In this document: positions 1 to 64,000 of the stretch, one piece after another
How positions within the stretch are numbered: the stretch's first letter is position 1
Layout: each line of letters opens with the position of its first letter
Source of the DNA: Yoonia sp. R2331
Lineage (GTDB): Bacteria; Pseudomonadota; Alphaproteobacteria; Rhodobacterales; Rhodobacteraceae
NCBI RefSeq assembly: GCF_041103235.1
Contig: NZ_JBGCUN010000003.1
Coordinates: forward strand, 248,001-312,000
Direction of reading: 5' to 3'
DNA: 64,000 nucleotides
Position numbers and translations under genes: made by a program
The notes under the pieces: generated by a model
The model's database searches: none
What the model saw: the letters and a program-made list of their open reading frames with translations, nothing else
What the model was told of the DNA's origin: nothing

Positions 1-188
1 TGACCGCCGCCATAGACGTCCGCAGTATCAAAGAACGTCACACCCGCGGCATGTGCAGCCTGCAGGATCTCCTGGCTCGTGGCGTCCGACGTGTCGCCCC
101 AATCCCCACCGATCTGCCAGCACCCAAGGCCGACTTCACTCACGTCAAAGCCTTCGCCCCCCAGTTTGCGTGTCTTGATCTGTGTCAT
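1..188 (-). CDS. Aldo/keto reductase, N-terminal part (runs off the window)
   Basis: The reverse strand from the ATG at 188 reads as the start of an aldo/keto reductase. It has the early EVGLGCWQIGG stretch and, about 30 residues later, FFDTADVYGGG, which holds the family's catalytic Asp and Tyr (D-x-A-x-x-Y). The rest lies left of position 1. An AG-rich stretch (GAAAGAGAGAG) lies just upstream of the ATG. It follows the sugar ABC ATPase by about 184 bases on the same strand, so it may be the last gene of the rhamnoside operon. An NAD(P)H-dependent sugar or aldehyde oxidoreductase role is inferred; the substrate cannot be told. Confidence 0.85.
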   Translation of the reverse strand, partial: MTQIKTRKLGGEGFDVSEVGLGCWQIGGDWGDTSDATSQEILQAAHAAGVTFFDTADVYGGG

Positions 189-372
189 TTGCACTCTCTC
201 TTTCGTCTCGTTTGTCGCATTTGCATTACTTGGATCAGCCTTGATCCGGGCGACCTCGCTTTGCGTCAGCAGACACCACCTTTTGCGGATGCTCAAAGAC
301 GAGGGGCAGCGCGGCCGCGTTGGGCGCATTCAGTGCGCTCACATTGGCAGAAGTCCAGCACGAAAAGACGGT

Positions 373-1362
373 TCAATGCGAGCTTTGAAACCAATGCTCT
401 TTTTCTTGCTGTGGCGTCGCCCAAAGCTCTTGGCCAATCGCAAAGCGCAAGCCTCCGTCACAGACAATCGTCACAGTCCCCAATCCGGGCACATCCAGAT
501 GCAGGATGGTATTGGCGCCCAGACGCTCGATATGGCGGATCGTGCCTTGCCACTTCCCGTCCGTGGTCGAGACATCAATATGCTCAGGCCGGATGCCGTA
601 TGTCTTCCCCGGTCCGCCAAGCGTTTCATGCCCCTCAAACAGGTTCATCTGCGGTGAGCCGATGAAGCCTGCGACAAATGGCGTCGCGGGGGATTCGTAT
701 AGATCCATCGGGCTTCCGACCTGCTCGATCTTTCCGTCTTTCAGGATGACGATCTTGTCGGCCATTGTCATCGCTTCAACCTGATCGTGGGTGACGTAGA
801 CCATTGTGGATTTGAGGCGGGCATGCAGGTCCGTCAGCTCAAGCCGCATGTTGGCTCGCAGGGCCGCGTCCAGATTGGACAGCGGTTCGTCAAATAGAAA
901 CACCTTGGGATTGCGCACAATCGCCCTGCCGATGGCCACGCGCTGGCGCTGCCCGCCAGACAAGGCCTTCGGCTTTCGATCCAGATAATCCTCGAGCTGC
1001 AGAATACGGGCTGTTTCCTCAACACGCGCCTTTATCTCTGACTTCGGGGTCCGGTTCAGGCTCAGGCCAAACCCGATGTTTTCCCGCACCGACATATGCG
1101 GATAAAGCGCGTAAGACTGGAACACCATCGCAATGCCGCGTTCCGACGGTTCGGCATCGGTAACGTCTTTTCCGCCAATCTCGACCTGACCGCTGGTGCA
1201 GTCCTCCAACCCCGCAATCATCCGCAAAAGCGTCGATTTTCCGCAGCCCGAAGGGCCAACAAACACGACGAATTCACCCTCCGAGACCTCAAGGTCGACC
1301 CCCTTGATAACCTCGACCGCGCCATAGGATTTGGTCACGTTTTGAAGTGTAAGACCCGACAT
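373..1362 (-). CDS. Sugar ABC transporter ATP-binding protein (MalK/UgpC type)
   Basis: This is the cytoplasmic ATPase of a CUT1-type carbohydrate importer. Walker [10 protein letters not shown] is at residues 36-44, the signature LSGGQRQR at about 134, Walker B VFLFDEP at 154-160 and the switch His in THDQ at 192. A C-terminal TOBE-like regulatory region with GIRPEH follows. At 329 aa it is slightly short for the family but its ending looks natural. It lies 7 bases after the second permease and is co-oriented with the permeases, the binding protein and the rhamnosidase, so import of a rhamnose-containing saccharide is likely. The exact ligand is inference. Confidence 0.95.
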
Positions 1363-1369
1363 CGCGTCC

Positions 1370-2197
1370 CTAACCTTTCACTGCGCCGGCGGTCATGCCT
1401 TCGACGATTTGCTTGTTGAAGAAGATGAACACGATCAGCGGTGGGATCGTCACCAAAAGGATGTTCATGAACAGTAGGTGGTATTGCGTCGCGAACTGGC
1501 TCTGGAAATTGTAAAGCGTCAGCTGCACGGTGACGTTGTCCTTGCCCGGCAGGTAGTACAGCGGGTTTGTGAAATCGTTGAAAATGGCAATCGACTGCAC
1601 CACGATATTGGTCACGGTCACCGGTTTCAGCAGCGGCAAGATCACCTTGAAGAACAGTTGCAGCGGCGATGCGCCATCAATCCGTGCGGCTTCGTCCAGA
1701 TCACGCGGGACCGTCGCAACAAACGCCCGGTACAGCAGGATCGAAAAGGACAGATTATAGGCGATCTCGATCAGGATCATGCCGTGAATAGTCTTGAACA
1801 GCCCGATCTGTTGCAGCAGCCAAATGGTGGGAACCACAGCCGGGGGCATCATCAGCCCGGCAAGGACGGCAAAATTGACCCATTTGTTCCACTTGCCCGG
1901 TCGTCGCTGCAGGACATAGCCGACCATCGCGGAAAAGATCACCAACCCCGTCACCGCACCCACGGTGATGACCGTCGAATTGAAATAGGCCAACAACAAC
2001 TGGTAGTCGCGGGCTTGCACGACCTCGATCAAGTTCTGAATGAAATAGGTCTGCGACGGCCACGAAAAATCAAGCAAGGACGATTCCTGCCGATCTTTCA
2101 CGGCCTGCAACGCGATGAACCAGAACGGGATCACAAAGACGACGCCAAAAACCAGTAACGTCGAAATGCCAAGCAAGGCAGGGCGAAGCGATTTCAT
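1370..2197 (-). CDS. Sugar ABC transporter permease (MalG/LacG type)
   Basis: An inner-membrane permease of 275 aa with about six hydrophobic helices. The cytoplasmic EAA loop, which docks onto the ATPase, reads EAARIDGAS at about 169-177. The size and the N-terminal single helix with a long first periplasmic loop fit the MalG half of a CUT1 importer. Its ATG overlaps the stop of the MalF-type gene by four bases (ATGA), which points to translational coupling. It pairs with the MalF-like protein to form the channel that receives sugar from the binding protein at 3156-4433. Confidence 0.94.
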
Positions 2198-3078
2198 AGG
2201 TCAAGCTCCCGCCGGTTGAAGTAAGATACCAAGGGCATGACCAGCACCGTGATGAGAACGAACAGGATCACATTACCCGCCGTCGACAACCCATAGAATC
2301 CGGCCTGATACTGCTTGTAAATGACCGAAGCGATCACATCCGAAGAGAACCCCGGCCCGCCCTTTGTCATCGTCCAGATCAGCTCAAACGACCGCAGCCC
2401 GTAGACAACCGAAAGGATCATCACCGTGGCAGTTGCGGGACGTACCAGCGGCAGTGTGATGCGCCAGAATTGCTGCCACTTGGTGGCCCCATCAATGCGC
2501 GCGGCCTCATAGTAGTCCCGTGGGATCGACACCAGCCCCGCGATGAAAATGACGCTGGCAAGCCCCACACCGCGCCAGACCTCGACAAAGGCCACAGAAT
2601 ACAGCGCCAGCGACGGCGTCGTCAGCCAACCCGGCCCATCTATCCCGATCACTTCCAGCGCAACATTGATGATGCCTTGGGTCGGATGCATCATGATTGT
2701 GAATGTAATCCCGATCCCGATTACCGAGACGAGGACGGGAAAAAAGGCGATGGTGCGCAGCAGGCCACGCATCCAGATGTTCGATGTCAGCAGAATGCCA
2801 AGGCCCAGGCCAATGATGCACTTCAGAACGGCCGTCAGCACAGCAAAGATGATCGTGTTGATCAGACCCTTGACCAGAAAGGGCTCCTGAAAGAACGACA
2901 CAAAGTTATCAAGACCGATAAACGTCGAGTTAAACAGGTTCCAACGGGTCAGGCTGAAATAGACAGACGCGAACGTGGGAACCAGGAACAACACCCCATA
3001 GATCACGCCCGCAGGCAGAAAGAACCATGCCGGATAGGGCGACCGCTTCTTGCGGGCCGTTTGTCTTGCGGGTGTCAT
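2194..3078 (-). CDS. Sugar ABC transporter permease (MalF/UgpA type)
   Basis: A 294-aa inner-membrane permease with six hydrophobic segments after a basic N-terminus (ARQTARKKRSPYP). The EAA loop [14 protein letters not shown] begins near residue 192. The ATG at 3078 is preferred over the adjacent GTG at 3081. A strong hairpin separates it from the upstream binding-protein gene, an arrangement common in ABC operons where the binding protein is made in excess. Its partner is the MalG-type permease. Sugar specificity is not visible here. Confidence 0.93.
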   Translation of the reverse strand: MTPARQTARKKRSPYPAWFFLPAGVIYGVLFLVPTFASVYFSLTRWNLFNSTFIGLDNFVSFFQEPFLVKGLINTIIFAVLTAVLKCIIGLGLGILLTSNIWMRGLLRTIAFFPVLVSVIGIGITFTIMMHPTQGIINVALEVIGIDGPGWLTTPSLALYSVAFVEVWRGVGLASVIFIAGLVSIPRDYYEAARIDGATKWQQFWRITLPLVRPATATVMILSVVYGLRSFELIWTMTKGGPGFSSDVIASVIYKQYQAGFYGLSTAGNVILFVLITVLVMPLVSYFNRRELDL

Positions 3079-3102
3079 CACAACTTGGGCTCCGATTATG
3101 CC

Positions 3103-3136
3103 ATCACTGCCCGGTCACCTAAGACCGGGCAGTGAT
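3103..3136 (-). other. Perfect intercistronic hairpin between binding protein and permease genes
   Basis: A 14-bp perfect inverted repeat (ATCACTGCCCGGTC and its complement) with a 6-base loop lies in the 77-base gap between the binding-protein stop and the permease start. There is no T-run on the minus strand, so it looks like an mRNA-stabilising or attenuating hairpin rather than an ordinary terminator. Confidence 0.75.
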
Positions 3137-3155
3137 ACAGCAGCGTTGAATATGC

Positions 3156-4433
3156 TTACCAGTTCGGCAACCCAAGTTGTTGCGCTTGTTTCTTGACGTC
3201 GTTGTCATAAAGCGCGGCACCATCAGCAGCAGGGCGAATGCCGGATCCAACTTCGACGGTGATCTGCTCCAGCGCCGGACCTTTGATCGGCGACAGGAAT
3301 TCCAGCGCAGGGGCGGTGTTGCCACCCTCTTGGAAGTAGGGCAACAGATCCGCAACGGCCCCCGGCACGTCCTCGGGAAGGGTGCACCCATCAATCAGAT
3401 ACGGCCCTTGCGCGCCAACTGTTGCGTTCTGGATGTCGCAGCTTTCAACACTTGCCACGAAACCAAGGAACTTGTGGGCCTCTTCAATGTGCTCGGACGT
3501 CTTCGGGATATAAAGGCCCGAAGGCATCCAGACGGTCAGACCATTGTTGTCGGCGTCATCACCGGGCTGGGCAAAAAAGCCGATGTCGTCAATATGCTCG
3601 GGATATGTTGCCTTGATGGCCCCCACCGCAAAGGTCAGCATCGGATAATGCGCAGCCTCGCCGGTTGCGACCATGCGCAGGCCCGCGTCAAAATTCGCAG
3701 CGCCGAAATCTTCGTTCAGAAAGCCACCGTCAAACACCTCTTGCAGCTTTTCAAAACCGCGCAGGGCTGCGGGGGTCGTCGCAAACTTGGCTTCGTTCTG
3801 GGTGTAGCTTTCGGCAAAGTCGGGCACAGCGGCTTGCACGTTGTAGTAGTCAGACAAAACGAACAGCTGTGACGTCCACGTATCACGATAGGTCTGCGCG
3901 ACGGCCACCATGCCTGCGTCCTTGATGGCCTGATTGTTGGCCATGAATTCAGCCCAGGTTGTAGGTACTTCAAGGCCAAGCTTTTCGTAGATCGGCACGT
4001 TATAGAAAATGCCACCCCCCATCGCGGTCGAGGTCGGAACCCCAAAAATATCGTCGCCCGCAGTCACGGTCTGCAGGAAGCTTTGGTTGATGTTCTCCGC
4101 ATAATCCTGACCGGTAATCGGGACGAGGAAGTTTTCCGGGTTGATCGCCTGAAACAGCGAGCCGGTGTTATACAGGAACACATCCGTCATCTCGCCGGTC
4201 GCAAGGCGGGTCTTGACCATGTTGTCGCCTTCGCCACCGCTTGGACGGGTTTCAATTTCAACCGTGATACCTGGATTCGCCTCTTCAAAGGCTTCGATGA
4301 TCGCCTCGAAGACTGCAATCGTGTCAGGGGCCACGTCCAGCAGAAATGTAAGTTCAGTGTCTGCGACAGCCGCGGTCGAGACCATCGAGGCGGCAAGCGT
4401 CCCAATCAGCAAGGGACTTTTCCGATATTTCAT
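3156..4433 (-). CDS. Extracellular sugar-binding protein of the ABC importer (family 1 SBP)
   Basis: A periplasmic solute-binding protein of 425 aa with a clear Sec signal peptide (about residues 1-24, ending AAVA before DTELTF). The mature start and the TGEMTDVFLYNTGSLFQ region fit the MalE/UgpB-like group. The start is well supported by GGAGGAGAAGAAA directly before the ATG. It lies between the rhamnosidase gene and the permeases on the same strand. This suggests it binds a rhamnoside or the oligosaccharide later cut by the rhamnosidase. That specificity is an inference from context. Confidence 0.95.
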   Translation of the reverse strand: MKYRKSPLLIGTLAASMVSTAAVADTELTFLLDVAPDTIAVFEAIIEAFEEANPGITVEIETRPSGGEGDNMVKTRLATGEMTDVFLYNTGSLFQAINPENFLVPITGQDYAENINQSFLQTVTAGDDIFGVPTSTAMGGGIFYNVPIYEKLGLEVPTTWAEFMANNQAIKDAGMVAVAQTYRDTWTSQLFVLSDYYNVQAAVPDFAESYTQNEAKFATTPAALRGFEKLQEVFDGGFLNEDFGAANFDAGLRMVATGEAAHYPMLTFAVGAIKATYPEHIDDIGFFAQPGDDADNNGLTVWMPSGLYIPKTSEHIEEAHKFLGFVASVESCDIQNATVGAQGPYLIDGCTLPEDVPGAVADLLPYFQEGGNTAPALEFLSPIKGPALEQITVEVGSGIRPAADGAALYDNDVKKQAQQLGLPNW

Positions 4434-4482
4434 TTTCTTCTCCTCCGTTTGTTGTTTGCGTCTTATTGCGACGCCTTCGAAT

Positions 4483-6810
4483 TCAATCTGTCAGTTTGAA
4501 CGTCAGGGTGTGTTGACCTGCGGACAGCGGCACCTCTTCGTCTGCTTTGAATGGCGCACCATCAACCACCAGATCGGTTTGGTTTGACGTGCCTACAAAG
4601 GTTCCTGTGGCACCCTCAGGGATCGTCACGACGTAAGTGACCGCACCCGCATCAATCGACCACTCCGCCGCGACCCAGCCCGCTGCACTTTCATGGTGGG
4701 CCTGCACATGTCCCAACTCTGGGATGATCACCGGCTGAAATCGGATATGCGCAAAACCGGGCGCTTCTGGATCGGGCTGAAACCCAGCCACGCTTTCAAA
4801 CAACCACTGGCACACCGCCCCAAAGGCATAATGGTTAAAGCTGTTCATTTCGGGATCATGGATGCTGCCGTCAGGCGCCATTGCATCCCACCGTTCCCAG
4901 ATCGACGTTGCACCCTGCGTGACCTGATACAGCCAGCCGGGCACATCGGTCTGCAGAAACAGCTGCGCCGCCAATTCGTTTTCACCAATCTTGACAAGCG
5001 CGGGCAACAGCGCGGGCGTGCCGATAAAGCCCGTGCCGATTGTGCCCTCGGAAATAGCAACCGCCTCTTTGAAGTATCGCTTTGCCGCGGCGCTGTGTTG
5101 CGACGGGATCAGGTCATGCAGAAACGCCAGCGCATAAGATGTCTGATCGGAATAGGCCAACCGTCCAGACGGCGTGATGAACTCCTCAGCAAAAGACGCA
5201 CGGATCAATTCGGCCCTCTGCCGATACGCATCCGCATCGTCTTCGTGGCCCAAAACCTTTGCGATTTTCGCAATCAAATCCGTCGTGATGAAATGATAGA
5301 TCGTAGCCGCACAATCATCACCAATGGTTGGCCGCGGCTTGCGGTTGTCGCCCACCGGCTGAACCCAGTCACCAAAGGTAAAGCCATCGTCATGCCAACC
5401 CACCGGTGGCCGCACGATTGGCCCATCCGAGATGTTCCACACAAACCCCGACCAGCGTTTCATCGCCTCATAGCATTCAGCCAGAACCGCGCGATCCCCA
5501 TAGTGGACATACAATGTCCAAGGAATAATGGTGATCGCGTCCCCCCACCCGGTCGACCCGAAATAGCCCCTGAATGCGCCGGGGTGAAGCCGCGACGGGT
5601 CTGGTGAGAAATGCGCAATCGCCCCGTTGGGGCGCTGATCTGCCATGACATCACGCAGATACTTGCGCAGGAACGCATGGCTGTCGGCAAAATAGCAGGC
5701 GGTCCCGCAAAACACCTGCGCATCTCCGGTCCAGCCCAGCCGCTCGTCCCGCTGCGGACAATCGGTTGGTACTTCGATGAAATTGGCGCGCTGCGACCAA
5801 AGGGTATTTTCCACAAGGCGATTGACCAACGGCTCAGCGCAGGAAAAGCTGCCCTTGGCCTCATGCACCGAAGAAATCGGAACCATGCAAATCTCGGTTA
5901 CGTCCGCCCGACCCTCAACAGTCACCCGCGCATAACGAAACCCTTGGAAGGTGAAAGAGGGTGCATAGTGTTCGGGGCCATTTCCAGCCAGAACATATTG
6001 CAGCTCCGCCCGGGCAGACCGGTAATTCCGGTTGTCGAAATGCTTGTTCGGCCCAAGGACTTCGGCATGTTCGACCCGCACCCGTGCGCCAGCCTCACCC
6101 TCTACCGTGAACGCCACATATCCTGCCGTGTTTTGACCGAAATCATAAACCCGGCGTCCTTGGTCATCGCTAAATGTTTCGACAACGGGTATGCGTGGCA
6201 GCTCTCGGACGGGAGGACACTCCTGGGCCGTCAGCAACCCGTTGTCGAAATCGCAAAGCGAAACAGCATGGGTTGGTGCGATCTGCGCAAGTCGCGCATC
6301 ATAATCCTCACCATGGTAAATGCCCGATTGCAGGATTGGCAGCAGACCGCTCCGCCAGCTTTCGTCGGTCTTGACCACGACCTTGCCGTCTTGCACGACC
6401 TCTGCAATCGCGCCGATCTGCGCACCCCAACAGTCAAAAATCGGGTCGCGGCCCCACATCAATTGAGACCTGTGCCAACCATCGCCAAGCCAGATCTCAA
6501 TCGTGTTGGTCCCCGCAACCAACAGCTCCCCAATGTCGTAGCTTTGAAATGGCAGCCGGGTATCGTAGCAAACCCACCCAGGGGTCAGAACATCACCGCC
6601 GACGCGCGTTCCATTGACAAAGCACCGGTACAGCCCCTGCGCAGAGATATGCAGCACCGCACCCGCCGGTGCCTGATCCGCTTCAAATTCGGTGGCCAAA
6701 AAACACGCCTGCGTGCCCTGCCCCGCGTCACAATCGGGGGAAATCATCTGTGCAGACCAACTCTCGCGACGCGAAATGCCCAAAGAATCTATCGTTGCCT
6801 GTCCATCCAT
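4483..6810 (-). CDS. Alpha-L-rhamnosidase (glycoside hydrolase family 78)
   Basis: A 775-aa protein, long enough for a full GH78 enzyme, which hydrolyses terminal alpha-L-rhamnose from saccharides or glycosides. It has an N-terminal beta-sandwich region (WLGDGWHRS near 108), the linker VYDFGQNTAGYV near 221, and the hallmark catalytic stretch DCPQRDERLGWTGD at 350-363. GWGDAITIIPW and a C-terminal WERWDA...NSFNHYAFGA motif follow. No signal peptide is seen, so it probably works in the cytoplasm on imported substrate. I chose the ATG at 6810 because the upstream 23 in-frame residues cross the operator. It is the first gene of the ABC operon and faces the LacI-type regulator. Confidence 0.93.
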   Translation of the reverse strand: MDGQATIDSLGISRRESWSAQMISPDCDAGQGTQACFLATEFEADQAPAGAVLHISAQGLYRCFVNGTRVGGDVLTPGWVCYDTRLPFQSYDIGELLVAGTNTIEIWLGDGWHRSQLMWGRDPIFDCWGAQIGAIAEVVQDGKVVVKTDESWRSGLLPILQSGIYHGEDYDARLAQIAPTHAVSLCDFDNGLLTAQECPPVRELPRIPVVETFSDDQGRRVYDFGQNTAGYVAFTVEGEAGARVRVEHAEVLGPNKHFDNRNYRSARAELQYVLAGNGPEHYAPSFTFQGFRYARVTVEGRADVTEICMVPISSVHEAKGSFSCAEPLVNRLVENTLWSQRANFIEVPTDCPQRDERLGWTGDAQVFCGTACYFADSHAFLRKYLRDVMADQRPNGAIAHFSPDPSRLHPGAFRGYFGSTGWGDAITIIPWTLYVHYGDRAVLAECYEAMKRWSGFVWNISDGPIVRPPVGWHDDGFTFGDWVQPVGDNRKPRPTIGDDCAATIYHFITTDLIAKIAKVLGHEDDADAYRQRAELIRASFAEEFITPSGRLAYSDQTSYALAFLHDLIPSQHSAAAKRYFKEAVAISEGTIGTGFIGTPALLPALVKIGENELAAQLFLQTDVPGWLYQVTQGATSIWERWDAMAPDGSIHDPEMNSFNHYAFGAVCQWLFESVAGFQPDPEAPGFAHIRFQPVIIPELGHVQAHHESAAGWVAAEWSIDAGAVTYVVTIPEGATGTFVGTSNQTDLVVDGAPFKADEEVPLSAGQHTLTFKLTD

Positions 6811-6846
6811 GGCGGTGTCGCGTTCCGTATTTGTGTATCGTTGCAC

Positions 6847-6860
6847 GTATAACGTTACAC
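6847..6860. promoter_or_regulatory. LacI-family operator between rhamnosidase and lacI-type gene
   Basis: GTATAACGTTACAC is an inverted repeat with a central CG (one mismatched pair). This is the typical shape of a LacI/GalR-family operator. It lies 37 bases upstream of the rhamnosidase ATG and 100 bases before the repressor ATG, so it could control both directions. Confidence 0.75.
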
Positions 6861-6960
6861 GAACCCCTTCATTGCGCAAGCGGTAGCATTGTTTGGGCCG
6901 GAAAATTGTGGGATGATGACGATCTGTCCCACAGAAGTGCGGTACAACAGATTGGTTCGC

Positions 6961-7983
6961 ATGAAGAAAAGTCCCCGGATCACAATCAAGAATGTCGCCG
7001 AGGATTCGGGCGTGTCGGTCTCTGCGGTGTCCAAGGTGCTGCGAAACGCCTACGGCGTCAGCGACTCACTGCGGGAAAAAGTCGAGAGATCAATCAAGAA
7101 ACTCGGCTACCGCCCGAACACGGCGGCAAGAGCTCTGCGGGGACGGTCGCGGACAATTGGGCTACTCGTCTCCGACCTGCGCAACCCCTTTGTGCCCGAT
7201 CTGATCGACGGCGTGCGAGAGGCCGCCGACGAAAACAAGTACCGCATCATGATCGGTGTCGGCCGGGCCGAAAACGCGAATGAACAGGCGCTTGTGGATT
7301 CGATGATCGACCAACAGATGGACGGGCTGATCCTGATGGGTCCGCGGCTCTCCACCGAACAGATCGAGGCCTACGGCAAGCAGATCCCCGTTGTGTGCCA
7401 CGCCTATCACCACCCCGATGCTGCGCATTTCGATACCGTGAACTCTGACGACGCGGATGGCGCAAGCCAGGCGACAAGACGGCTGATCGCCACGGGTTTG
7501 GCGCGCATCCACATGGTGTCGCTGAACCAATACGACAATTGGAAGACCAACGTCTTCTACCAGCGGGAACAATCATATCTGAAAGAAATGGACCGCTGCG
7601 GGCGGGTCGCAGAGGCTCAGGTCCACCGTTTTCCCGACCCAACCCGACGCGCGGCGGATTGGGCAGAACGGTTCCTCGAGACTCTCCAATTGCCATGCGC
7701 CATTTTCTGTTGGTCAGACATCGACGGCATCGCACTGCTCAGTGCCGCACAATCGATGGGCATCGACGTCCCGCAAAGTCTGTCTCTGATCGGCTTTGAC
7801 GATTCCGCCGTCGCCGCCCTTCCGCAGATCGGCTTGGCAAGCGTTCATCAGGACGGCTTTGCGCTGGGGCGCTCTGCAATGCGGGTGCTGTTTGAACGCA
7901 TAGAAGGACGAACAGACACAACCCACTCCCTCATCGGAACCAAACTTGTCGAACGTAACAGCGTCTTGGCCACCAAGGCGTAA
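6961..7983 (+). CDS. LacI-family transcriptional regulator of the rhamnoside operon
   Basis: A 340-aa repressor-type protein. The N-terminal LacI helix-turn-helix reads TIKNVAEDSGVSVSAVSKVL (about residues 8-27), followed by the hinge region RPNTAARALRG and a periplasmic-binding-like sensor domain to the end (typical SLIGFDDS near the C-terminal third). The ATG at 6961 places the helix-turn-helix at the usual distance; in-frame starts further upstream would add a non-homologous tail. No strong ribosome site is visible. It is divergent from the rhamnosidase/ABC operon, and the CG-centred operator in the gap suggests local, sugar-relieved repression. Confidence 0.92.
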   Translation: MKKSPRITIKNVAEDSGVSVSAVSKVLRNAYGVSDSLREKVERSIKKLGYRPNTAARALRGRSRTIGLLVSDLRNPFVPDLIDGVREAADENKYRIMIGVGRAENANEQALVDSMIDQQMDGLILMGPRLSTEQIEAYGKQIPVVCHAYHHPDAAHFDTVNSDDADGASQATRRLIATGLARIHMVSLNQYDNWKTNVFYQREQSYLKEMDRCGRVAEAQVHRFPDPTRRAADWAERFLETLQLPCAIFCWSDIDGIALLSAAQSMGIDVPQSLSLIGFDDSAVAALPQIGLASVHQDGFALGRSAMRVLFERIEGRTDTTHSLIGTKLVERNSVLATKA

Positions 7984-8393
7984 CCCGACGGGCGCGCGCG
8001 GTTTGCCCTACCTTCTCGCTGGCCCCATCAGGCTGCGGGCTTGGCGCAAACATCTCACCAGCATCCGCAACTGATTTGCCGATCCCACGCCCATGGCCGC
8101 AGAAGTTCCCGTCACAAACTGATGTAGCCAGCGCCTTCATTCTGAAGATTTCACCCGGACAACAAGCCGCACACCTGATCCGCGCAAAACGCCCTAACAC
8201 TTGGTCAATGCGCGTGGCGTGTATGATGAACAAAACAGCCGTTCGCTCCTGTTCTTGGTGAACACTCACGCCCCTTAATGCATCTTAACACCTCCATCCG
8301 CCCACTTTGTGCATGGTATGTGCATGGATTGTGCATCCCCGTCCGGCGGCTTAAGTTGTCGCTACACCAACACGCAATTTCACGGATATGCCC
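7984..8393. other. 410-base intergenic stretch without a convincing gene
   Basis: No reading frame here looks like a real protein on either strand. The first 250 bases show no clear terminator after the lacI-type gene. The right part holds a TTAA-N6-TTAAC pair near 8277-8288, loosely like a CtrA box but with the wrong spacing. It also holds three phased TGTGCAT repeats, listed separately, and then the leader of the DUF4170 gene. Confidence 0.6.
8308..8336. repeat. Three TGTGCAT repeats at an 11-base period
   Basis: TGTGCATGG starts at 8308 and again at 8319, and TGTGCAT starts at 8330. The exact 11-base spacing puts all copies on about the same face of the helix. They lie about 60 bases before the DUF4170 start and could be an activator or repressor array; no known box was recognised. 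Confidence 0.6.
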
Positions 8394-8639
8394 ATGACCC
8401 AACGCCTGCACCTTGTCTTCGGCGGAGAGCTGATCGACCCGACCCAAAACGCCTTCAAGGACGTCGATGCCATTGATATCGTTGGCATGTTTCCTGACTA
8501 CGCCAGCGCCTACAACGCTTGGAAGTCGGCTGCGCAGCGCACCGTTGATGATGCGCATATGCGCTACTTCATCGCGCATATTCACCGTCTGCGGGACGAG
8601 GAAACAGCCGCCTCACCGACCGAAGAGCTTGGCGTTTAA
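8394..8639 (+). CDS. DUF4170 domain protein
   Basis: A small soluble protein of 81 aa. It matches in size and pattern (LVFGGEL, then FPDYASAYNAWKSAAQRTVDDAHMRYFI, then HRL) the alphaproteobacterial DUF4170 family, which has no established function. The ATG at 8394 has GGA seven bases before it; an in-frame ATG at 8388 is the alternative. It ends 9 bases before the Kdo-transferase-like gene, with lpxK next. From memory, a DUF4170 gene next to Kdo transferase and lpxK recurs in Rhodobacteraceae, so a role linked to lipid A is a reasonable guess only. Confidence 0.85.
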   Translation: MTQRLHLVFGGELIDPTQNAFKDVDAIDIVGMFPDYASAYNAWKSAAQRTVDDAHMRYFIAHIHRLRDEETAASPTEELGV

Positions 8640-8648
8640 GCCTTTGAA

Positions 8649-9764
8649 ATGACTGCATTCGGGGGGCAAAATGCGGGTGATCCGGTCGTTTGGATCCGCT
8701 GCGAAGACAGCTCCCGTTTGCCCGCCATAGATGATCTGACGCGACGCCTTAACCATGATGGCGACGCTGTGCGGATTGTGACGACCCAGCGCAATGACCC
8801 CGCGATGTCGCATCCCAAGGGCGGGCGGGCCCTGCGCGTGTTCCTTGCCACCCACCGCCCGGTGCTTGTGATTCTGGTCGGCGGGGTAATTGATACGCAG
8901 ATCCTCTCAGCCTGCGATGCGACGCAAACTCCTGTAATTGCAGTGGAATCTCGCCCCGATACCCTGCGAGAGATGACCGGCGGCTGGTTCCGTGCCAGCG
9001 CCCGGCCTGCGTTGTCAGGCGTGGCCTCTGCCTTCGCCTCTGACGCGCGCGCGGCGGATACCCTGCGCAAACTGGGCGTGCCCTCTGGGCAGGTCCACGC
9101 CATCGGCCCCCTCGAACAAGCCGCCCGCATCCTGCCGCACAGTGACGCGGAACGTCATGAAATTGCTCAGTTTTTACGGAACAGACCGGTCTGGCTTGTC
9201 CGCGCGGCGCAGCTCTCTGACGCAGAGGTTTTGGCCGTCGCCCACCGCCACGCCAGCCGCAAATCGCATCGGCTTTTGCTGGTCGTGATTCCCGAGCGCC
9301 CGATTTTTGGCGCGGATTTTGCAAACACTTTCAGTGACATGGGCTATTTCGTTGGGCTCAGGTCGCGCGGTGATGAACCCGATGAGGCCAGCCAGATTTA
9401 CATCGCCGATCTCGACGGCGAAGACGGGCTCTGGCTGCGCCTCGCGCCCATCTGTTTCGCCGTTGGCACCCTCACCCGCGGCGCCGCACACGACCCGTTC
9501 GAAGCCGCGGCACTTGGCTCTGTCGTGATTCACGGCATGAAAACAGACCCTTACGCGGAACGCTTTCGCCGCCTGCTGCGTGCAGGAGCCAGCCTTGGGA
9601 TCGCCGATCCGGCAAAGCTTGGCCTGACGGTGGAACAACTGCTGTCGGCAGATCGCGCCGCCGAAATGGCCGTCGCCGGCTGGGAGGTGACCTCAAGCGG
9701 GGCAGAAATCAGCAACCGGTTGATTGGCCTGATCCAGGACCGCCTTGATACGGTGGGGCGCTAG
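8649..9764 (+). CDS. Kdo-transferase-like glycosyltransferase (3-deoxy-D-manno-octulosonic acid transferase family)
   Basis: A 371-aa protein resembling the WaaA/KdtA group, which adds Kdo to lipid A precursor at the inner membrane. Visible pieces are [12 protein letters not shown], the [23 protein letters not shown]... type core with [15 protein letters not shown], and a C-terminal GT-B donor-side [16 protein letters not shown]. It is shorter than canonical WaaA (about 420-430 aa), and the usual N-terminal membrane anchor is not evident, so it may be a divergent or second copy. The neighbours DUF4170 and lpxK support a lipid A or core role. The start has no strong ribosome site. Confidence 0.78.
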
Positions 9765-9766
9765 GT

Positions 9767-10765
9767 ATGCGGCCCCCCGGCTTTTGGTCACACCCGCCCG
9801 ATCGCCCCGGCTGGCAAGCGCGGATGCTGGCACCAATTGCCGCGATATATGCGGCGGCAACGCGGCGACGTGTCGCTCAACCTTCTGAATTCAAAGCGAA
9901 TATCCCGGTCATTTGCATCGGGAACATCAATGCCGGTGGCACCGGCAAAACCCCCACCGCGATTGCTTTGGCCGAACGAATGATCGGCTGGGGCATTGAC
10001 GTCCACATGGTGTCGCGCGGGTACGGCGGCACCCTGACGGGTCCGGTGCAGGTCGACCCGAGGCGCCACGATGCGGCGGATGTCGGGGACGAACCACTGC
10101 TGCTGGCAGCCTTTGCGCCAACTTGGGTCGCCCGCGACCGCGCCGCCGGGGCACGCGCCGCACAACTGGCCGGTGCGCAGGCAATCATCATGGATGACGG
10201 CCATCAGAACCCCAAGGTGAAAAAGGACCTGAGCATTGTGATTGCCGATGCATTTCAAGGGTTTGGCAACGGTCGCGTCATTCCTGCCGGTCCCCTTCGC
10301 GAGCCCGTCCAGGCAGGCTTGGATCGCGCTGATCTGCTGCTGACCATTGGATCAGACGCCGACCAATCCCGGTTCGCCGCCGCTTGGCCCGATACCCCCC
10401 ACGACCTGCGCGGAGAGTTGGTGCCCCTTGTCACCGGCATGCCGTGGCACGACTTGCGCCTTTTGGCTTTTGCCGGGATCGGACGGCCTGAAAAGTTCTT
10501 TCAAACTTTGCGCGCGATGGGGGCGGACGTGGTCCGCAGTGAGGCGCTGGACGATCACCAGCCCTTGACCGAAGCGCTGATGACCCGGCTGGAGCTTGAG
10601 GCGAAAACCCGCGTGGCACAGCTTGTCACAACTGAAAAAGACGCCGTCCGCCTGCCCGACAGCTTTCGCGCCAAGGTACTCACCTTGCCCGTCAGATTAC
10701 AGCTTGCAGACTGGGCACCGCTCGATACCCGTTTGACTGAACTAGGCCTAAAACCAAATACTTAA
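9767..10765 (+). CDS. lpxK: Tetraacyldisaccharide 4'-kinase LpxK
   Basis: LpxK phosphorylates the 4' position of the lipid A disaccharide at the inner membrane, using ATP. The 332-aa length is normal. The P-loop is [13 protein letters not shown] starting at residue 52. The family stretches [17 protein letters not shown] and MDDGHQNP are present, with [10 protein letters not shown] near the C-terminus. The ATG is three bases after the stop of the Kdo-transferase-like gene, which suggests a single transcript. Its 3' end overlaps that of the convergent CoA-transferase gene by four bases. Confidence 0.96.
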
Positions 10766-11868
10766 CCGTCCAATAAACCTTGATCCTGCCCCAACATCGG
10801 GGCCGGGCCGCGCGGATCAGTATCACCATCCGACATGCGGATCGGTGACCGCACACCTGGAATACCACCCAGTTCCACCTGCAAACCCCGTGCCTTGATC
10901 TGCGGGTCGTCAAAGACCTCTGCCATGTTGTTGATCGGCCCGGCGGGGACACCGTGATCTTCGCAAGCAGCCAGCAAAGCGGCCTTGGTCATGGTTCGCG
11001 TGCGTTCCGTCAAAGCATCCGTCAGCGCATCACGGTCCGCCAATCGATCCGCGTTAGTCGGGTACGTGGTGGACAGCTCCGGGCAACCCAGCAAGGCACA
11101 CAGCTTGGCGAATTGCCCGTCGTTCCCCGATGCGATGATGATATGCCCGTCCGCACAGTCAAAGACTTGATAAGGCACGATATTCGGGTGCGCGTTGCCC
11201 AGCATCGCGGGCGCGTCACCGGTGGCGAGGTAATTCATCGCCTGATTGGCCATCACGGCGGTCGCCACATCAAGCAACGCCAAATCGATATGCTGGCCGC
11301 GCCCCGTCGTCTGACGCTGATGCACGGCGGCCAGAATGGCGGTGCTGGCATACATGCCGGTGAAAATATCAGTGACTGCAACGCCCACCTTTTGCGGCTG
11401 GCCAGCAGGGTCGCCGGTCACCGACATCAAGCCTGACATGCCTTGTATGATGTAGTCGTACCCCGCCCGGTTGGCATAGGGGCCATCCTGCCCAAACCCG
11501 GTGATGCTACAATAGATCAGACGCGGGTTCAGCTCTGACAAATTGGCATAATCAAGCCCGTATTTGGCAAGCCCTCCGACCTTGAAATTCTCGATCAGGA
11601 TGTCAGCGTCGGCCACCAATTCGCGGATCTGCGCCTGCCCCTCTGCGTTACGAAAATCCACAATGACAGAGGCTTTGCCCCGGTTACAGCCATGAAAATA
11701 GGCCGCATCATCGCCGATGAAGGGTGGGCCCCATTGGCGGGTGTCGTCGCCTGCGGGGGCTTCGACCTTGACCACCTCTGCCCCTAGATCAGCAAGTGTC
11801 TGACCGGCCCAGGGTCCAGCCAGAATACGTGCCATTTCAATGACCTTGAGGCCCGCGAGGGGCTGCAT
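10762..11868 (-). CDS. CaiB/BaiF family (class III) CoA-transferase
   Basis: A 368-aa protein of the family III CoA-transferases, which move CoA between acids such as formyl/oxalyl, carnitine or succinyl pairs. The N-terminal [28 protein letters not shown]-type region (written here only in part), [19 protein letters not shown] and the Asp at about 200 in HIDLALLD (probable catalytic residue) fit the family. The substrate cannot be told from sequence. The ATG overlaps the stop of the DsbA-like gene (TGATG), so the two are translationally coupled, although no functional link is known. Confidence 0.92.
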
Positions 11869-12542
11869 CAGCCCGCGATCTTGTCGTCCAGCAGTGCCGA
11901 GAAATCAGCATAGGACATGTTGGAGTATTTGGTGCCGTCGATCACGAAAGACGGGGTGGAATTGATCCCGTCACGCTCTTGGTTTTCCTGGAACCAGGTC
12001 ACAAGGCTTTGCGCCATGTCAGCGTCCTGCATACAGGCATCAAGTGTCGCGTCATCAAGACCGGCAATCTTGCCAATTTTCTTCAGCTCTTCAACGATCT
12101 GCGCAGGGTCGCCACTGGCGGTCCATTCGCGCTGCTTTTCATAGATCATGTCCGAGATACCGAAGAACCGGTTGGTATCCCCACCACAACGCGCAATCAT
12201 CGAGGCCCACAGGCCGAAACGATCAAAATAGACTTCACGGTAGACGAATTTGATCTTGCCGGTGTCGATATAGTCGGACTTGAGCTGCTTGAAGGCCCCT
12301 GCGTGGAAACTCGCGCAATGTGGGCAGGTGTAGCTGGCGTATTCGATGACTTCGACTGCTGCGTTTTCATCGCCCAGCACCATGTCGGTGATCATGGATG
12401 TATCCGCTGACGCCTCTTGCGCGTTTGCCATGCCCACCAGCAGTTCAGACGGCTGACCCGCGCCCCGGCCATTCTGAACGACCCAAGCGGCACCAAGGCC
12501 CACTGCGACGGCACCGCCGCCAATGAAAAGTCTGCGATCCAT
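11868..12542 (-). CDS. DsbA family thiol:disulfide oxidoreductase
   Basis: A 224-aa envelope protein. The N-terminus starts MDRRLFIGGG and continues into a hydrophobic stretch, a Tat-like signal or membrane anchor. The thioredoxin-like domain carries the active site CPHC at 73-76 in YTCPHCASFH, as in DsbA-type oxidases or DsbG/BdbD-like proteins, and the cis-Pro region near STPSFVIDG. It probably introduces or shuffles disulfides in periplasmic proteins. AGAGG lies upstream of the ATG. It sits between the DUF721 gene (16 bases upstream) and the coupled CoA-transferase gene. Confidence 0.93.
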   Translation of the reverse strand: MDRRLFIGGGAVAVGLGAAWVVQNGRGAGQPSELLVGMANAQEASADTSMITDMVLGDENAAVEVIEYASYTCPHCASFHAGAFKQLKSDYIDTGKIKFVYREVYFDRFGLWASMIARCGGDTNRFFGISDMIYEKQREWTASGDPAQIVEELKKIGKIAGLDDATLDACMQDADMAQSLVTWFQENQERDGINSTPSFVIDGTKYSNMSYADFSALLDDKIAG

Positions 12543-12558
12543 GAAATACCTCTAAGGT

Positions 12559-13074
12559 TTACGTTTTGCGTTTGGATAGAACATTTGTCGCCAGCGCCTC
12601 AAGCGCAGAGCGCAGATCATCGCTGGCGATGTCCCTTGATACTTTCGCCGCCTCGGCCCGGATGGCCGGGTCTGGTGCGGCGGGCGCTGCAGGTTTGTGC
12701 TGAAACGCGACGCGGCCATCGGCAAAGCCGGTGGGTGCGGTCTGAGTGATCCGCAACCGGGAAATGGCGCGGTAGCCATAGCAGGCGTTCACCTTGTCGC
12801 GGATCTGTTCCTTTTGCATCTCTAGCATCGGCGCCATCGACCCGGTGGTCAGCAACGTCAGCGTCGCACCCATGCCGCCCTTGCCATAGGACACATTCAC
12901 CGGGCGAGCCATGTCGGCCACTTGTTGGCCCACGATCTCGGCCCAATGGGTCAGCAGTCGGGTCTGGGCAAAGCCACGTTCTTCGCTGGCATGGCGTACG
13001 CGGGACTGGACCAGCGTGGCGGCACGGGCAAAGCCCCGGCCCCGTTTGGGATATGAAGCTGGCTGTTTCATCAT
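12559..13074 (-). CDS. DUF721/DciA-like protein
   Basis: A 171-aa protein matching the DUF721 (DciA-like) family. It has a basic N-terminus (KRGRGFARAATLVQSRVRH), then LLTHWAEIVGQQVADMARPVNVSYG and a short KH-like fold, then a poorly conserved tail. DciA in many bacteria works with the replicative helicase DnaB and is thought to help load it. That role is taken from the family, not seen here. Start codons ATGATG are adjacent at 13074 and 13071. It is divergent from mutY and the first gene of the dciA-dsbA-CoA-transferase run. Confidence 0.85.
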   Translation of the reverse strand: MMKQPASYPKRGRGFARAATLVQSRVRHASEERGFAQTRLLTHWAEIVGQQVADMARPVNVSYGKGGMGATLTLLTTGSMAPMLEMQKEQIRDKVNACYGYRAISRLRITQTAPTGFADGRVAFQHKPAAPAAPDPAIRAEAAKVSRDIASDDLRSALEALATNVLSKRKT

Positions 13075-13138
13075 TCCGGTCTAATCTATGTCGAAACACG
13101 CGCCAAGACACCGGCGCGAAAGAAACAGGGGATAACTT

Positions 13139-14191
13139 GTGCGTGACCGGGCAGGTGAATTGCTGGAATGGTATGATGTGCATGCCCGCGTCATGCCGTG
13201 GCGCGTCGGTCCGACTGCACGCAAGGCAGGTGCCCGGCCTGATCCCTATGGCGTCTGGCTGTCAGAGATCATGTTGCAGCAAACCACCGTCGCCGCGGTG
13301 CGCGACTATTGGCGCAAGTTCATGGCCACTTGGCCCACGGTCCAGGACCTTGCCGCTGCGGAAGATGCCGATGTCATGGCCGCATGGGCGGGTCTTGGCT
13401 ACTACGCGCGGGCACGGAACCTGCTTAAGTGCGCAAGGGCGGTGGTGGCGGATCACGGCGGCGTCTTTCCACAGGACCGGGTCACACTGCTGACCCTGCC
13501 CGGCATCGGCCCCTACACCGCCAGTGCGGTGGCCGCGATCGCCTTTGACCAGCCCGAAACGGTGCTGGATGGCAATGTGGAACGGGTGATGGCGCGGCTG
13601 CACAATGTGCATGATCCATTACCGGGGTCTAAGCCGCATCTGATGACCCTGGCAGAGGCCGTGACCCCCAGAACCCGCGCCGGTGATTACGCGCAGGCGG
13701 TGATGGACCTTGGGGCCACGATCTGCACCCCCAAAAACCCCGCCTGCGGCATTTGCCCGTGGCGCGCAGACTGTGCGGCGCGGATCGCAGGCGTGGCGGC
13801 AGAACTGCCCAAGAAAACACCCAAGAAAAAGACGCCAACCCGCCATGGGATCGCTTATGTTGCGCGTCGCCGGGACGGCGCGTGGTTGCTGGAAACACGG
13901 CCCGAAAAAGGGCTGTTGGGCGGGATGCTGGGCTGGCCGGGGTCCGATTGGTCGGATGCGCCGACGCCGCACCCCCCGCTGGATGCGCCTTGGCAGGAAC
14001 TGGGCGCAACTGCCCGCCACACCTTCACCCATTTCCATCTGGAATTGCGGATCATGATTGCAACGGTTGATGACCTCGCCACACCCCATCGGGGCGTATT
14101 CATCGACAATACACAGTTTTCGCCCACATCATTGCCAACAGTGATGCGCAAGGTGTTCGATTTGGCCGCAGCGACGCTACGCCACGATTGA
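13139..14191 (+). CDS. mutY: A/G-specific adenine glycosylase MutY
   Basis: MutY removes adenine mispaired with 8-oxoguanine. The 350-aa protein has the catalytic Glu in SEIMLQQTT (43) and a helix-hairpin-helix LPGIGPYTASAVA (120-132). The catalytic Asp in VLDGNVERV is at 144, and the 4Fe-4S cysteines are at 196, 203, 206 and 212. A C-terminal MutT-like domain for 8-oxoG recognition follows from about 235. The start is GTG at 13139, with AGGGG about ten bases before. It is divergent from the dciA-like gene and leads into alkB. Confidence 0.95.
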   Translation: MRDRAGELLEWYDVHARVMPWRVGPTARKAGARPDPYGVWLSEIMLQQTTVAAVRDYWRKFMATWPTVQDLAAAEDADVMAAWAGLGYYARARNLLKCARAVVADHGGVFPQDRVTLLTLPGIGPYTASAVAAIAFDQPETVLDGNVERVMARLHNVHDPLPGSKPHLMTLAEAVTPRTRAGDYAQAVMDLGATICTPKNPACGICPWRADCAARIAGVAAELPKKTPKKKTPTRHGIAYVARRRDGAWLLETRPEKGLLGGMLGWPGSDWSDAPTPHPPLDAPWQELGATARHTFTHFHLELRIMIATVDDLATPHRGVFIDNTQFSPTSLPTVMRKVFDLAAATLRHD

Positions 14192-14241
14192 GCGTGCGCG
14201 CGCGGGCGGCTAACATCGGCGCGAGCATGAAAGAGGCTGAC

Positions 14242-15384
14242 ATGACCGCCACCGCCGACACACCTGACGCGCGCCGCCTGCCTGCAGTCCTGCCCTTTTG
14301 GCTGGCGCTTGGGCTGATCCCGCTGGCATGGATTGCAGCCATTTATGGCGGCTGGGCCTTGCTGCTGTTGCCGCTGGCAACGTGGTATCTGTTTTCGATC
14401 CTCGATCTGTTCATCGGGTTGAACACCGACAACGCCGACCCTGACACAGATGACGCGGCCTTGTTCTGGTACAAGGCGATCACGATTATCTGGGCGCCGC
14501 TCCAGCTTGTGACGATCTTTGGTCTGCTGATCTATGTCACCCAGACCGACCACCTTGCCGCATGGGAGGAATGGGCGCTCTTTGCCGGGGCCGGTGTGAT
14601 CTCTGGCACGGTGGGGATCAATTTCAGCCATGAATTGATGCACCAAAAGCCAAAGCTGGAACGCTGGATGGCCGACATTTTGCTTGCTGCCGTGCTGTAT
14701 TCGCATTTCCGGTCCGAGCATCTGCTGGTGCACCACCGCTATGTCGGCACCCCGCGTGATCCCGTAACGGCGCGCTATGGTGAAGGATTCTGGCGGTTTT
14801 TTCCCCGCGTCCTGCGCGCGTGCTATGTCTCGGCCTTCAATGCTGAAAAGGCGATGCTGGCGCGCAAAAACCTGCCGTGGACGCACCTGAGCAATCCGTT
14901 CTGGCGCTATTGGGGCTTGCAGGCAATTTTCCTGATCGCTGCCATCTGGATTGGCGGGCTTTGGGGGCTGTTCCTTTTTGGCACGCAAGCCGTCTGGGCC
15001 TTTTTCCAGCTTGAGTTGACGAATTACATCGAACACTACGGCCTGACCCGCAAATATCTGGGCGACGGCAAGTATGAACATGTCCTGCCCCGGCATTCGT
15101 GGAATTCCGCGCAGCGCGCGTCAAACTGGCTGCTGATCAATTTGCAGCGCCACTCCGATCACCACTACAAACCCGATCGGCGGTTTCCGCTTTTGCAGAA
15201 CTACACGCAGCAAGACGCACCGCAATTGCCCTATGGCTATCCCGTGATGACCCTTGCGGCCCTTTCGCCGCGTCTGTGGCGCAAGATCATGAACCCAAAG
15301 GTGCAGAACTGGCGGGCGCAGTATTACCCCGACATCACCGACTGGACGCCCTACAAAGACGCTACGAATCCGCCGCCCCGCTAG
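14242..15384 (+). CDS. alkB: Alkane 1-monooxygenase (AlkB-type membrane diiron hydroxylase)
   Basis: A 380-aa integral membrane enzyme that hydroxylates the terminal carbon of medium-chain alkanes, with electrons from rubredoxin. The histidine boxes are intact: HELMH at 130-134, EHLLVHHRY at about 159-167, NYIEHYG at 261-267 and LQRHSDHHYKP at 301-311. Hydrophobic helices lie between about 18 and 125 and again at 222-258. The ATG at 14242 has AGAGG at ideal spacing; the 18 in-frame residues upstream overlap the mutY end and are unlikely. No rubredoxin or reductase gene is nearby. It is convergent with the methyltransferase gene, overlapping it by four bases. Confidence 0.92.
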   Translation: MTATADTPDARRLPAVLPFWLALGLIPLAWIAAIYGGWALLLLPLATWYLFSILDLFIGLNTDNADPDTDDAALFWYKAITIIWAPLQLVTIFGLLIYVTQTDHLAAWEEWALFAGAGVISGTVGINFSHELMHQKPKLERWMADILLAAVLYSHFRSEHLLVHHRYVGTPRDPVTARYGEGFWRFFPRVLRACYVSAFNAEKAMLARKNLPWTHLSNPFWRYWGLQAIFLIAAIWIGGLWGLFLFGTQAVWAFFQLELTNYIEHYGLTRKYLGDGKYEHVLPRHSWNSAQRASNWLLINLQRHSDHHYKPDRRFPLLQNYTQQDAPQLPYGYPVMTLAALSPRLWRKIMNPKVQNWRAQYYPDITDWTPYKDATNPPPR

Positions 15385-16445
15385 GGCGCGGGTTCAAAAC
15401 CGCGCGCGCGAGACGCGGACAGAATCGGCTGCCAGAACCCCATCTCTGCTGCCTCGTGCGGGTCATCAAGGCCCGGATCCGGCCCTATTGCTGTGGCGGC
15501 ATCATGCAGGGCCGCCGCCGCTGCCGGGGTGCTGTGGGCCAGGTAGATGGTGTCGAGCAGCGTCGTTGCCTGATCTTCAGGCCGTTGGCCCAGCGAGTAA
15601 TTCAAAGGTGCGGCAATAATCGTGCCGGGGCGGGCCTGATCCAGGATCTGCCCTTCCAGCTGAACCTGCAGCGCACGATCCTTGATCGGGCGGTACATGT
15701 AGATCACGTCATAGCTGGCGAAATCAGTGAATTTCAGCGCGTCACCCTGCATGATCCGACAGCCCGGTGCGCCGACCCGACCCAGCCAGTCCCGCGCATG
15801 GGTCACGTAACCCGCATCATACTCCAGCCCGTCGCAAACCTCAAAAAACGATGAGGCAACAAAGACCTTGGTGCCGCCGCCGCAGCCCACATCAATGAAC
15901 CGCACAGGGCGCGGCAGGCCTTGGGCGCGCGTGATCCGGTAAATCGCGGACATCAGATTGACAAAGTAGTCGCCCGTCAGCCCGATGTCGCGATGGTTCA
16001 AGTCTGGCACCCGGTCATGGTCCTCTGCCAGCGGATTGGCAAGCGTGAAGAGCGCGCGCATCATGTTGTGCAAATAGCCGTCCTCGCGCCCGCGCCGGCG
16101 ATTGTTCGTCTCAGTGATCAGCGGCGCGTGAAACGGCTGAACCTGCCGCGCAACTAGCGCGCCGATCCGGTCCCATTGCTTGGCGCGGATCGGCCCAAGC
16201 CGCTGAAAGCCGCGCCGCCGTTCAGCCATCGCTGCATCGGCCAGCGCGTAGTCATCCGCACCGCGACGGATGGCGCGGACCAATTCGGCATAGGGCCATG
16301 CCTGCGCTGCGATCTGTGACCAAAGTGCGGTGATGTCATCAGCGCGGCCTGGATGATCCGGTGCTGCAATCGCTGCGGCCAACCGGGTTGTCAGGGCGTG
16401 CAACCCTGCCTCCACTTCGGTCAGTTGGCGCACCGGATTGTCCAT
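15381..16445 (-). CDS. SAM-dependent methyltransferase-like protein
   Basis: A 354-aa protein. Its second half has a Rossmann methyltransferase motif I, FIDVGCGGGTK at 183-193, then an acidic motif II region (GLEYD) and MQGDALKFTDFASYDVIYMYRP. The N-terminal 180 residues are helical and rich in Ala and Arg, with no domain I recognise. The substrate is unknown. The start at 16445 lies 11 bases after the stop of the oxidoreductase gene; a start at 16502 would overlap that gene. It ends in a four-base overlap with alkB on the other strand. Confidence 0.8.
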   Translation of the reverse strand: MDNPVRQLTEVEAGLHALTTRLAAAIAAPDHPGRADDITALWSQIAAQAWPYAELVRAIRRGADDYALADAAMAERRRGFQRLGPIRAKQWDRIGALVARQVQPFHAPLITETNNRRRGREDGYLHNMMRALFTLANPLAEDHDRVPDLNHRDIGLTGDYFVNLMSAIYRITRAQGLPRPVRFIDVGCGGGTKVFVASSFFEVCDGLEYDAGYVTHARDWLGRVGAPGCRIMQGDALKFTDFASYDVIYMYRPIKDRALQVQLEGQILDQARPGTIIAAPLNYSLGQRPEDQATTLLDTIYLAHSTPAAAAALHDAATAIGPDPGLDDPHEAAEMGFWQPILSASRARGFEPAP

Positions 16446-16455
16446 CAGCAGGCCA

Positions 16456-17484
16456 TCAGGGGTCGGGCCCCACTCGCACCAGTTGCTTGCCGAAATTGCC
16501 ACCGTTCAACAGCGAAAGGAAGGCATTCGGCGCGTTTTCCAGCCCCTCAGCCACGGTTTCGCGGAACCGGATGCGCCCGTCAGCCACCATCGGCGCCACC
16601 TCTTTCAGGAACGCGGGGTAGCGGTCGAAGTGATCAAAGATGATAAATCCCTGCACCCGCAATCGGCGGGTCAGGATATTGCGCCAGACCATCGGCAAAG
16701 GGGCGGCGTCTGCGATGCCCTTCCCAGAATACCACGCGATCATGCCACAAAGCGCGATCCGCCCCTGCGTGTTCATCCGTGTCAGCACCGCCTCTGTGGT
16801 CTTGCCGCCCACGTTTTCAAAGTAGCAATCAACACCCTTAGGCGCTGCCTCTTTCAGCGCCGCCGCCAGCGATTTCACGTCATGCGCACGGTGGTCAAGG
16901 CAGGCGTCAAGGCCAAGTTCGTCGACCGCATAGGCACATTTTTTAGCGCCGCCCGCCACGCCAATCACCCGACAACCGCGCGCCTTGCCCAATTGCGCGG
17001 CCAGCGACCCCACCGCACCCGTGGCCGCAGAGACGACGACTGTTTCGCCCGGTTGTGCGGCCAGAATATCGGTCAGCCCCACATAGGCCGTGATCCCCGG
17101 CATCCCCAGCACACCCAGCGCCGTTGAAATCGGGGCAAGGGCCGGGTCCACACGGCGAATGCCCACCCCATCGCTTAGCGCATGTGTGGCCCAGCCGAAC
17201 TGCCCGGTGACGATGGTGCCGGTCGGGAATTCAGGATGCGCGCTAGCCACCACCTCGCCCACGGCGCCGCCTTCCATCACGCCACCAATGGCGACCGGAT
17301 CAGCATAGGATTTCGCGTCGTCCATACGCCCGCGCATATAGGGATCAAGCGACAGCCAGATGTTGCGCACCAGAAACTGCCCCTCTGCCGGATCGGACAA
17401 CGACAGATCGGTCAGTTGAAAATTCTCTGGCACAGGCTGCCCCTGTGGGCGACTGGCAAGGGTGATGGCACGGGCGTTGGTCAT
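16456..17484 (-). CDS. NADP-dependent MDR-family oxidoreductase (CurA/leukotriene B4 dehydrogenase type)
   Basis: A 342-aa zinc-independent medium-chain reductase that likely reduces the C=C bond of enones or quinone-like compounds with NADPH. Signatures are LSLDPYMRGRM near the N-terminus, the nucleotide-binding VVSAATGAVGSLAAQLGKARG, and a C-terminal FIIFDHF and VAEGLENAPNAFLSLLNGGNFGKQ typical of the CurA/YncB group. GGGGGA lies six bases before the ATG at 17484. It is downstream of tetR and the bicupin on the same strand, so a role in coping with reactive electrophiles under TetR control is plausible. Confidence 0.93.
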   Translation of the reverse strand: MTNARAITLASRPQGQPVPENFQLTDLSLSDPAEGQFLVRNIWLSLDPYMRGRMDDAKSYADPVAIGGVMEGGAVGEVVASAHPEFPTGTIVTGQFGWATHALSDGVGIRRVDPALAPISTALGVLGMPGITAYVGLTDILAAQPGETVVVSAATGAVGSLAAQLGKARGCRVIGVAGGAKKCAYAVDELGLDACLDHRAHDVKSLAAALKEAAPKGVDCYFENVGGKTTEAVLTRMNTQGRIALCGMIAWYSGKGIADAAPLPMVWRNILTRRLRVQGFIIFDHFDRYPAFLKEVAPMVADGRIRFRETVAEGLENAPNAFLSLLNGGNFGKQLVRVGPDP

Positions 17485-17521
17485 GGTGTCCCCCAAATGG
17501 TTCACCGTGACCTTAGCGGTT

Positions 17522-18211
17522 TCACGCCGGGATTGAAGCGGCCACCGACGTTGTCTGCGGCAGATGCCCGGTTTTGACGTAGATCAGACACCCGTCATCC
17601 GACCACGGGTGATGTTGCGACAGATGCGGGCTGCGGATCCAGGACCCTGCTGGATAATCGCCATGCTCGTCCTGGAACGTGCCTTCGATGACGAAGATCT
17701 CCTCCCCGCCCCAATGCTGATGCGCGGCAAATTTGGTTCCCGGCGCCCAGCGCACAAGCGCCACGTTTTCAGAGGCCGCCGCGTGCAGCGGCAGCACGCT
17801 TAACCCCTCGGCCACGCCGGGGCGAAAAGTGGCCGTGCGGGTGTCGATATGGAATTGCGCCGTGTCATCCGCATCAAACTGATGCAGTTTGACAAGGATC
17901 GTGGCCCCGGTCGGCCCAATGTGCGGCGTGTGATGCGTACCGATGGGATTGCGGACATAGGTGCCCGCCGGATAGTCGCGATGTTCGTCGCTGAAGACGC
18001 CGTCCAGCACCAGAAACTCTTCACCGCCACCATGGGTATGCGCGTCAAAGCTGGTGTTGGGCGCAAAGCGCACAATCGTTGTGGCGCGGGCGACTTCATC
18101 CCCGATCCGGTCCAACATCATACGTTCCACCCCGGCTGCGGGCGACGCGACCCAATCGTAATCCTCGGGCCGGACCACAACACGCTGTGCGAAATCTGCG
18201 TTTAATTTCAT
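17522..18211 (-). CDS. ChrR-like bicupin domain protein
   Basis: A 229-aa soluble protein with two cupin repeats. The first holds HTHGGGEEFLVLDGVFSDEH (about 58-77) and the second HQHWGGEEIFVIEGTFQDEH (about 163-182); both are followed by DYPAG and a further His. Cupin metal ligands (HxH, E, H) are therefore present in both. It resembles the ChrR cupin domain but lacks an anti-sigma zinc domain, so an enzymatic or binding role is more likely. Its ATG overlaps the tetR stop by four bases. Confidence 0.9.
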   Translation of the reverse strand: MKLNADFAQRVVVRPEDYDWVASPAAGVERMMLDRIGDEVARATTIVRFAPNTSFDAHTHGGGEEFLVLDGVFSDEHRDYPAGTYVRNPIGTHHTPHIGPTGATILVKLHQFDADDTAQFHIDTRTATFRPGVAEGLSVLPLHAAASENVALVRWAPGTKFAAHQHWGGEEIFVIEGTFQDEHGDYPAGSWIRSPHLSQHHPWSDDGCLIYVKTGHLPQTTSVAASIPA

Positions 18212-18771
18212 GGTGTTTCCTTTGCTGTGCGCGCGACAAGCAAGGCGGTCGCCGCGTCAAAAAGTGCGGGTTCTGACGCGGCGCGCGCCATCAATTGCGC
18301 CCCTTCCACAAGCGCCATTGCCGCCTGCGCCTCGGCCAATGGGAGTGCAACGTCAGCAATGGTTCGGTCGGTCATTGCGGTTTTGAAGACCTGCGCCAGC
18401 CAGTCAATGACATCGGCCTGAAAGCGGTTGAGTTCGCCCAGGGTCGCGGCATCAAAACTGTCGCGGCTGGCGCTCATCGCGACGCACAAACAGACCGTTT
18501 CGCCATTGCCCAATGCGGTGCGGTAGACGGCCAGAAATCCGCGCAACCGGGTCGCCGCTGTGCCTGACAGCGCGCCAAGCGCTTGGGCCACATCGCCCCG
18601 ATACCGCGCGATCAGCGCCTGGGCGAGGTCCGATTTGGTGGCGAAATGGTAGTGTACGCTGGCCTTGCGAATGCCCGCACCTGCCGAAAGGTCGGCAAAA
18701 CTGAACCCGTTGAACCCGACAGAGCGGGACAGGTCCTCGGCATGATTTAGAAGTGTGGTGCGCGTTTCCAT
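18208..18771 (-). CDS. TetR/AcrR-family transcriptional regulator
   Basis: A 187-aa protein with a TetR helix-turn-helix at about 15-45 (GFNGFSFADLSAGAGIRKAS, then VHYHFATKSDLAQALI). Its C-terminal ligand domain fits the TetR_C group that often follows this type. A perfect 18-bp palindrome lies two bases before its ATG and covers the ribosome site, so it very likely represses itself and the coupled bicupin, oxidoreductase and methyltransferase genes. The inducer is unknown; electrophilic or quinone-type compounds would suit the neighbouring reductase. Confidence 0.92.
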   Translation of the reverse strand: METRTTLLNHAEDLSRSVGFNGFSFADLSAGAGIRKASVHYHFATKSDLAQALIARYRGDVAQALGALSGTAATRLRGFLAVYRTALGNGETVCLCVAMSASRDSFDAATLGELNRFQADVIDWLAQVFKTAMTDRTIADVALPLAEAQAAMALVEGAQLMARAASEPALFDAATALLVARTAKETP

Positions 18772-18773
18772 GC

Positions 18774-18791
18774 CTACCTACTAGTAGGTAG
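18774..18791. promoter_or_regulatory. Perfect TetR-type operator palindrome
   Basis: CTACCTACTAGTAGGTAG is an exact 18-base palindrome. It sits in the 31-base gap between the propeller gene stop and the tetR ATG. On the minus strand it reads AGTAGGTAG just before GC-ATG, so repressor binding would cover the ribosome site as well as the promoter end. Confidence 0.85.
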
Positions 18792-18802
18792 ATATGCAAC
18801 TG

Positions 18803-19867
18803 TCAACGCTGCATCACTTCGACCGACAAAACCGTGGGCAAATGCCGCGCAATTTCAGACCAAGTGTCGCCTTCGTCGATACTTGCAAAGATGGACCCCG
18901 AATTGGTGCCAAAATAGACGCCCGCCTGATCCCCTTGATCAACGGCCATGCCTTGCCGCAGGACGGTGAAAAAGCAATCCTGCGTTGGCAGACCATTTTG
19001 ACACGCCTCCCAATTGGCCCCGCCGTCGCGCGACCGCCAGACGGCGGCAGAGGCATCAGGCGGGTAGCGGCCCATGCTGTCGCCATTCAACGGAAAGGTC
19101 CAGATTGTCTGCGGATCGCGCGGATGCACCCCAATCGGAAACCCAAAAAGTGACGGCAGCCCTTCGGTGATTGCAGTCCAGTTCCGCCCGCCATCGGGGC
19201 TGCGGAACGTGCCGTGGTGGTTCTGCTGATAAATCAGATCACCGTCGCCCGGTGCGCGGACGGCGTTGTGGACACAGGTAAAAATCTCGGTCGTGCCCAT
19301 GGGCTCGCCGTGGAAATCAGGCAGATTGGTGCGGTCTTCGTTGCTGCGCCGCAGACGCGATTCCCACGTGGCGCCGCCGTCTTCAGATGCGAAAAACCCG
19401 GCCGCCGATATGCCAACCCAGATTTTCTGCGGGTCCGTTGGGTGGGTCAGGATGGTGTGAAGCGTCAGGCCTGCAGCGCCCGGCATCCACTCTGCCGCGC
19501 CGTCCTGCGCGGTCAGGGCGGGCATCCGCTCCCATGTCTCAGCCCGGTCATGGCTGCGATAAAGTTCCGCTGGCTTGGTGCCTGCATAGATTACGTCACC
19601 CGCTGGCCGCAGCGACCATAACCCCTCTGCTGCCTCCTCAAAGGTGTCCTTGAAAAACTGCCAGTCACCATCAACACAGCGCCAAACACCAAGCGGAAAC
19701 CACCCCCCGCCAGCAGCCGCAAAAATGTCGCCGGTGTCCGCGTCACCGATCACATGATTGACAGGCATACCGTCACAAAACGGGCCGCTGACCGCCCAAC
19801 TCCGGCGATCCGACGACAACAAGATGAACGCACCTTTGGTGGTGCCGACAAGAACCGATGTTTCCAT
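18803..19867 (-). CDS. BNR/WD40-like beta-propeller protein (sialidase-fold, possible exo-sialidase-like)
   Basis: A 354-aa protein built of repeated Asp-box (BNR) motifs: S-x-D-x-G-x-x-W type segments such as SEDGGATWESR, SPDGGRNWTAI, SRDGGANWEAC and SIDEGDTWSEI. No signal peptide is seen and no sialidase Arg triad can be assigned, so I would not claim sialidase activity. The N-terminus METSVLVGTTKGAFILLSSD starts at the ATG with GGGGG about seven bases before it. It is the gene upstream of tetR on the same strand and has its own start region next to the ccrM terminator. Confidence 0.88.
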   Translation of the reverse strand: METSVLVGTTKGAFILLSSDRRSWAVSGPFCDGMPVNHVIGDADTGDIFAAAGGGWFPLGVWRCVDGDWQFFKDTFEEAAEGLWSLRPAGDVIYAGTKPAELYRSHDRAETWERMPALTAQDGAAEWMPGAAGLTLHTILTHPTDPQKIWVGISAAGFFASEDGGATWESRLRRSNEDRTNLPDFHGEPMGTTEIFTCVHNAVRAPGDGDLIYQQNHHGTFRSPDGGRNWTAITEGLPSLFGFPIGVHPRDPQTIWTFPLNGDSMGRYPPDASAAVWRSRDGGANWEACQNGLPTQDCFFTVLRQGMAVDQGDQAGVYFGTNSGSIFASIDEGDTWSEIARHLPTVLSVEVMQR

Positions 19868-19906
19868 GTGAAGCCCCCTGTTTCGGCACATCATAGCACG
19901 AAACAG

Positions 19907-19931
19907 AAAAAACCCCGCCACGAGGGCGGGG
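19907..19931 (-). terminator. Rho-independent terminator of ccrM
   Basis: On the minus strand, CCCCGCC and GGCGGGG form a 7-bp perfect stem with a 5-base loop, followed by six T. It lies 66 bases after the ccrM stop. Confidence 0.9.
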
Positions 19932-19996
19932 TGAAGTTATGTGCTTGTGGACTTGCCACGTTGGACAAGCGGGCCACAGGCACCGGCGGTATGCGA

Positions 19997-21199
<1,203 letters not shown>

Positions 21200-21201
<2 letters not shown>

Positions 21202-21838
21202 AATCACTTGGATTTTTCTCTTGGCACAAGATGTTGTGGACTGGTGCGAAAGAACGGCGATGATGTGGACTGACACCGTGTCTTTTGAGTCCCGCTTTGT
21301 GCGCAGGCGTCGGATAGCCTGCGTTTTTCTCCCAGCCATAGCCGGGATGCTGTTGCGCCAAATCCACCATCAGACGGTCGCGCCACACTTTGGCCACAAT
21401 TGAGGCCGCCGCGATGCTGAATGATCGTGCGTCGCCCTTCACAACGGTCTCGCACGGCAGGTTCAGACCGCGCGGCACCATATTGCCGTCGATCAGCGCG
21501 TAATCGGCCGGTGTGCGCAACCCGCCCAGCGCACGGACCATCGCGATATGGCTGGCGCGCAGGATGTTGTGCTGGTCAATCTCGGCCACGCTGACGTCGA
21601 CAATGCAGACATCCGCGCTCTCCATGATCGCATCATAAAGGGCATCGCGCCGCTTAGCGCTCAACTTCTTGCTGTCGTTCAAACCCTCAGGAATACGGTC
21701 AGGGTCCAAAACAACAGCCGCGGCCGTCACCGGCCCTGCCAAGGGGCCACGCCCGACCTCATCCACCCCGGCGATACGGGTATAGCCGCGCAGATGCGCG
21801 GCCGTTTCAAAGTCAAAGCTGGGGGTCAGGGGCAACAT
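21200..21838 (-). CDS. rnhB: Ribonuclease HII
   Basis: RNase HII removes ribonucleotides and RNA primers from DNA. The metal-binding DEVGRGPLAGPV motif (DEG-type, here D-E-V-G-R-G) lies near residue 26. The further acidic site is in ALIDGN, and VKGDARSFSIAAASIVAKVWRD is typical. It is 212 aa from the ATG at 21838; a GTG at 21868 is an alternative. It lies just upstream of ccrM on the same strand, so transcripts may be shared, although ccrM has its own regulatory-looking upstream region. Confidence 0.95.
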
Positions 21839-21874
21839 GGCCCGTTTTGACCGGACGGACACCCGCACCGCAAG

Positions 21875-21920
21875 CCAAAAAGAAAGAGGGTGTCAGGCCA
21901 TGTCCGAACCTGACACCCTC
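21875..21920 (-). terminator. Strong terminator after the secreted protein gene
   Basis: On the minus strand, GAGGGTGTCAGG and CCTGACACCCTC form a perfect 12-bp stem with an 11-base loop, followed by TTTCTTTTTGG. It ends the transcript of the gene at 21964-22500 and isolates rnhB from it. Confidence 0.9.
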
Positions 21921-21963
21921 TGCGGGCTGCAGTCGCTGGGGCAATGACCGCAGCCCGATCCGA

Positions 21964-22500
21964 TCAGCGCCGGTGCGCGGTGGTATAGCCTTCGCGGCGC
22001 AGGCAAAGCGGATCAAACCCGTTGTGGGCCGCATTGCGCGTCAACACGCGCACCGCACATTTCTGCGGCAGGCGCGCCGCAAACCGGTAGTGCTGGTTCA
22101 AGCAATTGCGCGCCAGCATCGTCTGCGTGCCAAAGCGTGTTTCAACAGTCTTGTAGCAGCGACGCGGCAGCACATTGGCGTTCTGGCGATGGCCGTTGCC
22201 ACGCGGTTGCAAACCACCACGGTCCCGTCCGCCGCCGGGGTTCAGCCGCGGCGGATTGCGATTTTCGCGGTGCCGCACCACCGGCGGCTCATAATGGTTC
22301 GGGTTCAAGGCATGTGACCGGGAAGGCTGATAGGTTTGCGCCGTGTCGTCACGGCGGTCGCTCAGCGCCTTTGCCACAATCCCTGCGGCCACAAGACCAA
22401 ACAGAAACTTGCCAAAGTCGTCTTCGTTGAATTCCTGTGCCTGCAGCGGCGTAATTGTCAGTGACAGGGCAGCAACCCCGGCAATCAGTGTCTTGAACAT
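21964..22500 (-). CDS. Secreted Arg/Asn/Pro-rich protein of unknown function
   Basis: A 178-aa protein with a good Sec signal peptide (MFKTLIAGVAALSLTITPLQAQ). Then comes a short hydrophobic segment (FLFGLVAAGIVAKAL), a low-complexity middle rich in R, N, P, H and G (about 60-110), and a C-terminal part with four Cys (RRCYK, ARNCLN, QKCAV, PLCLR) that may form two disulfides. I do not recognise a family. The start at 22500 is backed by AAAGGTGAAACG before the ATG. It is divergent from the small secreted protein at 22671 and shares its 170-base promoter gap. Confidence 0.8.
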   Translation of the reverse strand: MFKTLIAGVAALSLTITPLQAQEFNEDDFGKFLFGLVAAGIVAKALSDRRDDTAQTYQPSRSHALNPNHYEPPVVRHRENRNPPRLNPGGGRDRGGLQPRGNGHRQNANVLPRRCYKTVETRFGTQTMLARNCLNQHYRFAARLPQKCAVRVLTRNAAHNGFDPLCLRREGYTTAHRR

Positions 22501-22670
22501 CGTTTCACCTTTCGTTTGCGCGCCCTTGGCAGAGGTGCGGGACGCCCGGTGAAACCAATTTGGTGGCAGCAACCTCCGCCAAACAATATCTGGCTCTGGT
22601 TATCGGATTTCGGCGGGGGTAACATGGCCCGATATTGAATATCAGCACCACAATGGGAGACATGAGAGCC

Positions 22671-22952
22671 ATGAAAACGCTGACTTTCCTCATCCCTGTG
22701 CTGCTGATGGCAGCCACTGGCGCGCAGGCGGCCTGCTATGCCGACTACAAGGCCAAGCAGGACAACCCGCTGCGGCTGCACTATGGCGTGGCCGAGATTA
22801 ATGGTGACTGCACCGTGGATCGCGCCCGCAACCAACTGACCCGCCGTCTGAATGCCGACGGTTGGACCCTGTTGAACGTGCTGGGCGTCTTTGACGACGC
22901 GGGGCTCGAGGAACGAAAGGACAGCGCTGGTGACTACTTCCTCCGCTACTGA
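22671..22952 (+). CDS. Small secreted protein of unknown function
   Basis: A 93-aa protein. The signal peptide MKTLTFLIPVLLMAATGAQA is followed at once by a Cys (ACYADYKAKQDNPLRLHYG). A second Cys lies at GDCTVDRA, and the C-terminus ends GDYFLRY. The two Cys could form one disulfide. No known family was recognised; it looks like an uncharacterised Rhodobacterales conserved protein. An ATG three codons upstream (22662) has GGGAG close by and is an alternative start. Its 3' end overlaps the start of the membrane winged-helix protein by 23 bases, so the two are translationally coupled. Confidence 0.78.
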   Translation: MKTLTFLIPVLLMAATGAQAACYADYKAKQDNPLRLHYGVAEINGDCTVDRARNQLTRRLNADGWTLLNVLGVFDDAGLEERKDSAGDYFLRY

Positions 22953-23628
22953 AGCGCGCGAGATCGGCAACCGGATTGTCGTTGGCGGGATTGTTGCGAT
23001 TGTCGTGATCTTGGGTGTGGCTGCTGTCTTGCTCTTTATCAACCTGCCGGATGCCAACGCCTTTAACGCGCGGGTCGAACAGCTGTTCATCGAGAACGAC
23101 AACCTGACTTCGAACGCGGAAATCAAGCTGCTGGAAATCCTCGCCGGATCGGGCACCGCGTTTTCGGACACGCTGTCATCCTACCGTTTTGTTATCTTCG
23201 TGCTGCTCGTCTTTGCCACTGCCCTGCTGATCGCGGCGGTGGCCTTTCTGGTGATGCTGATCGCGCTCAACCGCCGCATGGGCCAGATTGAGCGTAAGGG
23301 GATTGAGGTGAATTCTCTTTATATCTCGCGCGACGAAAAGGCGGTCTATCTGAATGACTTCCAGTTCAAGCTGACCGATGCCGCGATGGAAACCCTGTCG
23401 GTCTTGGCAGAGGCGCGGATGGATGATGAAGTCATGTCCGGCGCACAGATCGAAGGGGTGATCTCGGGCCGTGATGCCTCCGATTGTGACGAGGCAGCGG
23501 GCGCGACCCGGATCAAACGCTTGCGCGACACGCTGGGCAACCAGATGGTCAGCGAGCTGTTGGTCAAGAACATTGCGCGCAAGGGCTACATGCTGGCGAT
23601 CGATAAAGACGTTATTCGCATGCGCTAG
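22930..23628 (+). CDS. Membrane-anchored winged-helix (OmpR/PhoB-type) regulator
   Basis: A 232-aa protein with an unusual layout. A short N-terminus is followed by a membrane helix at about 16-38, a roughly 45-residue external loop (39-83), a second helix at about 84-110, and a cytoplasmic C-terminal domain. The domain looks like a trans_reg_C winged helix (EKAVYLNDFQFKLTDAAMETL, given in part, with a late RIKRLRDTLGNQ and IARKGYMLAID). This resembles ToxR/CadC-type one-component membrane regulators but with reversed order (anchor first). A GTG at 22930 with AAAGGAC eight bases before is preferred. It is coupled to the small secreted protein, which may be its ligand or target. Confidence 0.82.
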   Translation: MTTSSATEAREIGNRIVVGGIVAIVVILGVAAVLLFINLPDANAFNARVEQLFIENDNLTSNAEIKLLEILAGSGTAFSDTLSSYRFVIFVLLVFATALLIAAVAFLVMLIALNRRMGQIERKGIEVNSLYISRDEKAVYLNDFQFKLTDAAMETLSVLAEARMDDEVMSGAQIEGVISGRDASDCDEAAGATRIKRLRDTLGNQMVSELLVKNIARKGYMLAIDKDVIRMR

Positions 23629-23680
23629 GCTGACCGATGCCAGATTTCACACGACGCTGATTTCTGGGCACGCAAAGAAG

Positions 23681-24517
23681 TCAGCGCAATTCGGCCATCG
23701 GGACGAAATCCATATCAGTGAAATCCTGGTTGTCTCCAGCCATCGACCAAACAAAGCTGTACCGCCCCGTGCCCGCACCGCTGTGAATGGACCAGCCGGG
23801 GGACAACACAGCCTGTTCATTCGTCACGAGCATGTGCCGGGTTTCAGTTGGTTCGCCCATGAAGTGGAACATCCGCGTCTCTTCGGCCATATCGAAATAG
23901 AGATAGACCTCTGACCGGCGGTCGTGCGTGTGGCAGGGCATTGTGTTCCAGACACTGCCATCCATGATTGTGGTAATCCCCATCACGAGCTGGCAACTTT
24001 CGCAGACATCGGGGTGAATATACTGCCGCAAGGCGCGGACGTTGGCGTCCGACTGCGTGCCCAGTTCAAGCAGGTTGGCATCTTCTGGCGCAATCTTCTG
24101 CGCTTTGTAAGCATGGTGCGCAGGCGTGCTGACAAAGTAATACCGGGCCGGATTTGCGGCGTCGTCACTGGCAAAGATCACGTCCATGATGCCCATCGGC
24201 AGATAAAGACAATCGCGCCCTTTCAAGGCATGGCTTTCGCCATCTGCAGTGACCGTCCCAGGGGCGCCGATATTGATGATGCCCACTTCGCGGCGATCCA
24301 GAAAATTCGGTGATCCAATTTGCTTGCTGGATTTCAGTGCGAGCGCCGCGCCGGTTGGAACCGCCCCACCCACAACGGTCCGGTCAAGGTGGCTGTAGGT
24401 CATCGTGACTTCGCCCGCGCGGAAAATATCCTCGATCAGATAGTTTTCACGCAGCGTCTGCGTATCGAACGTCTTGGTCTCTGAGGGGCTGCAGGCTTGG
24501 CGAATGGCGATGGTCAT
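23681..24517 (-). CDS. kduI: 5-dehydro-4-deoxy-D-glucuronate isomerase KduI
   Basis: KduI turns 4-deoxy-L-threo-5-hexosulose uronate (from unsaturated uronides) into 3-deoxy-D-glycero-2,5-hexodiulosonate. The 278-aa bicupin has the metal site CHTHDRRSEVYLYF (His 196, His 198, Glu 203) and further IHSGAGTGRYSFVW. CGGAGACAC lies before the ATG. It follows the gntR gene by 48 bases on the same strand. Its pathway partner KduD is encoded in the divergent TRAP operon, so both halves of the pathway are under the shared operator region. Confidence 0.96.
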   Translation of the reverse strand: MTIAIRQACSPSETKTFDTQTLRENYLIEDIFRAGEVTMTYSHLDRTVVGGAVPTGAALALKSSKQIGSPNFLDRREVGIINIGAPGTVTADGESHALKGRDCLYLPMGIMDVIFASDDAANPARYYFVSTPAHHAYKAQKIAPEDANLLELGTQSDANVRALRQYIHPDVCESCQLVMGITTIMDGSVWNTMPCHTHDRRSEVYLYFDMAEETRMFHFMGEPTETRHMLVTNEQAVLSPGWSIHSGAGTGRYSFVWSMAGDNQDFTDMDFVPMAELR

Positions 24518-24565
24518 TGTGTCTCCGAATTTTTGGTTGGACGCGCCCGTCAGGGCATTGGTGGG

Positions 24566-25348
24566 TTAGACGTTGACCAGATTGTTGAGGTCCGCATCGT
24601 GAATGAAAAAATCCGGGTTCGCATCGACGACATACTTGATGTGGTGTTGCAGGCCATTCAGGTGGATGTCCATTTTCTGGCGGGCAACCTCGGGTTCGTT
24701 GTTTTCGATGGCCGTAACGACGTCCGTGTGCTGGCCCAGCGCCATATGCATCCGGCCGGGTTCAGGCAGTGTCAGGCGGCGGAAACGGTCAATCTGCAGC
24801 TTGACCTGTTGGACCATCGCCCACAGACCCGGCAGGCGGCCGATCTCTGCTATCTTTTGGTGAAGCGCCTCATCAGATGCGTGGAAGCCCTCAAAATCGC
24901 CTAAATCGGCAAACTCGCGCTGCCGCTCAAGCAACGCATGCAGTTCAAGTTTCTGACTACGGGACGCTTCTTTTGCGGCGGCAACGGCTGTCACACCTTC
25001 CAGTGCGCGGCGCGCAATCAGAGCTTCAGGCAAAACAGACACCGGAATGCGCGCAACAAACGTTCCAGATTTTGGCGCGACCTCAAGCAGATCTTCACGG
25101 GCCAGCCGCAAGACGGCCTCACGGACGGGCGTGCGGCTGACACCAGATTGCGCTGCCAGTTCAGATTCCGAGATGGCAGCACCGGGCAGCAACTCCATCG
25201 AGACGATGCGATCACGAAGCTTTTGGTATTCGCTTTCCGCAAGCGTGGGCGCAACCCCGGAACGGAACCGCGCCTGACTGGTCGGCGAGGCGTTTTGCGC
25301 GCGTTTTCTTACATTTGACAACTGATGCACACCCATTGTTTTGGTCAT
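24566..25348 (-). CDS. GntR-family (FadR subgroup) regulator of the uronate locus
   Basis: A 260-aa regulator. The winged helix has SEYQKLRDRIVSMELLPGAAI and SELAAQSGVSRTPVREAVLRL (about 38-80), the standard GntR pattern. The C-terminal FCD domain is helical with metal-type His/Asp (for example HASDEALHQKIAE and HTDVVTAI). It probably senses a uronate-pathway intermediate and controls the divergent TRAP operon and itself plus kduI. The ATG at 25348 is weak in ribosome site; an ATG at 25336 is possible. A 6-3-6 perfect inverted repeat lies in the shared promoter gap. Confidence 0.93.
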   Translation of the reverse strand: MTKTMGVHQLSNVRKRAQNASPTSQARFRSGVAPTLAESEYQKLRDRIVSMELLPGAAISESELAAQSGVSRTPVREAVLRLAREDLLEVAPKSGTFVARIPVSVLPEALIARRALEGVTAVAAAKEASRSQKLELHALLERQREFADLGDFEGFHASDEALHQKIAEIGRLPGLWAMVQQVKLQIDRFRRLTLPEPGRMHMALGQHTDVVTAIENNEPEVARQKMDIHLNGLQHHIKYVVDANPDFFIHDADLNNLVNV

Positions 25349-25412
25349 TGGTTTCAGCTGTCCAGTGTAGGTTAGCCACGCCGTCCTGCAAATGGCTTGC
25401 GTTTCGCAACAA

Positions 25413-25433
25413 CTAGTATATTAGATATACCAG
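25413..25433. promoter_or_regulatory. GntR/FadR-type operator in the divergent gap
   Basis: The core GTATATTAGATATAC (25416-25430) is a perfect 6-3-6 inverted repeat. It extends to nine bases per arm with one mismatch. It lies 76 bases before dctP and 65 bases before gntR and overlaps a plausible TATATT -10 element. Confidence 0.8.
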
Positions 25434-25508
25434 ATGTCGTCAACTCTTTGGAGGAAAGTCAAGAGTTGCGGCGAAACCGCCTATTTCTGGGCACCAAGGG
25501 AGAGAACT

Positions 25509-26480
25509 ATGTCGATTCGAAATTTTGCATCTGTAATAGCCGCAGGCTGTTTTGCACTGGCTGGCCCGACGGCCGCATTTGCACAAGAAACACTGAAGTG
25601 GGCTCATGTGTATGAGACCGGTTCCGCTTATCATCAGGTCGCCGAATGGGCCGCCGAGGAAATCAGCGAACGCACCGAAGGTCGCGTTGAGATCAACATT
25701 TTCCCAGCATCAAGCCTGGGCAAGGAAGTTGAAATCAACGAAGGCCTTGGCCTTGGCGCAGTTGACATCATCTACACCGGTCCGAGCTTTGTTGAGCGTT
25801 ACTACGGCCCAATCGCGATTTCCGACTATCCGTTCATCATGCGCGGCTGGGATCATTGGCTGTCCTATCGTGGCAGCGACCTGTTCGCTGAACTGTCAGA
25901 CGGGTATCACGATGCAACCGGCAACCAGGTTCTGGGCCTTGTCTACTACGGCCAGCGTCACGTGACGTCGAACAAGCCGATCCTGACGCCGGCAGATATG
26001 GAAGGCCTGAAAATTCGCGTTCCGAATTCGCCTGTCATGCTGATGTTCCCGAACGCCGTTGGCGCAAACCCGACCCCGATGGCCTTCTCCGAAGTCTACC
26101 TTGCACTTCAGCAGGGCGTTGTGGACGCGCAGGAAAACCCGCTGCCAACCATCCAGTTCAAGCGGTTCTACGAAGTGCAGTCCAACATCAACCTGACAGG
26201 TCACATCCTGAACTCGTTGCTGGTGATTGCCTCTGATGATGCGCTTGATCGCATTGGCGACGACGCAGCTGTTGTGCGCGAAGTGCTTGATGCAGCTGCA
26301 CTGAAGGCCTCTGAAGAGATTTATCAGGCCGAACTTGAGCTTGTCGCATGGTTCCGCGAGCAGGGCATCACTGTGAATGAAGTCGACAAGACCCCGTTCC
26401 AGGATGCCGTTAAGCCGATGCTCACGGGTGACGATGTTCCCTACACGATGGAGCACTTTCAGCGCCTGGGCGAACTCTAA
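25509..26480 (+). CDS. dctP: TRAP transporter substrate-binding protein DctP
   Basis: A 323-aa periplasmic binding protein of the DctP family. It has a signal peptide (MSIRNFASVIAAGCFALAGP, cleaved after AAFA), then LKWAHVYETGSAYHQ and the conserved mid-region LKIRVPNSPVMLMFPNAVGANPTPMAFSEVYLALQQG (given for recognition in parts; the Arg there usually binds the carboxylate). GGGAGA lies before the ATG. It begins the TRAP-kduD-kdgK operon, so its ligand is probably a uronate or unsaturated uronic acid. That is inference from context. Confidence 0.95.
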   Translation: MSIRNFASVIAAGCFALAGPTAAFAQETLKWAHVYETGSAYHQVAEWAAEEISERTEGRVEINIFPASSLGKEVEINEGLGLGAVDIIYTGPSFVERYYGPIAISDYPFIMRGWDHWLSYRGSDLFAELSDGYHDATGNQVLGLVYYGQRHVTSNKPILTPADMEGLKIRVPNSPVMLMFPNAVGANPTPMAFSEVYLALQQGVVDAQENPLPTIQFKRFYEVQSNINLTGHILNSLLVIASDDALDRIGDDAAVVREVLDAAALKASEEIYQAELELVAWFREQGITVNEVDKTPFQDAVKPMLTGDDVPYTMEHFQRLGEL

Positions 26481-26501
26481 GATCACGTAGGGAGTTCGGT
26501 T

Positions 26502-27083
26502 GTGCAAAATAACCCGAAACCAACGGAGGGGCGCGCCGACAGTGCGCGCCCCGAAATCACCTTCAAGGATTCTGATGTCGACGTATCCGACTTTGGGGTC
26601 GTCGATCTTCCAGGGCTTATCGCACTCTGGATTCTTGCATTCATTGTCTTTCTTCAGTTCTTCACACGGTATGTCCTGAACGACAGCCTCGCATGGACAG
26701 AAGAAATCGCGCGTTATCTGCTGATCGTCGTCGCTTTCTTCGGCGCGATCTCAGTCACCCGCAAGGGTACGCATATCTTCTTGGAATTTTTCTACCGCTA
26801 CCTGTCAGCCCGCGCCGGCAAATGGCTTGCCGTGACGATGGAGGCGCTTTCGCTGGTCTTCTATGGCTATCTGACGATTTTGGCGGTCGAACTGGCGCAA
26901 AAAACGCGAACCAAGATGGCGTCGGTCGAGATACCGAAAAGCCTTCTATATTGGTGCGTCGCAGCGGCCTTGTTGGCCATGACTGCATTCTCGATCTACT
27001 GGCTCCTGCGCAAAATCCGCCAATCACCCGAAGCTGTTCTGCAAGAGCTGGAAGAGCATTCACTTCACGACATATCAAACTGA
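26502..27083 (+). CDS. dctQ: TRAP transporter small permease DctQ
   Basis: A 193-aa membrane protein with four hydrophobic helices between about 40 and 175, the pattern of DctQ small permeases. It contains FFTRYVLNDSLAWTEEIARYLLIVVAFFGA, the usual DctQ stretch (shown in part). The start is GTG at 26502 with AGGGAG about eight bases before. It sits between dctP (21 bases) and dctM (16 bases), forming a complete TRAP system. It binds DctM and helps hand over substrate driven by a sodium gradient. Confidence 0.94.
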   Translation: MQNNPKPTEGRADSARPEITFKDSDVDVSDFGVVDLPGLIALWILAFIVFLQFFTRYVLNDSLAWTEEIARYLLIVVAFFGAISVTRKGTHIFLEFFYRYLSARAGKWLAVTMEALSLVFYGYLTILAVELAQKTRTKMASVEIPKSLLYWCVAAALLAMTAFSIYWLLRKIRQSPEAVLQELEEHSLHDISN

Positions 27084-27099
27084 CTGGCGGCACCTCCAA

Positions 27100-28377
27100 A
27101 TGGCCCTTACACTTCTCTTCTTGCTATTGTTTTTGTTGCTGATCGCTGGTGCGCCGGTTGCAGTTGCCTTGGGCGTAGCCTCGTTGGTCTTCATCATATT
27201 GGACGGACTGCCGAATGTGGTCGTGCTTCATAACATGGTCAACGGGATCAATTCGTTCCCACTGATCGCCGTGCCATTCTTCATTATGGCAGGTCACCTG
27301 ATGAACTCGGCCGGCATCACCACCAAGATCTTTGCTTTTGCACGGGCCACAGTGGGATGGATGTACGGCGGCCTGGGCCACGTCAATGTCGGCGCCAGTG
27401 TGATTTTTGCGGGCATGTCAGGTGCCGCGGTGGCGGATGCCGGGGGGCTTGGCAATATCGAAATCAAGGCCATGCGCGAAGCAGGCTACGACACCGACTT
27501 TTCGGTTGGCATCACGGCTGCATCTTCGACAATCGGCCCGATCATTCCGCCGTCGCTGCCACTGGTGGTCTATGGCGTGATCGCAGAGACATCGATCGGC
27601 CAGTTGTTCGCCGCGGGGTTGATCCCGGGACTGCTGATGGCTTTCGCACTGATGACCATGGTCGCAATCTTTTCCAAGATCAGAAACTACCCGCGCGACG
27701 AACGGTTTTCACTGCGTCTGTTCTTCTCGACCTTGTGGCACGCCATTCTGCCGTTGTTCACCCCAATGATTATCGTGGGTGGCATTCTGACCGGTATCTT
27801 CACACCCACAGAAGCCGCAATCGCGGCTGTGGCCTATGCCATGTTTCTGGGGATGTTTGTCTATCGCACGCTCGATGCCAAACGTCTGCTACGCGTGTCG
27901 ATGGATACGGTTGAAACAACAGCCTCTATCATGATGATCGTCGCGGCGTCGTCGATTTTTGCCTGGATCCTGACCTCAAACCAAGTCGCTCCCAAGTTCG
28001 CCGCCTTGATGCTTGGGTTTACCGACAACCCGGTTGCGATCCTGTTGATCATTATGCTGATCGTTCTCGTGGTCGGCTGCTTCATGGAGACACTGGCGGC
28101 AATCACGATTTTGACGCCGGTTTTGTTGCCAGTGGCGATGCAAATCGGTGTGGACCCCGTGCACTTCGGAATCATCCTCATCCTGAACCTGATGATCGGG
28201 CTTTTGACGCCGCCTGTGGGCTTGGTGCTTTATGTCCTGGCCAAAGTATCTGATGTGCCATTCGAACGCTGTGTTGTCGCAACAGCACCGTTCCTTGTGC
28301 CACTTGTGCTGGTCTTGTTGTTGCTGACCTTCATCCCCGCGCTGTCAATGTGGCTGCCAGAGATGATCTACAGATAG
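27100..28377 (+). CDS. dctM: TRAP transporter large permease DctM
   Basis: A 425-aa membrane protein with about 12 hydrophobic segments, the DctM length and pattern. Motifs are PLIAVPFFIMAGHLMNSAGI, GASVIFAGMSGAAVADAGGLG, TAASSTIGPIIPPS and LNLMIGLLTPPVGLVLYV. It forms the sodium-coupled transport core. The start has a weak ribosome site and probably relies on coupling with dctQ. Together with KduI, KduD and KdgK it points to uptake and use of uronates. Confidence 0.95.
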   Translation: MALTLLFLLLFLLLIAGAPVAVALGVASLVFIILDGLPNVVVLHNMVNGINSFPLIAVPFFIMAGHLMNSAGITTKIFAFARATVGWMYGGLGHVNVGASVIFAGMSGAAVADAGGLGNIEIKAMREAGYDTDFSVGITAASSTIGPIIPPSLPLVVYGVIAETSIGQLFAAGLIPGLLMAFALMTMVAIFSKIRNYPRDERFSLRLFFSTLWHAILPLFTPMIIVGGILTGIFTPTEAAIAAVAYAMFLGMFVYRTLDAKRLLRVSMDTVETTASIMMIVAASSIFAWILTSNQVAPKFAALMLGFTDNPVAILLIIMLIVLVVGCFMETLAAITILTPVLLPVAMQIGVDPVHFGIILILNLMIGLLTPPVGLVLYVLAKVSDVPFERCVVATAPFLVPLVLVLLLLTFIPALSMWLPEMIYR

Positions 28378-28422
28378 CACATCAGGCCGATACGCCTCAC
28401 TCACTGAACAATTGGAAGACAA

Positions 28423-29193
28423 ATGACTGCAGAAAACCTGTTTGATCTAAGCGGCAAGACCGCACTCGTGACCGGCTGCAAACGCGGCATCGGACGTGGC
28501 ATGGCAGTTGCCTTGGCGCGGGCTGGTGCCGATGTCATCGGCGTCAGTGCAACGCTTGAAACATCTGGCAGTGACGTTGAAAAAGACGTCGTTGCGCTTG
28601 GTCGGTCCTTTCGCGGATATGCCTGCGACTTTTCCAACAAAGACGCCATTCTGACGTTTGCGGAACAAGTTACGCAGGATGCCGGACAGATCGATATCCT
28701 CGTCAACAATGCCGGCACCATCAAACGCGCCCCTGCGGCTGAACATGCCGATGATCTGTGGGATGAAGTGATCGAGGTCAACCTCTCCTCTCAGTTCCGT
28801 CTGACCCGAGAAATCGGCAAGACAATGGTCAAGCAAGGCTCTGGCAAAATCATTTTCACGGCGTCGCTCCTTACATTCCAAGGCGGCATCAATGTGCCGG
28901 GCTATGCCGCGTCCAAGGGCGGAATTGGTCAGTTGACCAAGGCGTTTGCCAATGAATGGGCCGGGTCTGGCGTCAATGTGAATGCCATCGCGCCGGGTTA
29001 TATTGCCACCGACAACACGCAAGCCCTCAGAGACGATCCCGATCGCAACGCGGCGATCCTGGGACGCATTCCAGCGGGCCGCTGGGGCAAGCCCGAGGAT
29101 TTTGATGGGCCGGTGGTCTTTTTGGCGTCGGACGCATCCGAATACGTCCACGGCACCGTGCTGACCGTGGACGGCGGCTGGATGGGTCGCTGA
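28423..29193 (+). CDS. kduD: 2-dehydro-3-deoxy-D-gluconate (2-keto-3-deoxygluconate-forming) dehydrogenase KduD
   Basis: A 256-aa classical SDR. KduD reduces 3-deoxy-D-glycero-2,5-hexodiulosonate to 2-keto-3-deoxygluconate using NAD(P)H. The cofactor motif is TGCKRGIG near residue 17, NNAG is present, and the catalytic Ser (TASLL), Tyr and Lys (YAASK) are in order. GGAAG lies before the ATG. It follows dctM and precedes kdgK on the same strand. KduI on the opposite strand makes its substrate. Confidence 0.94.
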   Translation: MTAENLFDLSGKTALVTGCKRGIGRGMAVALARAGADVIGVSATLETSGSDVEKDVVALGRSFRGYACDFSNKDAILTFAEQVTQDAGQIDILVNNAGTIKRAPAAEHADDLWDEVIEVNLSSQFRLTREIGKTMVKQGSGKIIFTASLLTFQGGINVPGYAASKGGIGQLTKAFANEWAGSGVNVNAIAPGYIATDNTQALRDDPDRNAAILGRIPAGRWGKPEDFDGPVVFLASDASEYVHGTVLTVDGGWMGR

Positions 29194-29198
29194 ACGCG

Positions 29199-30110
29199 AT
29201 GAAAGTTGCATGTGTCGGCGAGGCCATGATCGAACTGTCGCTCGACAGTGCGCAGGACACCGCTTTTCTTGGCGTCGCAGGGGATACGCTCAATACCGCG
29301 ATCTATCTGCGGCGTGACCTGCCGATGGAACATGACGTCGCATTTGTCTCTGTTCTTGGCCGTGATGAGTTATCCGATCGGATAATGGATTTCATTGCCA
29401 AGCATGGGGTTTCAACCAAGAGCATCCAGCGCCATCCCGACCTTTTGCCCGGCATCTACGCGATCAGCATCGATGATGGCGGCGAACGGGCATTTTCCTA
29501 TTGGCGCGACAACTCTGCCGCCCGGACCTTGTTTCAACGCCCCGATGGCAGCACCTGTTTTGACGATCTGGAAGAGTTTGACGTCATCTACACATCGGCC
29601 ATCACTCTGGCAATTCTACCGCCGCTGCAACGCGACAGGTTTCTTGACTGGATCGCGACCTTTCAAAATCGCGGTGGCAAGTTTGTCTTCGATTCCAACT
29701 TTAGAGCACGGCTCTGGCAAGACTTGGGCGAAGCACGTCGCGTGGTCGCGCGGGCCTGGAGACTTTGTGACATTGGCCTTCCGTCCGAAGACGATGAACG
29801 GGCCTTGTTTGGCGACAAAACGACCGATGAGATGCTTGAAAGGCTGAAAGGGTATGGCCTTCCAACTGGCGCGCTCAAGCGGGGCATCTGCGGCCCTTTG
29901 CCCATTAATGCACCCCTTGATGCGTCAATCGAATACCCACCTGCGCAAGTGGTCGTCGATACAACCGCCGCCGGTGACAGCTTTGGCGGCGCGTTTCTGG
30001 CTTCCTTTTTGACCAAAGGCGATCTTAACGATGCAATGCGCGCAGGCCATGCGCGCGCCTCGATTGTCGTGGGCCACCGGGGCGCAATCGCGCAGGATCA
30101 AGATAATTAG
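29199..30110 (+). CDS. kdgK: 2-keto-3-deoxygluconate kinase KdgK (PfkB family)
   Basis: A 303-aa PfkB sugar kinase that phosphorylates KDG to KDPG. It has the N-terminal VACVGEAMIELS and the C-terminal signature DTTAAGDSFGGAF, which carries the catalytic Asp. It lies six bases after kduD and is the last gene of the TRAP operon. No KDPG aldolase (eda) is in this window; it must come from elsewhere in the genome. Confidence 0.93.
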   Translation: MKVACVGEAMIELSLDSAQDTAFLGVAGDTLNTAIYLRRDLPMEHDVAFVSVLGRDELSDRIMDFIAKHGVSTKSIQRHPDLLPGIYAISIDDGGERAFSYWRDNSAARTLFQRPDGSTCFDDLEEFDVIYTSAITLAILPPLQRDRFLDWIATFQNRGGKFVFDSNFRARLWQDLGEARRVVARAWRLCDIGLPSEDDERALFGDKTTDEMLERLKGYGLPTGALKRGICGPLPINAPLDASIEYPPAQVVVDTTAAGDSFGGAFLASFLTKGDLNDAMRAGHARASIVVGHRGAIAQDQDN

Positions 30111-30260
30111 CTACGGCTTGGTGGCAAGGCTCCACCTTTCCCAACTCCGCTATTGGGTCTTGACTGAACGCAATCACGAAGCCCCTGATGTTCGTCTTGT
30201 AAATACCGCACAGTAACGGCGGTCAAAACAAGCAAGGAACCCAGTCTCTGAAGGCGTTTT

Positions 30261-30337
30261 TGGCGACCCCGGCAGGATTCGAACCTGCAACCTGCCCCTT
30301 AGGAGGGGGCTGCTCTATCCAGTTGAGCCACGGGACC
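30261..30337 (-). tRNA. tRNA-Arg (anticodon CCT)
   Basis: The minus strand forms a full cloverleaf of 77 bases with an encoded CCA end. The acceptor stem is GGTCCCG against CGGGGTC with two G-U pairs, the D-loop region reads GCTCAACTGGATAGAGC, and the anticodon loop CTCCTAA gives CCT (Arg, codon AGG). The T-loop TTCGAAT is intact. It lies between kdgK and the second LacI-type gene. No integrase or attachment repeat is seen beside it. Confidence 0.97.
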
Positions 30338-30460
30338 ACACCGCAGATATCCCCTTGTTTGCGCAAACGGTCAACCGATCTGATCGCTTGAGCCTTTTAC
30401 ATCGGCCCACCGGCCCGCTAAGTGTTATGCAACAAACTGGTAACGATCAGGACGGACAAC

Positions 30461-31486
30461 TTGACCATCCCCCCTCGCCGCCCGCTGACACTCCGCGATG
30501 TTTCTGAGGCATCAGGTGTCAGCGAAATGACCGTCAGCCGCGTATTGCGCAACAAGGGTGATGTCAGCGCTGCAACGCGCGCCAAGGTTCAGGAAGCCGC
30601 CAAACGTTTGGGCTATGTGCCAAACAAGATCGCCGGATCACTGGCATCAAGCCGGGTGAATCTTGTGGCCGTCATCATCCCGTCGCTGAAAAACATGGTG
30701 TTTCCAGAGGTGCTGTCGGGCATCTCGGAAACGCTTGAAGACACCGTACTGCAGCCGGTCGTGGGCGTGACCGACTACTTGCCCGAGAAAGAAGAAAAGG
30801 TGCTGTTTGAAATGCTGTCCTGGCGCCCCGCAGGCATCATCATTGCGGGGCTTGAACATTCAGAGCCATCGCGCGCGATGCTAAGCCAAGCAGGCGTGCC
30901 CGTGGTCGAAATCATGGACACCGATGGCGAGCCAATCGACACCTGCGTGGGCATTTCGCACCGTCGCGCCGGGCGTAAAATGGCAGAGGCCATTCTGGAC
31001 GCGGGCTACCGCCGGATCGGTTTCATGGGCACCAAGATGCCGCTGGACCACCGGGCCCGCAAACGGTTCGAAGGGTTCACCCGCACGCTCGCGAAGTCAG
31101 GTATCGAGATCATTGATCAGGATTTCTATTCCGGCGGATCCGCCTTGGCCAAGGGGCGCGAAATGACGGCAGAGATGCTTGGCCGTAATCCCGACCTCGA
31201 TTTTCTGTATTTCTCAAACGATATGATTGGCGCAGGCGGGCTTTTGTACCTGCTCGAACAGGGGATCGATGTGCCTGGTCAGATCGGTCTGGCCGGCTTC
31301 AACGGGGTCGAACTGCTGGACGGTTTGCCGCGAAAACTTGCCACGATGGATGCTTGTCGGCACGAGATTGGTGTGAAAGCGGCACAAATCATCGCGGACC
31401 GGACCAAGGGGATCGTCGACATCGAACCGATGAACACGCTCAGCCCCACAATTGCGCTAGGCGATACGCTGATCCGCCGCACCTGA
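30461..31486 (+). CDS. LacI-family regulator (GntR/gluconate-type)
   Basis: A LacI/GalR-type regulator resembling the gluconate-responsive GntR group. The helix-turn-helix is TLRDVSEASGVSEMTVSRVL, followed by KRLGYVPNKIAGSLASSRVN and a sugar-binding domain to the C-terminus. The start is uncertain: TTG at 30461 has AGGACGG five bases before and gives 341 aa, while GTG at 30422 would add 13 residues. It may regulate gluconate or KDG metabolism, perhaps also gnd nearby; this is inference. Its 3' end overlaps the convergent EAL gene by 30 bases. Confidence 0.88.
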   Translation: MTIPPRRPLTLRDVSEASGVSEMTVSRVLRNKGDVSAATRAKVQEAAKRLGYVPNKIAGSLASSRVNLVAVIIPSLKNMVFPEVLSGISETLEDTVLQPVVGVTDYLPEKEEKVLFEMLSWRPAGIIIAGLEHSEPSRAMLSQAGVPVVEIMDTDGEPIDTCVGISHRRAGRKMAEAILDAGYRRIGFMGTKMPLDHRARKRFEGFTRTLAKSGIEIIDQDFYSGGSALAKGREMTAEMLGRNPDLDFLYFSNDMIGAGGLLYLLEQGIDVPGQIGLAGFNGVELLDGLPRKLATMDACRHEIGVKAAQIIADRTKGIVDIEPMNTLSPTIALGDTLIRRT

Positions 31487-33607
31487 CGCAGCGGGCGCCC
31501 TTTCCGCGATGTCCCCGCGCTGTTCAAGGTAGCTTCGGAGGTCTGCCAATGGCATCGGTTTGGCATGCAGATAGCCCTGCGCGCTGTCGCAGTTGAAACG
31601 CAAAAGCATGTCCTGTTCGGCTTGGGTTTCCACCCCTTCGGCCAGCACATCAATCCCAAGGTTCTGTGCCAAATCCAGGATCGCACGGGTGATTGTCTGC
31701 AACTCCTGATCGCCATCGATATTGCGCACGAGGCTGCGGTCGATCTTGATCTTGCTCACGTCGAACTTGCGTAGCGTCGCGATGGCCGCGTGGCCGGTGC
31801 CAAAGTCGTCAAGCTCAACCCGGAAGCCTGCGTCGATCAACCGGTGCACGTTTTCAACAATGAACCCCGCACGTTCGTCCAGCAATGTCGATTCAAGCAA
31901 TTCAATCCGCAGGTTCTGATGGGTCAGCCCATGCTTGCGCATACAGGTGTTCAGCCGCTTGATCAGGTGCGTATCACTGATTTGCGCCATCGACATATTC
32001 AAGCTGATGCAGGGGCTTTGCAGGCCCCAGTTCATCATCTTGCGCAGCGCGCGGCAGGACTGCTCCATCACGATATCGTCCAGCATTTCTGTCAGTCCGG
32101 CGTTCTGCGCCACTGACAGGAACTCTCCTGCCGGGACCGGATCGCCACTTGACGGAATCCAGCGGATCAACGCCTCAAACCCGATGATGCGACCCGACCG
32201 GGCGTTCAGCTGGGGTTGGAAAAAGGATACGAATTCACCCCGATTGATCCCCGCCTGCATCCGTTGGGCCAGATCACTGTTGCGCAGCGTGGTTTCGCGC
32301 ATGTGTGGCTCAAACAGGACCGTATCTTGCGCTTCGCCCCGCTTGGCCTGCCCAAGTGCGATGTCCGCGTCTGATAGCGCCTCTGCTCCCGGTCTGGTCG
32401 CAGAGGGGTTCACAAAGGCGGCGCCCATCGAGGCCCCGACGTGGCACAGGTGTCCGTCATAGCTGATCGGCTGAGAAAGCTTATCGCTGATCTGATCGGC
32501 ATAACGCAGGACTTCGGTGCGCGACTTGCGCGTCACCAGAACAGAGATGAATTCATCACCATCGATCCGCGCCACAATCCGCGGCCTGACACGGCCGCCC
32601 GACAGGATTTCCGCGGCAGTGCGTAACACGAAATCACCGGCATCATGGCCAAAGACATCATTCACCGTTTTGAACCGGTCCAGGTCAAGGTGCAGGATCA
32701 CGATCCGCTCGCGCGGTTCAAGCGTCTCAAGCAGCGCGTCAATCTCTTCGCTCAGCTTGTAGCGGTTGCGCAGACCGGTCAGATCATCGGTGCGCAGCAG
32801 GTTCCTCAAGCGCGCCTGCTGGTCCTTGAGTGCCGTGATATCAATGCGCAATCCGACGCGCCCACCATCACTGGTCGCCTGTTCAACAATCCGTAGCCAG
32901 CGCCCGTCGCTTAGCTGCTGTTCCAGATCGACATCGCATTTGACATGCTGTTCCATTCGCTTGCGAAGCCATTCGTCTTCCCGGCCGATAGCGGCTGCGT
33001 ATTGCTTTTGCTCAAGCCCATATCGCAGAATATCTTCGAACTTCGTACCAGGGGTCATAACCGCCGCACTCGGGCCGTACATCGACCGATAGGTCTGATT
33101 GCACATCACCAGCCGGTCGTCCGCGTCGTAGACGACAAACCCATCTGACAGCGCATTGATGGCGGTCGCCAGCCGATCCTCTGCCTGGGCTGCGTGCATC
33201 TTGTAACGGTTCAGCAAGGTAATATCCCGCGCCATCACCACAAAAACCGGCTTAGTCCCGCGTTGGTACATGATGGTGAACGCCAACACCCGGCCAGAAC
33301 CGAGCACATCATGCAGATAGAAATCGAACTTGGCCGCCTTGCGCTCTTTAACCCGCGCAAAGACCCGGCGGACGCGATCGGCGTTCAGACCGTTCATCAG
33401 CGACCAAGGCGTAGCCCCGACAAGGTCCCGCATAGTCTTGTCCAGAAAAACCCGCGCTGATTGGTTGGCCGCGATCAGTTTCAGCGATGCCGCGTCGAAC
33501 GTATATAGCTGCGACGGCGCGCTATCGTACAAATGAAACAGCACATCGCGCGAGATCAACTCTCGCGCGGCGGTCATTTCAGCCATTTGGACCGGATCAG
33601 TTTGCAT
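31457..33607 (-). CDS. PAS-PAS-GGDEF-EAL cyclic-di-GMP signalling protein
   Basis: A 716-aa soluble protein with two PAS-like domains (about 20-130 and 145-265), a GGDEF domain (about 275-430) and an EAL domain (about 455-700). The GGDEF signature reads DGDEF in ARIDGDEFISV, so the first Gly is Asp and cyclase activity is doubtful. EAL residues look intact: GFEALIRW, ELLEST, DDFGTG, KIDRSLV and AEGVET. A phosphodiesterase of cyclic di-GMP with a regulatory GGDEF domain is the likely state. No membrane helix is visible. Its 3' end overlaps the convergent lacI-type gene. Confidence 0.92.
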   Translation of the reverse strand: MQTDPVQMAEMTAARELISRDVLFHLYDSAPSQLYTFDAASLKLIAANQSARVFLDKTMRDLVGATPWSLMNGLNADRVRRVFARVKERKAAKFDFYLHDVLGSGRVLAFTIMYQRGTKPVFVVMARDITLLNRYKMHAAQAEDRLATAINALSDGFVVYDADDRLVMCNQTYRSMYGPSAAVMTPGTKFEDILRYGLEQKQYAAAIGREDEWLRKRMEQHVKCDVDLEQQLSDGRWLRIVEQATSDGGRVGLRIDITALKDQQARLRNLLRTDDLTGLRNRYKLSEEIDALLETLEPRERIVILHLDLDRFKTVNDVFGHDAGDFVLRTAAEILSGGRVRPRIVARIDGDEFISVLVTRKSRTEVLRYADQISDKLSQPISYDGHLCHVGASMGAAFVNPSATRPGAEALSDADIALGQAKRGEAQDTVLFEPHMRETTLRNSDLAQRMQAGINRGEFVSFFQPQLNARSGRIIGFEALIRWIPSSGDPVPAGEFLSVAQNAGLTEMLDDIVMEQSCRALRKMMNWGLQSPCISLNMSMAQISDTHLIKRLNTCMRKHGLTHQNLRIELLESTLLDERAGFIVENVHRLIDAGFRVELDDFGTGHAAIATLRKFDVSKIKIDRSLVRNIDGDQELQTITRAILDLAQNLGIDVLAEGVETQAEQDMLLRFNCDSAQGYLHAKPMPLADLRSYLEQRGDIAERAPAASGAADQRIA

Positions 33608-33716
33608 CTGGCACCGTTAAAAGGTTCGGCCAGACACTAATCCTGCAACTGTGAAGCAAGCCTTAAGCCAGAGCAGACAATTTTCACAAAATCAAGTCAA
33701 CGTAACCTCAATGGAC

Positions 33717-35114
33717 CTATTCAGCCCAAGGCCCATGCTGGCCTGTCTCACCGTTATCCATCCGGGCAAAGCCGTGGCGCCCGAAATAGTCACGCTGCCC
33801 TTGGATCATGTTGGCAGTGCCTCGCGCGGTTCGCATCGCGTCAAAATAGGCAAGACCAGAGGCCAGCGCAGGCATCGCGATGCCATGCAGCGCGCCTGCC
33901 GCCACCACCGCGCGCAAGGCCGCGTGATTGTCGCGCAGATAGGCCGAAAAAGTCGGCGCCAGCATCAGGTTGCGGTCGGCATCCTCGCCCAGTGCTGCAG
34001 CCATATCGTTCAGCATGTCAGAGCGGATGATGCAGCCTTCGCGCCAGACCTTGGCGATCTCGGGCAGGGGCAAGGCCCAACCGTAATCGTCAGACGCCGC
34101 TTCGATCATCGCAAAGCCTTGCGCATAGCATAGCACCTTGCCGGCGATCATCGCGCTTTCCAGTTGCGCCAGCGTCAGGGCATCACCCATCGGTGCCGGT
34201 GCCGCGCCAAAGACCTTTTCCCCGGCGGCACGCTCGGCCAGTCGGGACGACAGGTTGCGCGCAACCACCGCGGCCTCGATCGCGGGGATCGGGGCGGCAA
34301 GTTGCTGCGCTTCGATCACAGTCCAGCGGCCCGTGCCCTTTTGCCCGGCCGCATCCACGATCACATCCAGCATCGGCTGCCCGGTGGCGGGATCTGTGGC
34401 CTTGGCAACCGCGCCCGAAATTTCGATCAGATAGGATTTCAACGGACCTTCGTTCCAACCCGCAAAGACCTCTCCGATGGCGGCGGCATCCATGCCCATG
34501 CCATCGCGCATGATGCCATAGACCTCGGCGATCATCTGCATGTCGGCGTATTCGATGCCGTTGTGCACAGCTTTCACAAAGTGGCCCGCACCCTCTTCAC
34601 CCATCCAGGTGGCGCAGGGCGTACCTTCGTATTTGGCGCTGATCGCTTCCAGAATATGGGCAACGCGGTCCCAATTGGCGCGGACACCTCCGCCCATGAT
34701 GGACGGCCCAAACCGCGCGCCTTCTTCGCCGCCGGACACACCGATCCCCAAGAATGGGCCGGTCGCTTCGCGCGCGCGGCGGTTAGTGTCATGAAACAGC
34801 GCATTGCCCGCATCAATGATCAGGTCATCGGCATCCAGCAATGGGCGCAGCGCCGCAATCTGATCATCTGCCGGCTGCCCGGCAGGGACCATCAAGATGA
34901 TCGCGCGGGGCGTGGCAATTGACGCGACGAGGTCTTCCAGCGTTTCTGTGGGGGTGATCCTGGGTGCCAGATCACCGGCATTTTTGGCAAAGTCCTGCGT
35001 GACAGATGTGGTGCGGTTCCAAACAGCAATGTCAAAGCCCTTGTCCGCAATGTTCGACGCCAGTGCGGCCCCCATTGTCCCAAGTCCGATCAAGCCGATC
35101 TCTGCCAATGCCAT
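33717..35114 (-). CDS. gnd: 6-phosphogluconate dehydrogenase (decarboxylating)
   Basis: Gnd oxidises 6-phosphogluconate to ribulose 5-phosphate and CO2 in the pentose phosphate pathway. At 465 aa it has the usual length of the long Gnd form. The NAD(P)-binding GLIGLGTMGAALASNIADKG is at the N-terminus. The substrate site motifs IGVSGGEEGARFGPSIMGGG and GAGHFVKAVHNGIEYADMQ are present, with the catalytic Lys in FVKAVHNG. GGGAGAA lies before the ATG. The neighbouring LacI-type regulator and the kdg genes could fit a shared sugar-acid theme. Confidence 0.95.
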   Translation of the reverse strand: MALAEIGLIGLGTMGAALASNIADKGFDIAVWNRTTSVTQDFAKNAGDLAPRITPTETLEDLVASIATPRAIILMVPAGQPADDQIAALRPLLDADDLIIDAGNALFHDTNRRAREATGPFLGIGVSGGEEGARFGPSIMGGGVRANWDRVAHILEAISAKYEGTPCATWMGEEGAGHFVKAVHNGIEYADMQMIAEVYGIMRDGMGMDAAAIGEVFAGWNEGPLKSYLIEISGAVAKATDPATGQPMLDVIVDAAGQKGTGRWTVIEAQQLAAPIPAIEAAVVARNLSSRLAERAAGEKVFGAAPAPMGDALTLAQLESAMIAGKVLCYAQGFAMIEAASDDYGWALPLPEIAKVWREGCIIRSDMLNDMAAALGEDADRNLMLAPTFSAYLRDNHAALRAVVAAGALHGIAMPALASGLAYFDAMRTARGTANMIQGQRDYFGRHGFARMDNGETGQHGPWAE

Positions 35115-35218
35115 GCGGCTTCTCCCTTATGTTACCCGTAACAGCTTAAAGTGCGCAGGGGTTAAATTGTAAAGCCCCGGCGCAGTCACGACACGCCCAA
35201 TGGGGGAGGTCACAAAGA

Positions 35219-35245
35219 AAAGGCCCGCCAGTTGGGCGGGCCTTT
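35219..35245 (-). terminator. Terminator of the pet operon
   Basis: On the minus strand, AAAGGCCCGCC and GGCGGGCCTTT form an 11-bp perfect stem with a 5-base loop, followed by TCTTTGTG. It lies 18 bases after the cytochrome c1 stop. Confidence 0.9.
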
Positions 35246-35262
35246 GAATGTTCTCTCGGACC

Positions 35263-36132
35263 TTAGTCGTCTTTGTGCTTGTGCGGCGCCCAAAGCTTCT
35301 TGTTGGTCAGGTACAGCAGCACCGACAACACGGTCAGGAAGATCACGCCGGTCAGACCGGCCTGCTTGCGCGCGACCAGCTTCGGCTCGGCCGTCCACAT
35401 CAGGAAGGCGGCGATGTCTTCGGCTTCATGCTCAAGGCTGTTGGAATGGCCGTCGTCGAAATCGACATCCTCACCCCACAGCGGCTGCGACATGGAAATC
35501 CACGAACCGGGCACCATGTGCTTGCCCTTTTCGTCGATGCAAGTCTCAGGGAAACCACCCGCAGCAAAAGCCACGTTGTAGAAACCATCCATCGGCGGGT
35601 CCATTTCCAGCGCGCATTCAGGCTCTTCGTGATAGCCGGTCATCAGCGAGGCGATGTATTCCGCTCCACCCATGCCTTTGAAGAGTTGCGCAAGACCAGT
35701 GCCGTAGGGCCCGTGGAACCCGGCGCGTGCCTTGGCCATCAAGGACAGGTCAGGCGCATTGGACAGCGAGGACCCGGGGAACTTGTCGGCCGGTGTGGCG
35801 GGGCGGAAATCGCCTTCACCATCAAACAGCGCCTGATCGAACACTTCGTATTGCTCGGCAAAGGCGCGCATCTGATCCTCTGGCAGACCGGGGCCGCCTT
35901 CATCATGCAGGTTGCGGAACGCGACCAATTCCAGCCCGTGACAGGCTGAACAAATCTCGGTGTAGATCTTCAGACCGCGTTGCAGCTGGTTTTGATCATA
36001 GCTGCCGAACGGCCCCTCGAACGAGAATGCGAAATCCTCAATCTCAGTTTCGACTTCTGCGGCCAGCGCGGGGCTAACCGTCAGGGTCAGCGCCGCAACA
36101 GCGGAAAGTGTCAGGTGACGGATCATTGTCAT
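35263..36132 (-). CDS. petC: Cytochrome c1 of the bc1 complex
   Basis: The c-type haem subunit of the cytochrome bc1 complex. A signal peptide ends at [11 protein letters not shown]. The haem motif CSACH lies about 65 residues into the precursor, and a C-terminal membrane anchor is near [18 protein letters not shown]. The 289-aa size is normal. The ATG at 36132 has AAAGGA four bases before; an ATG two codons later is possible. It is third in the petABC operon and is followed by a clear terminator. Confidence 0.96.
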
Positions 36133-36142
36133 GTGTCCTTTC

Positions 36143-37483
36143 TTACTCGGCCGGAGCGGCAGAAGCTTTGCCATCCGATTTTGCCGGGTAGTGCGCATTG
36201 AAGTCGTCTTCGATTGTGGCCGGTTGCGGCAACGGTTTCTCGATCACACCCAGAAGCGGCAGGATCAGCAGGAAGTAGGCAAACCAGTAGGCCGAGGCGA
36301 TCAGCGAGATCCAGTCATAGGGGAACTCTGCCGGGCGTGCGCCCACCCACATCAGCACGATGAAGTCGATCACCAGCAGGGCAAACCACCACTTGAACAT
36401 CGGACGATACCGACCGGACCGGACGCGGGATGTATCCAGCCACGGGGCCAGCGCCATCACCGCAATCGCGCCGAACATGGCCAGCACTCCAAAGAACTTG
36501 GCGTCGATAATGCCGAAGCTGAGGAAGTTCACGATCTGCACGACCCAGACGTCAGCGGTAAAGGCCCGCAGGATCGCGTAGAACGGCAGGAAGTACCATT
36601 CAGGCACAATGTGCGATGGCGTCGCCAGCGGGTTGGCCGGAATATAGTTGTCCGGGTGGCCCAGATAGTTCGGCATAAAGCCCACGATCGCCACGAAAAT
36701 GACCAGGATCACAGCCAGCGCGAACAGGTCTTTGATCACAAAGTACGGCCAAAATGGCAGTGTGTCCTTTGCGGCATCCTCTTTGCTCGTGCGGCGGACC
36801 TCAACACCGGTCGGGTTGTTGTTGCCCGTGGTGTGGAACGCCCAGACGTGAACAATTGTCAGCCCCAACAGGACGAACGGCAGCAGATAGTGGAGCGAGA
36901 AGAAGCGGTTCAGCGCAGGCTGACCCACAGCCGAGGCCCCAAGCAGCCATGTCTGAATGCTTTCACCGATGAACGGAATCGCGCCAAACAGGCCGGTGAT
37001 CACTGCAGTGCCGTGGAACGACATCTGACCCCATGGCAACACGTAGCCCATAAAGGCCGTGCCCATCATGACCAAATACATCAGCATGCCGATGATCCAC
37101 GTCACTTCACGCGGGGCCTTGTAAGACCCATAGTAGAGCCCTCGGAACATGTGCGCATAGACCGCCACAAAGAACAGCGATGCGCCATTCTGGTGGAAAT
37201 AACGGATCATATGGCCGCCGTTCACGTCGCGCATGATGTGCTCGACCGAGTTAAACGCCATATCGACGTGGGGCACGTAATGCATCACCAGCACAATGCC
37301 GGTCACAATCTGCAGCACCAGCGTAAACGCCAGCACGATGCCCCAGATCCACATCCAGTTCAGGTTCTTGGGCGTCGGGATCATCAGGGTGTCATAGGCG
37401 AGGCCCAGAATCGGAAGGCGAGTGTGAAGCCACTTTTCGCCGCCAGACTTCGGTTCGTAGTGGTCGTGGGGGATACCAGCCAT
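36143..37483 (-). CDS. petB: Cytochrome b of the bc1 complex
   Basis: The central membrane subunit of ubiquinol:cytochrome c reductase. The 446-aa length, about eight helices and four haem-ligand histidines in the second and fourth helices fit. The quinol-site motif PEWY is in [18 protein letters not shown], and [19 protein letters not shown] is present. It lies 12 bases after the Rieske gene and 10 bases before cytochrome c1. In phototrophic Rhodobacteraceae the complex serves both respiration and cyclic photosynthetic electron flow. Confidence 0.97.
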
Positions 37484-37495
37484 GATGCTCTCTCC

Positions 37496-38053
37496 TTAAC
37501 CCAGTTGAATCGTTGTTTCGTCAACAAAGGACGCGACAGGCACCGGCAGGTTGCGCGGCGCTGGCCCTTTGCGAATACGTCCCGAGGTGTCGTAGTGCGA
37601 CCCGTGGCACGGGCAGAACCACCCGTGGAAATCGCCCTGCTCGGCCAATGGCACACAGCCAAGGTGCGTACAAACACCCATCTGCACTAGCCAGATACCC
37701 TCTTCATCCAGCGAACGGTTTTCGTCCGTGGCAGGGACCGGGCCAAGGTTTTCGTTGTTGGCGTCCGGGTCAGGCAGGTCAGAGACGTCGACGGCGCGCG
37801 CTTCTGCGATCTCGTCTTCGGTGCGTGACCGAATAAAGACCGGTTTGCCCTGCCACAGCACGGTAATCTGCGTGCCCGGATCAATCACACTGATATCAAC
37901 CCGGATCGAGGCCAAAGCCTGCACATCCGCCGATGGGTTCATCTGATTGACAAGCGGCCAGACTGCCGCGCCCGTCACCACTGCGCCAGCTCCCGCCGTT
38001 GCATAGTAAAGAAAGTCGCGACGTGTGCCCTGATGTTCGTCTGCATGTGACAA
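37496..38053 (-). CDS. petA: Rieske iron-sulfur protein of the bc1 complex
   Basis: The Rieske 2Fe-2S subunit (185 aa). The cluster ligands are in CTHLGC and [10 protein letters not shown] Tat-like signal anchor ([17 protein letters not shown]) is at the N-terminus. I chose the TTG at 38053, which has GGAG nine bases upstream and gives [14 protein letters not shown]. This matches the known Rhodobacter capsulatus start MSHAEDNAGTRRDF (from memory). The ATG three codons upstream (38062) has its Shine-Dalgarno sequence touching it. It is first in petABC and divergent from the outer membrane protein. Confidence 0.93.
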
Positions 38054-38414
38054 GGGATACATCTCCGATTGTTGCGGGTATTTCGACCCATAGCAAAGAC
38101 ATAGGCCAAAGGGCCCAGCCGTCCGTTCGCGCGGTATGTAGCCCTGTTCTGTGCCCCAGTCCAGCGGACAATCCAGCGCAGGGCCTCCGCATGATCATAT
38201 GAAGTGTGTGACCACAGCCCAATGAGGTCGGCATTTCAACGACAATGCTTAACAAACTGCTACGTCGTTGCACAATTTCGCCAAAGTTATCGTACAATAA
38301 ACGTCGGGGCTGACAGATAACCGTATGTTGATTAATGTTGGATTCATAAAGACTTGTGACAGTCAAAAGTGCGTTCTACACAAAACAGACCTGATTAGGG
38401 ATCGGACGATTCTC
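38054..38414. other. 361-base intergenic region between petA and the outer membrane protein
   Basis: No convincing reading frame. It must hold the pet promoter on the left and the barrel gene promoter on the right. The right half is AT-richer (38300-38400). A TTGATT at about 38327 and a TTGTGAC-like stretch near 38355 are possible -35 elements, but no clear -10, known boxes or strong hairpins were recognised. Confidence 0.5.
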
Positions 38415-39059
38415 ATGTTGGCCCGCTTTGGCACGATCATATTGCTTCTTCTCGCAGCCCCCGCAGCTGCCGAGATTGAGTTGAGCTTTTATGGCGGCGC
38501 GCAGAATGCGCCCCATTCTGACGTGTTCATCACAGGTGATTCCAACTATCCGGCAAAAACATTTATCGGCTGGGAAGGCCGCTCGTTTGAGGCGCCACCT
38601 TACTATGGCTGGCGCGCAACGATCTGGCAGTCGCAGACCTTTGGCTACGGGATCGACTTCACCCACAACAAAATTTACCCGCAGGCGGGTGAGTTGGACG
38701 GAACACCGTTTGAAACACTTGAGTTTACCGATGGGCTGAACACCCTGACCGTAAACGCCTATCGCCGCTGGCCCGGGGCCTTTGGCGTGGCGACGCCCTA
38801 TGTCGGCGGCGGCCTGGGCCTTTCTGTTCCACATGTCGAGGTGTCGAATGGCATCACCGAAACCTTTGGCTATCAGGTCACAGGCCCTGCCGCGACATGG
38901 ATCGCTGGTGCCAGCTATCCGATCAATGATACTTGGTCGGTCTTTGGCGAATACAAGGGCACATATAGCCAGAACACCGCCGACCTTGACGGCGGCGGCA
39001 CACTAGAAACTGACGTGATCACCAATGCGGTGAATGTCGGGATCAGCTTTTCGTTCTGA
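38415..39059 (+). CDS. Outer membrane beta-barrel protein (possibly lipid A oxidase-like)
   Basis: A 214-aa protein with a signal peptide (MLARFGTIILLLLAAPAAA, cleaved before EIELSF). Alternating aromatic and glycine-rich strands follow, and it ends in the C-terminal Phe (NVGISFSF) typical of outer membrane barrels. GGGLGLSVPHV and EYKGTYS are typical barrel strands. Roseobacter proteins of this look are often named lipid A oxidase (LpxQ-like), but I cannot verify a catalytic site. AGGGATCGG lies before the ATG at 38415. It is divergent from petABC and convergent with the glutathione transferase pair. Confidence 0.75.
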   Translation: MLARFGTIILLLLAAPAAAEIELSFYGGAQNAPHSDVFITGDSNYPAKTFIGWEGRSFEAPPYYGWRATIWQSQTFGYGIDFTHNKIYPQAGELDGTPFETLEFTDGLNTLTVNAYRRWPGAFGVATPYVGGGLGLSVPHVEVSNGITETFGYQVTGPAATWIAGASYPINDTWSVFGEYKGTYSQNTADLDGGGTLETDVITNAVNVGISFSF

Positions 39060-39092
39060 CCGCCCGGGCGGATCGCGCCGCCTTCATCACCG

Positions 39093-39695
39093 CTATTCCG
39101 GTTTGGTGTCCATCATCGCCTGATGCTGGCAGAACTGCGCATGCCAATCCGTCAGCGCCTTGTGGCCCTCGCGCCAGCCGCGATTGTCGTGCCGCAGATC
39201 AATGTAGGACAGCGCACAGGCCACCCCGATCTGCGCCATGTTCAGTGGGCCTGACAGATGGCTCATCCAGCGGTCATTGATTGCCGTGATCGCCCGGTCC
39301 GCCTTGGCCCATTGCGCCTCGACCCATGTGGCGGATTGCTCGTTCTCGGGTCGCAAACGCGCCTCGTAAGACATCGCAACGGTCGCATCCATGATCGCAT
39401 CTGCCGTCGCTTCAAGGGTCAGCACCTCCCACAGGCGCGACGCGGGATACAGCCCGCTACCCGCATGGTCATCCAGATAGCGCGTAATGACCCGGCTGTC
39501 GTAAATCGCGGGGCCATCATTGCGGATCAGCGCGGGGATCTTGCCCAAGGGGTTGGTGGCCACGACCTCTGGTGCGGAATTCAATGGCGTGGTGATCACT
39601 TCGACCTCTTCCACCGTGTCCATCAGGTTCGCCATGCGGATCAGAACGCGGCATTTGCGCACGAACGGCGAAGCGGGAGAGATCAACAGTTTCAT
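39093..39695 (-). CDS. Glutathione S-transferase family protein (1)
   Basis: A 200-aa cytosolic GST-like protein. The thioredoxin-fold N-terminal half has SPASPFVRKCRVLIRM (the Ser-x-x-Ser region holds the likely catalytic residue) and NPLGKIPALI, the glutathione-binding cis-Pro region. The C-terminal half is helical, as usual. AAAGGA lies seven bases before the ATG at 39695. It follows the second GST gene by 17 bases on the same strand, at the end of the dapF-mtaB-GST operon. The substrate is not known. Confidence 0.9.
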   Translation of the reverse strand: MKLLISPASPFVRKCRVLIRMANLMDTVEEVEVITTPLNSAPEVVATNPLGKIPALIRNDGPAIYDSRVITRYLDDHAGSGLYPASRLWEVLTLEATADAIMDATVAMSYEARLRPENEQSATWVEAQWAKADRAITAINDRWMSHLSGPLNMAQIGVACALSYIDLRHDNRGWREGHKALTDWHAQFCQHQAMMDTKPE

Positions 39696-39712
39696 GACGG
39701 GTCCTTTCACAT

Positions 39713-40348
39713 TCAGGGAAAGCTGACCTGATCCTGTCCCGGTTGCCAAGGGGGATATTTCCCCATGATCGCCGCAAACTCGGGCGAGGCGAGAAACTGA
39801 TCCAGCCAGCGGATCAAGTGCGGCCAGCCCTGCGCGTCAAACCAGCTGCGATCAATATTGGCAAACTGCCGGACAAAGGGCAGCAGGGCGGCATCAGCCA
39901 GCGTAAAGTCCTTTCCGTTCAGAAAGGCCTGCCCGTCTAACCGCGCATCCCATTCGCGCAAGATCGCAGCGGCTTTTTCACGTTCTGCCGCGGCATCCAG
40001 ATCAGGATAGCGCACCGCATATTTGGTGTGATCCAGCGCCGTCTTGAACGGCCCGTCACATTGATCAATCAGCGCCTCTGCCGCGTCCCGTCCAGCCAAC
40101 CATCCCCTTGGATCCTGCTGCGACAACGCCCAGATCATCACGTCGCGCGATTCGTCGATAACCTCGTTCGCCTCCAGACACGGCACCGTCCCCGACGGCG
40201 ATGCCGCCAGAAACGCTTCTGGCTTGTCCCGTAACAGAATCTCGCGCAGTTCGACCCGCACGCCCGCGGCCAGCACCGCCAACCTTGCCCGCATTGCATA
40301 GGGACAGCGCCGAAACGACCACAGGATCGGCAGGCCGATGTCTTGCAT
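39713..40348 (-). CDS. Glutathione S-transferase family protein (2)
   Basis: A 211-aa GST-like protein. The N-terminal thioredoxin fold has WSFRRCPYAMRARLAV, with a Cys that would act as in omega/glutaredoxin-like GSTs, and SPSGTVPCLE. The C-terminal half is helical with FTLADAALLPFVRQFANID. The ATG at 40348 shares a base with the mtaB stop (TGATG), so it is coupled to mtaB. It is followed by the other GST 17 bases later. It may reduce mixed disulfides or dehydroascorbate-like compounds; this is inference. Confidence 0.9.
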   Translation of the reverse strand: MQDIGLPILWSFRRCPYAMRARLAVLAAGVRVELREILLRDKPEAFLAASPSGTVPCLEANEVIDESRDVMIWALSQQDPRGWLAGRDAAEALIDQCDGPFKTALDHTKYAVRYPDLDAAAEREKAAAILREWDARLDGQAFLNGKDFTLADAALLPFVRQFANIDRSWFDAQGWPHLIRWLDQFLASPEFAAIMGKYPPWQPGQDQVSFP

Positions 40349-41592
40349 CAAGCCACCAGCTTGCCGTCCGCCGCACCGGTGATCCGGGCGGATACAATCT
40401 GGCTTTCGGGTTGATCACTCGCAAAATGCACCTCTGCAAATTGCGGTGTGCGCCCCATGCGCGGGTTTTCCATCAGCACCGCATGGGTCTGACCCACCTG
40501 CGCCGCCAGATGTCGTTCCACAGCCGCTTGCCCCGCTGCCCGCAACCGCGCCGCACGCGCCTTGATTACCGCACCGTCCACCGCAGGCATCCGCGCCGCA
40601 GGCGTGCCTTGCCGCGCGGAATAGGGGAAGACGTGTAGCCATGTCAGGTTGCAATCTTCGACGAGTGCCAGCGAATTCTCAAAATGCGCCTCCGTCTCCG
40701 TCGGGAATCCGGCGATGATATCAGCACCAAAGGTCATGTCAGGTCGCAGCGCCCGCGCCTCTTGTGCAAAGCGGATCGCATCGTCGCGCGTATGCCGCCG
40801 CTTCATCCGCTTCAGGATCAGCGTATCGCCATGCTGCAAAGACAGGTGCAGATGCGGCATCAGGCGCGGCTCAGTCGCGATCGCCTGCATCAAGTTCTCA
40901 TCCACCTCGATCGAATCGATCGACGAAATACGCAGACGCGACAGGTCAGGCACCAGCCGCAGGATACGCATCACCAGATCACCCAACTTGGGCGCGCTCG
41001 GTAAATCGGCACCCCAAGAGGTGAGATCAACACCGGTCAGCACCACCTCATTGTAACCGCGATCAACCAATCGCTTAATCTGATCGACGACCACACCCGC
41101 TGGCACTGACCGCGAATTACCGCGCCCAAAGGGGATAATGCAAAACGTACAGCGGTGGTCGCAGCCGTTCTGCACCTGCACATAGGCACGGCTGCGGGTG
41201 CCGAACCCGTCAATCAGATGCCCTGCCGTTTCGGTCACCGACATGATGTCATCCACCTGCACCGGCTCTGTCTTTCCGATCAGACCATTCCACGTGGCGG
41301 GCTGCATTTTTTCGGTATTGCCGATGACCACATCAACCTCTTCCATCGCGGAAAAGGTCGCGGGTTCAGTCTGGGCCGCACAGCCTGTTACAATCACCCG
41401 CGCGCCGGGGTTGGCACGGCGCAGCTTGCGGATGTCCTGCTTGGCCTTGCGCACCGCCTCTGCCGTCACAGCGCAGGTGTTTACAACCACCGCGTCCTGC
41501 AGACCCGAAGCGGTGGCAAGTTCCTTCATGGCTTCGGTTTCATAGGCGTTCAACCTGCAGCCGTGGTTGGAAAAGACCGGCGGCTTAGCCAT
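40348..41592 (-). CDS. mtaB: tRNA t6A37 methylthiotransferase MtaB
   Basis: A radical SAM enzyme that adds a methylthio group to t6A37 in tRNAs reading ANN codons. The 414-aa protein has an N-terminal UPF0004 domain with cysteines in NHGCRLN, VNTCAV and VTGCAAQT. The radical SAM motif is CDHRCTFC, and a C-terminal TRAM-like region binds RNA. The ATG at 41592 overlaps the dapF end by eight bases; a longer start would overlap more. It is coupled to the GST gene downstream. Confidence 0.95.
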
Positions 41593-42394
41593 GCCAGACC
41601 CCGTCAAACACATGCGCCGTGGGTCCGGTCATCCAGACCCCATCGTCACGCCAATCGACCCAGATCGTGCCGCCATCCAGATCAATCTGCACTTTGCGCC
41701 CGGTCAACCCGCGCCGCGCGGCGGCCACCGCCGTGGCGCAGGAGGACGAGCCAGAGGCAAGCGTGATCCCCACGCCCCGCTCCCAAACCCGCATCCGCAA
41801 ATGATCCGGCCCTACAACATGGGCGAACTGCACGTTGGTGCGTGCCGGATAAAGCGGGTGATGCTCGATCTCGGCCCCCCGCGCGGCCAGATCAATCGCC
41901 TCGGCATCATCGACAAAAAAGGTGCAATGCGGATTGCCCATGCCGGTGGCCGTTGGCGCCCCCTCAATCGGCAACGCCAGCGTGTCCATTTCATGCGCCA
42001 GCGGCACCTCAGCCCAGTCCAACTGCGGCTGGCCCATGTTGACCGAGGTCAGCCCACTGCCCGCATCCACCGCCTGCAAAACACCGCGTTCTGTGGTGAT
42101 TGTCAGTGCGGTACGCCCGGTACGGTTCATTTCATAGCGCGCGATACAACGGGTCGCATTGCCGCAAGCGGCAGAAGTGGACCCGTCGCTGTTGTAAAAC
42201 GTCAGATGCAGGTCATCGCCGTCGGTAATCACCGCCAGCTGGTCAAAACCAACCCCACGATGCCGGTCCGCAATCGCACGCGCCAGCCCTGCATCCACAA
42301 CCGGACCGCCGGCACGCTGGTCCACGACAACGAAATCGTTGCCAAGGCCGTGCATCTTCATGAACGACAAAGAGGTTGGGGCTGCATCAGTCAT
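41585..42394 (-). CDS. dapF: Diaminopimelate epimerase DapF
   Basis: DapF converts LL- to meso-diaminopimelate for lysine and cell wall synthesis. The 269-aa protein has [13 protein letters not shown] at the N-terminus. The two catalytic cysteines are in [10 protein letters not shown] (first) and [12 protein letters not shown] (second). The ATG at 42394 leads directly into the family start. The ribosome site is weak. It begins the dapF-mtaB-GST-GST run on the minus strand and is divergent from tRNA-Lys. Confidence 0.95.
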
Positions 42395-42491
42395 GAGCGG
42401 GCATATATGCGAGGCCCGCAAAGTTATCCAGTCGCATCACCATTTGAGGGGTTGACCCGGTGCCCCGGTGTTCCTAATTAGCCGCCCTAGT

Positions 42492-42567
42492 GGGCCGTTA
42501 GCTCAGTTGGTAGAGCAACTGACTTTTAATCAGTGGGTCGCAGGTTCGAATCCTGCACGGCTCACCA
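42492..42567 (+). tRNA. tRNA-Lys (anticodon TTT)
   Basis: A 76-base cloverleaf with encoded CCA. The acceptor stem is GGGCCGT against ACGGCTC, the D-arm is GCTCAGTTGGTAGAGC, the anticodon arm is ACTGA-CTTTTAA-TCAGT (anticodon TTT, Lys), and the T-arm is GCAGGTTCGAATCCTGC. It is convergent with thiQ and divergent from dapF. Confidence 0.97.
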
Positions 42568-42644
42568 CTGTTTTCAATACGTTGGCGTATCGATGCCGTG
42601 CATCGGGGACCGTTTCTGCAAGCAATTCTCTGACGCCCTTGCGC

Positions 42645-43328
42645 CTAGCCCAGATAGGCGCTCAGCGCGGCTGGGGGATTCGCAAAAAGCGGGCCGGTTG
42701 CAGTCGGGGCCCCCGCCACGCCCCCACTGACAAAAATGACCTCTTGCGCGATTTGCCGGGCATCACCCGGATCGTGGGTGACCATCAGCACGACGCGCCC
42801 GGCCAGTTGATCGCGCACCAGATCCAGCATTTCGGCCCGCAGACCCGGGCCAAGGGCGGCAAAGGGTTCATCCAACAGCACAATCGGACGGTCCGCCACC
42901 AAGACGCGCGCCAGTGCGGCGCGGCTTTGCTGACCACCCGATAGCGCGGCGGGCTTGCGCCCCTCCATCCCGTCCAACCCAACTGATCGCAACGCGCCCG
43001 AGATCTTTTCGGCATCGGCGTCCGATAGCCGCAGGTTCGGGCGCAGGCCCAGACCCACGTTCTGCGCGATGGTCAGATGCGGAAACAGGTTGTTGTCCTG
43101 AAACAGCATCGACACCGGGCGCGCATGGGGTTTGGCCCGCGTGATGTCCTGCCCCTCCCATGTCACCCGACCTGCGGCGCAGTCCTGAAACCCGGCGATG
43201 GCCGTCAGCAACGTCGATTTTCCGCCACCTGACGCGCCAATAATTGCGGTGATGCCGGGCGTGACCGTTAAGTCAGCGTGCAGTTGGAAAGCGCCCACAA
43301 AAATGCGCAGCCCCTCAAGCGTCAGCAT
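42645..43328 (-). CDS. thiQ: Thiamine ABC transporter ATP-binding protein ThiQ
   Basis: The ATPase of the thiamine/TPP importer. The 227-aa protein has Walker A GASGGGKST, signature LSGGQQSRAALARV, Walker B IVLLDEPFAALGP and the switch His in VTHDPGDA. The ATG at 43328 is preferred; a GTG four codons upstream (43340) is possible. It overlaps the thiP 3' end by 14 bases. It is last in thiBPQ, downstream of a TPP riboswitch. Confidence 0.93.
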   Translation of the reverse strand: MLTLEGLRIFVGAFQLHADLTVTPGITAIIGASGGGKSTLLTAIAGFQDCAAGRVTWEGQDITRAKPHARPVSMLFQDNNLFPHLTIAQNVGLGLRPNLRLSDADAEKISGALRSVGLDGMEGRKPAALSGGQQSRAALARVLVADRPIVLLDEPFAALGPGLRAEMLDLVRDQLAGRVVLMVTHDPGDARQIAQEVIFVSGGVAGAPTATGPLFANPPAALSAYLG

Positions 43329-44823
43329 TGCGTCGTCCACCCTGATCGCAGATCCAAAACACCACCAACGACAGCATCAATAACACCAACCCCGCACCGG
43401 CAGCGGCCTCCATCTGGTAACTGCCCATCAAGCGATACATCGCCAACGGCAGCGTTTCTTGCGCGTTTCCGGCGAAGAGCGTGATGACACCCAAATCCCC
43501 CATCGACAAGGCCGCAGCCAGCCCCGCCGCAAACCCCAGCGGCGCGCGGGCGCGCGGGATCACGACCAACCGCAAAAGGTCCAGCCCGCGCAGGCCCAAA
43601 CTGTCGGCCAAACGCCCATAGTCGCGCCGCGCGTCTGCCACCGCAGGGCCAATGGCGCGCACCGCAAAGGGCAGCGCGAGTGCCGCATTTACGACTACCG
43701 TGACCGGCAGCGCCACGCTACGCGGCGACACGAAAGGATAGACCATCAGGAACAACCCCGTCCCCATCACCAGCCCAGAGGCCGCCAGCGGCAAGACCCC
43801 GATGACCGACGCGGCCAGTCCACCGCGCATTGCCAGTGCCAGCGCCAAGGCCACGCACAATGCGGCAGAGGCCACGGCGACGCTGATCGACCGGCCCGCC
43901 GCCGCCCAAACCGCTCCGGGCATCTCGAACAAGCCCGGCACACCGCGCAGCACAACCATCAACAACGGCAACATCAAAAAGGCCGCCACCAGGGTCAGCG
44001 CAGCCACATCCAGCGAAAGGCTACCCGCGTCCCAGCGTTGCACCACCCGGTCCAGCCCACGCCCCATGCCCTGCAACGGCGTCACCCGCCACGCCACAAA
44101 GGCCGCACTCAGCCCCAGCGCGAACTGGATACAGGCCAGCATCGCCGCTCGCCCAAGATCAAAATCAAACTGGATGGCTTGGTAGATCGCCAATTCTACC
44201 GTTGTGGCGCGCGGCCCGCCGCCCAAGGTCAACGCCACAGCAAAACTCGTCAGGCAAATCAAAAAGACGACAAGCGCCGCACCGGGCAGCACACGGGCCA
44301 GCATCGGCACCTCTAACAGGCGAAAGACCGACCCGTTCAGCGACGCCGCAAGGCGAAACCGCTCTGACGGGATCGCCTGCCAGCCCTGCAGGATCAGACG
44401 CACCGCCAGCGGCAGGTTGAAAAAGACATGCGCCAGCACCACGCCCCAAAAACCGTAGATGCTGATCTGTGGCAGGCCTGCTGCTGCCAGAAGGCCGTTC
44501 AACGCTCCGCCCCGGCCAAAGACCGCAAGCAGACCCAGAACAGCCACAATCACGGGCAGCAAAAAAGGTGCCCCCAGCAGGGTGATCAACGCGCGCCGCC
44601 CGCGAAACTGACGACGCGCCAGCGCGCGGGCGGCAGGCACCGCCAGCACCACACTCAGGGCTGCTGACATCAGCGCCTGCGCGACGGTAAACCGCACCGC
44701 CGCCCAATCCGCAGACGACAATCCGCGCCCCAGTTCTGCCCGCGTGGCGACAGCGACCAACGTGCCAAGGGTCAACCCCAGCACCAGCGCCATCGCCAAC
44801 CATGCGGGCAGACGCCGGATCAC
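43315..44823 (-). CDS. thiP: Thiamine ABC transporter permease ThiP
   Basis: A fused double permease of about 502 aa with some twelve hydrophobic helices in two similar halves, as in ThiP/AfuB-type transporters. It passes thiamine or TPP through the inner membrane. The GTG at 44823 overlaps the thiB stop as GTGA and is preferred; a GTG at 44844 would add seven residues. Codon use is strongly GC-rich, as in its neighbours. It overlaps thiQ and is coupled to thiB. Confidence 0.92.
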   Translation of the reverse strand: MIRRLPAWLAMALVLGLTLGTLVAVATRAELGRGLSSADWAAVRFTVAQALMSAALSVVLAVPAARALARRQFRGRRALITLLGAPFLLPVIVAVLGLLAVFGRGGALNGLLAAAGLPQISIYGFWGVVLAHVFFNLPLAVRLILQGWQAIPSERFRLAASLNGSVFRLLEVPMLARVLPGAALVVFLICLTSFAVALTLGGGPRATTVELAIYQAIQFDFDLGRAAMLACIQFALGLSAAFVAWRVTPLQGMGRGLDRVVQRWDAGSLSLDVAALTLVAAFLMLPLLMVVLRGVPGLFEMPGAVWAAAGRSISVAVASAALCVALALALAMRGGLAASVIGVLPLAASGLVMGTGLFLMVYPFVSPRSVALPVTVVVNAALALPFAVRAIGPAVADARRDYGRLADSLGLRGLDLLRLVVIPRARAPLGFAAGLAAALSMGDLGVITLFAGNAQETLPLAMYRLMGSYQMEAAAGAGLVLLMLSLVVFWICDQGGRRNADA

Positions 44824-45803
44824 TGCGACAGCGCCGCGCGCCACTCTTCCAGTGCCGCATCGCGGGCCGCTGCAGCATCTTCGGCCGACAACAGCAGCGC
44901 CGTCTCAGGCGTCACCAGCGTCTCGAAGCCATCCGGCAACCCACCCTCGGGCAGCTTGGCGGGGTACATCCAGTTGGTCGTCGGAATGATCGACTGGAAC
45001 CCGTCCGAGACCATGAAGGCCAGGAATTGGTCGGCCAACTCGGATTGGTCAGTGCCGGCCAGCTTACCTGCGACTTCGACTTGCATGTAGTGGCCTTCGT
45101 CAAACGCCCATGCGACCTTGCTGTCGTCTTCCTCTGCGATCAGGTGGTAAGCAGGCGATGTGGTATAGGACAGCACAGCGTCCGCCTCACCTTCCAGAAA
45201 CAGGCCGTAAGCCTCGGACCAGCCCGGTGTCACGGTGACCACGTTGTCGGCCAGTGCCGCCCAGACATCCGCCGCCTCATCGCCATAGGCCGCCTTGACC
45301 CACATCAACAGGCCCAGACCGGGGGTCGATGACCGGGGGTCCTGGATCAGGATCTTGGTGTCGCTTTCGGCCAGGGCCTTCAGCGATGTGGCCGCATCTT
45401 CGCCCGCGTTCCCGACAAAAGCAAAGTAGCCCCAGTCAAACGGCAGAAACTCTGGATCGTCCCATGCGATGGGCAGATCAAGGTCTGCATCCACACCATG
45501 CGGTGCAAATAGCCCCGTGGCGCGTGCCGCCGCGGTCAGGTTGGTGTCCAGCCCCAGTACCACATCAGCGTCGGTGCCCTTGCCCTCGAGCTGCAAGCGC
45601 GCCAACAACGCAGCCCCGTCGCCTGACCCGGTGAACACCAGATCGCAACCGCAGACCTCTTCAAAAGCGGCCTCTACCGCGGGGCCGGGGCCCCAATCGC
45701 TGACAAAGCTGTCGTAGGTCAGCACGTTCAGCACCGGCGTCTCTGCCGATGCGCTTGTTGCAAACACTGCTGCTGCAACGCCGATGGAATAGGTGATCTT
45801 CAT
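44820..45803 (-). CDS. thiB: Thiamine-binding periplasmic protein ThiB (TbpA)
   Basis: A 327-aa periplasmic binding protein for thiamine and its phosphates. A signal peptide (MKITYSIGVAAAVFATSASA) is followed by ETPVLNVLTYDSFVSDWGPG and FEEVCGCDLVF, typical of the TbpA start. A later WAFDEGHYMQVEVAG is also typical. GGAGGACGAC precedes the ATG at 45803. It leads the thiBPQ operon, and the TPP riboswitch lies about 50 bases upstream. Confidence 0.95.
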   Translation of the reverse strand: MKITYSIGVAAAVFATSASAETPVLNVLTYDSFVSDWGPGPAVEAAFEEVCGCDLVFTGSGDGAALLARLQLEGKGTDADVVLGLDTNLTAAARATGLFAPHGVDADLDLPIAWDDPEFLPFDWGYFAFVGNAGEDAATSLKALAESDTKILIQDPRSSTPGLGLLMWVKAAYGDEAADVWAALADNVVTVTPGWSEAYGLFLEGEADAVLSYTTSPAYHLIAEEDDSKVAWAFDEGHYMQVEVAGKLAGTDQSELADQFLAFMVSDGFQSIIPTTNWMYPAKLPEGGLPDGFETLVTPETALLLSAEDAAAARDAALEEWRAALSQ

Positions 45804-45851
45804 GTCGTCCTCCAAAAGCGGGCAGGCGAATGGGGGACTGCGGAATTGCAA

Positions 45852-45933
45852 GACCTTCCCTCCGCCGGTCCTAACCGGTTCAGGTTCAACGGGTCAGCTT
45901 TCGCAATCTCAGGCCAATTGGCCCCCCCGAGGT
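45852..45933 (-). promoter_or_regulatory. TPP riboswitch (THI element) controlling thiBPQ
   Basis: On the minus strand the conserved TPP-aptamer core is visible: CTGAGA (45912-45907), then GACCCGTTGAACCTGAACCGG with the GAACCTGAACCGG part at 45887-45875, then TTAGGACCGGCGGAGGGAAGG. P1/P2 pairings from GGGGGGGCC onward fit. It ends about 50 bases before thiB. The outcome (translation or transcription) is not resolved because no clear alternative hairpin with a T-run is seen. Confidence 0.92.
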
Positions 45934-45974
45934 AGGGCGGAACCTAGGACCGTCTTAACCAAAGGGCAAGGGCA

Positions 45975-48900
45975 TCATTCCGCCGCGACCATGCGCCGCG
46001 CACGGCGCGTCGCCCACCATGCGGACAGGTTTGCACCCAGCATCAACATGGCCGGTGTCACCACCAGTGTCAGGACAGTGGCAATGACAAGTCCGCCAGC
46101 GATCGCACTGGACAATTCCGTCCACCATTGTGTCGACGGGGCGCCAAAAATCACCGTGCGTTCGATGAAGTTCAGATTCACACCAATGACCATCGGCATA
46201 AGCCCCAGCGCCGTGGTGACAGAAGTCAGCACCACCGGCCGCAAACGTTGCGCGCCCGTGCGCAGGGCCGCTTCTTTTGCGGACATGCCGGTCTTGCGCA
46301 TGTCGTTGTAGGTGTCGATCAGAATGATGTTGTTGTTCACCACAATCCCCGCCAGCGCGATAATCCCGATCCCCACCATCACGATGCCAAACGGCCGCCC
46401 GGTCACGATCAGCCCCAGCAGCACACCCGCAATCGAAAAGACAATCGCGCTCATCACCACAAAGGCCTGATAGAAGCTGTTGAACTGCAACACGAGGATC
46501 ACGAACATCAAGAAGATCGCCGACATGAACGCGCCGATCAGAAAGGCCATCGTTTCGGCCTGATCCTCGGCTTCCCCGGCAAAGCTGTATTCGGCACCTT
46601 CCGGCAATCCCGCCTGATCCAGCGCAGCAGTTAGCGCCAGCACCTGATCGTTGACAAGCACATCTGGGGCCACGTTGGATTCGATGGTGACCACGCGCTT
46701 TTGATCCAGCCGGATGATCGTTCCGACCCGCTCTGACGGCTCAAACGTCACAAAGTTGGAAATTGGCACCAGCCCCGATGACGTGGGCACCCGCAGGTTC
46801 CCAAGCTCGGCCAGCGACCGCTCTTCACGCGGGAACCGCACCCGAATGTCCAATGATCCATCGGTGTCATCGGGCCGGTAATCGGCCACCGTGATCCCTT
46901 GGGTCAGCAGTTGTACCGCCTGCCCCAACAGGCTGACATCCGCGCCAAAGCGCGCCGCCTCAGCCCGGTTCACGTTGATCGACACCTCTACCCCCGGCAG
47001 CGGGCGGGTGTCGGTGACATCGGTGAAGCCCCCGATCTCATCCATCAGGCGGCGCACGGTTTCGACGGCTTCCGCCTGCGCCTCTGCCGAATTGGCGCGG
47101 ACCTCAAGGCTGATGGGCTTGCCGTCTGACGGCCCGCCACTGTCGGTTTGCACCTGCACATCAATACCCGCGATATCCGCCACGCTGGCGCGGATATCCA
47201 CGCCAATCTCTGCCGCGGTGCGCCGTGTGTCCCAATCAGTCAGCTCAAGTTGCAGGATGCCAATGGTCTCTTCGTCGCCCTGTCCTGCACTCATCATCGA
47301 ATTGGCATAGACGCTTGCCACTTCTTCATAGCCCAGCAGCCGGTCCTCGACCGCGCGCACCAATGCGTCCCGCTCGAAGATCGAGAAATTGTCCCGTGCC
47401 CGCACCTGAACCTGCATGAACTCCGGCTCAACTTCGGGGAAGAACGTCACCCCTCGCCCGAATTCCGCATAAAGCGCAAAGGACCAAAGCAAGGCAGCAA
47501 AGGCCAGCAGGAAGGTCGCCGTTGGCCGCAGAATGGCCCATTGCAGAAGCTTGATGTATCCGCCCGTAAAGCCGCCGATCTCGCGCGGATCACCCGCCTC
47601 TGCGGCGTGCAGTGCGGCCTTGGCCCGCGCCGTCTGCGGCTGGCGTTTGCCAATCAACCCACCGACAACCGGGATAAAGACCAGCGCCATGAACAGCGAC
47701 GCAAAGAGCGTCAGGATCACAGTGATCGGCAGGAACTTCATGAATTCGCCCACCATGCCGGTCCAGAACAGCAGCGGAAAGAAGACGCTCAACGTGGTCA
47801 TCGTGGACGCGATGATCGGCCAGGCCATCCGCTTGGCGGCAAAGGCATAAGCCTCTTTGGCGCTGGCCCCTTCCTGCAGCCGCCTGTCAGCCAGTTCGGT
47901 GGTGACAATCGCCCCATCCACCAGCATCCCGACCACAAGGATCAGTGAAAACAGCACCACGATATTCATCGTGTAACCCATGATCCACAGCGCCGTGACA
48001 CCTGCCAGAAACGCGCCCGGGATCGCCAGCCCCACCAACACGGCAGAGCGTGGCCCAAGCGCAAAAACCACCACGATCATCACCAAAATGACGGCGGCAA
48101 TCACGTTGGCCTCGAGGTCCGCCAGCATCGTCTCGACCTGCTCGGACTGGTCCTGCAAATAGGTCACTTTGACCGTATCAGGCCATTCGACGCGGATCTC
48201 TTCAACCAGCGCCTGCACCTCTTGGACCGTCTGAATGATATTCGCGCCCGACCGCTTCTTGACCTCAAGCGCCAGCGCAGGCTGGCCGTTGATCCGGGCA
48301 AAACTGGTCGGGTCCTCAAACGTGCGGCGGATCGTGGCGACATCGGCAAAGGTCACAACCGCATTGCCGCGCACCTTGATCGGCATCGCCATCACGTCGT
48401 CCAGATCTTCGATCAAACCCGGCACTTTCAGCACGATGCGCCCAGCGCCGGTTTCAATCGCACCCGCAGCGATCAGGCGGTTATTGCGCTGAATCTGGCT
48501 GATCAGCTCGTCAAAGGACAGATTGTAGGTCTGGAACACCGTGGGGTCGATCAGGACCTCCATGAACTCGGTCCGTTGCCCGGCAATATCGACCTCCAGC
48601 ACGCCGCTTAGACCTTCCAGCTGGTCCTTCACGTCATCCGCCAGATTGTTCAGCGTCCGCTCTGGCACGGGGCCCGACAGGATCGCAGTAATGATCGGGA
48701 AAAGGGCGGTGTTAATCTCGGTGATGGTGATATCCTGCGCCCCTTCGGGCAGCTCACCATTGGCGCGGTCCGCGGCCTCGCGCACCTTGTCCAGTCCCTC
48801 TTGCGCGTCAAAACCAGGGCTGAATTCCAGCTGCAAACTGGCGAACCCTTCAGAGGCATGAGCCTCCATCGATTCCAAACCGGTGATTGACCCGAACTCT

Positions 48901-49109
48901 GTTTCCATCGGTTCGATGAGCAACCGCTCGGCGTCGCCGGGGCTGATCCCGTCCAAACTGGTCGAGGCATAAAACAGCGGGATCGGAATTTCCGGGTTCG
49001 CCTCTTTGGGGATCGCGGAATAGGCATAGGCGCCGACGGTCAGCACCATGACAAGGGCCAGCGCAACAACGCGGGTCCGCGAAAACGCGGCGTCGATCAG
49101 CCCGTTCAT
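45975..49109 (-). CDS. RND efflux transporter permease subunit
   Basis: A 1044-aa inner-membrane pump of the resistance-nodulation-division family with twelve predicted helices and two large periplasmic loops. The TM4 motif reads VGMLVDGAIVTTELADR, so it has one Asp where drug pumps such as AcrB have two (D407, D408). This is common in some alphaproteobacterial branches but changes the proton relay. Late motifs such as GIIALAGIVVNNNIILIDTYN in TM10 fit the family. It overlaps the adaptor gene by four bases. The substrate is unknown and no outer membrane factor is next door. Confidence 0.93.
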   Translation of the reverse strand: MNGLIDAAFSRTRVVALALVMVLTVGAYAYSAIPKEANPEIPIPLFYASTSLDGISPGDAERLLIEPMETEFGSITGLESMEAHASEGFASLQLEFSPGFDAQEGLDKVREAADRANGELPEGAQDITITEINTALFPIITAILSGPVPERTLNNLADDVKDQLEGLSGVLEVDIAGQRTEFMEVLIDPTVFQTYNLSFDELISQIQRNNRLIAAGAIETGAGRIVLKVPGLIEDLDDVMAMPIKVRGNAVVTFADVATIRRTFEDPTSFARINGQPALALEVKKRSGANIIQTVQEVQALVEEIRVEWPDTVKVTYLQDQSEQVETMLADLEANVIAAVILVMIVVVFALGPRSAVLVGLAIPGAFLAGVTALWIMGYTMNIVVLFSLILVVGMLVDGAIVTTELADRRLQEGASAKEAYAFAAKRMAWPIIASTMTTLSVFFPLLFWTGMVGEFMKFLPITVILTLFASLFMALVFIPVVGGLIGKRQPQTARAKAALHAAEAGDPREIGGFTGGYIKLLQWAILRPTATFLLAFAALLWSFALYAEFGRGVTFFPEVEPEFMQVQVRARDNFSIFERDALVRAVEDRLLGYEEVASVYANSMMSAGQGDEETIGILQLELTDWDTRRTAAEIGVDIRASVADIAGIDVQVQTDSGGPSDGKPISLEVRANSAEAQAEAVETVRRLMDEIGGFTDVTDTRPLPGVEVSINVNRAEAARFGADVSLLGQAVQLLTQGITVADYRPDDTDGSLDIRVRFPREERSLAELGNLRVPTSSGLVPISNFVTFEPSERVGTIIRLDQKRVVTIESNVAPDVLVNDQVLALTAALDQAGLPEGAEYSFAGEAEDQAETMAFLIGAFMSAIFLMFVILVLQFNSFYQAFVVMSAIVFSIAGVLLGLIVTGRPFGIVMVGIGIIALAGIVVNNNIILIDTYNDMRKTGMSAKEAALRTGAQRLRPVVLTSVTTALGLMPMVIGVNLNFIERTVIFGAPSTQWWTELSSAIAGGLVIATVLTLVVTPAMLMLGANLSAWWATRRARRMVAAE

Positions 49110-50206
49110 GCCTGCGGCTCCTCTGGCTGGGGCGACACCACCTCACCTTCGCTGACAAACCCCTGCCCTACGGTCACCACGTCCGCCGTGTCTGGCAGCC
49201 CGGTCACCCAAACGCCGTCAATTTGCGCACTGACCACATCAATCGGGAAAAAGACGATCCGGTTATCAGCATCCACCGTTTTCACGCCCAACCGCCCGTC
49301 TGTGTCCAGCGACACGATGCTGGGCGACAGGAAGTGCGCCACCACATCGCCCGTGGGGATGCTGATCTCGGCAGAGATACCCGCCGGGATCGACCCATCG
49401 GCATTGGGCACTTCGATTTCTGTCAAAAAGGTTCGCGTCTCAGCGGCCGCTGACGTCCCGACAAAGCTGACCTCACCCTCGCGCACCTCGCCGGTGATAA
49501 AGGCCACCGTTGCGGGTTGACCGTCCGAGATGGCATTCAACGACTGTTGCGGCACCTGAATGGACACCGTCAGCGGTGTGTTGTCCACGATCCGGCCGAC
49601 CTCTGTCCCGGCAGAGACGAATTCACCCTCGTCCAGATCAAGCGTCTCAATCCGCCCGTCGAACGGGGCAAGGATCATCGCGTTCTCAACCGCATCACGG
49701 GCCGCAATCTCCTGACTGCGGGCCGCGTCTAACGTGGCCTGCACCTGTGACACGCGGTCTGCCGTGGCGACACCACGTTCAAACAGTGCCTGCACGTCTT
49801 CAAGATCGTCACGTGCGCGGGTCAAATCCTCTTCGGCCCGCGCAAGGTCCGCCTCTGCCCGTGTGACAGAGATCCGCGCAATGGGCGCGCCACGCTCAAC
49901 GTTTTCACCCTTTTGAACAAAGACCTCTGCCACCTCGCCGGTGGTTTCTGCCCGCAAGGCACTGTCGCGATCTGGCAGGGCCTGCCCTTCCGCCTGAAAG
50001 AACTGCGTGACCGCCTCGGCCTGTGACCGGCGCACCGCAACCGCCACCGGGGCCACCTCTTGCACGGCTGCAGCAGCTTCGGCTTCCTCCGACGGCAGGA
50101 AAATCCCGCTGGCCATCCAGCCGATTGTGCCCACGGCAATCAGCGCGGCAATCCCCGTTGACCTGCCCGCACCCTTGTCATCTTGAAACGTCAATGTGTC
50201 GGGCAT
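49106..50206 (-). CDS. RND efflux periplasmic adaptor (membrane fusion protein)
   Basis: A 366-aa adaptor. An N-terminal membrane anchor (IAALIAVGTIGWMASGIFL) is followed by a lipoyl-like domain split by a coiled-coil hairpin (about 115-190, ARAEEDLTRARDDLEDVQALFERG, given in part). A beta-barrel domain and a C-terminal segment follow. It links the RND pump to an outer membrane channel. GGAGG six bases before the ATG at 50206 settles that start. It is coupled to the pump gene by a four-base overlap. Confidence 0.93.
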   Translation of the reverse strand: MPDTLTFQDDKGAGRSTGIAALIAVGTIGWMASGIFLPSEEAEAAAAVQEVAPVAVAVRRSQAEAVTQFFQAEGQALPDRDSALRAETTGEVAEVFVQKGENVERGAPIARISVTRAEADLARAEEDLTRARDDLEDVQALFERGVATADRVSQVQATLDAARSQEIAARDAVENAMILAPFDGRIETLDLDEGEFVSAGTEVGRIVDNTPLTVSIQVPQQSLNAISDGQPATVAFITGEVREGEVSFVGTSAAAETRTFLTEIEVPNADGSIPAGISAEISIPTGDVVAHFLSPSIVSLDTDGRLGVKTVDADNRIVFFPIDVVSAQIDGVWVTGLPDTADVVTVGQGFVSEGEVVSPQPEEPQA

Positions 50207-50283
50207 TTTTGGCCTCCGGGGCATATCTTCAAATTTTCGCTATCTCGCCGTGATATATGGATCATGCGCCGCGCTACTAGGGC

Positions 50284-51429
50284 CTAATCCAGAATATCTC
50301 GGCGAATTTGGTCAAAGATACGCACCCCAACCGGGATCAGATCATCGGGAAAATCGTAATCGGGGTTGTGTAACGCGGCATGGTCTTCACCAGGCCCAAG
50401 ACACAACATCGCAGCCTTGGCATCCCAGCCGAATACGCCAAAATCCTCTGACGCGCGCATCGGTAAGCCCTGCGGCCCATGCGGCACGCCAATCGCATCC
50501 ATCGCCGCCTGCGCCACGGCAGTCGCCTCTGCATCATTGATCGAGGCGGCAAAGACATCGCAATCGGCAAACGCCACCGTCAGACCATCTGCTGTGGCCA
50601 TTTCCTCTGCCACCGCGCGCGCATCCACGTGCATCTGGTCCAGCACCGTATCCTGCGCCGCCCGCAACGTGGCATTGATCACTGCCGCACCGGGGGCCAC
50701 GCCAAACGTCGGCTCTCCCAATTGGGCGTGGGTCACGGTCACAAGGCGAAAGTCATCATCCAGCGCCCCGCCTTGCCCCAAGGCACCCAGCGCCGGGATC
50801 AGCGCAGACATCGTTAACGCAGGCGATATGCCTGCCTCTGGTTCAGCGGCATGAGCTGTCTTGCCGGTCAGCGTGATCTCCAACCCGCGAGAGGCGCAAT
50901 TGATCAACCCGACCCGCGTTGCCACAAACCCAAAGGGCCGCCCCGGTTCGTTGTGAATGGCAAAGGCCCAGTCCGGCGCGATCTGCGCAAATCGCGGGTC
51001 AGCCACCACAGCCCGCGCGCCGCTGCCATCCTCTTCGGCGGGCTGAAACATCAGCACCACCCGGCCGGTGCGAGGCGGATGGCGCTGCACCAGACGCGCC
51101 AACCCCATCAGCATGGTCATATGCCCATCATGCCCGCACAGGTGCCCCTTACCTGGCACCTGCGACAGCCAAGGCATATCGTTCAACTCGGTGATCGGCA
51201 GCGCGTCCAGCTCGGCCCGGAACATGACCGTGGGTCCGGGCGTGCCGCTGTCGAACACCGCCGCAACACCGTGCCCGCCCAGTCCCGTCAAAACCTTTGT
51301 CGGGTTCAAGGCGGCCACCGCTTTCGCGATTGTTGCGGCAGTTTCCACCTCTTCACCCGACACTTCCGGCTTTTGGTGCAGTGCGCGGCGAAACGCGGTC
51401 AACGCGGTGATGTCGGAATTTGTCAGCAT
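50284..51429 (-). CDS. M20-family amidohydrolase (aminoacylase/hippurate hydrolase-like)
   Basis: A 381-aa zinc- or metal-dependent peptidase-like hydrolase of the M20D group, which deacylates N-acyl amino acids. Metal and catalytic motifs are [27 protein letters not shown] and a late RASEDFGVF. The ATG at 51429 has GGGAGG right against it, so the spacing is short. Upstream in-frame extension runs antisense through aroC and is not accepted. It is divergent from aroC. Confidence 0.92.
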
Positions 51430-51531
51430 CCTCCCACTCAAAGCGCAACACTTGCCCGCGTCAAGCGCGCCGGGGGCTTCCCCCGCCCGCACCTTTGCAA
51501 TATCGGAGGCGCGAACAAAGGACGCGCAGCC

Positions 51532-52623
51532 ATGTCGATCAACAGCTTTGGACATCTCTTCCGTTTCACCACCTGGGGCGAAAGCCACGGGCCTGCCTTG
51601 GGTGCGACAATTGACGGCTGCCCGCCGGGCATCGCAATCGACGCGGCCATGATCCAGCACTGGCTGGATAAACGCCGTCCCGGCCAGAACAAGAACACCA
51701 CCCAGCGCAACGAACCTGACGCCGTTGAAATTCTGTCCGGTGTGTTCGAGGGACGCACCACCGGCACGCCGATCCAGCTGATGATCCGCAACACCGATCA
51801 GCGGTCCAAGGATTACGGCGACATCGCCAATACCTTCCGCCCCGGCCACGCCGACATTACCTACCACCAGAAATACGGGCTGCGCGATTATCGCGGCGGT
51901 GGCCGGTCCTCGGCCCGTGAAACCGCCGCGCGTGTCGCCGCCGGTGGCGTGGCGCGCGCCGCCATGCCGGACGTGCAGGTCAAAGGTTACATGGTCCAGA
52001 TGGGCACCAAAAAGATCGACCGCAGCCGGTTTGACTGGGACGTGATCGACCAGAACGACTTCTGGTGCCCCGATGCGCAGGCCGCCTTGGAATGGGAAGA
52101 CTACCTGCAATGGCTGCGCAAGGACGATCACAACTCTGTCGGCGCAATCATCGAAGTGGTGGCCCGTGGCGTCCCCGCTGGCATCGGCGCGCCGGTCTAT
52201 GGCAAGCTTGATACCGATCTGGCCGCCTCGATGATGTCGATCAACGCCGTCAAAGGCGTCGAGATCGGCGAAGGCATGGCGGCCGCTGCACTGACAGGCC
52301 GCGACAACGCGGACGAAATCTTCATGGGGCCAAACGGACCAGAGTACTCCTCTAACCACGCCGGTGGCATCCTTGGCGGCATCAGCACCGGGCAGGACGT
52401 CGTGGTGCGTTTTGCTGTCAAACCCACATCTTCGATCCTGTCCCCCCGCAATTCCATCCGCATGGACGGCACCGCCACCGAGGTCGTGACCAAAGGCCGC
52501 CACGATCCTTGCGTCGGCATCCGCGCCGTGCCCGTGGGCGAGGCGATGATGGCCTGCGTGATCCTCGACCACATCCTGCTGGATCGCGGCCAGACCGGTG
52601 GCATCCGCGGTCAAATCGGTTGA
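51532..52623 (+). CDS. aroC: Chorismate synthase
   Basis: AroC converts EPSP to chorismate (last step of the shikimate pathway), with reduced flavin. The 363-aa protein has the signatures [18 protein letters not shown], the [18 protein letters not shown] region and [24 protein letters not shown] lies nine bases before the ATG. It is divergent from the M20 hydrolase, and its stop codon overlaps the start of the HD hydrolase gene (TGATG). Confidence 0.96.
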
Positions 52624-53252
52624 TGCGCGACCGGCTGCGCGCCCTTGTCGCGGACCTCGCGCAAGGCGATCCAGCGCACGACATCGGCCACCTTGACCGG
52701 GTCTGGCTCAACGCCCAACTGATCGCCACAGACACCGACGCCGACCACACCGTCTTGCTGGCGGCCAGCTACCTGCATGACCTTGTGAACCTGCCCAAGG
52801 ATCACCCCGACCGCGCGCAAGCCTCAACCCTGTCCGCGCAAGAAGCTCTGCCGCACCTGCGCGCCCTCGACCTGACGCCTGCGCAAATCAAAAACACCCA
52901 ACACGCGATCACCGCGCACAGCTTCTCGGCCCGCATCACACCCACAACGCCAGAGGCGCAAATCCTGCAAGACGCCGACCGCATCGACGCCCTTGGCGCC
53001 ATCGGCCTGGCCCGCTGCTTTGCCGTCTCCGGCGCACTGGGCCGCGCGCTTTTCGATCCCGAAGATCCCTTTGCCGATCACCGACCGCTTGATGACAGCC
53101 GCTTCACCATCGACCATTTCGCAACCAAGCTCCTGACGCTCCCCGACACGATGCAAACGTCCCGCGGTCGCGCCCTTGCCCACCAGCGCGCCGATGTCCT
53201 ACGCCGCTACCTTGCTGATCTGGCGCAGGAACTTCCCGCTTCTTCTGGCTAA
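52623..53252 (+). CDS. HD-domain metal-dependent phosphohydrolase (YedJ-like)
   Basis: A 209-aa HD-superfamily protein. Metal ligands are H in DPAHDIGHLDRVW, the HD pair in YLHDLVNLPKDHPDRAQAS, and a late DADRIDALGAIGLARCF with an Asp. This matches YedJ-like nucleotidase or phosphohydrolase proteins, whose in vivo substrate is not settled. Its ATG shares a base with the aroC stop, so translation is coupled. Its stop meets a terminator-like element. Confidence 0.9.
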   Translation: MRDRLRALVADLAQGDPAHDIGHLDRVWLNAQLIATDTDADHTVLLAASYLHDLVNLPKDHPDRAQASTLSAQEALPHLRALDLTPAQIKNTQHAITAHSFSARITPTTPEAQILQDADRIDALGAIGLARCFAVSGALGRALFDPEDPFADHRPLDDSRFTIDHFATKLLTLPDTMQTSRGRALAHQRADVLRRYLADLAQELPASSG

Positions 53253-53293
53253 AAATATCCTGGGGGAGGCCGCAGGCCGGGGGCAAAGCCCCC
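53253..53293 (-). terminator. Terminator-like element between the HD hydrolase and DMT genes
   Basis: On the minus strand there is GGGGGC-TTT-GCCCCC, then a small GGCC-TGC-GGCC hairpin, then CCCCCAGGATATTTTTAG. The T-run follows the hairpins, so it would end the DMT transporter transcript. The GGATATTT ending resembles a common Rhodobacteraceae gene-end motif (from memory). Confidence 0.5.
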
Positions 53294-53295
53294 AA

Positions 53296-54165
53296 TCAAA
53301 CCGCCGGTTGCTTACTGACCTGCACCGCCAGAATCCCGCCCGCAATAATCGCGACACCCAGAATGTCCAACCATCCCAGCGCCTCGCCCAGCAGCGCCCA
53401 GGCCACCAGCACCCCCAGAAACGGGTTCAGGAAATGAAAGGTCGAAGCTTTGACCGCCCCGATCCGGCCCACCAGCAAGAACCAGACCAGCGTGGCTGCC
53501 AGCCCCGGCACCAGCGTGGTATAGACAAAGGCGACAATCAGCTGCCAACTCCACGTCACCACCCAGCTTTCCAGCGCCAGCGCCGGGACCCAAAGCACCG
53601 CACTGCCAACCAGCATCTGCAACCCCACGATCATCAACACATTGCCGCCTGACGACGCGCCGAGCACTGCCAGCGTTGCCACCGTCAGCGCCACGACGCC
53701 CACCACGCACAACGCGAGCCCATAAAGGTCCGTGCCGCCCTGCAAACGCGCGCCCATGATCAGGCTGACGCCGATCAAACCGGCCATCAAACCCGCAATC
53801 CCCAACGGACGCACCCGCGTGCCAAAGACCAGCCAACCAGCGACGGCCACCAGCAATGGCATGGTGGATGCAATGATCGCCGCCAGCGACGCCTCGACCG
53901 TCTGCATTGCCACAAAATTCAGACCCAGGTACAGCGCGTTTTGGCAAACCCCGAAGATCAACACACCCAGCCACTGCCTGCGCGACAAGCGCATCGACTG
54001 CCCCAGCCAGAACGCCACAGCCACACCAATCAGCCCTGAAATCAGAAACCGCAGCGCCAGCGCGGTCAGCGGCGGCGCATATTCAACAATCACCCGGGCG
54101 GATGTGAACGCAGACGACCACATCGCCGCAAAGGCCAACCCCATCAGAATTGCTTTGATATCCAA
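53296..54165 (-). CDS. DMT/EamA-family transporter
   Basis: A 289-aa inner-membrane protein with about ten hydrophobic helices in two EamA repeats. It is a drug/metabolite-type exporter or importer with no substrate evident. The start is TTG at 54165 with GGGG seven bases before; an ATG seven codons later (54144) is possible. It lies between the HD hydrolase (convergent) and the sugar transferase (same strand). Confidence 0.9.
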   Translation of the reverse strand: MDIKAILMGLAFAAMWSSAFTSARVIVEYAPPLTALALRFLISGLIGVAVAFWLGQSMRLSRRQWLGVLIFGVCQNALYLGLNFVAMQTVEASLAAIIASTMPLLVAVAGWLVFGTRVRPLGIAGLMAGLIGVSLIMGARLQGGTDLYGLALCVVGVVALTVATLAVLGASSGGNVLMIVGLQMLVGSAVLWVPALALESWVVTWSWQLIVAFVYTTLVPGLAATLVWFLLVGRIGAVKASTFHFLNPFLGVLVAWALLGEALGWLDILGVAIIAGGILAVQVSKQPAV

Positions 54166-54237
54166 GGCTCGACCCCATCGCGACGCAGGGTCCGTTATGC
54201 CTGATGTCGCCCGGTTCGCAAGCCGCGTTCGGCCTGC

Positions 54238-54930
54238 TCAGGCGCCCGTGCCGTTCAGTACCGCGGCGCCGGTTTTGGCCAGAATGCGCAGATCCTGTGC
54301 GAACGACATGTTCTCAACATAGCGCACGTCCAGCGCCACCCGGCGCTGATAGGTCACCGCGTTGCGCCCTGACACCTGCCAAAGACCCGTCACACCCGGT
54401 GTCGCTTGCCCATAAGCCCAGGCGTTGCTGCCGTAGCGCGCCAGTTCTTCGTTGGTCACCGGGCGTGGCCCGACAAAGCTCATCTCGCCGCGCAGCACGT
54501 TCCAGATCTGCGGCAGCTCATCCAGACTGGTCTTGCGCAGGATGCGCCCCAGCCAGGTGATCCGGGGATCAAATTTCAGCTTGTGCGACAGCTCCCACTC
54601 GGCGCGCGCGTCAGGGTTTTGCACCAGATATTCAGCCAGGCACTTCTCTGCTTGCGGCACCATCGACCGCAGCTTCCAGCAGCGGAACATGCGCCCGTTG
54701 CGCCCCACGCGGGGGTGGCCGTAAAATCCTGAACCGCCATCGCACCGCACCAGCAGCCAAAGCACCGCGACAAGCGGTCCGATAAGCGGGATCAAAACAA
54801 TGCTCAGGGCGATGTCAAAGGGCCGCTTGAAGTGGCGCGCATAAAGCGAGGATCGTGATGCACGTACCGGACCAGAGGCGGTCAGGATCGTTGACGCATC
54901 ATCCGCTGCGATGTCGCGAATTTGGTTCAT
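54238..54930 (-). CDS. Exopolysaccharide initiating sugar transferase (ExoY-like)
   Basis: A 230-aa bacterial sugar transferase that starts a polysaccharide by moving a sugar phosphate onto undecaprenyl phosphate. There is one N-terminal helix (about 40-65), then HPRVGRNGRMFRCWKLRSM. The catalytic DPRITWLGRILRKTSLDELPQ region follows, then FVGPRPVTNEEL. The ATG at 54930 is preferred; a GTG at 54978 is possible. No other polysaccharide genes are next to it in this window. Confidence 0.92.
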   Translation of the reverse strand: MNQIRDIAADDASTILTASGPVRASRSSLYARHFKRPFDIALSIVLIPLIGPLVAVLWLLVRCDGGSGFYGHPRVGRNGRMFRCWKLRSMVPQAEKCLAEYLVQNPDARAEWELSHKLKFDPRITWLGRILRKTSLDELPQIWNVLRGEMSFVGPRPVTNEELARYGSNAWAYGQATPGVTGLWQVSGRNAVTYQRRVALDVRYVENMSFAQDLRILAKTGAAVLNGTGA

Positions 54931-55129
54931 CCCTGCTTGACCCTCACTTGCCACGTGCCGTTCAATAGCCAATGGCACACCAATAAAATATCAAACGAAC
55001 TCGACTAAAATGCGTCTCTCCACAACTTGGATAGTCCGAATCGCCACGATTCGCCACAACTCACAGGGTTAATGCCCGGAAATGCGGCGGATTTTGCCGA
55101 TTGCCCCGGAAATGGGCAATTCTCAACGC

Positions 55130-55155
55130 AAAAGGCCGCCGAGACGGCGACCTTT
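55130..55155 (-). terminator. Terminator of the HU gene
   Basis: On the minus strand, AAAGGTCGCCG and CGGCGGCCTTT form a stem with one G-U pair and a 3-base loop, then TTTTG. It lies 24 bases after the HU stop. Confidence 0.8.
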
Positions 55156-55178
55156 CAAGACATTGCTGTGGCACGACC

Positions 55179-55469
55179 TTAGTCGTTCACGCTGTCCTTC
55201 AGTGCCTTCGCAATGGTCATTTTGACCACTTTGTCGGCTTCTTTCTTGAACTGCTCGCCGGTGGCGGGGTTGCGCACCATGCGCTCGGGGCGCTCGCGGC
55301 AGTAGATTTTGCCTACGCCGGGCAGGGTCACAGCACCGCCGCCGGACACTTCGCGTGTGATGATGCCGGTGACAGCGTCCAGAGCGGCGGAGGCCGCTTT
55401 CTTGTCTGCGCCCATTTCTTCGGCCAGTGCAGTGACAAGCTGCGCTTTGGTCATTGGTTTCGTCGCCAT
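55179..55469 (-). CDS. HU-family DNA-binding protein
   Basis: A 96-aa nucleoid protein of the HU/IHF group. TKAQLVTALAEEMGADKKAASAALDAV is the usual first helix pair (in part). The middle VTLPGVGKIYCRERPERMVRNPATGEQ corresponds to the DNA-binding beta arm; the GR-like arm is altered to PGVGK and contains one Cys. GGAGACC lies before the ATG at 55469. It has its own terminator and lies alone between the sugar transferase and amn. Confidence 0.93.
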   Translation of the reverse strand: MATKPMTKAQLVTALAEEMGADKKAASAALDAVTGIITREVSGGGAVTLPGVGKIYCRERPERMVRNPATGEQFKKEADKVVKMTIAKALKDSVND

Positions 55470-55610
55470 TTTCTGGTCTCCTACGTTTTGCCCGATCTCT
55501 AGGGCCTCTGCCCGCGATGATAACGGAATGTGGTGGCACACCACAACGTTTTGTGGCCTCTGGCAAGGGAAAATAAGGGGTTTTCAGCTGTTTTTCGGCA
55601 TTTCCATACG

Positions 55611-57092
55611 TCAGAGGAAGGCGGTTTCCTCAAAAGACCGCAATTTCCGGCTGTGAATCCGCTCCAGCGGCATCTCGCGCAGCCGTTCCATCGCCCGAAT
55701 TCCGATCATCAAATGCGCTGCAACCTGCGTTTTGTAGAACTCTGACGCCATACCCGGCAGCTTCAGCTCGCCGTGCAGCGGCTTGTCCGACACACACAGC
55801 AGCGTTCCATATGGCACCCGAAACCGGAACCCATTGGCCGCAATCGTCGCACTTTCCATGTCCAGTGCCACCGCGCGGGATTGGCTTAACCGTTGTACCG
55901 GGCCCTCATGCTCGCGCAGCTCCCAGTTGCGGTTGTCCAGCGTCGCCACCGTACCCGTCCGCATGATCCGCTTCAGCTCGAACCCTTCCAGCTTCGTCAC
56001 ATCGGCCACTGCACTTTCCAGCGCCACCTGAATTTCGGCCAGTGGCGGGATCGGCACCCAGACCGGCAGGTCCGCATCCAACACAGCATCCTCGCGCAGA
56101 TAGGCGTGCGCCAGCACGAAATCACCCAACCGCTGACTATTCCGCAGACCCGCGCAATGGCCAACCATCAGCCAGGCGTGCGGGCGCAGCACCGCAATAT
56201 GGTCGGTTGCCGTCTTCGCATTCGACGGCCCCACCCCGATATTGACCAGCGTGATCCCCCCGCCACCTTTGCGTTTCAGGTGATAGGTCGGCATTTGCGG
56301 CATCTTTTCCGGCACCGGGATCACCGCATCGGGCTCCGTTATCTCAACGTTCCCGGTGCTGACAAAACTGGTGTAGCCACTGTCAGGGTCGGCCAGGACT
56401 TCCCGGGCATACGCCTCGAATTCCTGCACATAGAACTGGTAGTTGGTGAACAGCACGTGGTTCTGGAAATGCTCGGGCAGGGTCGCGGTGTAATGCGATA
56501 AGCGTGCCAGAGAATAATCCACCCGCTGCGCCGTAAATGGCGCCAGTGGGCGCGCGCCGTCATCATAATGAAAACCGGTGCCATTCACGATGTCATCATT
56601 GGTCGTGCTTAGATCCGGCACGTCAAAGACGTCGCGCAACTGAAACTCCAGCGCGCCACCATGCGGCACGGTCAGGCTCTCGTTGTTGGCCACGGCAAAA
56701 TGCACTGGCATCGGCGTGGTCGAGGCACCAATCACTACCGACACGTCATGGTTTTGCAGCAGCAGGTCGATCTGCTGTTCCAGATAATGGGCAAACAGAT
56801 CTGGCCGCGTCACCGTGGTCGCATAGACCCCCGGTTCAATCACGTGACCAAATGACAACCGGCTGTCGGCTGCGGCATAGCTTGTCGTCGTCAGCCTGAT
56901 CTCGGGATAAAAGGCCCGATACCGTGCCGTAGCAGCCCCGCCGCTCAGAACCTTCTGAAAATTCTGGCACAGAAATTCCACCGCATCGGTGTAAAGCTCC
57001 TGCAGACGGGCGACCGCCGCTGCGGGGTCATCAAATGCCTCTGGTGCGGGCACATCAGGTGTTTTCAAGCGCAATGTCGGATCGACGTTCAT
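55611..57092 (-). CDS. amn: AMP nucleosidase
   Basis: Amn cleaves AMP to adenine and ribose 5-phosphate. The 493-aa length fits the long AMP nucleosidase form. It has a typical N-terminal regulatory region and a C-terminal nucleoside phosphorylase-like domain (STGNVEITEPDAVIPVP, then LVNIGVGPSNAKTATDHIAVLRPHAWLMVGHCAGL, in part). The active-site Glu in ALDMESATIAANG is present. Its ATG overlaps the ade stop by four bases. Together with ade it forms an AMP to adenine to hypoxanthine route. Confidence 0.95.
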   Translation of the reverse strand: MNVDPTLRLKTPDVPAPEAFDDPAAAVARLQELYTDAVEFLCQNFQKVLSGGAATARYRAFYPEIRLTTTSYAAADSRLSFGHVIEPGVYATTVTRPDLFAHYLEQQIDLLLQNHDVSVVIGASTTPMPVHFAVANNESLTVPHGGALEFQLRDVFDVPDLSTTNDDIVNGTGFHYDDGARPLAPFTAQRVDYSLARLSHYTATLPEHFQNHVLFTNYQFYVQEFEAYAREVLADPDSGYTSFVSTGNVEITEPDAVIPVPEKMPQMPTYHLKRKGGGGITLVNIGVGPSNAKTATDHIAVLRPHAWLMVGHCAGLRNSQRLGDFVLAHAYLREDAVLDADLPVWVPIPPLAEIQVALESAVADVTKLEGFELKRIMRTGTVATLDNRNWELREHEGPVQRLSQSRAVALDMESATIAANGFRFRVPYGTLLCVSDKPLHGELKLPGMASEFYKTQVAAHLMIGIRAMERLREMPLERIHSRKLRSFEETAFL

Positions 57093-58888
57093 TCCGTATC
57101 CTTAAAGATATCTGTCAGTTCAAATTTCGTGACGTCGACCAGCCCAAGATCACTGATCCGTAACTCCGGGATCACCACAAGGGCCAGCAACGAATGTTGC
57201 ATATACGCGTTGTTCAGCGTGCAGCCACACGTGGCCATCGCCGCCACCATCCGGTCCGCGGCTGCGGCCACATCGGCGGCGGGGCTGTCGCTCATCAGGC
57301 CCGCAATCGGCAGCTTGACCAGCGAGATTTCGGCGTCGTCTTTCCAGACGCTGATGCCCCCACCAACCTCACCCAACCGGTTCGCCGCCTGCGCCATTAG
57401 CGCGCGGTCGGTACCAACCACGATCATATGGTGGCTGTCATGTGCCACGGTCGAGGCCATCGCCATCCGCCCCTCATACCCAAAGCCGCTGACAAAACCG
57501 TTGACCACATCGCCCGTCGCGCGGTGCCGTTCGACCAGCGCGATCTGGCACACCTCGCCTTCGCCTTCGACCACACCGTCCACTACGGGCAAATCCGCCT
57601 CCAGCGCCTTGGTCGGGGCTTGGTTTTCGACCACACCAATAACGCGCGCGGTGACGCGGTTGCGGCCTTCAGGGGCTTTCACCTCAAAATCCGTGGCCGC
57701 CAACGCCTTGCCCATGCGCACCGTCGCCCGTGCATCATCCGGCCACGCAAAATGCGGGCAGTCCACCGTGATCACACCGTCCCGCGCCACGGTCTGCCCG
57801 CGCGCGATCACCTCTTCGATCGGCAGCTCCGCCAAATCAGAGGTCAGGATCATATCGGCCCGCCGCCCCGGTGCGATGGACCCCAGCTCACGCTCCAACC
57901 CGAAGTGCGTCGCTGTGTTGATCGTGGCCATCTGAAGCGCCACCACCGGGTCACAGCCGCGGGCAATCGCATGGCGCACAACGCGGTTCATATGCCCGTC
58001 ATTCACCAGCGTCCCCGCCATACAATCATCGGTACACAGGATGAAATTCCGCGGGTCCAACCCCTTTTCAGTCACCGCCGTGATCTGGCTTTCAACGTCA
58101 TACCACGCAGACCCCAGCCGCATCATCGACCGCATACCATTGCGCACACGCGCAATGGCATCCGCCTCTGCGGTGCCCTCGTGATCATCCGCCGCACCAC
58201 CGGCAACATAGGCGCTGAAGGCCACACCTTTGTCGGGGCTGGCATAATGCCCGCCCACGGTCTTGCCTGCGTTCATCGTCGCGGCCATCTCGGCCAGCAT
58301 CTGCGCATCACCGTTGATCACACCGGGAAAGTTCATCATCTCGCCCAGCCCGATGATGCCGGGCCAGGCCATCGCTTCGGTCACATCCGCGGCGCTGATC
58401 TCAAACCCGGTCGTTTCCAACCCCGGCGCAGACGGTGCGCAGGACGGCATCTGCGTGTAAATGTTCACAGGCTGCATGAGCGCCTCGTCATGCATCATCC
58501 GCACACCGCGCAGACCCAGCACATTGGCAATCTCATGCGGGTCGGTGAACATCGTTGTGGTGCCATGCGGAATGACGGCTGCGGCAAACTCTGCCGGGGT
58601 CAGCATCCCGCTTTCGATGTGCATATGCCCGTCGCACAGGCCGGGGATCAGGAACCGCCCTTCGGCCTCGATCACCCGTGTGTCCGGCCCAATGCAATGG
58701 CTGGCATCCGGACCTACATAGGCAAACCGCCCCGCGGCCACGGCAACCTGCCAACCGTCCAAAACCTCGCGGCTCTGCACATTGACCAGCTTGCCGCCGC
58801 GCACCACCAAATCGGCAGGCGCGCGCCCTGCCGCCACCGCCACAAGGTGCGGCGCTGTTTCGGCCCATGATGTAATGTGATGTTCCAT
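57089..58888 (-). CDS. ade: Adenine deaminase
   Basis: Ade deaminates adenine to hypoxanthine, using a dinuclear metal site. The 599-aa protein is of the AdeC type. Metal and catalytic motifs are GLCDGHMHIES near the N-terminus and FTDPHEIANVLG. LCTDDCMAGTLVNDGHMNRVVR and a C-terminal ade domain (MVVGTDRALMAQAANRLGEVGGGISV-type stretch) follow. The ATG at 58888 is preferred; a GTG at 58903 has AAAGG touching it. It is coupled to amn. Confidence 0.95.
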   Translation of the reverse strand: MEHHITSWAETAPHLVAVAAGRAPADLVVRGGKLVNVQSREVLDGWQVAVAAGRFAYVGPDASHCIGPDTRVIEAEGRFLIPGLCDGHMHIESGMLTPAEFAAAVIPHGTTTMFTDPHEIANVLGLRGVRMMHDEALMQPVNIYTQMPSCAPSAPGLETTGFEISAADVTEAMAWPGIIGLGEMMNFPGVINGDAQMLAEMAATMNAGKTVGGHYASPDKGVAFSAYVAGGAADDHEGTAEADAIARVRNGMRSMMRLGSAWYDVESQITAVTEKGLDPRNFILCTDDCMAGTLVNDGHMNRVVRHAIARGCDPVVALQMATINTATHFGLERELGSIAPGRRADMILTSDLAELPIEEVIARGQTVARDGVITVDCPHFAWPDDARATVRMGKALAATDFEVKAPEGRNRVTARVIGVVENQAPTKALEADLPVVDGVVEGEGEVCQIALVERHRATGDVVNGFVSGFGYEGRMAMASTVAHDSHHMIVVGTDRALMAQAANRLGEVGGGISVWKDDAEISLVKLPIAGLMSDSPAADVAAAADRMVAAMATCGCTLNNAYMQHSLLALVVIPELRISDLGLVDVTKFELTDIFKDTE

Positions 58889-58928
58889 CCCCAAAAATGT
58901 CACCCTTTCCGGGCAGCTTCAAGGGGGG

Positions 58929-59408
58929 TCACAGCTTGTGGATCTCCAACGGCTTCTGATCGGGGTTCAGCTGCACAACACTATAATTCAACGCAGCCGC
59001 CACAGTGACCCACGCCATGTAAGGTACAAAGGCCAGCCCCGCCCAGACATCCAGCATGAAAGACGTGATCAAACAACCCAGCACCGCCAGCCACAACCCC
59101 GCCATGGCCATCAACGAGGCCTTCCAATGCCGCAGGCCAAAGAACACCGGCGTCCACAACGTGTTGAAGGCAATCTGCAACGCCCAGAACGCAAGTGCAT
59201 AGCCGCTGCCGTCGATCACCGCGACCCGTGCACCGGCGAACGACATCAGGATGTAAATGCTGGTCCATGTGATGGGAAAGACCCAGTTGGGCGGCACCCA
59301 TGTGGGCTTGTTCAGGCCCTTGTACCACTCACCCGTGGGGAACAGCCCGCCGGTGGCACCCGCCGCGCAGCAGCACAGAAAAAACAGGGCAAACAGTGTC
59401 AGGTCCAT
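58929..59408 (-). CDS. tspO: TspO/MBR outer membrane tryptophan-rich protein
   Basis: A 159-aa protein with five hydrophobic helices and the Trp-rich TspO pattern: WYKGLNKPTWVPPNWVFPITWTSIYILM (in part), ALQIAFNTLWTPVFFG and the late YMAWVTVAAALNY. In Rhodobacter the TspO protein negatively affects carotenoid and bacteriochlorophyll gene expression in response to oxygen, working with porphyrin efflux. AAGGAG lies before the ATG. It follows crtB on the same strand, the usual place in phototrophic Rhodobacteraceae. Confidence 0.95.
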   Translation of the reverse strand: MDLTLFALFFLCCCAAGATGGLFPTGEWYKGLNKPTWVPPNWVFPITWTSIYILMSFAGARVAVIDGSGYALAFWALQIAFNTLWTPVFFGLRHWKASLMAMAGLWLAVLGCLITSFMLDVWAGLAFVPYMAWVTVAAALNYSVVQLNPDQKPLEIHKL

Positions 59409-59435
59409 CTTGCGGCTCTCCTTGTTTGGACCTGC

Positions 59436-60455
59436 CTACGCCTGCGGCGTGCCCTTGCCAATCCCATCCCGTGCCGACAGCTCTGCCAGAATGCCGATGA
59501 CAGCGGCCGAACGCGGCTCGTTCCGCTGCCCCCGCGCGGCGGCATCCACCAGAAACGCGACCTCGGGCAAAGGGGGTGCATAGATCGACGCCGGGCGCGG
59601 CATTGCAGTGGACACAGCGGCCATTACGCCAGCCTGCCCCATCCAGATCAGTTTCTGCCACGTCGCCGTGTGCGCCCGCGTCGTGATCGAATTGAAATGC
59701 TGCTGGCGGATTTGCCCGCCGATCCCGTCATAGATCAACCGTGCCGCCCATATCCCCATGCGCGCCCGCGCGGGCAGCGCGCTGATCCCCGCCTCTGACC
59801 GGCGATAAAGGCGGTCCGCCTCGGCCAACAGCGTCTTGACCATCCGTCGCACCTGCGGCGTGGGCATTGGGTTGGTCATAAAGGTTTCAGGCGAAAACCC
59901 ATCATCCGCCAGCCAATCGGTTGGCAGATAGATCCGCCCGGCGCGTGCATCTTCCCCCACATCGCGCGCGATATTGGTCAACTGCATCGCCACACCCAGA
60001 TCGCAGGCCCGCGCCAGCGCATCCCGGTCGCGTACCCGCATCAGCACGCACATCATCGCGCCCACAGCACTTGCCACCCTTGCGGAATAGCTGCGCACAT
60101 CCGACAGCGTCGCATAGCGCCGCACGGCGGCGTCCCACGCCAACCCTTCCAGCAATGCTTCGGGCAGCGCGCGCGGCATCTCGAAATCCTCGACAATCGC
60201 CGCAAAGGCCCGGTCCTCGGGCGCATTCTGGGGCCGCCCCGCATAGGCCAAATCCAACCTGTCGCGCAGCTTCAGAACTGCCGCGGTCTTGTGCTCCCCC
60301 TCATCCACCTCGTCATCCGCAAGACGGCAAAACGCATAAAGCGCCAACGCCGGGTCGCGGACAGAACCGGGCAACAGCTTGCTGGCCGCATGAAACGACA
60401 GAGACCCGGTGCGGATCACCTCGCGGCAATGTTGCAGATCATCGTTGCGTATCAT
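59436..60455 (-). CDS. crtB: Phytoene synthase CrtB
   Basis: CrtB joins two GGPP molecules to phytoene. The 339-aa protein has the two Asp-rich motifs, AFCRLADDEVDEGE near 42-56 and NIARDVGEDARAGRIYLP in the middle, which bind Mg and diphosphate. Its ATG overlaps the crtI stop (ATGA), so translation is coupled. Expression is expected to follow the PpsR-type sites in front of crtI. Confidence 0.96.
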   Translation of the reverse strand: MIRNDDLQHCREVIRTGSLSFHAASKLLPGSVRDPALALYAFCRLADDEVDEGEHKTAAVLKLRDRLDLAYAGRPQNAPEDRAFAAIVEDFEMPRALPEALLEGLAWDAAVRRYATLSDVRSYSARVASAVGAMMCVLMRVRDRDALARACDLGVAMQLTNIARDVGEDARAGRIYLPTDWLADDGFSPETFMTNPMPTPQVRRMVKTLLAEADRLYRRSEAGISALPARARMGIWAARLIYDGIGGQIRQQHFNSITTRAHTATWQKLIWMGQAGVMAAVSTAMPRPASIYAPPLPEVAFLVDAAARGQRNEPRSAAVIGILAELSARDGIGKGTPQA

Positions 60456-61981
60456 TCCGCCGCCACCTTCACCGCTGGACGCGCGGGCGCGTTGGGGATC
60501 AATGTCTCCAGCACTTCGGCACTGCTAATCACCCCCGGCACCCCCGCGCCGGGATGCGTGCCAGCCCCTACCAGAAACAGGCCCTTGGCCTCTTCACTGA
60601 TGTTGTGCGGCCGGAACCAGGCGCTTTGCAGAATGCGCGGCTCGATCGAGAAGCCAGAGCCATTGGGCGACAGATACCTGTCGCGAAAATCCTCGGGCGT
60701 GAACACCACCTCTTCGGTCAGATGATCCTGAAAACCGGGGATCAGCCTATCCAGCACTTTTGCCACCTTCGCCTTGTAGGTCGCGGCCTCTTGTCCCCAA
60801 TCCACCGGGTTATCATGGCCCAGATGCGGCACGGGGCTGAGCGCATAAAAGGTATCGCCACCCTTTGGCGCCACGCCGGGATCCGTCACAGCCGGACGAT
60901 GCACATAAAGCGACATATCCTCGGCCAGCTTGCCCTTGATAAAGATATCGCGCAGCAGCCCTTCGTATCGTGGTCCGGCCATGATCGTGTGATGCCCTAC
61001 ATCCGGCCATAATTCGTCGGTCCCCTTGGTGCCGAAATACCAGACAAACAGCCCCATCGACCACTTGCGCGTCTTCAGCTTTCGGTTGCTCCAGCGCTTG
61101 CGCGGCGCGTCGCGCATCAGGTCCTGATATGTGTGGCCCGCATCCGCATTGCTGATGACCAGCGGGGCTTTGATCTGCGCCCCGTCCTTCAGCGTGACAC
61201 CTGTGACTGCACCCCTCGCGACATCAATCCGGTTCACCTCTGCGCCAAACCGGATCTGCCCGCCCTGGCTGCGCACGACAGCGGCCATCGCATCGGCAAT
61301 CGCCTGCACGCCGCCCATCGCATAATGAACGCCAAATTCCTTCTCAAGATAGCTGACCAGCGCGTACATGCTGGTCACGTTCATCGGATCGCCCCCGATA
61401 AACAGCGGATGAAACGACAGCGCCATGCGCAAACGCTCGTCCTTGACCCGCCTGCGCGCCAGCCCAAGGATCGACTGATCCGCGCGCAGCAGCGCAAATT
61501 CTGGCAGCACCTTCAGCGTCTCCCAAATCCGATGCATCGGTTTGGTCAGCATCCCCTCGAACCCCACGACATAACGCCGCTGCGAGTCCCGCAGAAACTT
61601 CAGATAGCCCTTCACATCGCCGGGGCTGAACTTGCGCACCTCTTCCACCATGGCGTCGGTATCGCCGCGCGCGGTAAAGACCGACCCATCGGGCCAGCGG
61701 ATTTCGTAGAAGTCGCGCAACGGGCGCAGGTCCACATCCTTGTGGAAATCCCGCCCGCAAGCCGCCCATAGTTTTTCGTAAACCTGCGGCACCGTCACAA
61801 TTGTTGGCCCCAGATCAAACCGGTGGCCGCCCTTGGCGATGCTCGACCCGCGCCCCCCGGCTTTGTCCAACCGTTCCAGCACAGTCACCTCATAGCCTTT
61901 GGCGCCCAGCCGCATTGCCGCAGCTAAGCCGCCCAATCCGGCACCAATCACAATGGCCGAGGGATCATTCAGGGATTCCAT
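60452..61981 (-). CDS. crtI: Phytoene desaturase CrtI
   Basis: CrtI desaturates phytoene, making neurosporene in the spheroidene pathway. The 509-aa FAD protein has GAGLGGLAAAMRLGAKGYEV at the N-terminus and the C-terminal GAGTHPGAGVPGVISSAEV. The start at 61981 has a weak GGGCAC ribosome site. It shares a 113-base gap with the divergent crtA, which contains three PpsR/CrtJ-like sites. crtB and tspO follow. Confidence 0.96.
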   Translation of the reverse strand: MESLNDPSAIVIGAGLGGLAAAMRLGAKGYEVTVLERLDKAGGRGSSIAKGGHRFDLGPTIVTVPQVYEKLWAACGRDFHKDVDLRPLRDFYEIRWPDGSVFTARGDTDAMVEEVRKFSPGDVKGYLKFLRDSQRRYVVGFEGMLTKPMHRIWETLKVLPEFALLRADQSILGLARRRVKDERLRMALSFHPLFIGGDPMNVTSMYALVSYLEKEFGVHYAMGGVQAIADAMAAVVRSQGGQIRFGAEVNRIDVARGAVTGVTLKDGAQIKAPLVISNADAGHTYQDLMRDAPRKRWSNRKLKTRKWSMGLFVWYFGTKGTDELWPDVGHHTIMAGPRYEGLLRDIFIKGKLAEDMSLYVHRPAVTDPGVAPKGGDTFYALSPVPHLGHDNPVDWGQEAATYKAKVAKVLDRLIPGFQDHLTEEVVFTPEDFRDRYLSPNGSGFSIEPRILQSAWFRPHNISEEAKGLFLVGAGTHPGAGVPGVISSAEVLETLIPNAPARPAVKVAAE

Positions 61982-61997
61982 GTGCCCAGACTAAGTG

Positions 61998-62015
61998 TGT
62001 CATCTTTACTTGACA
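61998..62015. promoter_or_regulatory. PpsR/CrtJ site 1 (TGT-N12-ACA)
   Basis: TGTCATCTTTACTTGACA fits the TGT-N12-ACA palindrome recognised by PpsR/CrtJ, the oxygen- and light-responsive repressor of photosynthesis genes. It begins 17 bases from the crtI start codon. Confidence 0.85.
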
Positions 62016-62022
62016 ATCGCCT

Positions 62023-62039
62023 TGTCGGCTTAGTTGACA
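62023..62039. promoter_or_regulatory. PpsR/CrtJ-like site 2 (TGT-N11-ACA, one base short)
   Basis: TGTCGGCTTAGTTGACA has both half sites but 11 bases between them instead of 12. It starts 7 bases after site 1, the close spacing typical of cooperative PpsR pairs. It contains TTGACA (62034-62039), a -35 candidate for crtA. Confidence 0.6.
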
Positions 62040-62062
62040 TATACCCTCGGAATCGCGTCCTA

Positions 62063-62080
62063 TGTCAGTGTAGGTTTACA
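62063..62080. promoter_or_regulatory. PpsR/CrtJ site 3 (TGT-N12-ACA)
   Basis: TGTCAGTGTAGGTTTACA is a second full TGT-N12-ACA site. It ends 14 bases before the crtA start, so binding would block crtA transcription directly. Confidence 0.8.
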
Positions 62081-62094
62081 CCGAAAGGGCTGTT

Positions 62095-62799
62095 TTGGGC
62101 CAAATCGTCACCCTGTCGTTTTTCCGCTTTGCCGGGCTTTCCGCCCGTGCCTGGGCGCTTTTGATGATGGGTGCCGCGCGCAAACCATTGGGGCGCACGC
62201 CCGATATCGGCTTCTGGAAACTCTGCGGCTCAGGCACCGGACAAGGGTTCAACGTCACGCTCAACCCTGCGGTGATCGCTATCGTCGCCGTCTGGCCCGA
62301 TGCCGAAACGGCCCGTGATAGGGTCTCTTCCGCGCCTGTCTTTGCCCGTTTCCGGACACGCGCGGTCGAAAGTTGGTCAATCCTGCTGTCGCCGACCTCT
62401 GTGCGCGGCCAATGGGACGGCAGCATGCCTTTCGCTGCCCACGCCGAACACACCAGCGGCCCGATGGTCGCCTTGACCCGTGCCGCGATCAAACGGCGGA
62501 TCATCCCACGTTTCTGGCGGCAGGTCCCCGACATCTCGGACAGCATAGGGCAAGACCCTAACGTCGCCTTCAAGATCGGCATCGGTGAATTGCCCATGCT
62601 GGACCAGATCACCTTTTCGATCTGGCCCGACAAATCCGCAATGGACGCTTTCGCGCGCTCTGGCCCGCACGGCGCTGCAATCAAGGCGGTCCGCAAAGGC
62701 GACTGGTTCGCCGAAGAGCTTTTCGCCCGTTTCACCGTCCATTCAGACATCGGCACATGGGGCGGCGCATCGCCCCTCGCAAGATTGGAGGCCGCATGA
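62095..62799 (+). CDS. crtA: Spheroidene monooxygenase CrtA
   Basis: CrtA oxidises spheroidene to spheroidenone under aerobic conditions. The 234-aa protein has the family N-terminus VTLSFFRFAGLSARAWALLMMG and WKLCGSGTGQGFN, followed by a His- and Trp-rich middle. The start is TTG at 62095 with AAAGGG six bases before it. Its stop overlaps the bchI ATG (ATGA). The divergent crtIB and the three PpsR-type sites make coordinated control likely. Confidence 0.94.
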   Translation: MGQIVTLSFFRFAGLSARAWALLMMGAARKPLGRTPDIGFWKLCGSGTGQGFNVTLNPAVIAIVAVWPDAETARDRVSSAPVFARFRTRAVESWSILLSPTSVRGQWDGSMPFAAHAEHTSGPMVALTRAAIKRRIIPRFWRQVPDISDSIGQDPNVAFKIGIGELPMLDQITFSIWPDKSAMDAFARSGPHGAAIKAVRKGDWFAEELFARFTVHSDIGTWGGASPLARLEAA

Positions 62800-63800
62800 C
62801 CCACCCCTTCCCCTTCTCTGCCATCGTAGGCCAGGAAGAGATGAAACAGGCGATGATCCTGACCGCCATTGACCCGTCCATTGGCGGCGTGCTGGTCTTT
62901 GGCGATCGCGGCACCGGCAAGTCCACTGCCGTGCGCGCGCTGGCCGCCCTCTTGCCCCCCATCCGCGCTGTCAAAGGCTGCCCCGTGAACTCTGCCAAAG
63001 CAGGTGAAGTGCCCGAATGGGCCGGTTTAGGGTCGAAACGGACCGCCGAGCGCCCCACCCCCGTCGTCGATCTGCCCCTTGGCGCGACAGAGGATCGCGT
63101 CACCGGCGCCCTCGACATCGAAAAGGCACTCGCGCATGGCGAAAAGGCCTTTGAGCCCGGCCTTCTGGCCCGCGCCAACCGCGGCTACCTTTATATTGAT
63201 GAGGTCAACCTGCTCGAAGATCACATCGTTGATCTGCTGCTCGACGTAGCCCAATCCGGCGAAAACGTGGTCGAGCGTGAGGGCCTCTCGATCCGCCACC
63301 CCGCCCGCTTTGTGCTGGTCGGATCCGGCAACCCGGAAGAGGGCGAATTGCGGCCACAGCTGCTCGACCGGTTCGGTCTTTCGGTCGAAGTCACCAGCCC
63401 CAAAGACGTCGAAACCCGGATCGAGGTTATCAAACGCCGCGATGCCTATGAGAATGACAATGCCGCCTTCATGCTGCGCTGGCAGGCCGAAGATGCCGCC
63501 ATCCGCGACCGGATACTGAACGCGCGCAAGGCCCTGAAACGGTTAAAAACCCCGGAACAGACACTGCGTGACGTCGCAGAACTCTGCCTCGCGCTCGGCT
63601 CTGACGGGCTGCGCGGTGAATTGACATTGCTCAAAGCCGCCCGCGCCCACGCCGCCTTTCGCGATGACACCGCCCTGACACGCGGACACGTTCGCGCGGT
63701 CGCACCGATGGCCCTGCGGCACCGCCTACGCCGCGACCCGCTGGACGAGGCCGGTTCCGGCACCCGCGTCACCCGTGTGGTCGAAGATGTCCTTGGTTGA
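62796..63800 (+). CDS. bchI: Magnesium chelatase subunit BchI
   Basis: BchI is the AAA+ ATPase of the Mg-chelatase that puts Mg into protoporphyrin IX, with BchD and BchH. The 334-aa protein has the P-loop GDRGTGKST near residues 36-44, Walker B LYIDEVNLLEDH, and sensor and arginine finger regions (GSGNPEEGELRPQLLDRFG). It is coupled to crtA (four-base overlap) and overlaps bchD by 14 bases, so crtA, bchI and bchD probably share a transcript. Confidence 0.97.
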   Translation: MTHPFPFSAIVGQEEMKQAMILTAIDPSIGGVLVFGDRGTGKSTAVRALAALLPPIRAVKGCPVNSAKAGEVPEWAGLGSKRTAERPTPVVDLPLGATEDRVTGALDIEKALAHGEKAFEPGLLARANRGYLYIDEVNLLEDHIVDLLLDVAQSGENVVEREGLSIRHPARFVLVGSGNPEEGELRPQLLDRFGLSVEVTSPKDVETRIEVIKRRDAYENDNAAFMLRWQAEDAAIRDRILNARKALKRLKTPEQTLRDVAELCLALGSDGLRGELTLLKAARAHAAFRDDTALTRGHVRAVAPMALRHRLRRDPLDEAGSGTRVTRVVEDVLG

Positions 63801-64000
63801 CCCTTGGACACAGGCCGTTCTGGCGGTGCGCCTGCTTGCCATCGACCCCGCATTGGGCGGAATCACAATCCGCGCACGCGCAGGCCCAGTGCGCGATGCC
63901 ATTGTCGCTAAACTCGCCGTCCTGCGGCGCAATCTGGTCAAGCTGCATCCATCAATGACCGACGACGTCCTGCTGGGCGGGATTGATTTGTCATCCACGC
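63787..64000 (+). CDS. bchD: Magnesium chelatase subunit BchD, N-terminal part (runs off the window)
   Basis: The frame starting at the ATG at 63787 reads MSLVDPWTQAVLAVRLLAID, then GGITIRARAGPVRDAIV. This matches the BchD start (the AAA-like domain with GLxLRARxGPVRD). The protein continues past position 64000. It overlaps the bchI end by 14 bases, the standard bchI-bchD arrangement. BchD forms the ring platform with BchI in the Mg-chelatase. Confidence 0.95.
   Translation, partial: MSLVDPWTQAVLAVRLLAIDPALGGITIRARAGPVRDAIVAKLAVLRRNLVKLHPSMTDDVLLGGIDLSST

Follow-up and report, generated by a model that had tools for sequence, protein, structure and literature searches.

What might a small exported protein and a membrane-anchored winged-helix protein do together when their genes overlap on the same strand? 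This question is raised by the window, that is, the whole stretch of 64,000 nucleotides of Yoonia sp. R2331 that was analysed. The original prediction had described here a 93-residue signal-peptide protein with two cysteines, its gene overlapping by 23 bases that of a 232-residue protein with two membrane helices first and an OmpR-type winged helix last, and had taken the latter to be a one-component sensor. Both reading frames and the 23-nt overlap are present as described, and so is the divergent gene for a secreted protein sharing the upstream gap. Details of these features, with the names P1, P2 and P3 used hereafter, are presented in Table 1.

Table 1. Features of the P1-P2 locus, in positions of the window
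Feature	Position	Strand	Description	Basis
DNA methyltransferase	19997..21109	-	CcrM-type, as we take it (N6_N4_Mtase + RAMA); conserved syntenic neighbour	
rnhB	21200..21868	-	ribonuclease HII; conserved syntenic neighbour	
P3	21964..22500	-	divergent exported protein, 178 aa, fast evolving, Arg/Asn-rich, four Cys	
A	22584..22590	+	half-site CAATATC, 47 bp upstream of O1	
O2	22599..22611	+	second, weaker copy GTTATCGGATTTC, 32 bp upstream of O1	
O1	22631..22643	+	inverted repeat GATATTGAATATC, predicted operator, 27 bp before P1 start	
P1	22671..22952	+	ATG start, 93 aa, exported protein	ORF and alignment
P2	22930..23628	+	GTG start, 232 aa, membrane-anchored winged-helix regulator (predicted)	
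P2 membrane helix 1	22975..23043	+	aa 16-38	sequence and helix in structure model
P2 predicted periplasmic loop	23044..23184	+	aa 39-85, 47 residues	sequence
P2 membrane helix 2	23185..23268	+	aa 86-113	sequence and helix in structure model
P2 winged-helix DNA-binding domain (predicted)	23314..23601	+	aa 129-224	Pfam profile, alignment, Foldseek

P2 opens with the two membrane helices that had been predicted, and the loop between them, put earlier at about 45 residues, is close to that length. The helices come first and a positively charged segment follows the second, which suggests that the C-terminus of P2 is cytoplasmic. All of the 33 aligned P2 members (out of 109 usable sequences) match the Trans_reg_C family (PF00486) at E≤0.1, with a best value of 8e-6; the P2 of the window scores 20.8 bits, under the curated Pfam cut-off of 26.2. 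With two hydrophobic helices and this match below the curated cut-off, P2 has the build of a transmembrane transcription regulator, and on its profile matches the C-terminal domain is classed as OmpR-type. The C-terminal winged helix of the original prediction is thus upheld at the level of sequence; the structure predicted for P2 is of low confidence (pLDDT 58, mostly under 60) and best in the membrane helices. The order of strands and helices in this weak model is plausible for a winged helix, and nearly all of the 50 Foldseek matches listed are of the OmpR/PhoB type, none of them significant (best E 0.47). No receiver-domain family was found in P2 by the Pfam scan, and the winged helix is preceded by the membrane hairpin. 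The recognition-helix region (residues 186-203) is invariant at 14 of its 18 positions. Mean top-residue frequency is 0.87 in the loop as compared to 0.69 in the first membrane helix, and such a conserved loop is suggestive of a partner or ligand. The window's genome contains a single P2 match.

P1 carries a signal peptide at about residues 1-20, ending AQA/AC as judged by eye. Cys22 and Cys47 are invariant in all of the 41 aligned sequences (chosen from 78 dereplicated, 108 usable) and therefore probably form a disulfide. The structure model is confident (mean pLDDT 87.9) and adopts a beta-beta-alpha-beta-alpha order. Pfam and NCBIfam scans of the window's P1 gave no match, a PDB sequence search returned nothing under E 0.8, and Foldseek found no significant known fold for the model (best E 0.68). 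PepSY_2 was considered as a relative and set aside as unconvincing, since its best Pfam match has an E of 0.008 and occurs in 5 of the 41 members. The P1 proteins of loci L021, L026 and L108 are only 79 residues long and stop before the last predicted helix.

The P1-P2 pair is real and conserved. In 108 of 110 loci, some of them near-duplicates such as L001 and L031, P2 is preceded by P1 in the same orientation, and the overlap is therefore not due to chance. Its length is 23 nt in 62 loci and 29 nt in 41, together 103 of the 108 same-strand pairs. The two loci lacking an upstream P1 are L096, which ends at a contig edge, and L029, where P1 is inverted and 1.3 kb away. Joint conservation of the pair had been set as a check beforehand, and it was borne out in an even draw of 198 Rhodobacteraceae genomes representing 198 genera: P2 is present in 157 of them and P1, sought by a separate profile search, in the same 157, while neither was found in the remaining 41, where P2 was rechecked by profile search. 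P1 matches are weak in three of the 157 (G064, G142 and G152), and in each a P1-like reading frame lies just upstream of P2. Both genes are retained even in G103, G184, G040 and G041, in which P2 has relocated and P1 has stayed beside rnhB. A class-wide draw of 289 genomes gave P2 matches in four, all of them Rhodobacteraceae. On a two-gene tree of the methyltransferase and RnhB with 54 tips, the 22 pair-lacking tips fall into 16 separate all-lacking clades, and presence or absence of the pair requires 12 changes by parsimony against a lowest value of 13 among 500 shuffles.

The surroundings of the pair are largely shared as well. The methyltransferase-rnhB-P3/P1-P2 block (methyltransferase and rnhB at 19997-21868) is syntenic in most loci and is found on plasmids in two Parasedimentitalea strains, whose records list P1, P2 and P3 as hypothetical proteins. 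P3, which shares the operator-bearing gap with P1, is matched next to the pair in 91 of the 110 loci, with an identity of 24-51% in all but four of these; a Pfam scan of P3 gave no match. The downstream genes at 23681-25348, presumably encoding a KduI-like isomerase and a GntR regulator, adjoin the pair only in the window's own locus (L001) and the near-identical L031. No paper on the pair was found in a literature search which had most subscription journals outside its coverage.

A 13-bp inverted repeat, GWTATTGMATAWC, is located just upstream of P1 and is common to P1 upstream regions. After dereplication of these regions from 106 to 94, at least 11 of the 13 positions match in 91 of the 94, compared with 0.7% for shuffled sequence, and the match is perfect in 61. 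In 89 of the 91 matching regions, 26-30 bp separate the end of the motif from the start codon of P1. In the window it corresponds to O1, and the spacing of half-site A is likewise kept, since 59 of 65 aligned relatives have a CAATAWC whose first base lies 46-48 bp upstream of that of O1. Repression at O1 is plausible from its position so close to the P1 start codon. P1 keeps a site matching at 12-13 of 13 positions in the four relocated pairs and in one convergent pair (G148), whereas a relocated P2 has a site of its own only in G184 (11/13). The other three relocated P2 genes are without an operator, and self-regulation of P2 is therefore not universal; judged by these sites, the constant part is the control of P1, unlike the control of P2, which would fit P1 as a regulated feedback element. 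The relocated P2 of G184 (L155, 5927-5939) has an A-type half-site and an operator-like repeat of its own, as though P2 had taken along a piece of the P1 promoter or a copy of it.

The same motif, with the TTGM centre of O1, is present before an unlinked small exported gene, DUF5333, which usually resides beside nuoG (nearby in 14 of the first 16 loci). The DUF5333 site in the window's genome reads GATATTGAATAGC (L181). A matrix built from 17 DUF5333 sites alone beats the 99% null in 92 of the 94 P1 upstream regions. Near-tandem divergent duplicates of DUF5333 occur at L342/L351 (G123), L426/L433 (G039), L421/L432 (G105), L343/L352 (G063) and L425/L434 (G141). A whole-word text search of the same literature found no paper naming both DUF5333 and Rhodobacter.

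A strict form of the motif, GWTATTGMATADC, occurs 217 times in the 157 pair-bearing genomes and 21 times in the 41 pair-lacking ones, P1 sites included, against 22 and 4 times for a reversed control; 15 of the 41 pair-lacking genomes have such sites. Among the strict-motif matches listed, 25 of 63 pair-bearing non-P1 loci adjoin DUF5333, as do three of 18 pair-lacking loci (G008, G096 and G194). A signal-peptide gene lies at most 220 bp downstream of 18 of the 39 pair-bearing sites which were read among the matches listed and are not beside DUF5333, as compared to 1 of 15 pair-lacking sites (p 0.0055; DUF5333 and P1 excluded), the background at AT-rich control positions being 0.158. The signal-peptide rule is our own and crude, with L382 probably counted wrongly and L307 overlooked, and many of the 39 are without a sensible target and may be chance sites.

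Several candidate targets recur at these sites. An OmpA/glycine-zipper lipoprotein is found in G086, G147, G053 and G027, with a 12/13 site in G000 and G485. Cytochrome c-like proteins have a Pfam match in G000 and G144, and related CxxCH proteins are seen below threshold in G116 and G121; the gene adjoins that of an aminotransferase, which we take to be hemA, in G000, G144 and G116. Copper-binding proteins of the plastocyanin/azurin type (cupredoxins) are found in G160 and G011. A GMC oxidoreductase cluster (L313, L322, L360 and loosely linked loci) was dropped as a target because its site lies over or beyond the gene and pair-lacking genomes are included.

We propose that P1 and P2 constitute a sensor of the co-component type, in which P2 would bind the inverted repeat and control its own operon together with genes for exported proteins. 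This we consider probable as regards P2, and we are less sure of the part given to P1. P2 would be held in the inner membrane by its hairpin, with the OmpR-type winged helix in the cytoplasm, and would bind GWTATTGMATAWC at the membrane, probably as a dimer. Its targets would be its own operon, through O1, O2 and half-site A, and further DUF5333 beside nuoG, the OmpA/glycine-zipper lipoprotein and small periplasmic electron carriers. Exported P1 would act on the predicted periplasmic loop of P2 as a partner or feedback signal; we infer this contact with both proteins modelled singly. Since P1 would be a product of the operon under the proposed control of P2, its level in exported and correctly folded form could report the state of the envelope to P2 in a homeostatic loop.

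It is conceivable that P2 is the regulator and P1 does not touch it, being a co-transcribed target with a periplasmic job of its own, a reading that overlaps with our proposal as far as P2 is concerned. Like the other predicted targets, P1 is an exported protein, and it is less conserved than P2, mean column identity being 48% over the 41 aligned P1 sequences and 80% over the 33 of P2. However, P1 is kept with P2 in every one of the 157 genomes, even where the two are unlinked, whereas DUF5333 was not found in 5 of the 24 pair-bearing genomes tried, and the strongly conserved loop of P2 points to a partner or ligand. We therefore regard a P1 which is only a target as somewhat unlikely.

The proposed role of P2 as reader of the motif bears on what happens to unlinked sites where the pair is lost. 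DUF5333 was sought in 30 and then 35 chosen genomes. Each gene was given the score of its best motif match within a stretch of at most 400 bp preceding the conserved domain, and a match at 11 or more of the 13 positions counted as positive; secondary copies (L351-L353 and L432-L434) and a sub-cut-off DUF5333 match in G017 (L431) were left out. The motif is present before DUF5333 in 17 of 19 pair-bearing genomes, G039 and G183 being those in which it was not found. It is present in one of the 10 pair-lacking genomes that are at least 90% complete and in four of the 14 of any completeness, about 1% being the value for shuffled sequence. Fisher's test gives p of 5e-5 against the near-complete pair-lacking genomes and 5e-4 against all, relatedness being a concern for such counts. 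The exception among the near-complete genomes is G194 (98% complete), with a 12/13 motif and no pair found. The others are less complete (77-86%), namely G008 and G096 (both 13/13) and G028 (11/13), and the pair may simply be unsequenced in these. G119, in which the flank is cut, matches at 9/13 and was counted as negative.

Nine near-complete genomes lack both the pair and the DUF5333 motif. The five of these that are on the tree (G106, G071, G023, G167 and G045) lie inside pair-bearing clades, in four or five separate places; support for the nearest nodes is 0.49-0.96, and the separate placement of G045 and G071 is weakly supported (0.42-0.77). The conserved pair, the motif and the joint loss of motif and pair in most cases are thus directly computed. 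The unlinked DUF5333 site seems to lose its motif upon loss of the pair, as would be expected if P2 reads the motif, and we infer that P2 is the protein which binds it. The one-component sensor of the original prediction gains support from this tendency of the motif to be lost with the pair.

The same observations have to be weighed against a different reader, namely another transcription factor of which P1 and P2 are targets, lost as one pathway, with P2 possibly binding elsewhere. What ties the motif to P2 is correlation; G194 and the three less complete genomes keep the DUF5333 motif with no pair found, and three relocated P2 genes are without a motif while P1 kept one. On the other hand, the predicted winged helix of P2 has a recognition-helix region that hardly varies, and genomes without the pair mostly lack the motif at unlinked DUF5333, a loss seen in several parts of the tree. 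CenR, an OmpR-type envelope regulator known from this family and a candidate for such a factor, was rejected, since it reads a TGA-N8-TGA direct repeat according to the accessible part of its description (PMC9275681), as against the 13-bp inverted repeat here. Another reader of the motif therefore appears decidedly unlikely to us, and binding by P2 remains the reading that we prefer. The inverted arrangement is nevertheless a departure for a protein like P2, as OmpR-type proteins often bind direct repeats (PMC9275681, accessible part).

A relaxed pattern, GWTATN3ATAWC, was searched in 14 genomes, and 60 sites from 10 of these were read and their neighbour genes grouped. This grouping brought out Zur-type boxes and, as another recurrent target, DUF5333 with its TTGM centre. 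It occurs 2-11 times per genome in 15 pair-bearing genomes, including that of the window, and 1-6 times in six pair-lacking ones. A large regulon was rejected since the relaxed motif is not clearly commoner with the pair, and the regulon of P2 would accordingly be small. That the P1 sites are Zur boxes and the pair a part of zinc homeostasis is highly improbable and was rejected. The relaxed pattern is indeed found as well at a FUR-family/ZnuA gene pair and at a gene for a CobW-type GTPase, but the middle bases vary there, whereas TTGM is kept at the P1 sites and at most of those of DUF5333. Moreover, none of the targets found here is a known zinc gene, and loss of the pair mostly goes with loss of the DUF5333 sites. 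At L251, L255, L264, L274, L295, L302 and L305 (families checked for L255), Zur-type boxes lie between znuA and a gene of the FUR family; their half-sites, GWTAT/ATAWC, are those of the P1 operator, and their centre is variable.

Rhodobacteraceae are mostly marine, and in this large family the pair, listed only as hypothetical proteins in the two annotated records examined, is present in 157 of the 198 genera sampled. We see an even chance that it represents an undescribed and widespread envelope-homeostasis circuit of the family, an "inside-out" co-component system in which P1 reports on export and folding and tunes exported and respiratory-chain-associated proteins. If so, the family would have a dedicated envelope-sensing switch with a DNA operator and a predicted regulon, DUF5333 would receive a function by association beside a complex I gene, and co-component signalling would extend from enteric virulence cassettes to a conserved role with reversed architecture.

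Known systems resemble the pair in single features. CpxP is a small periplasmic protein under the control of the pathway which receives its feedback, through the histidine kinase CpxA. P1 would resemble CpxP as a feedback protein, whereas P2, unlike the kinase CpxA, is a predicted winged-helix regulator. P2 fits the broad definition of transmembrane transcription regulators, a DNA-binding domain with at least one membrane region. The accessible part of a census of such regulators (PMC10269533) counts 56% as single-pass, puts those with two or more membrane regions at '17 and 27%', and names neither a member of the P2 family nor a class with a C-terminal winged helix. ToxR and CadC have an N-terminal DNA-binding domain, one helix and a C-terminal periplasmic sensor (PMC5936718, accessible part). 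Like them, P2 joins an OmpR-type winged helix to a membrane protein with no receiver domain found; unlike them, its order is reversed and it has two helices, and it is not counted in that family. CenKR of Rhodobacter sphaeroides, from the same order, is a two-component system whose OmpR-type regulator acts on the envelope (PMC9275681, accessible part), as is proposed here for P2.

The closest parallel is found in the co-component systems VtrA/VtrC, ToxR/ToxS, TcpP/TcpH and PsaE/PsaF, where, as far as the accessible part of the source describes them (PMC9214523), a membrane-tethered HTH regulator works with a small partner in the periplasm and no phosphorelay; the gene of the partner is a neighbour of that of the regulator, usually downstream and overlapping it. 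The earlier statement that no known system has this make-up thus holds, as far as searched, for the exact architecture but not for the general idea, which is published as co-component signal transduction (PMC9214523, accessible part). Like these systems, the gene of P1 adjoins and in nearly all loci overlaps that of its regulator. Here, however, the gene of the partner precedes that of the regulator, and P2 has its DNA-binding domain last, behind two membrane helices. P1 looks soluble, a loop of 47 residues makes up the outer part of P2, and the pair is conserved within one family, in contrast to the fast-evolving virulence cassettes. The P1 model also differs from the lipocalin-like VtrC, as it has no lipocalin barrel and no significant fold match in the PDB. 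With gene and domain order reversed, a partner that looks soluble, a different fold and a conserved system, P1-P2 is, by the features tested, not a member of the VtrA/VtrC superfamily, but it would work like a co-component system.
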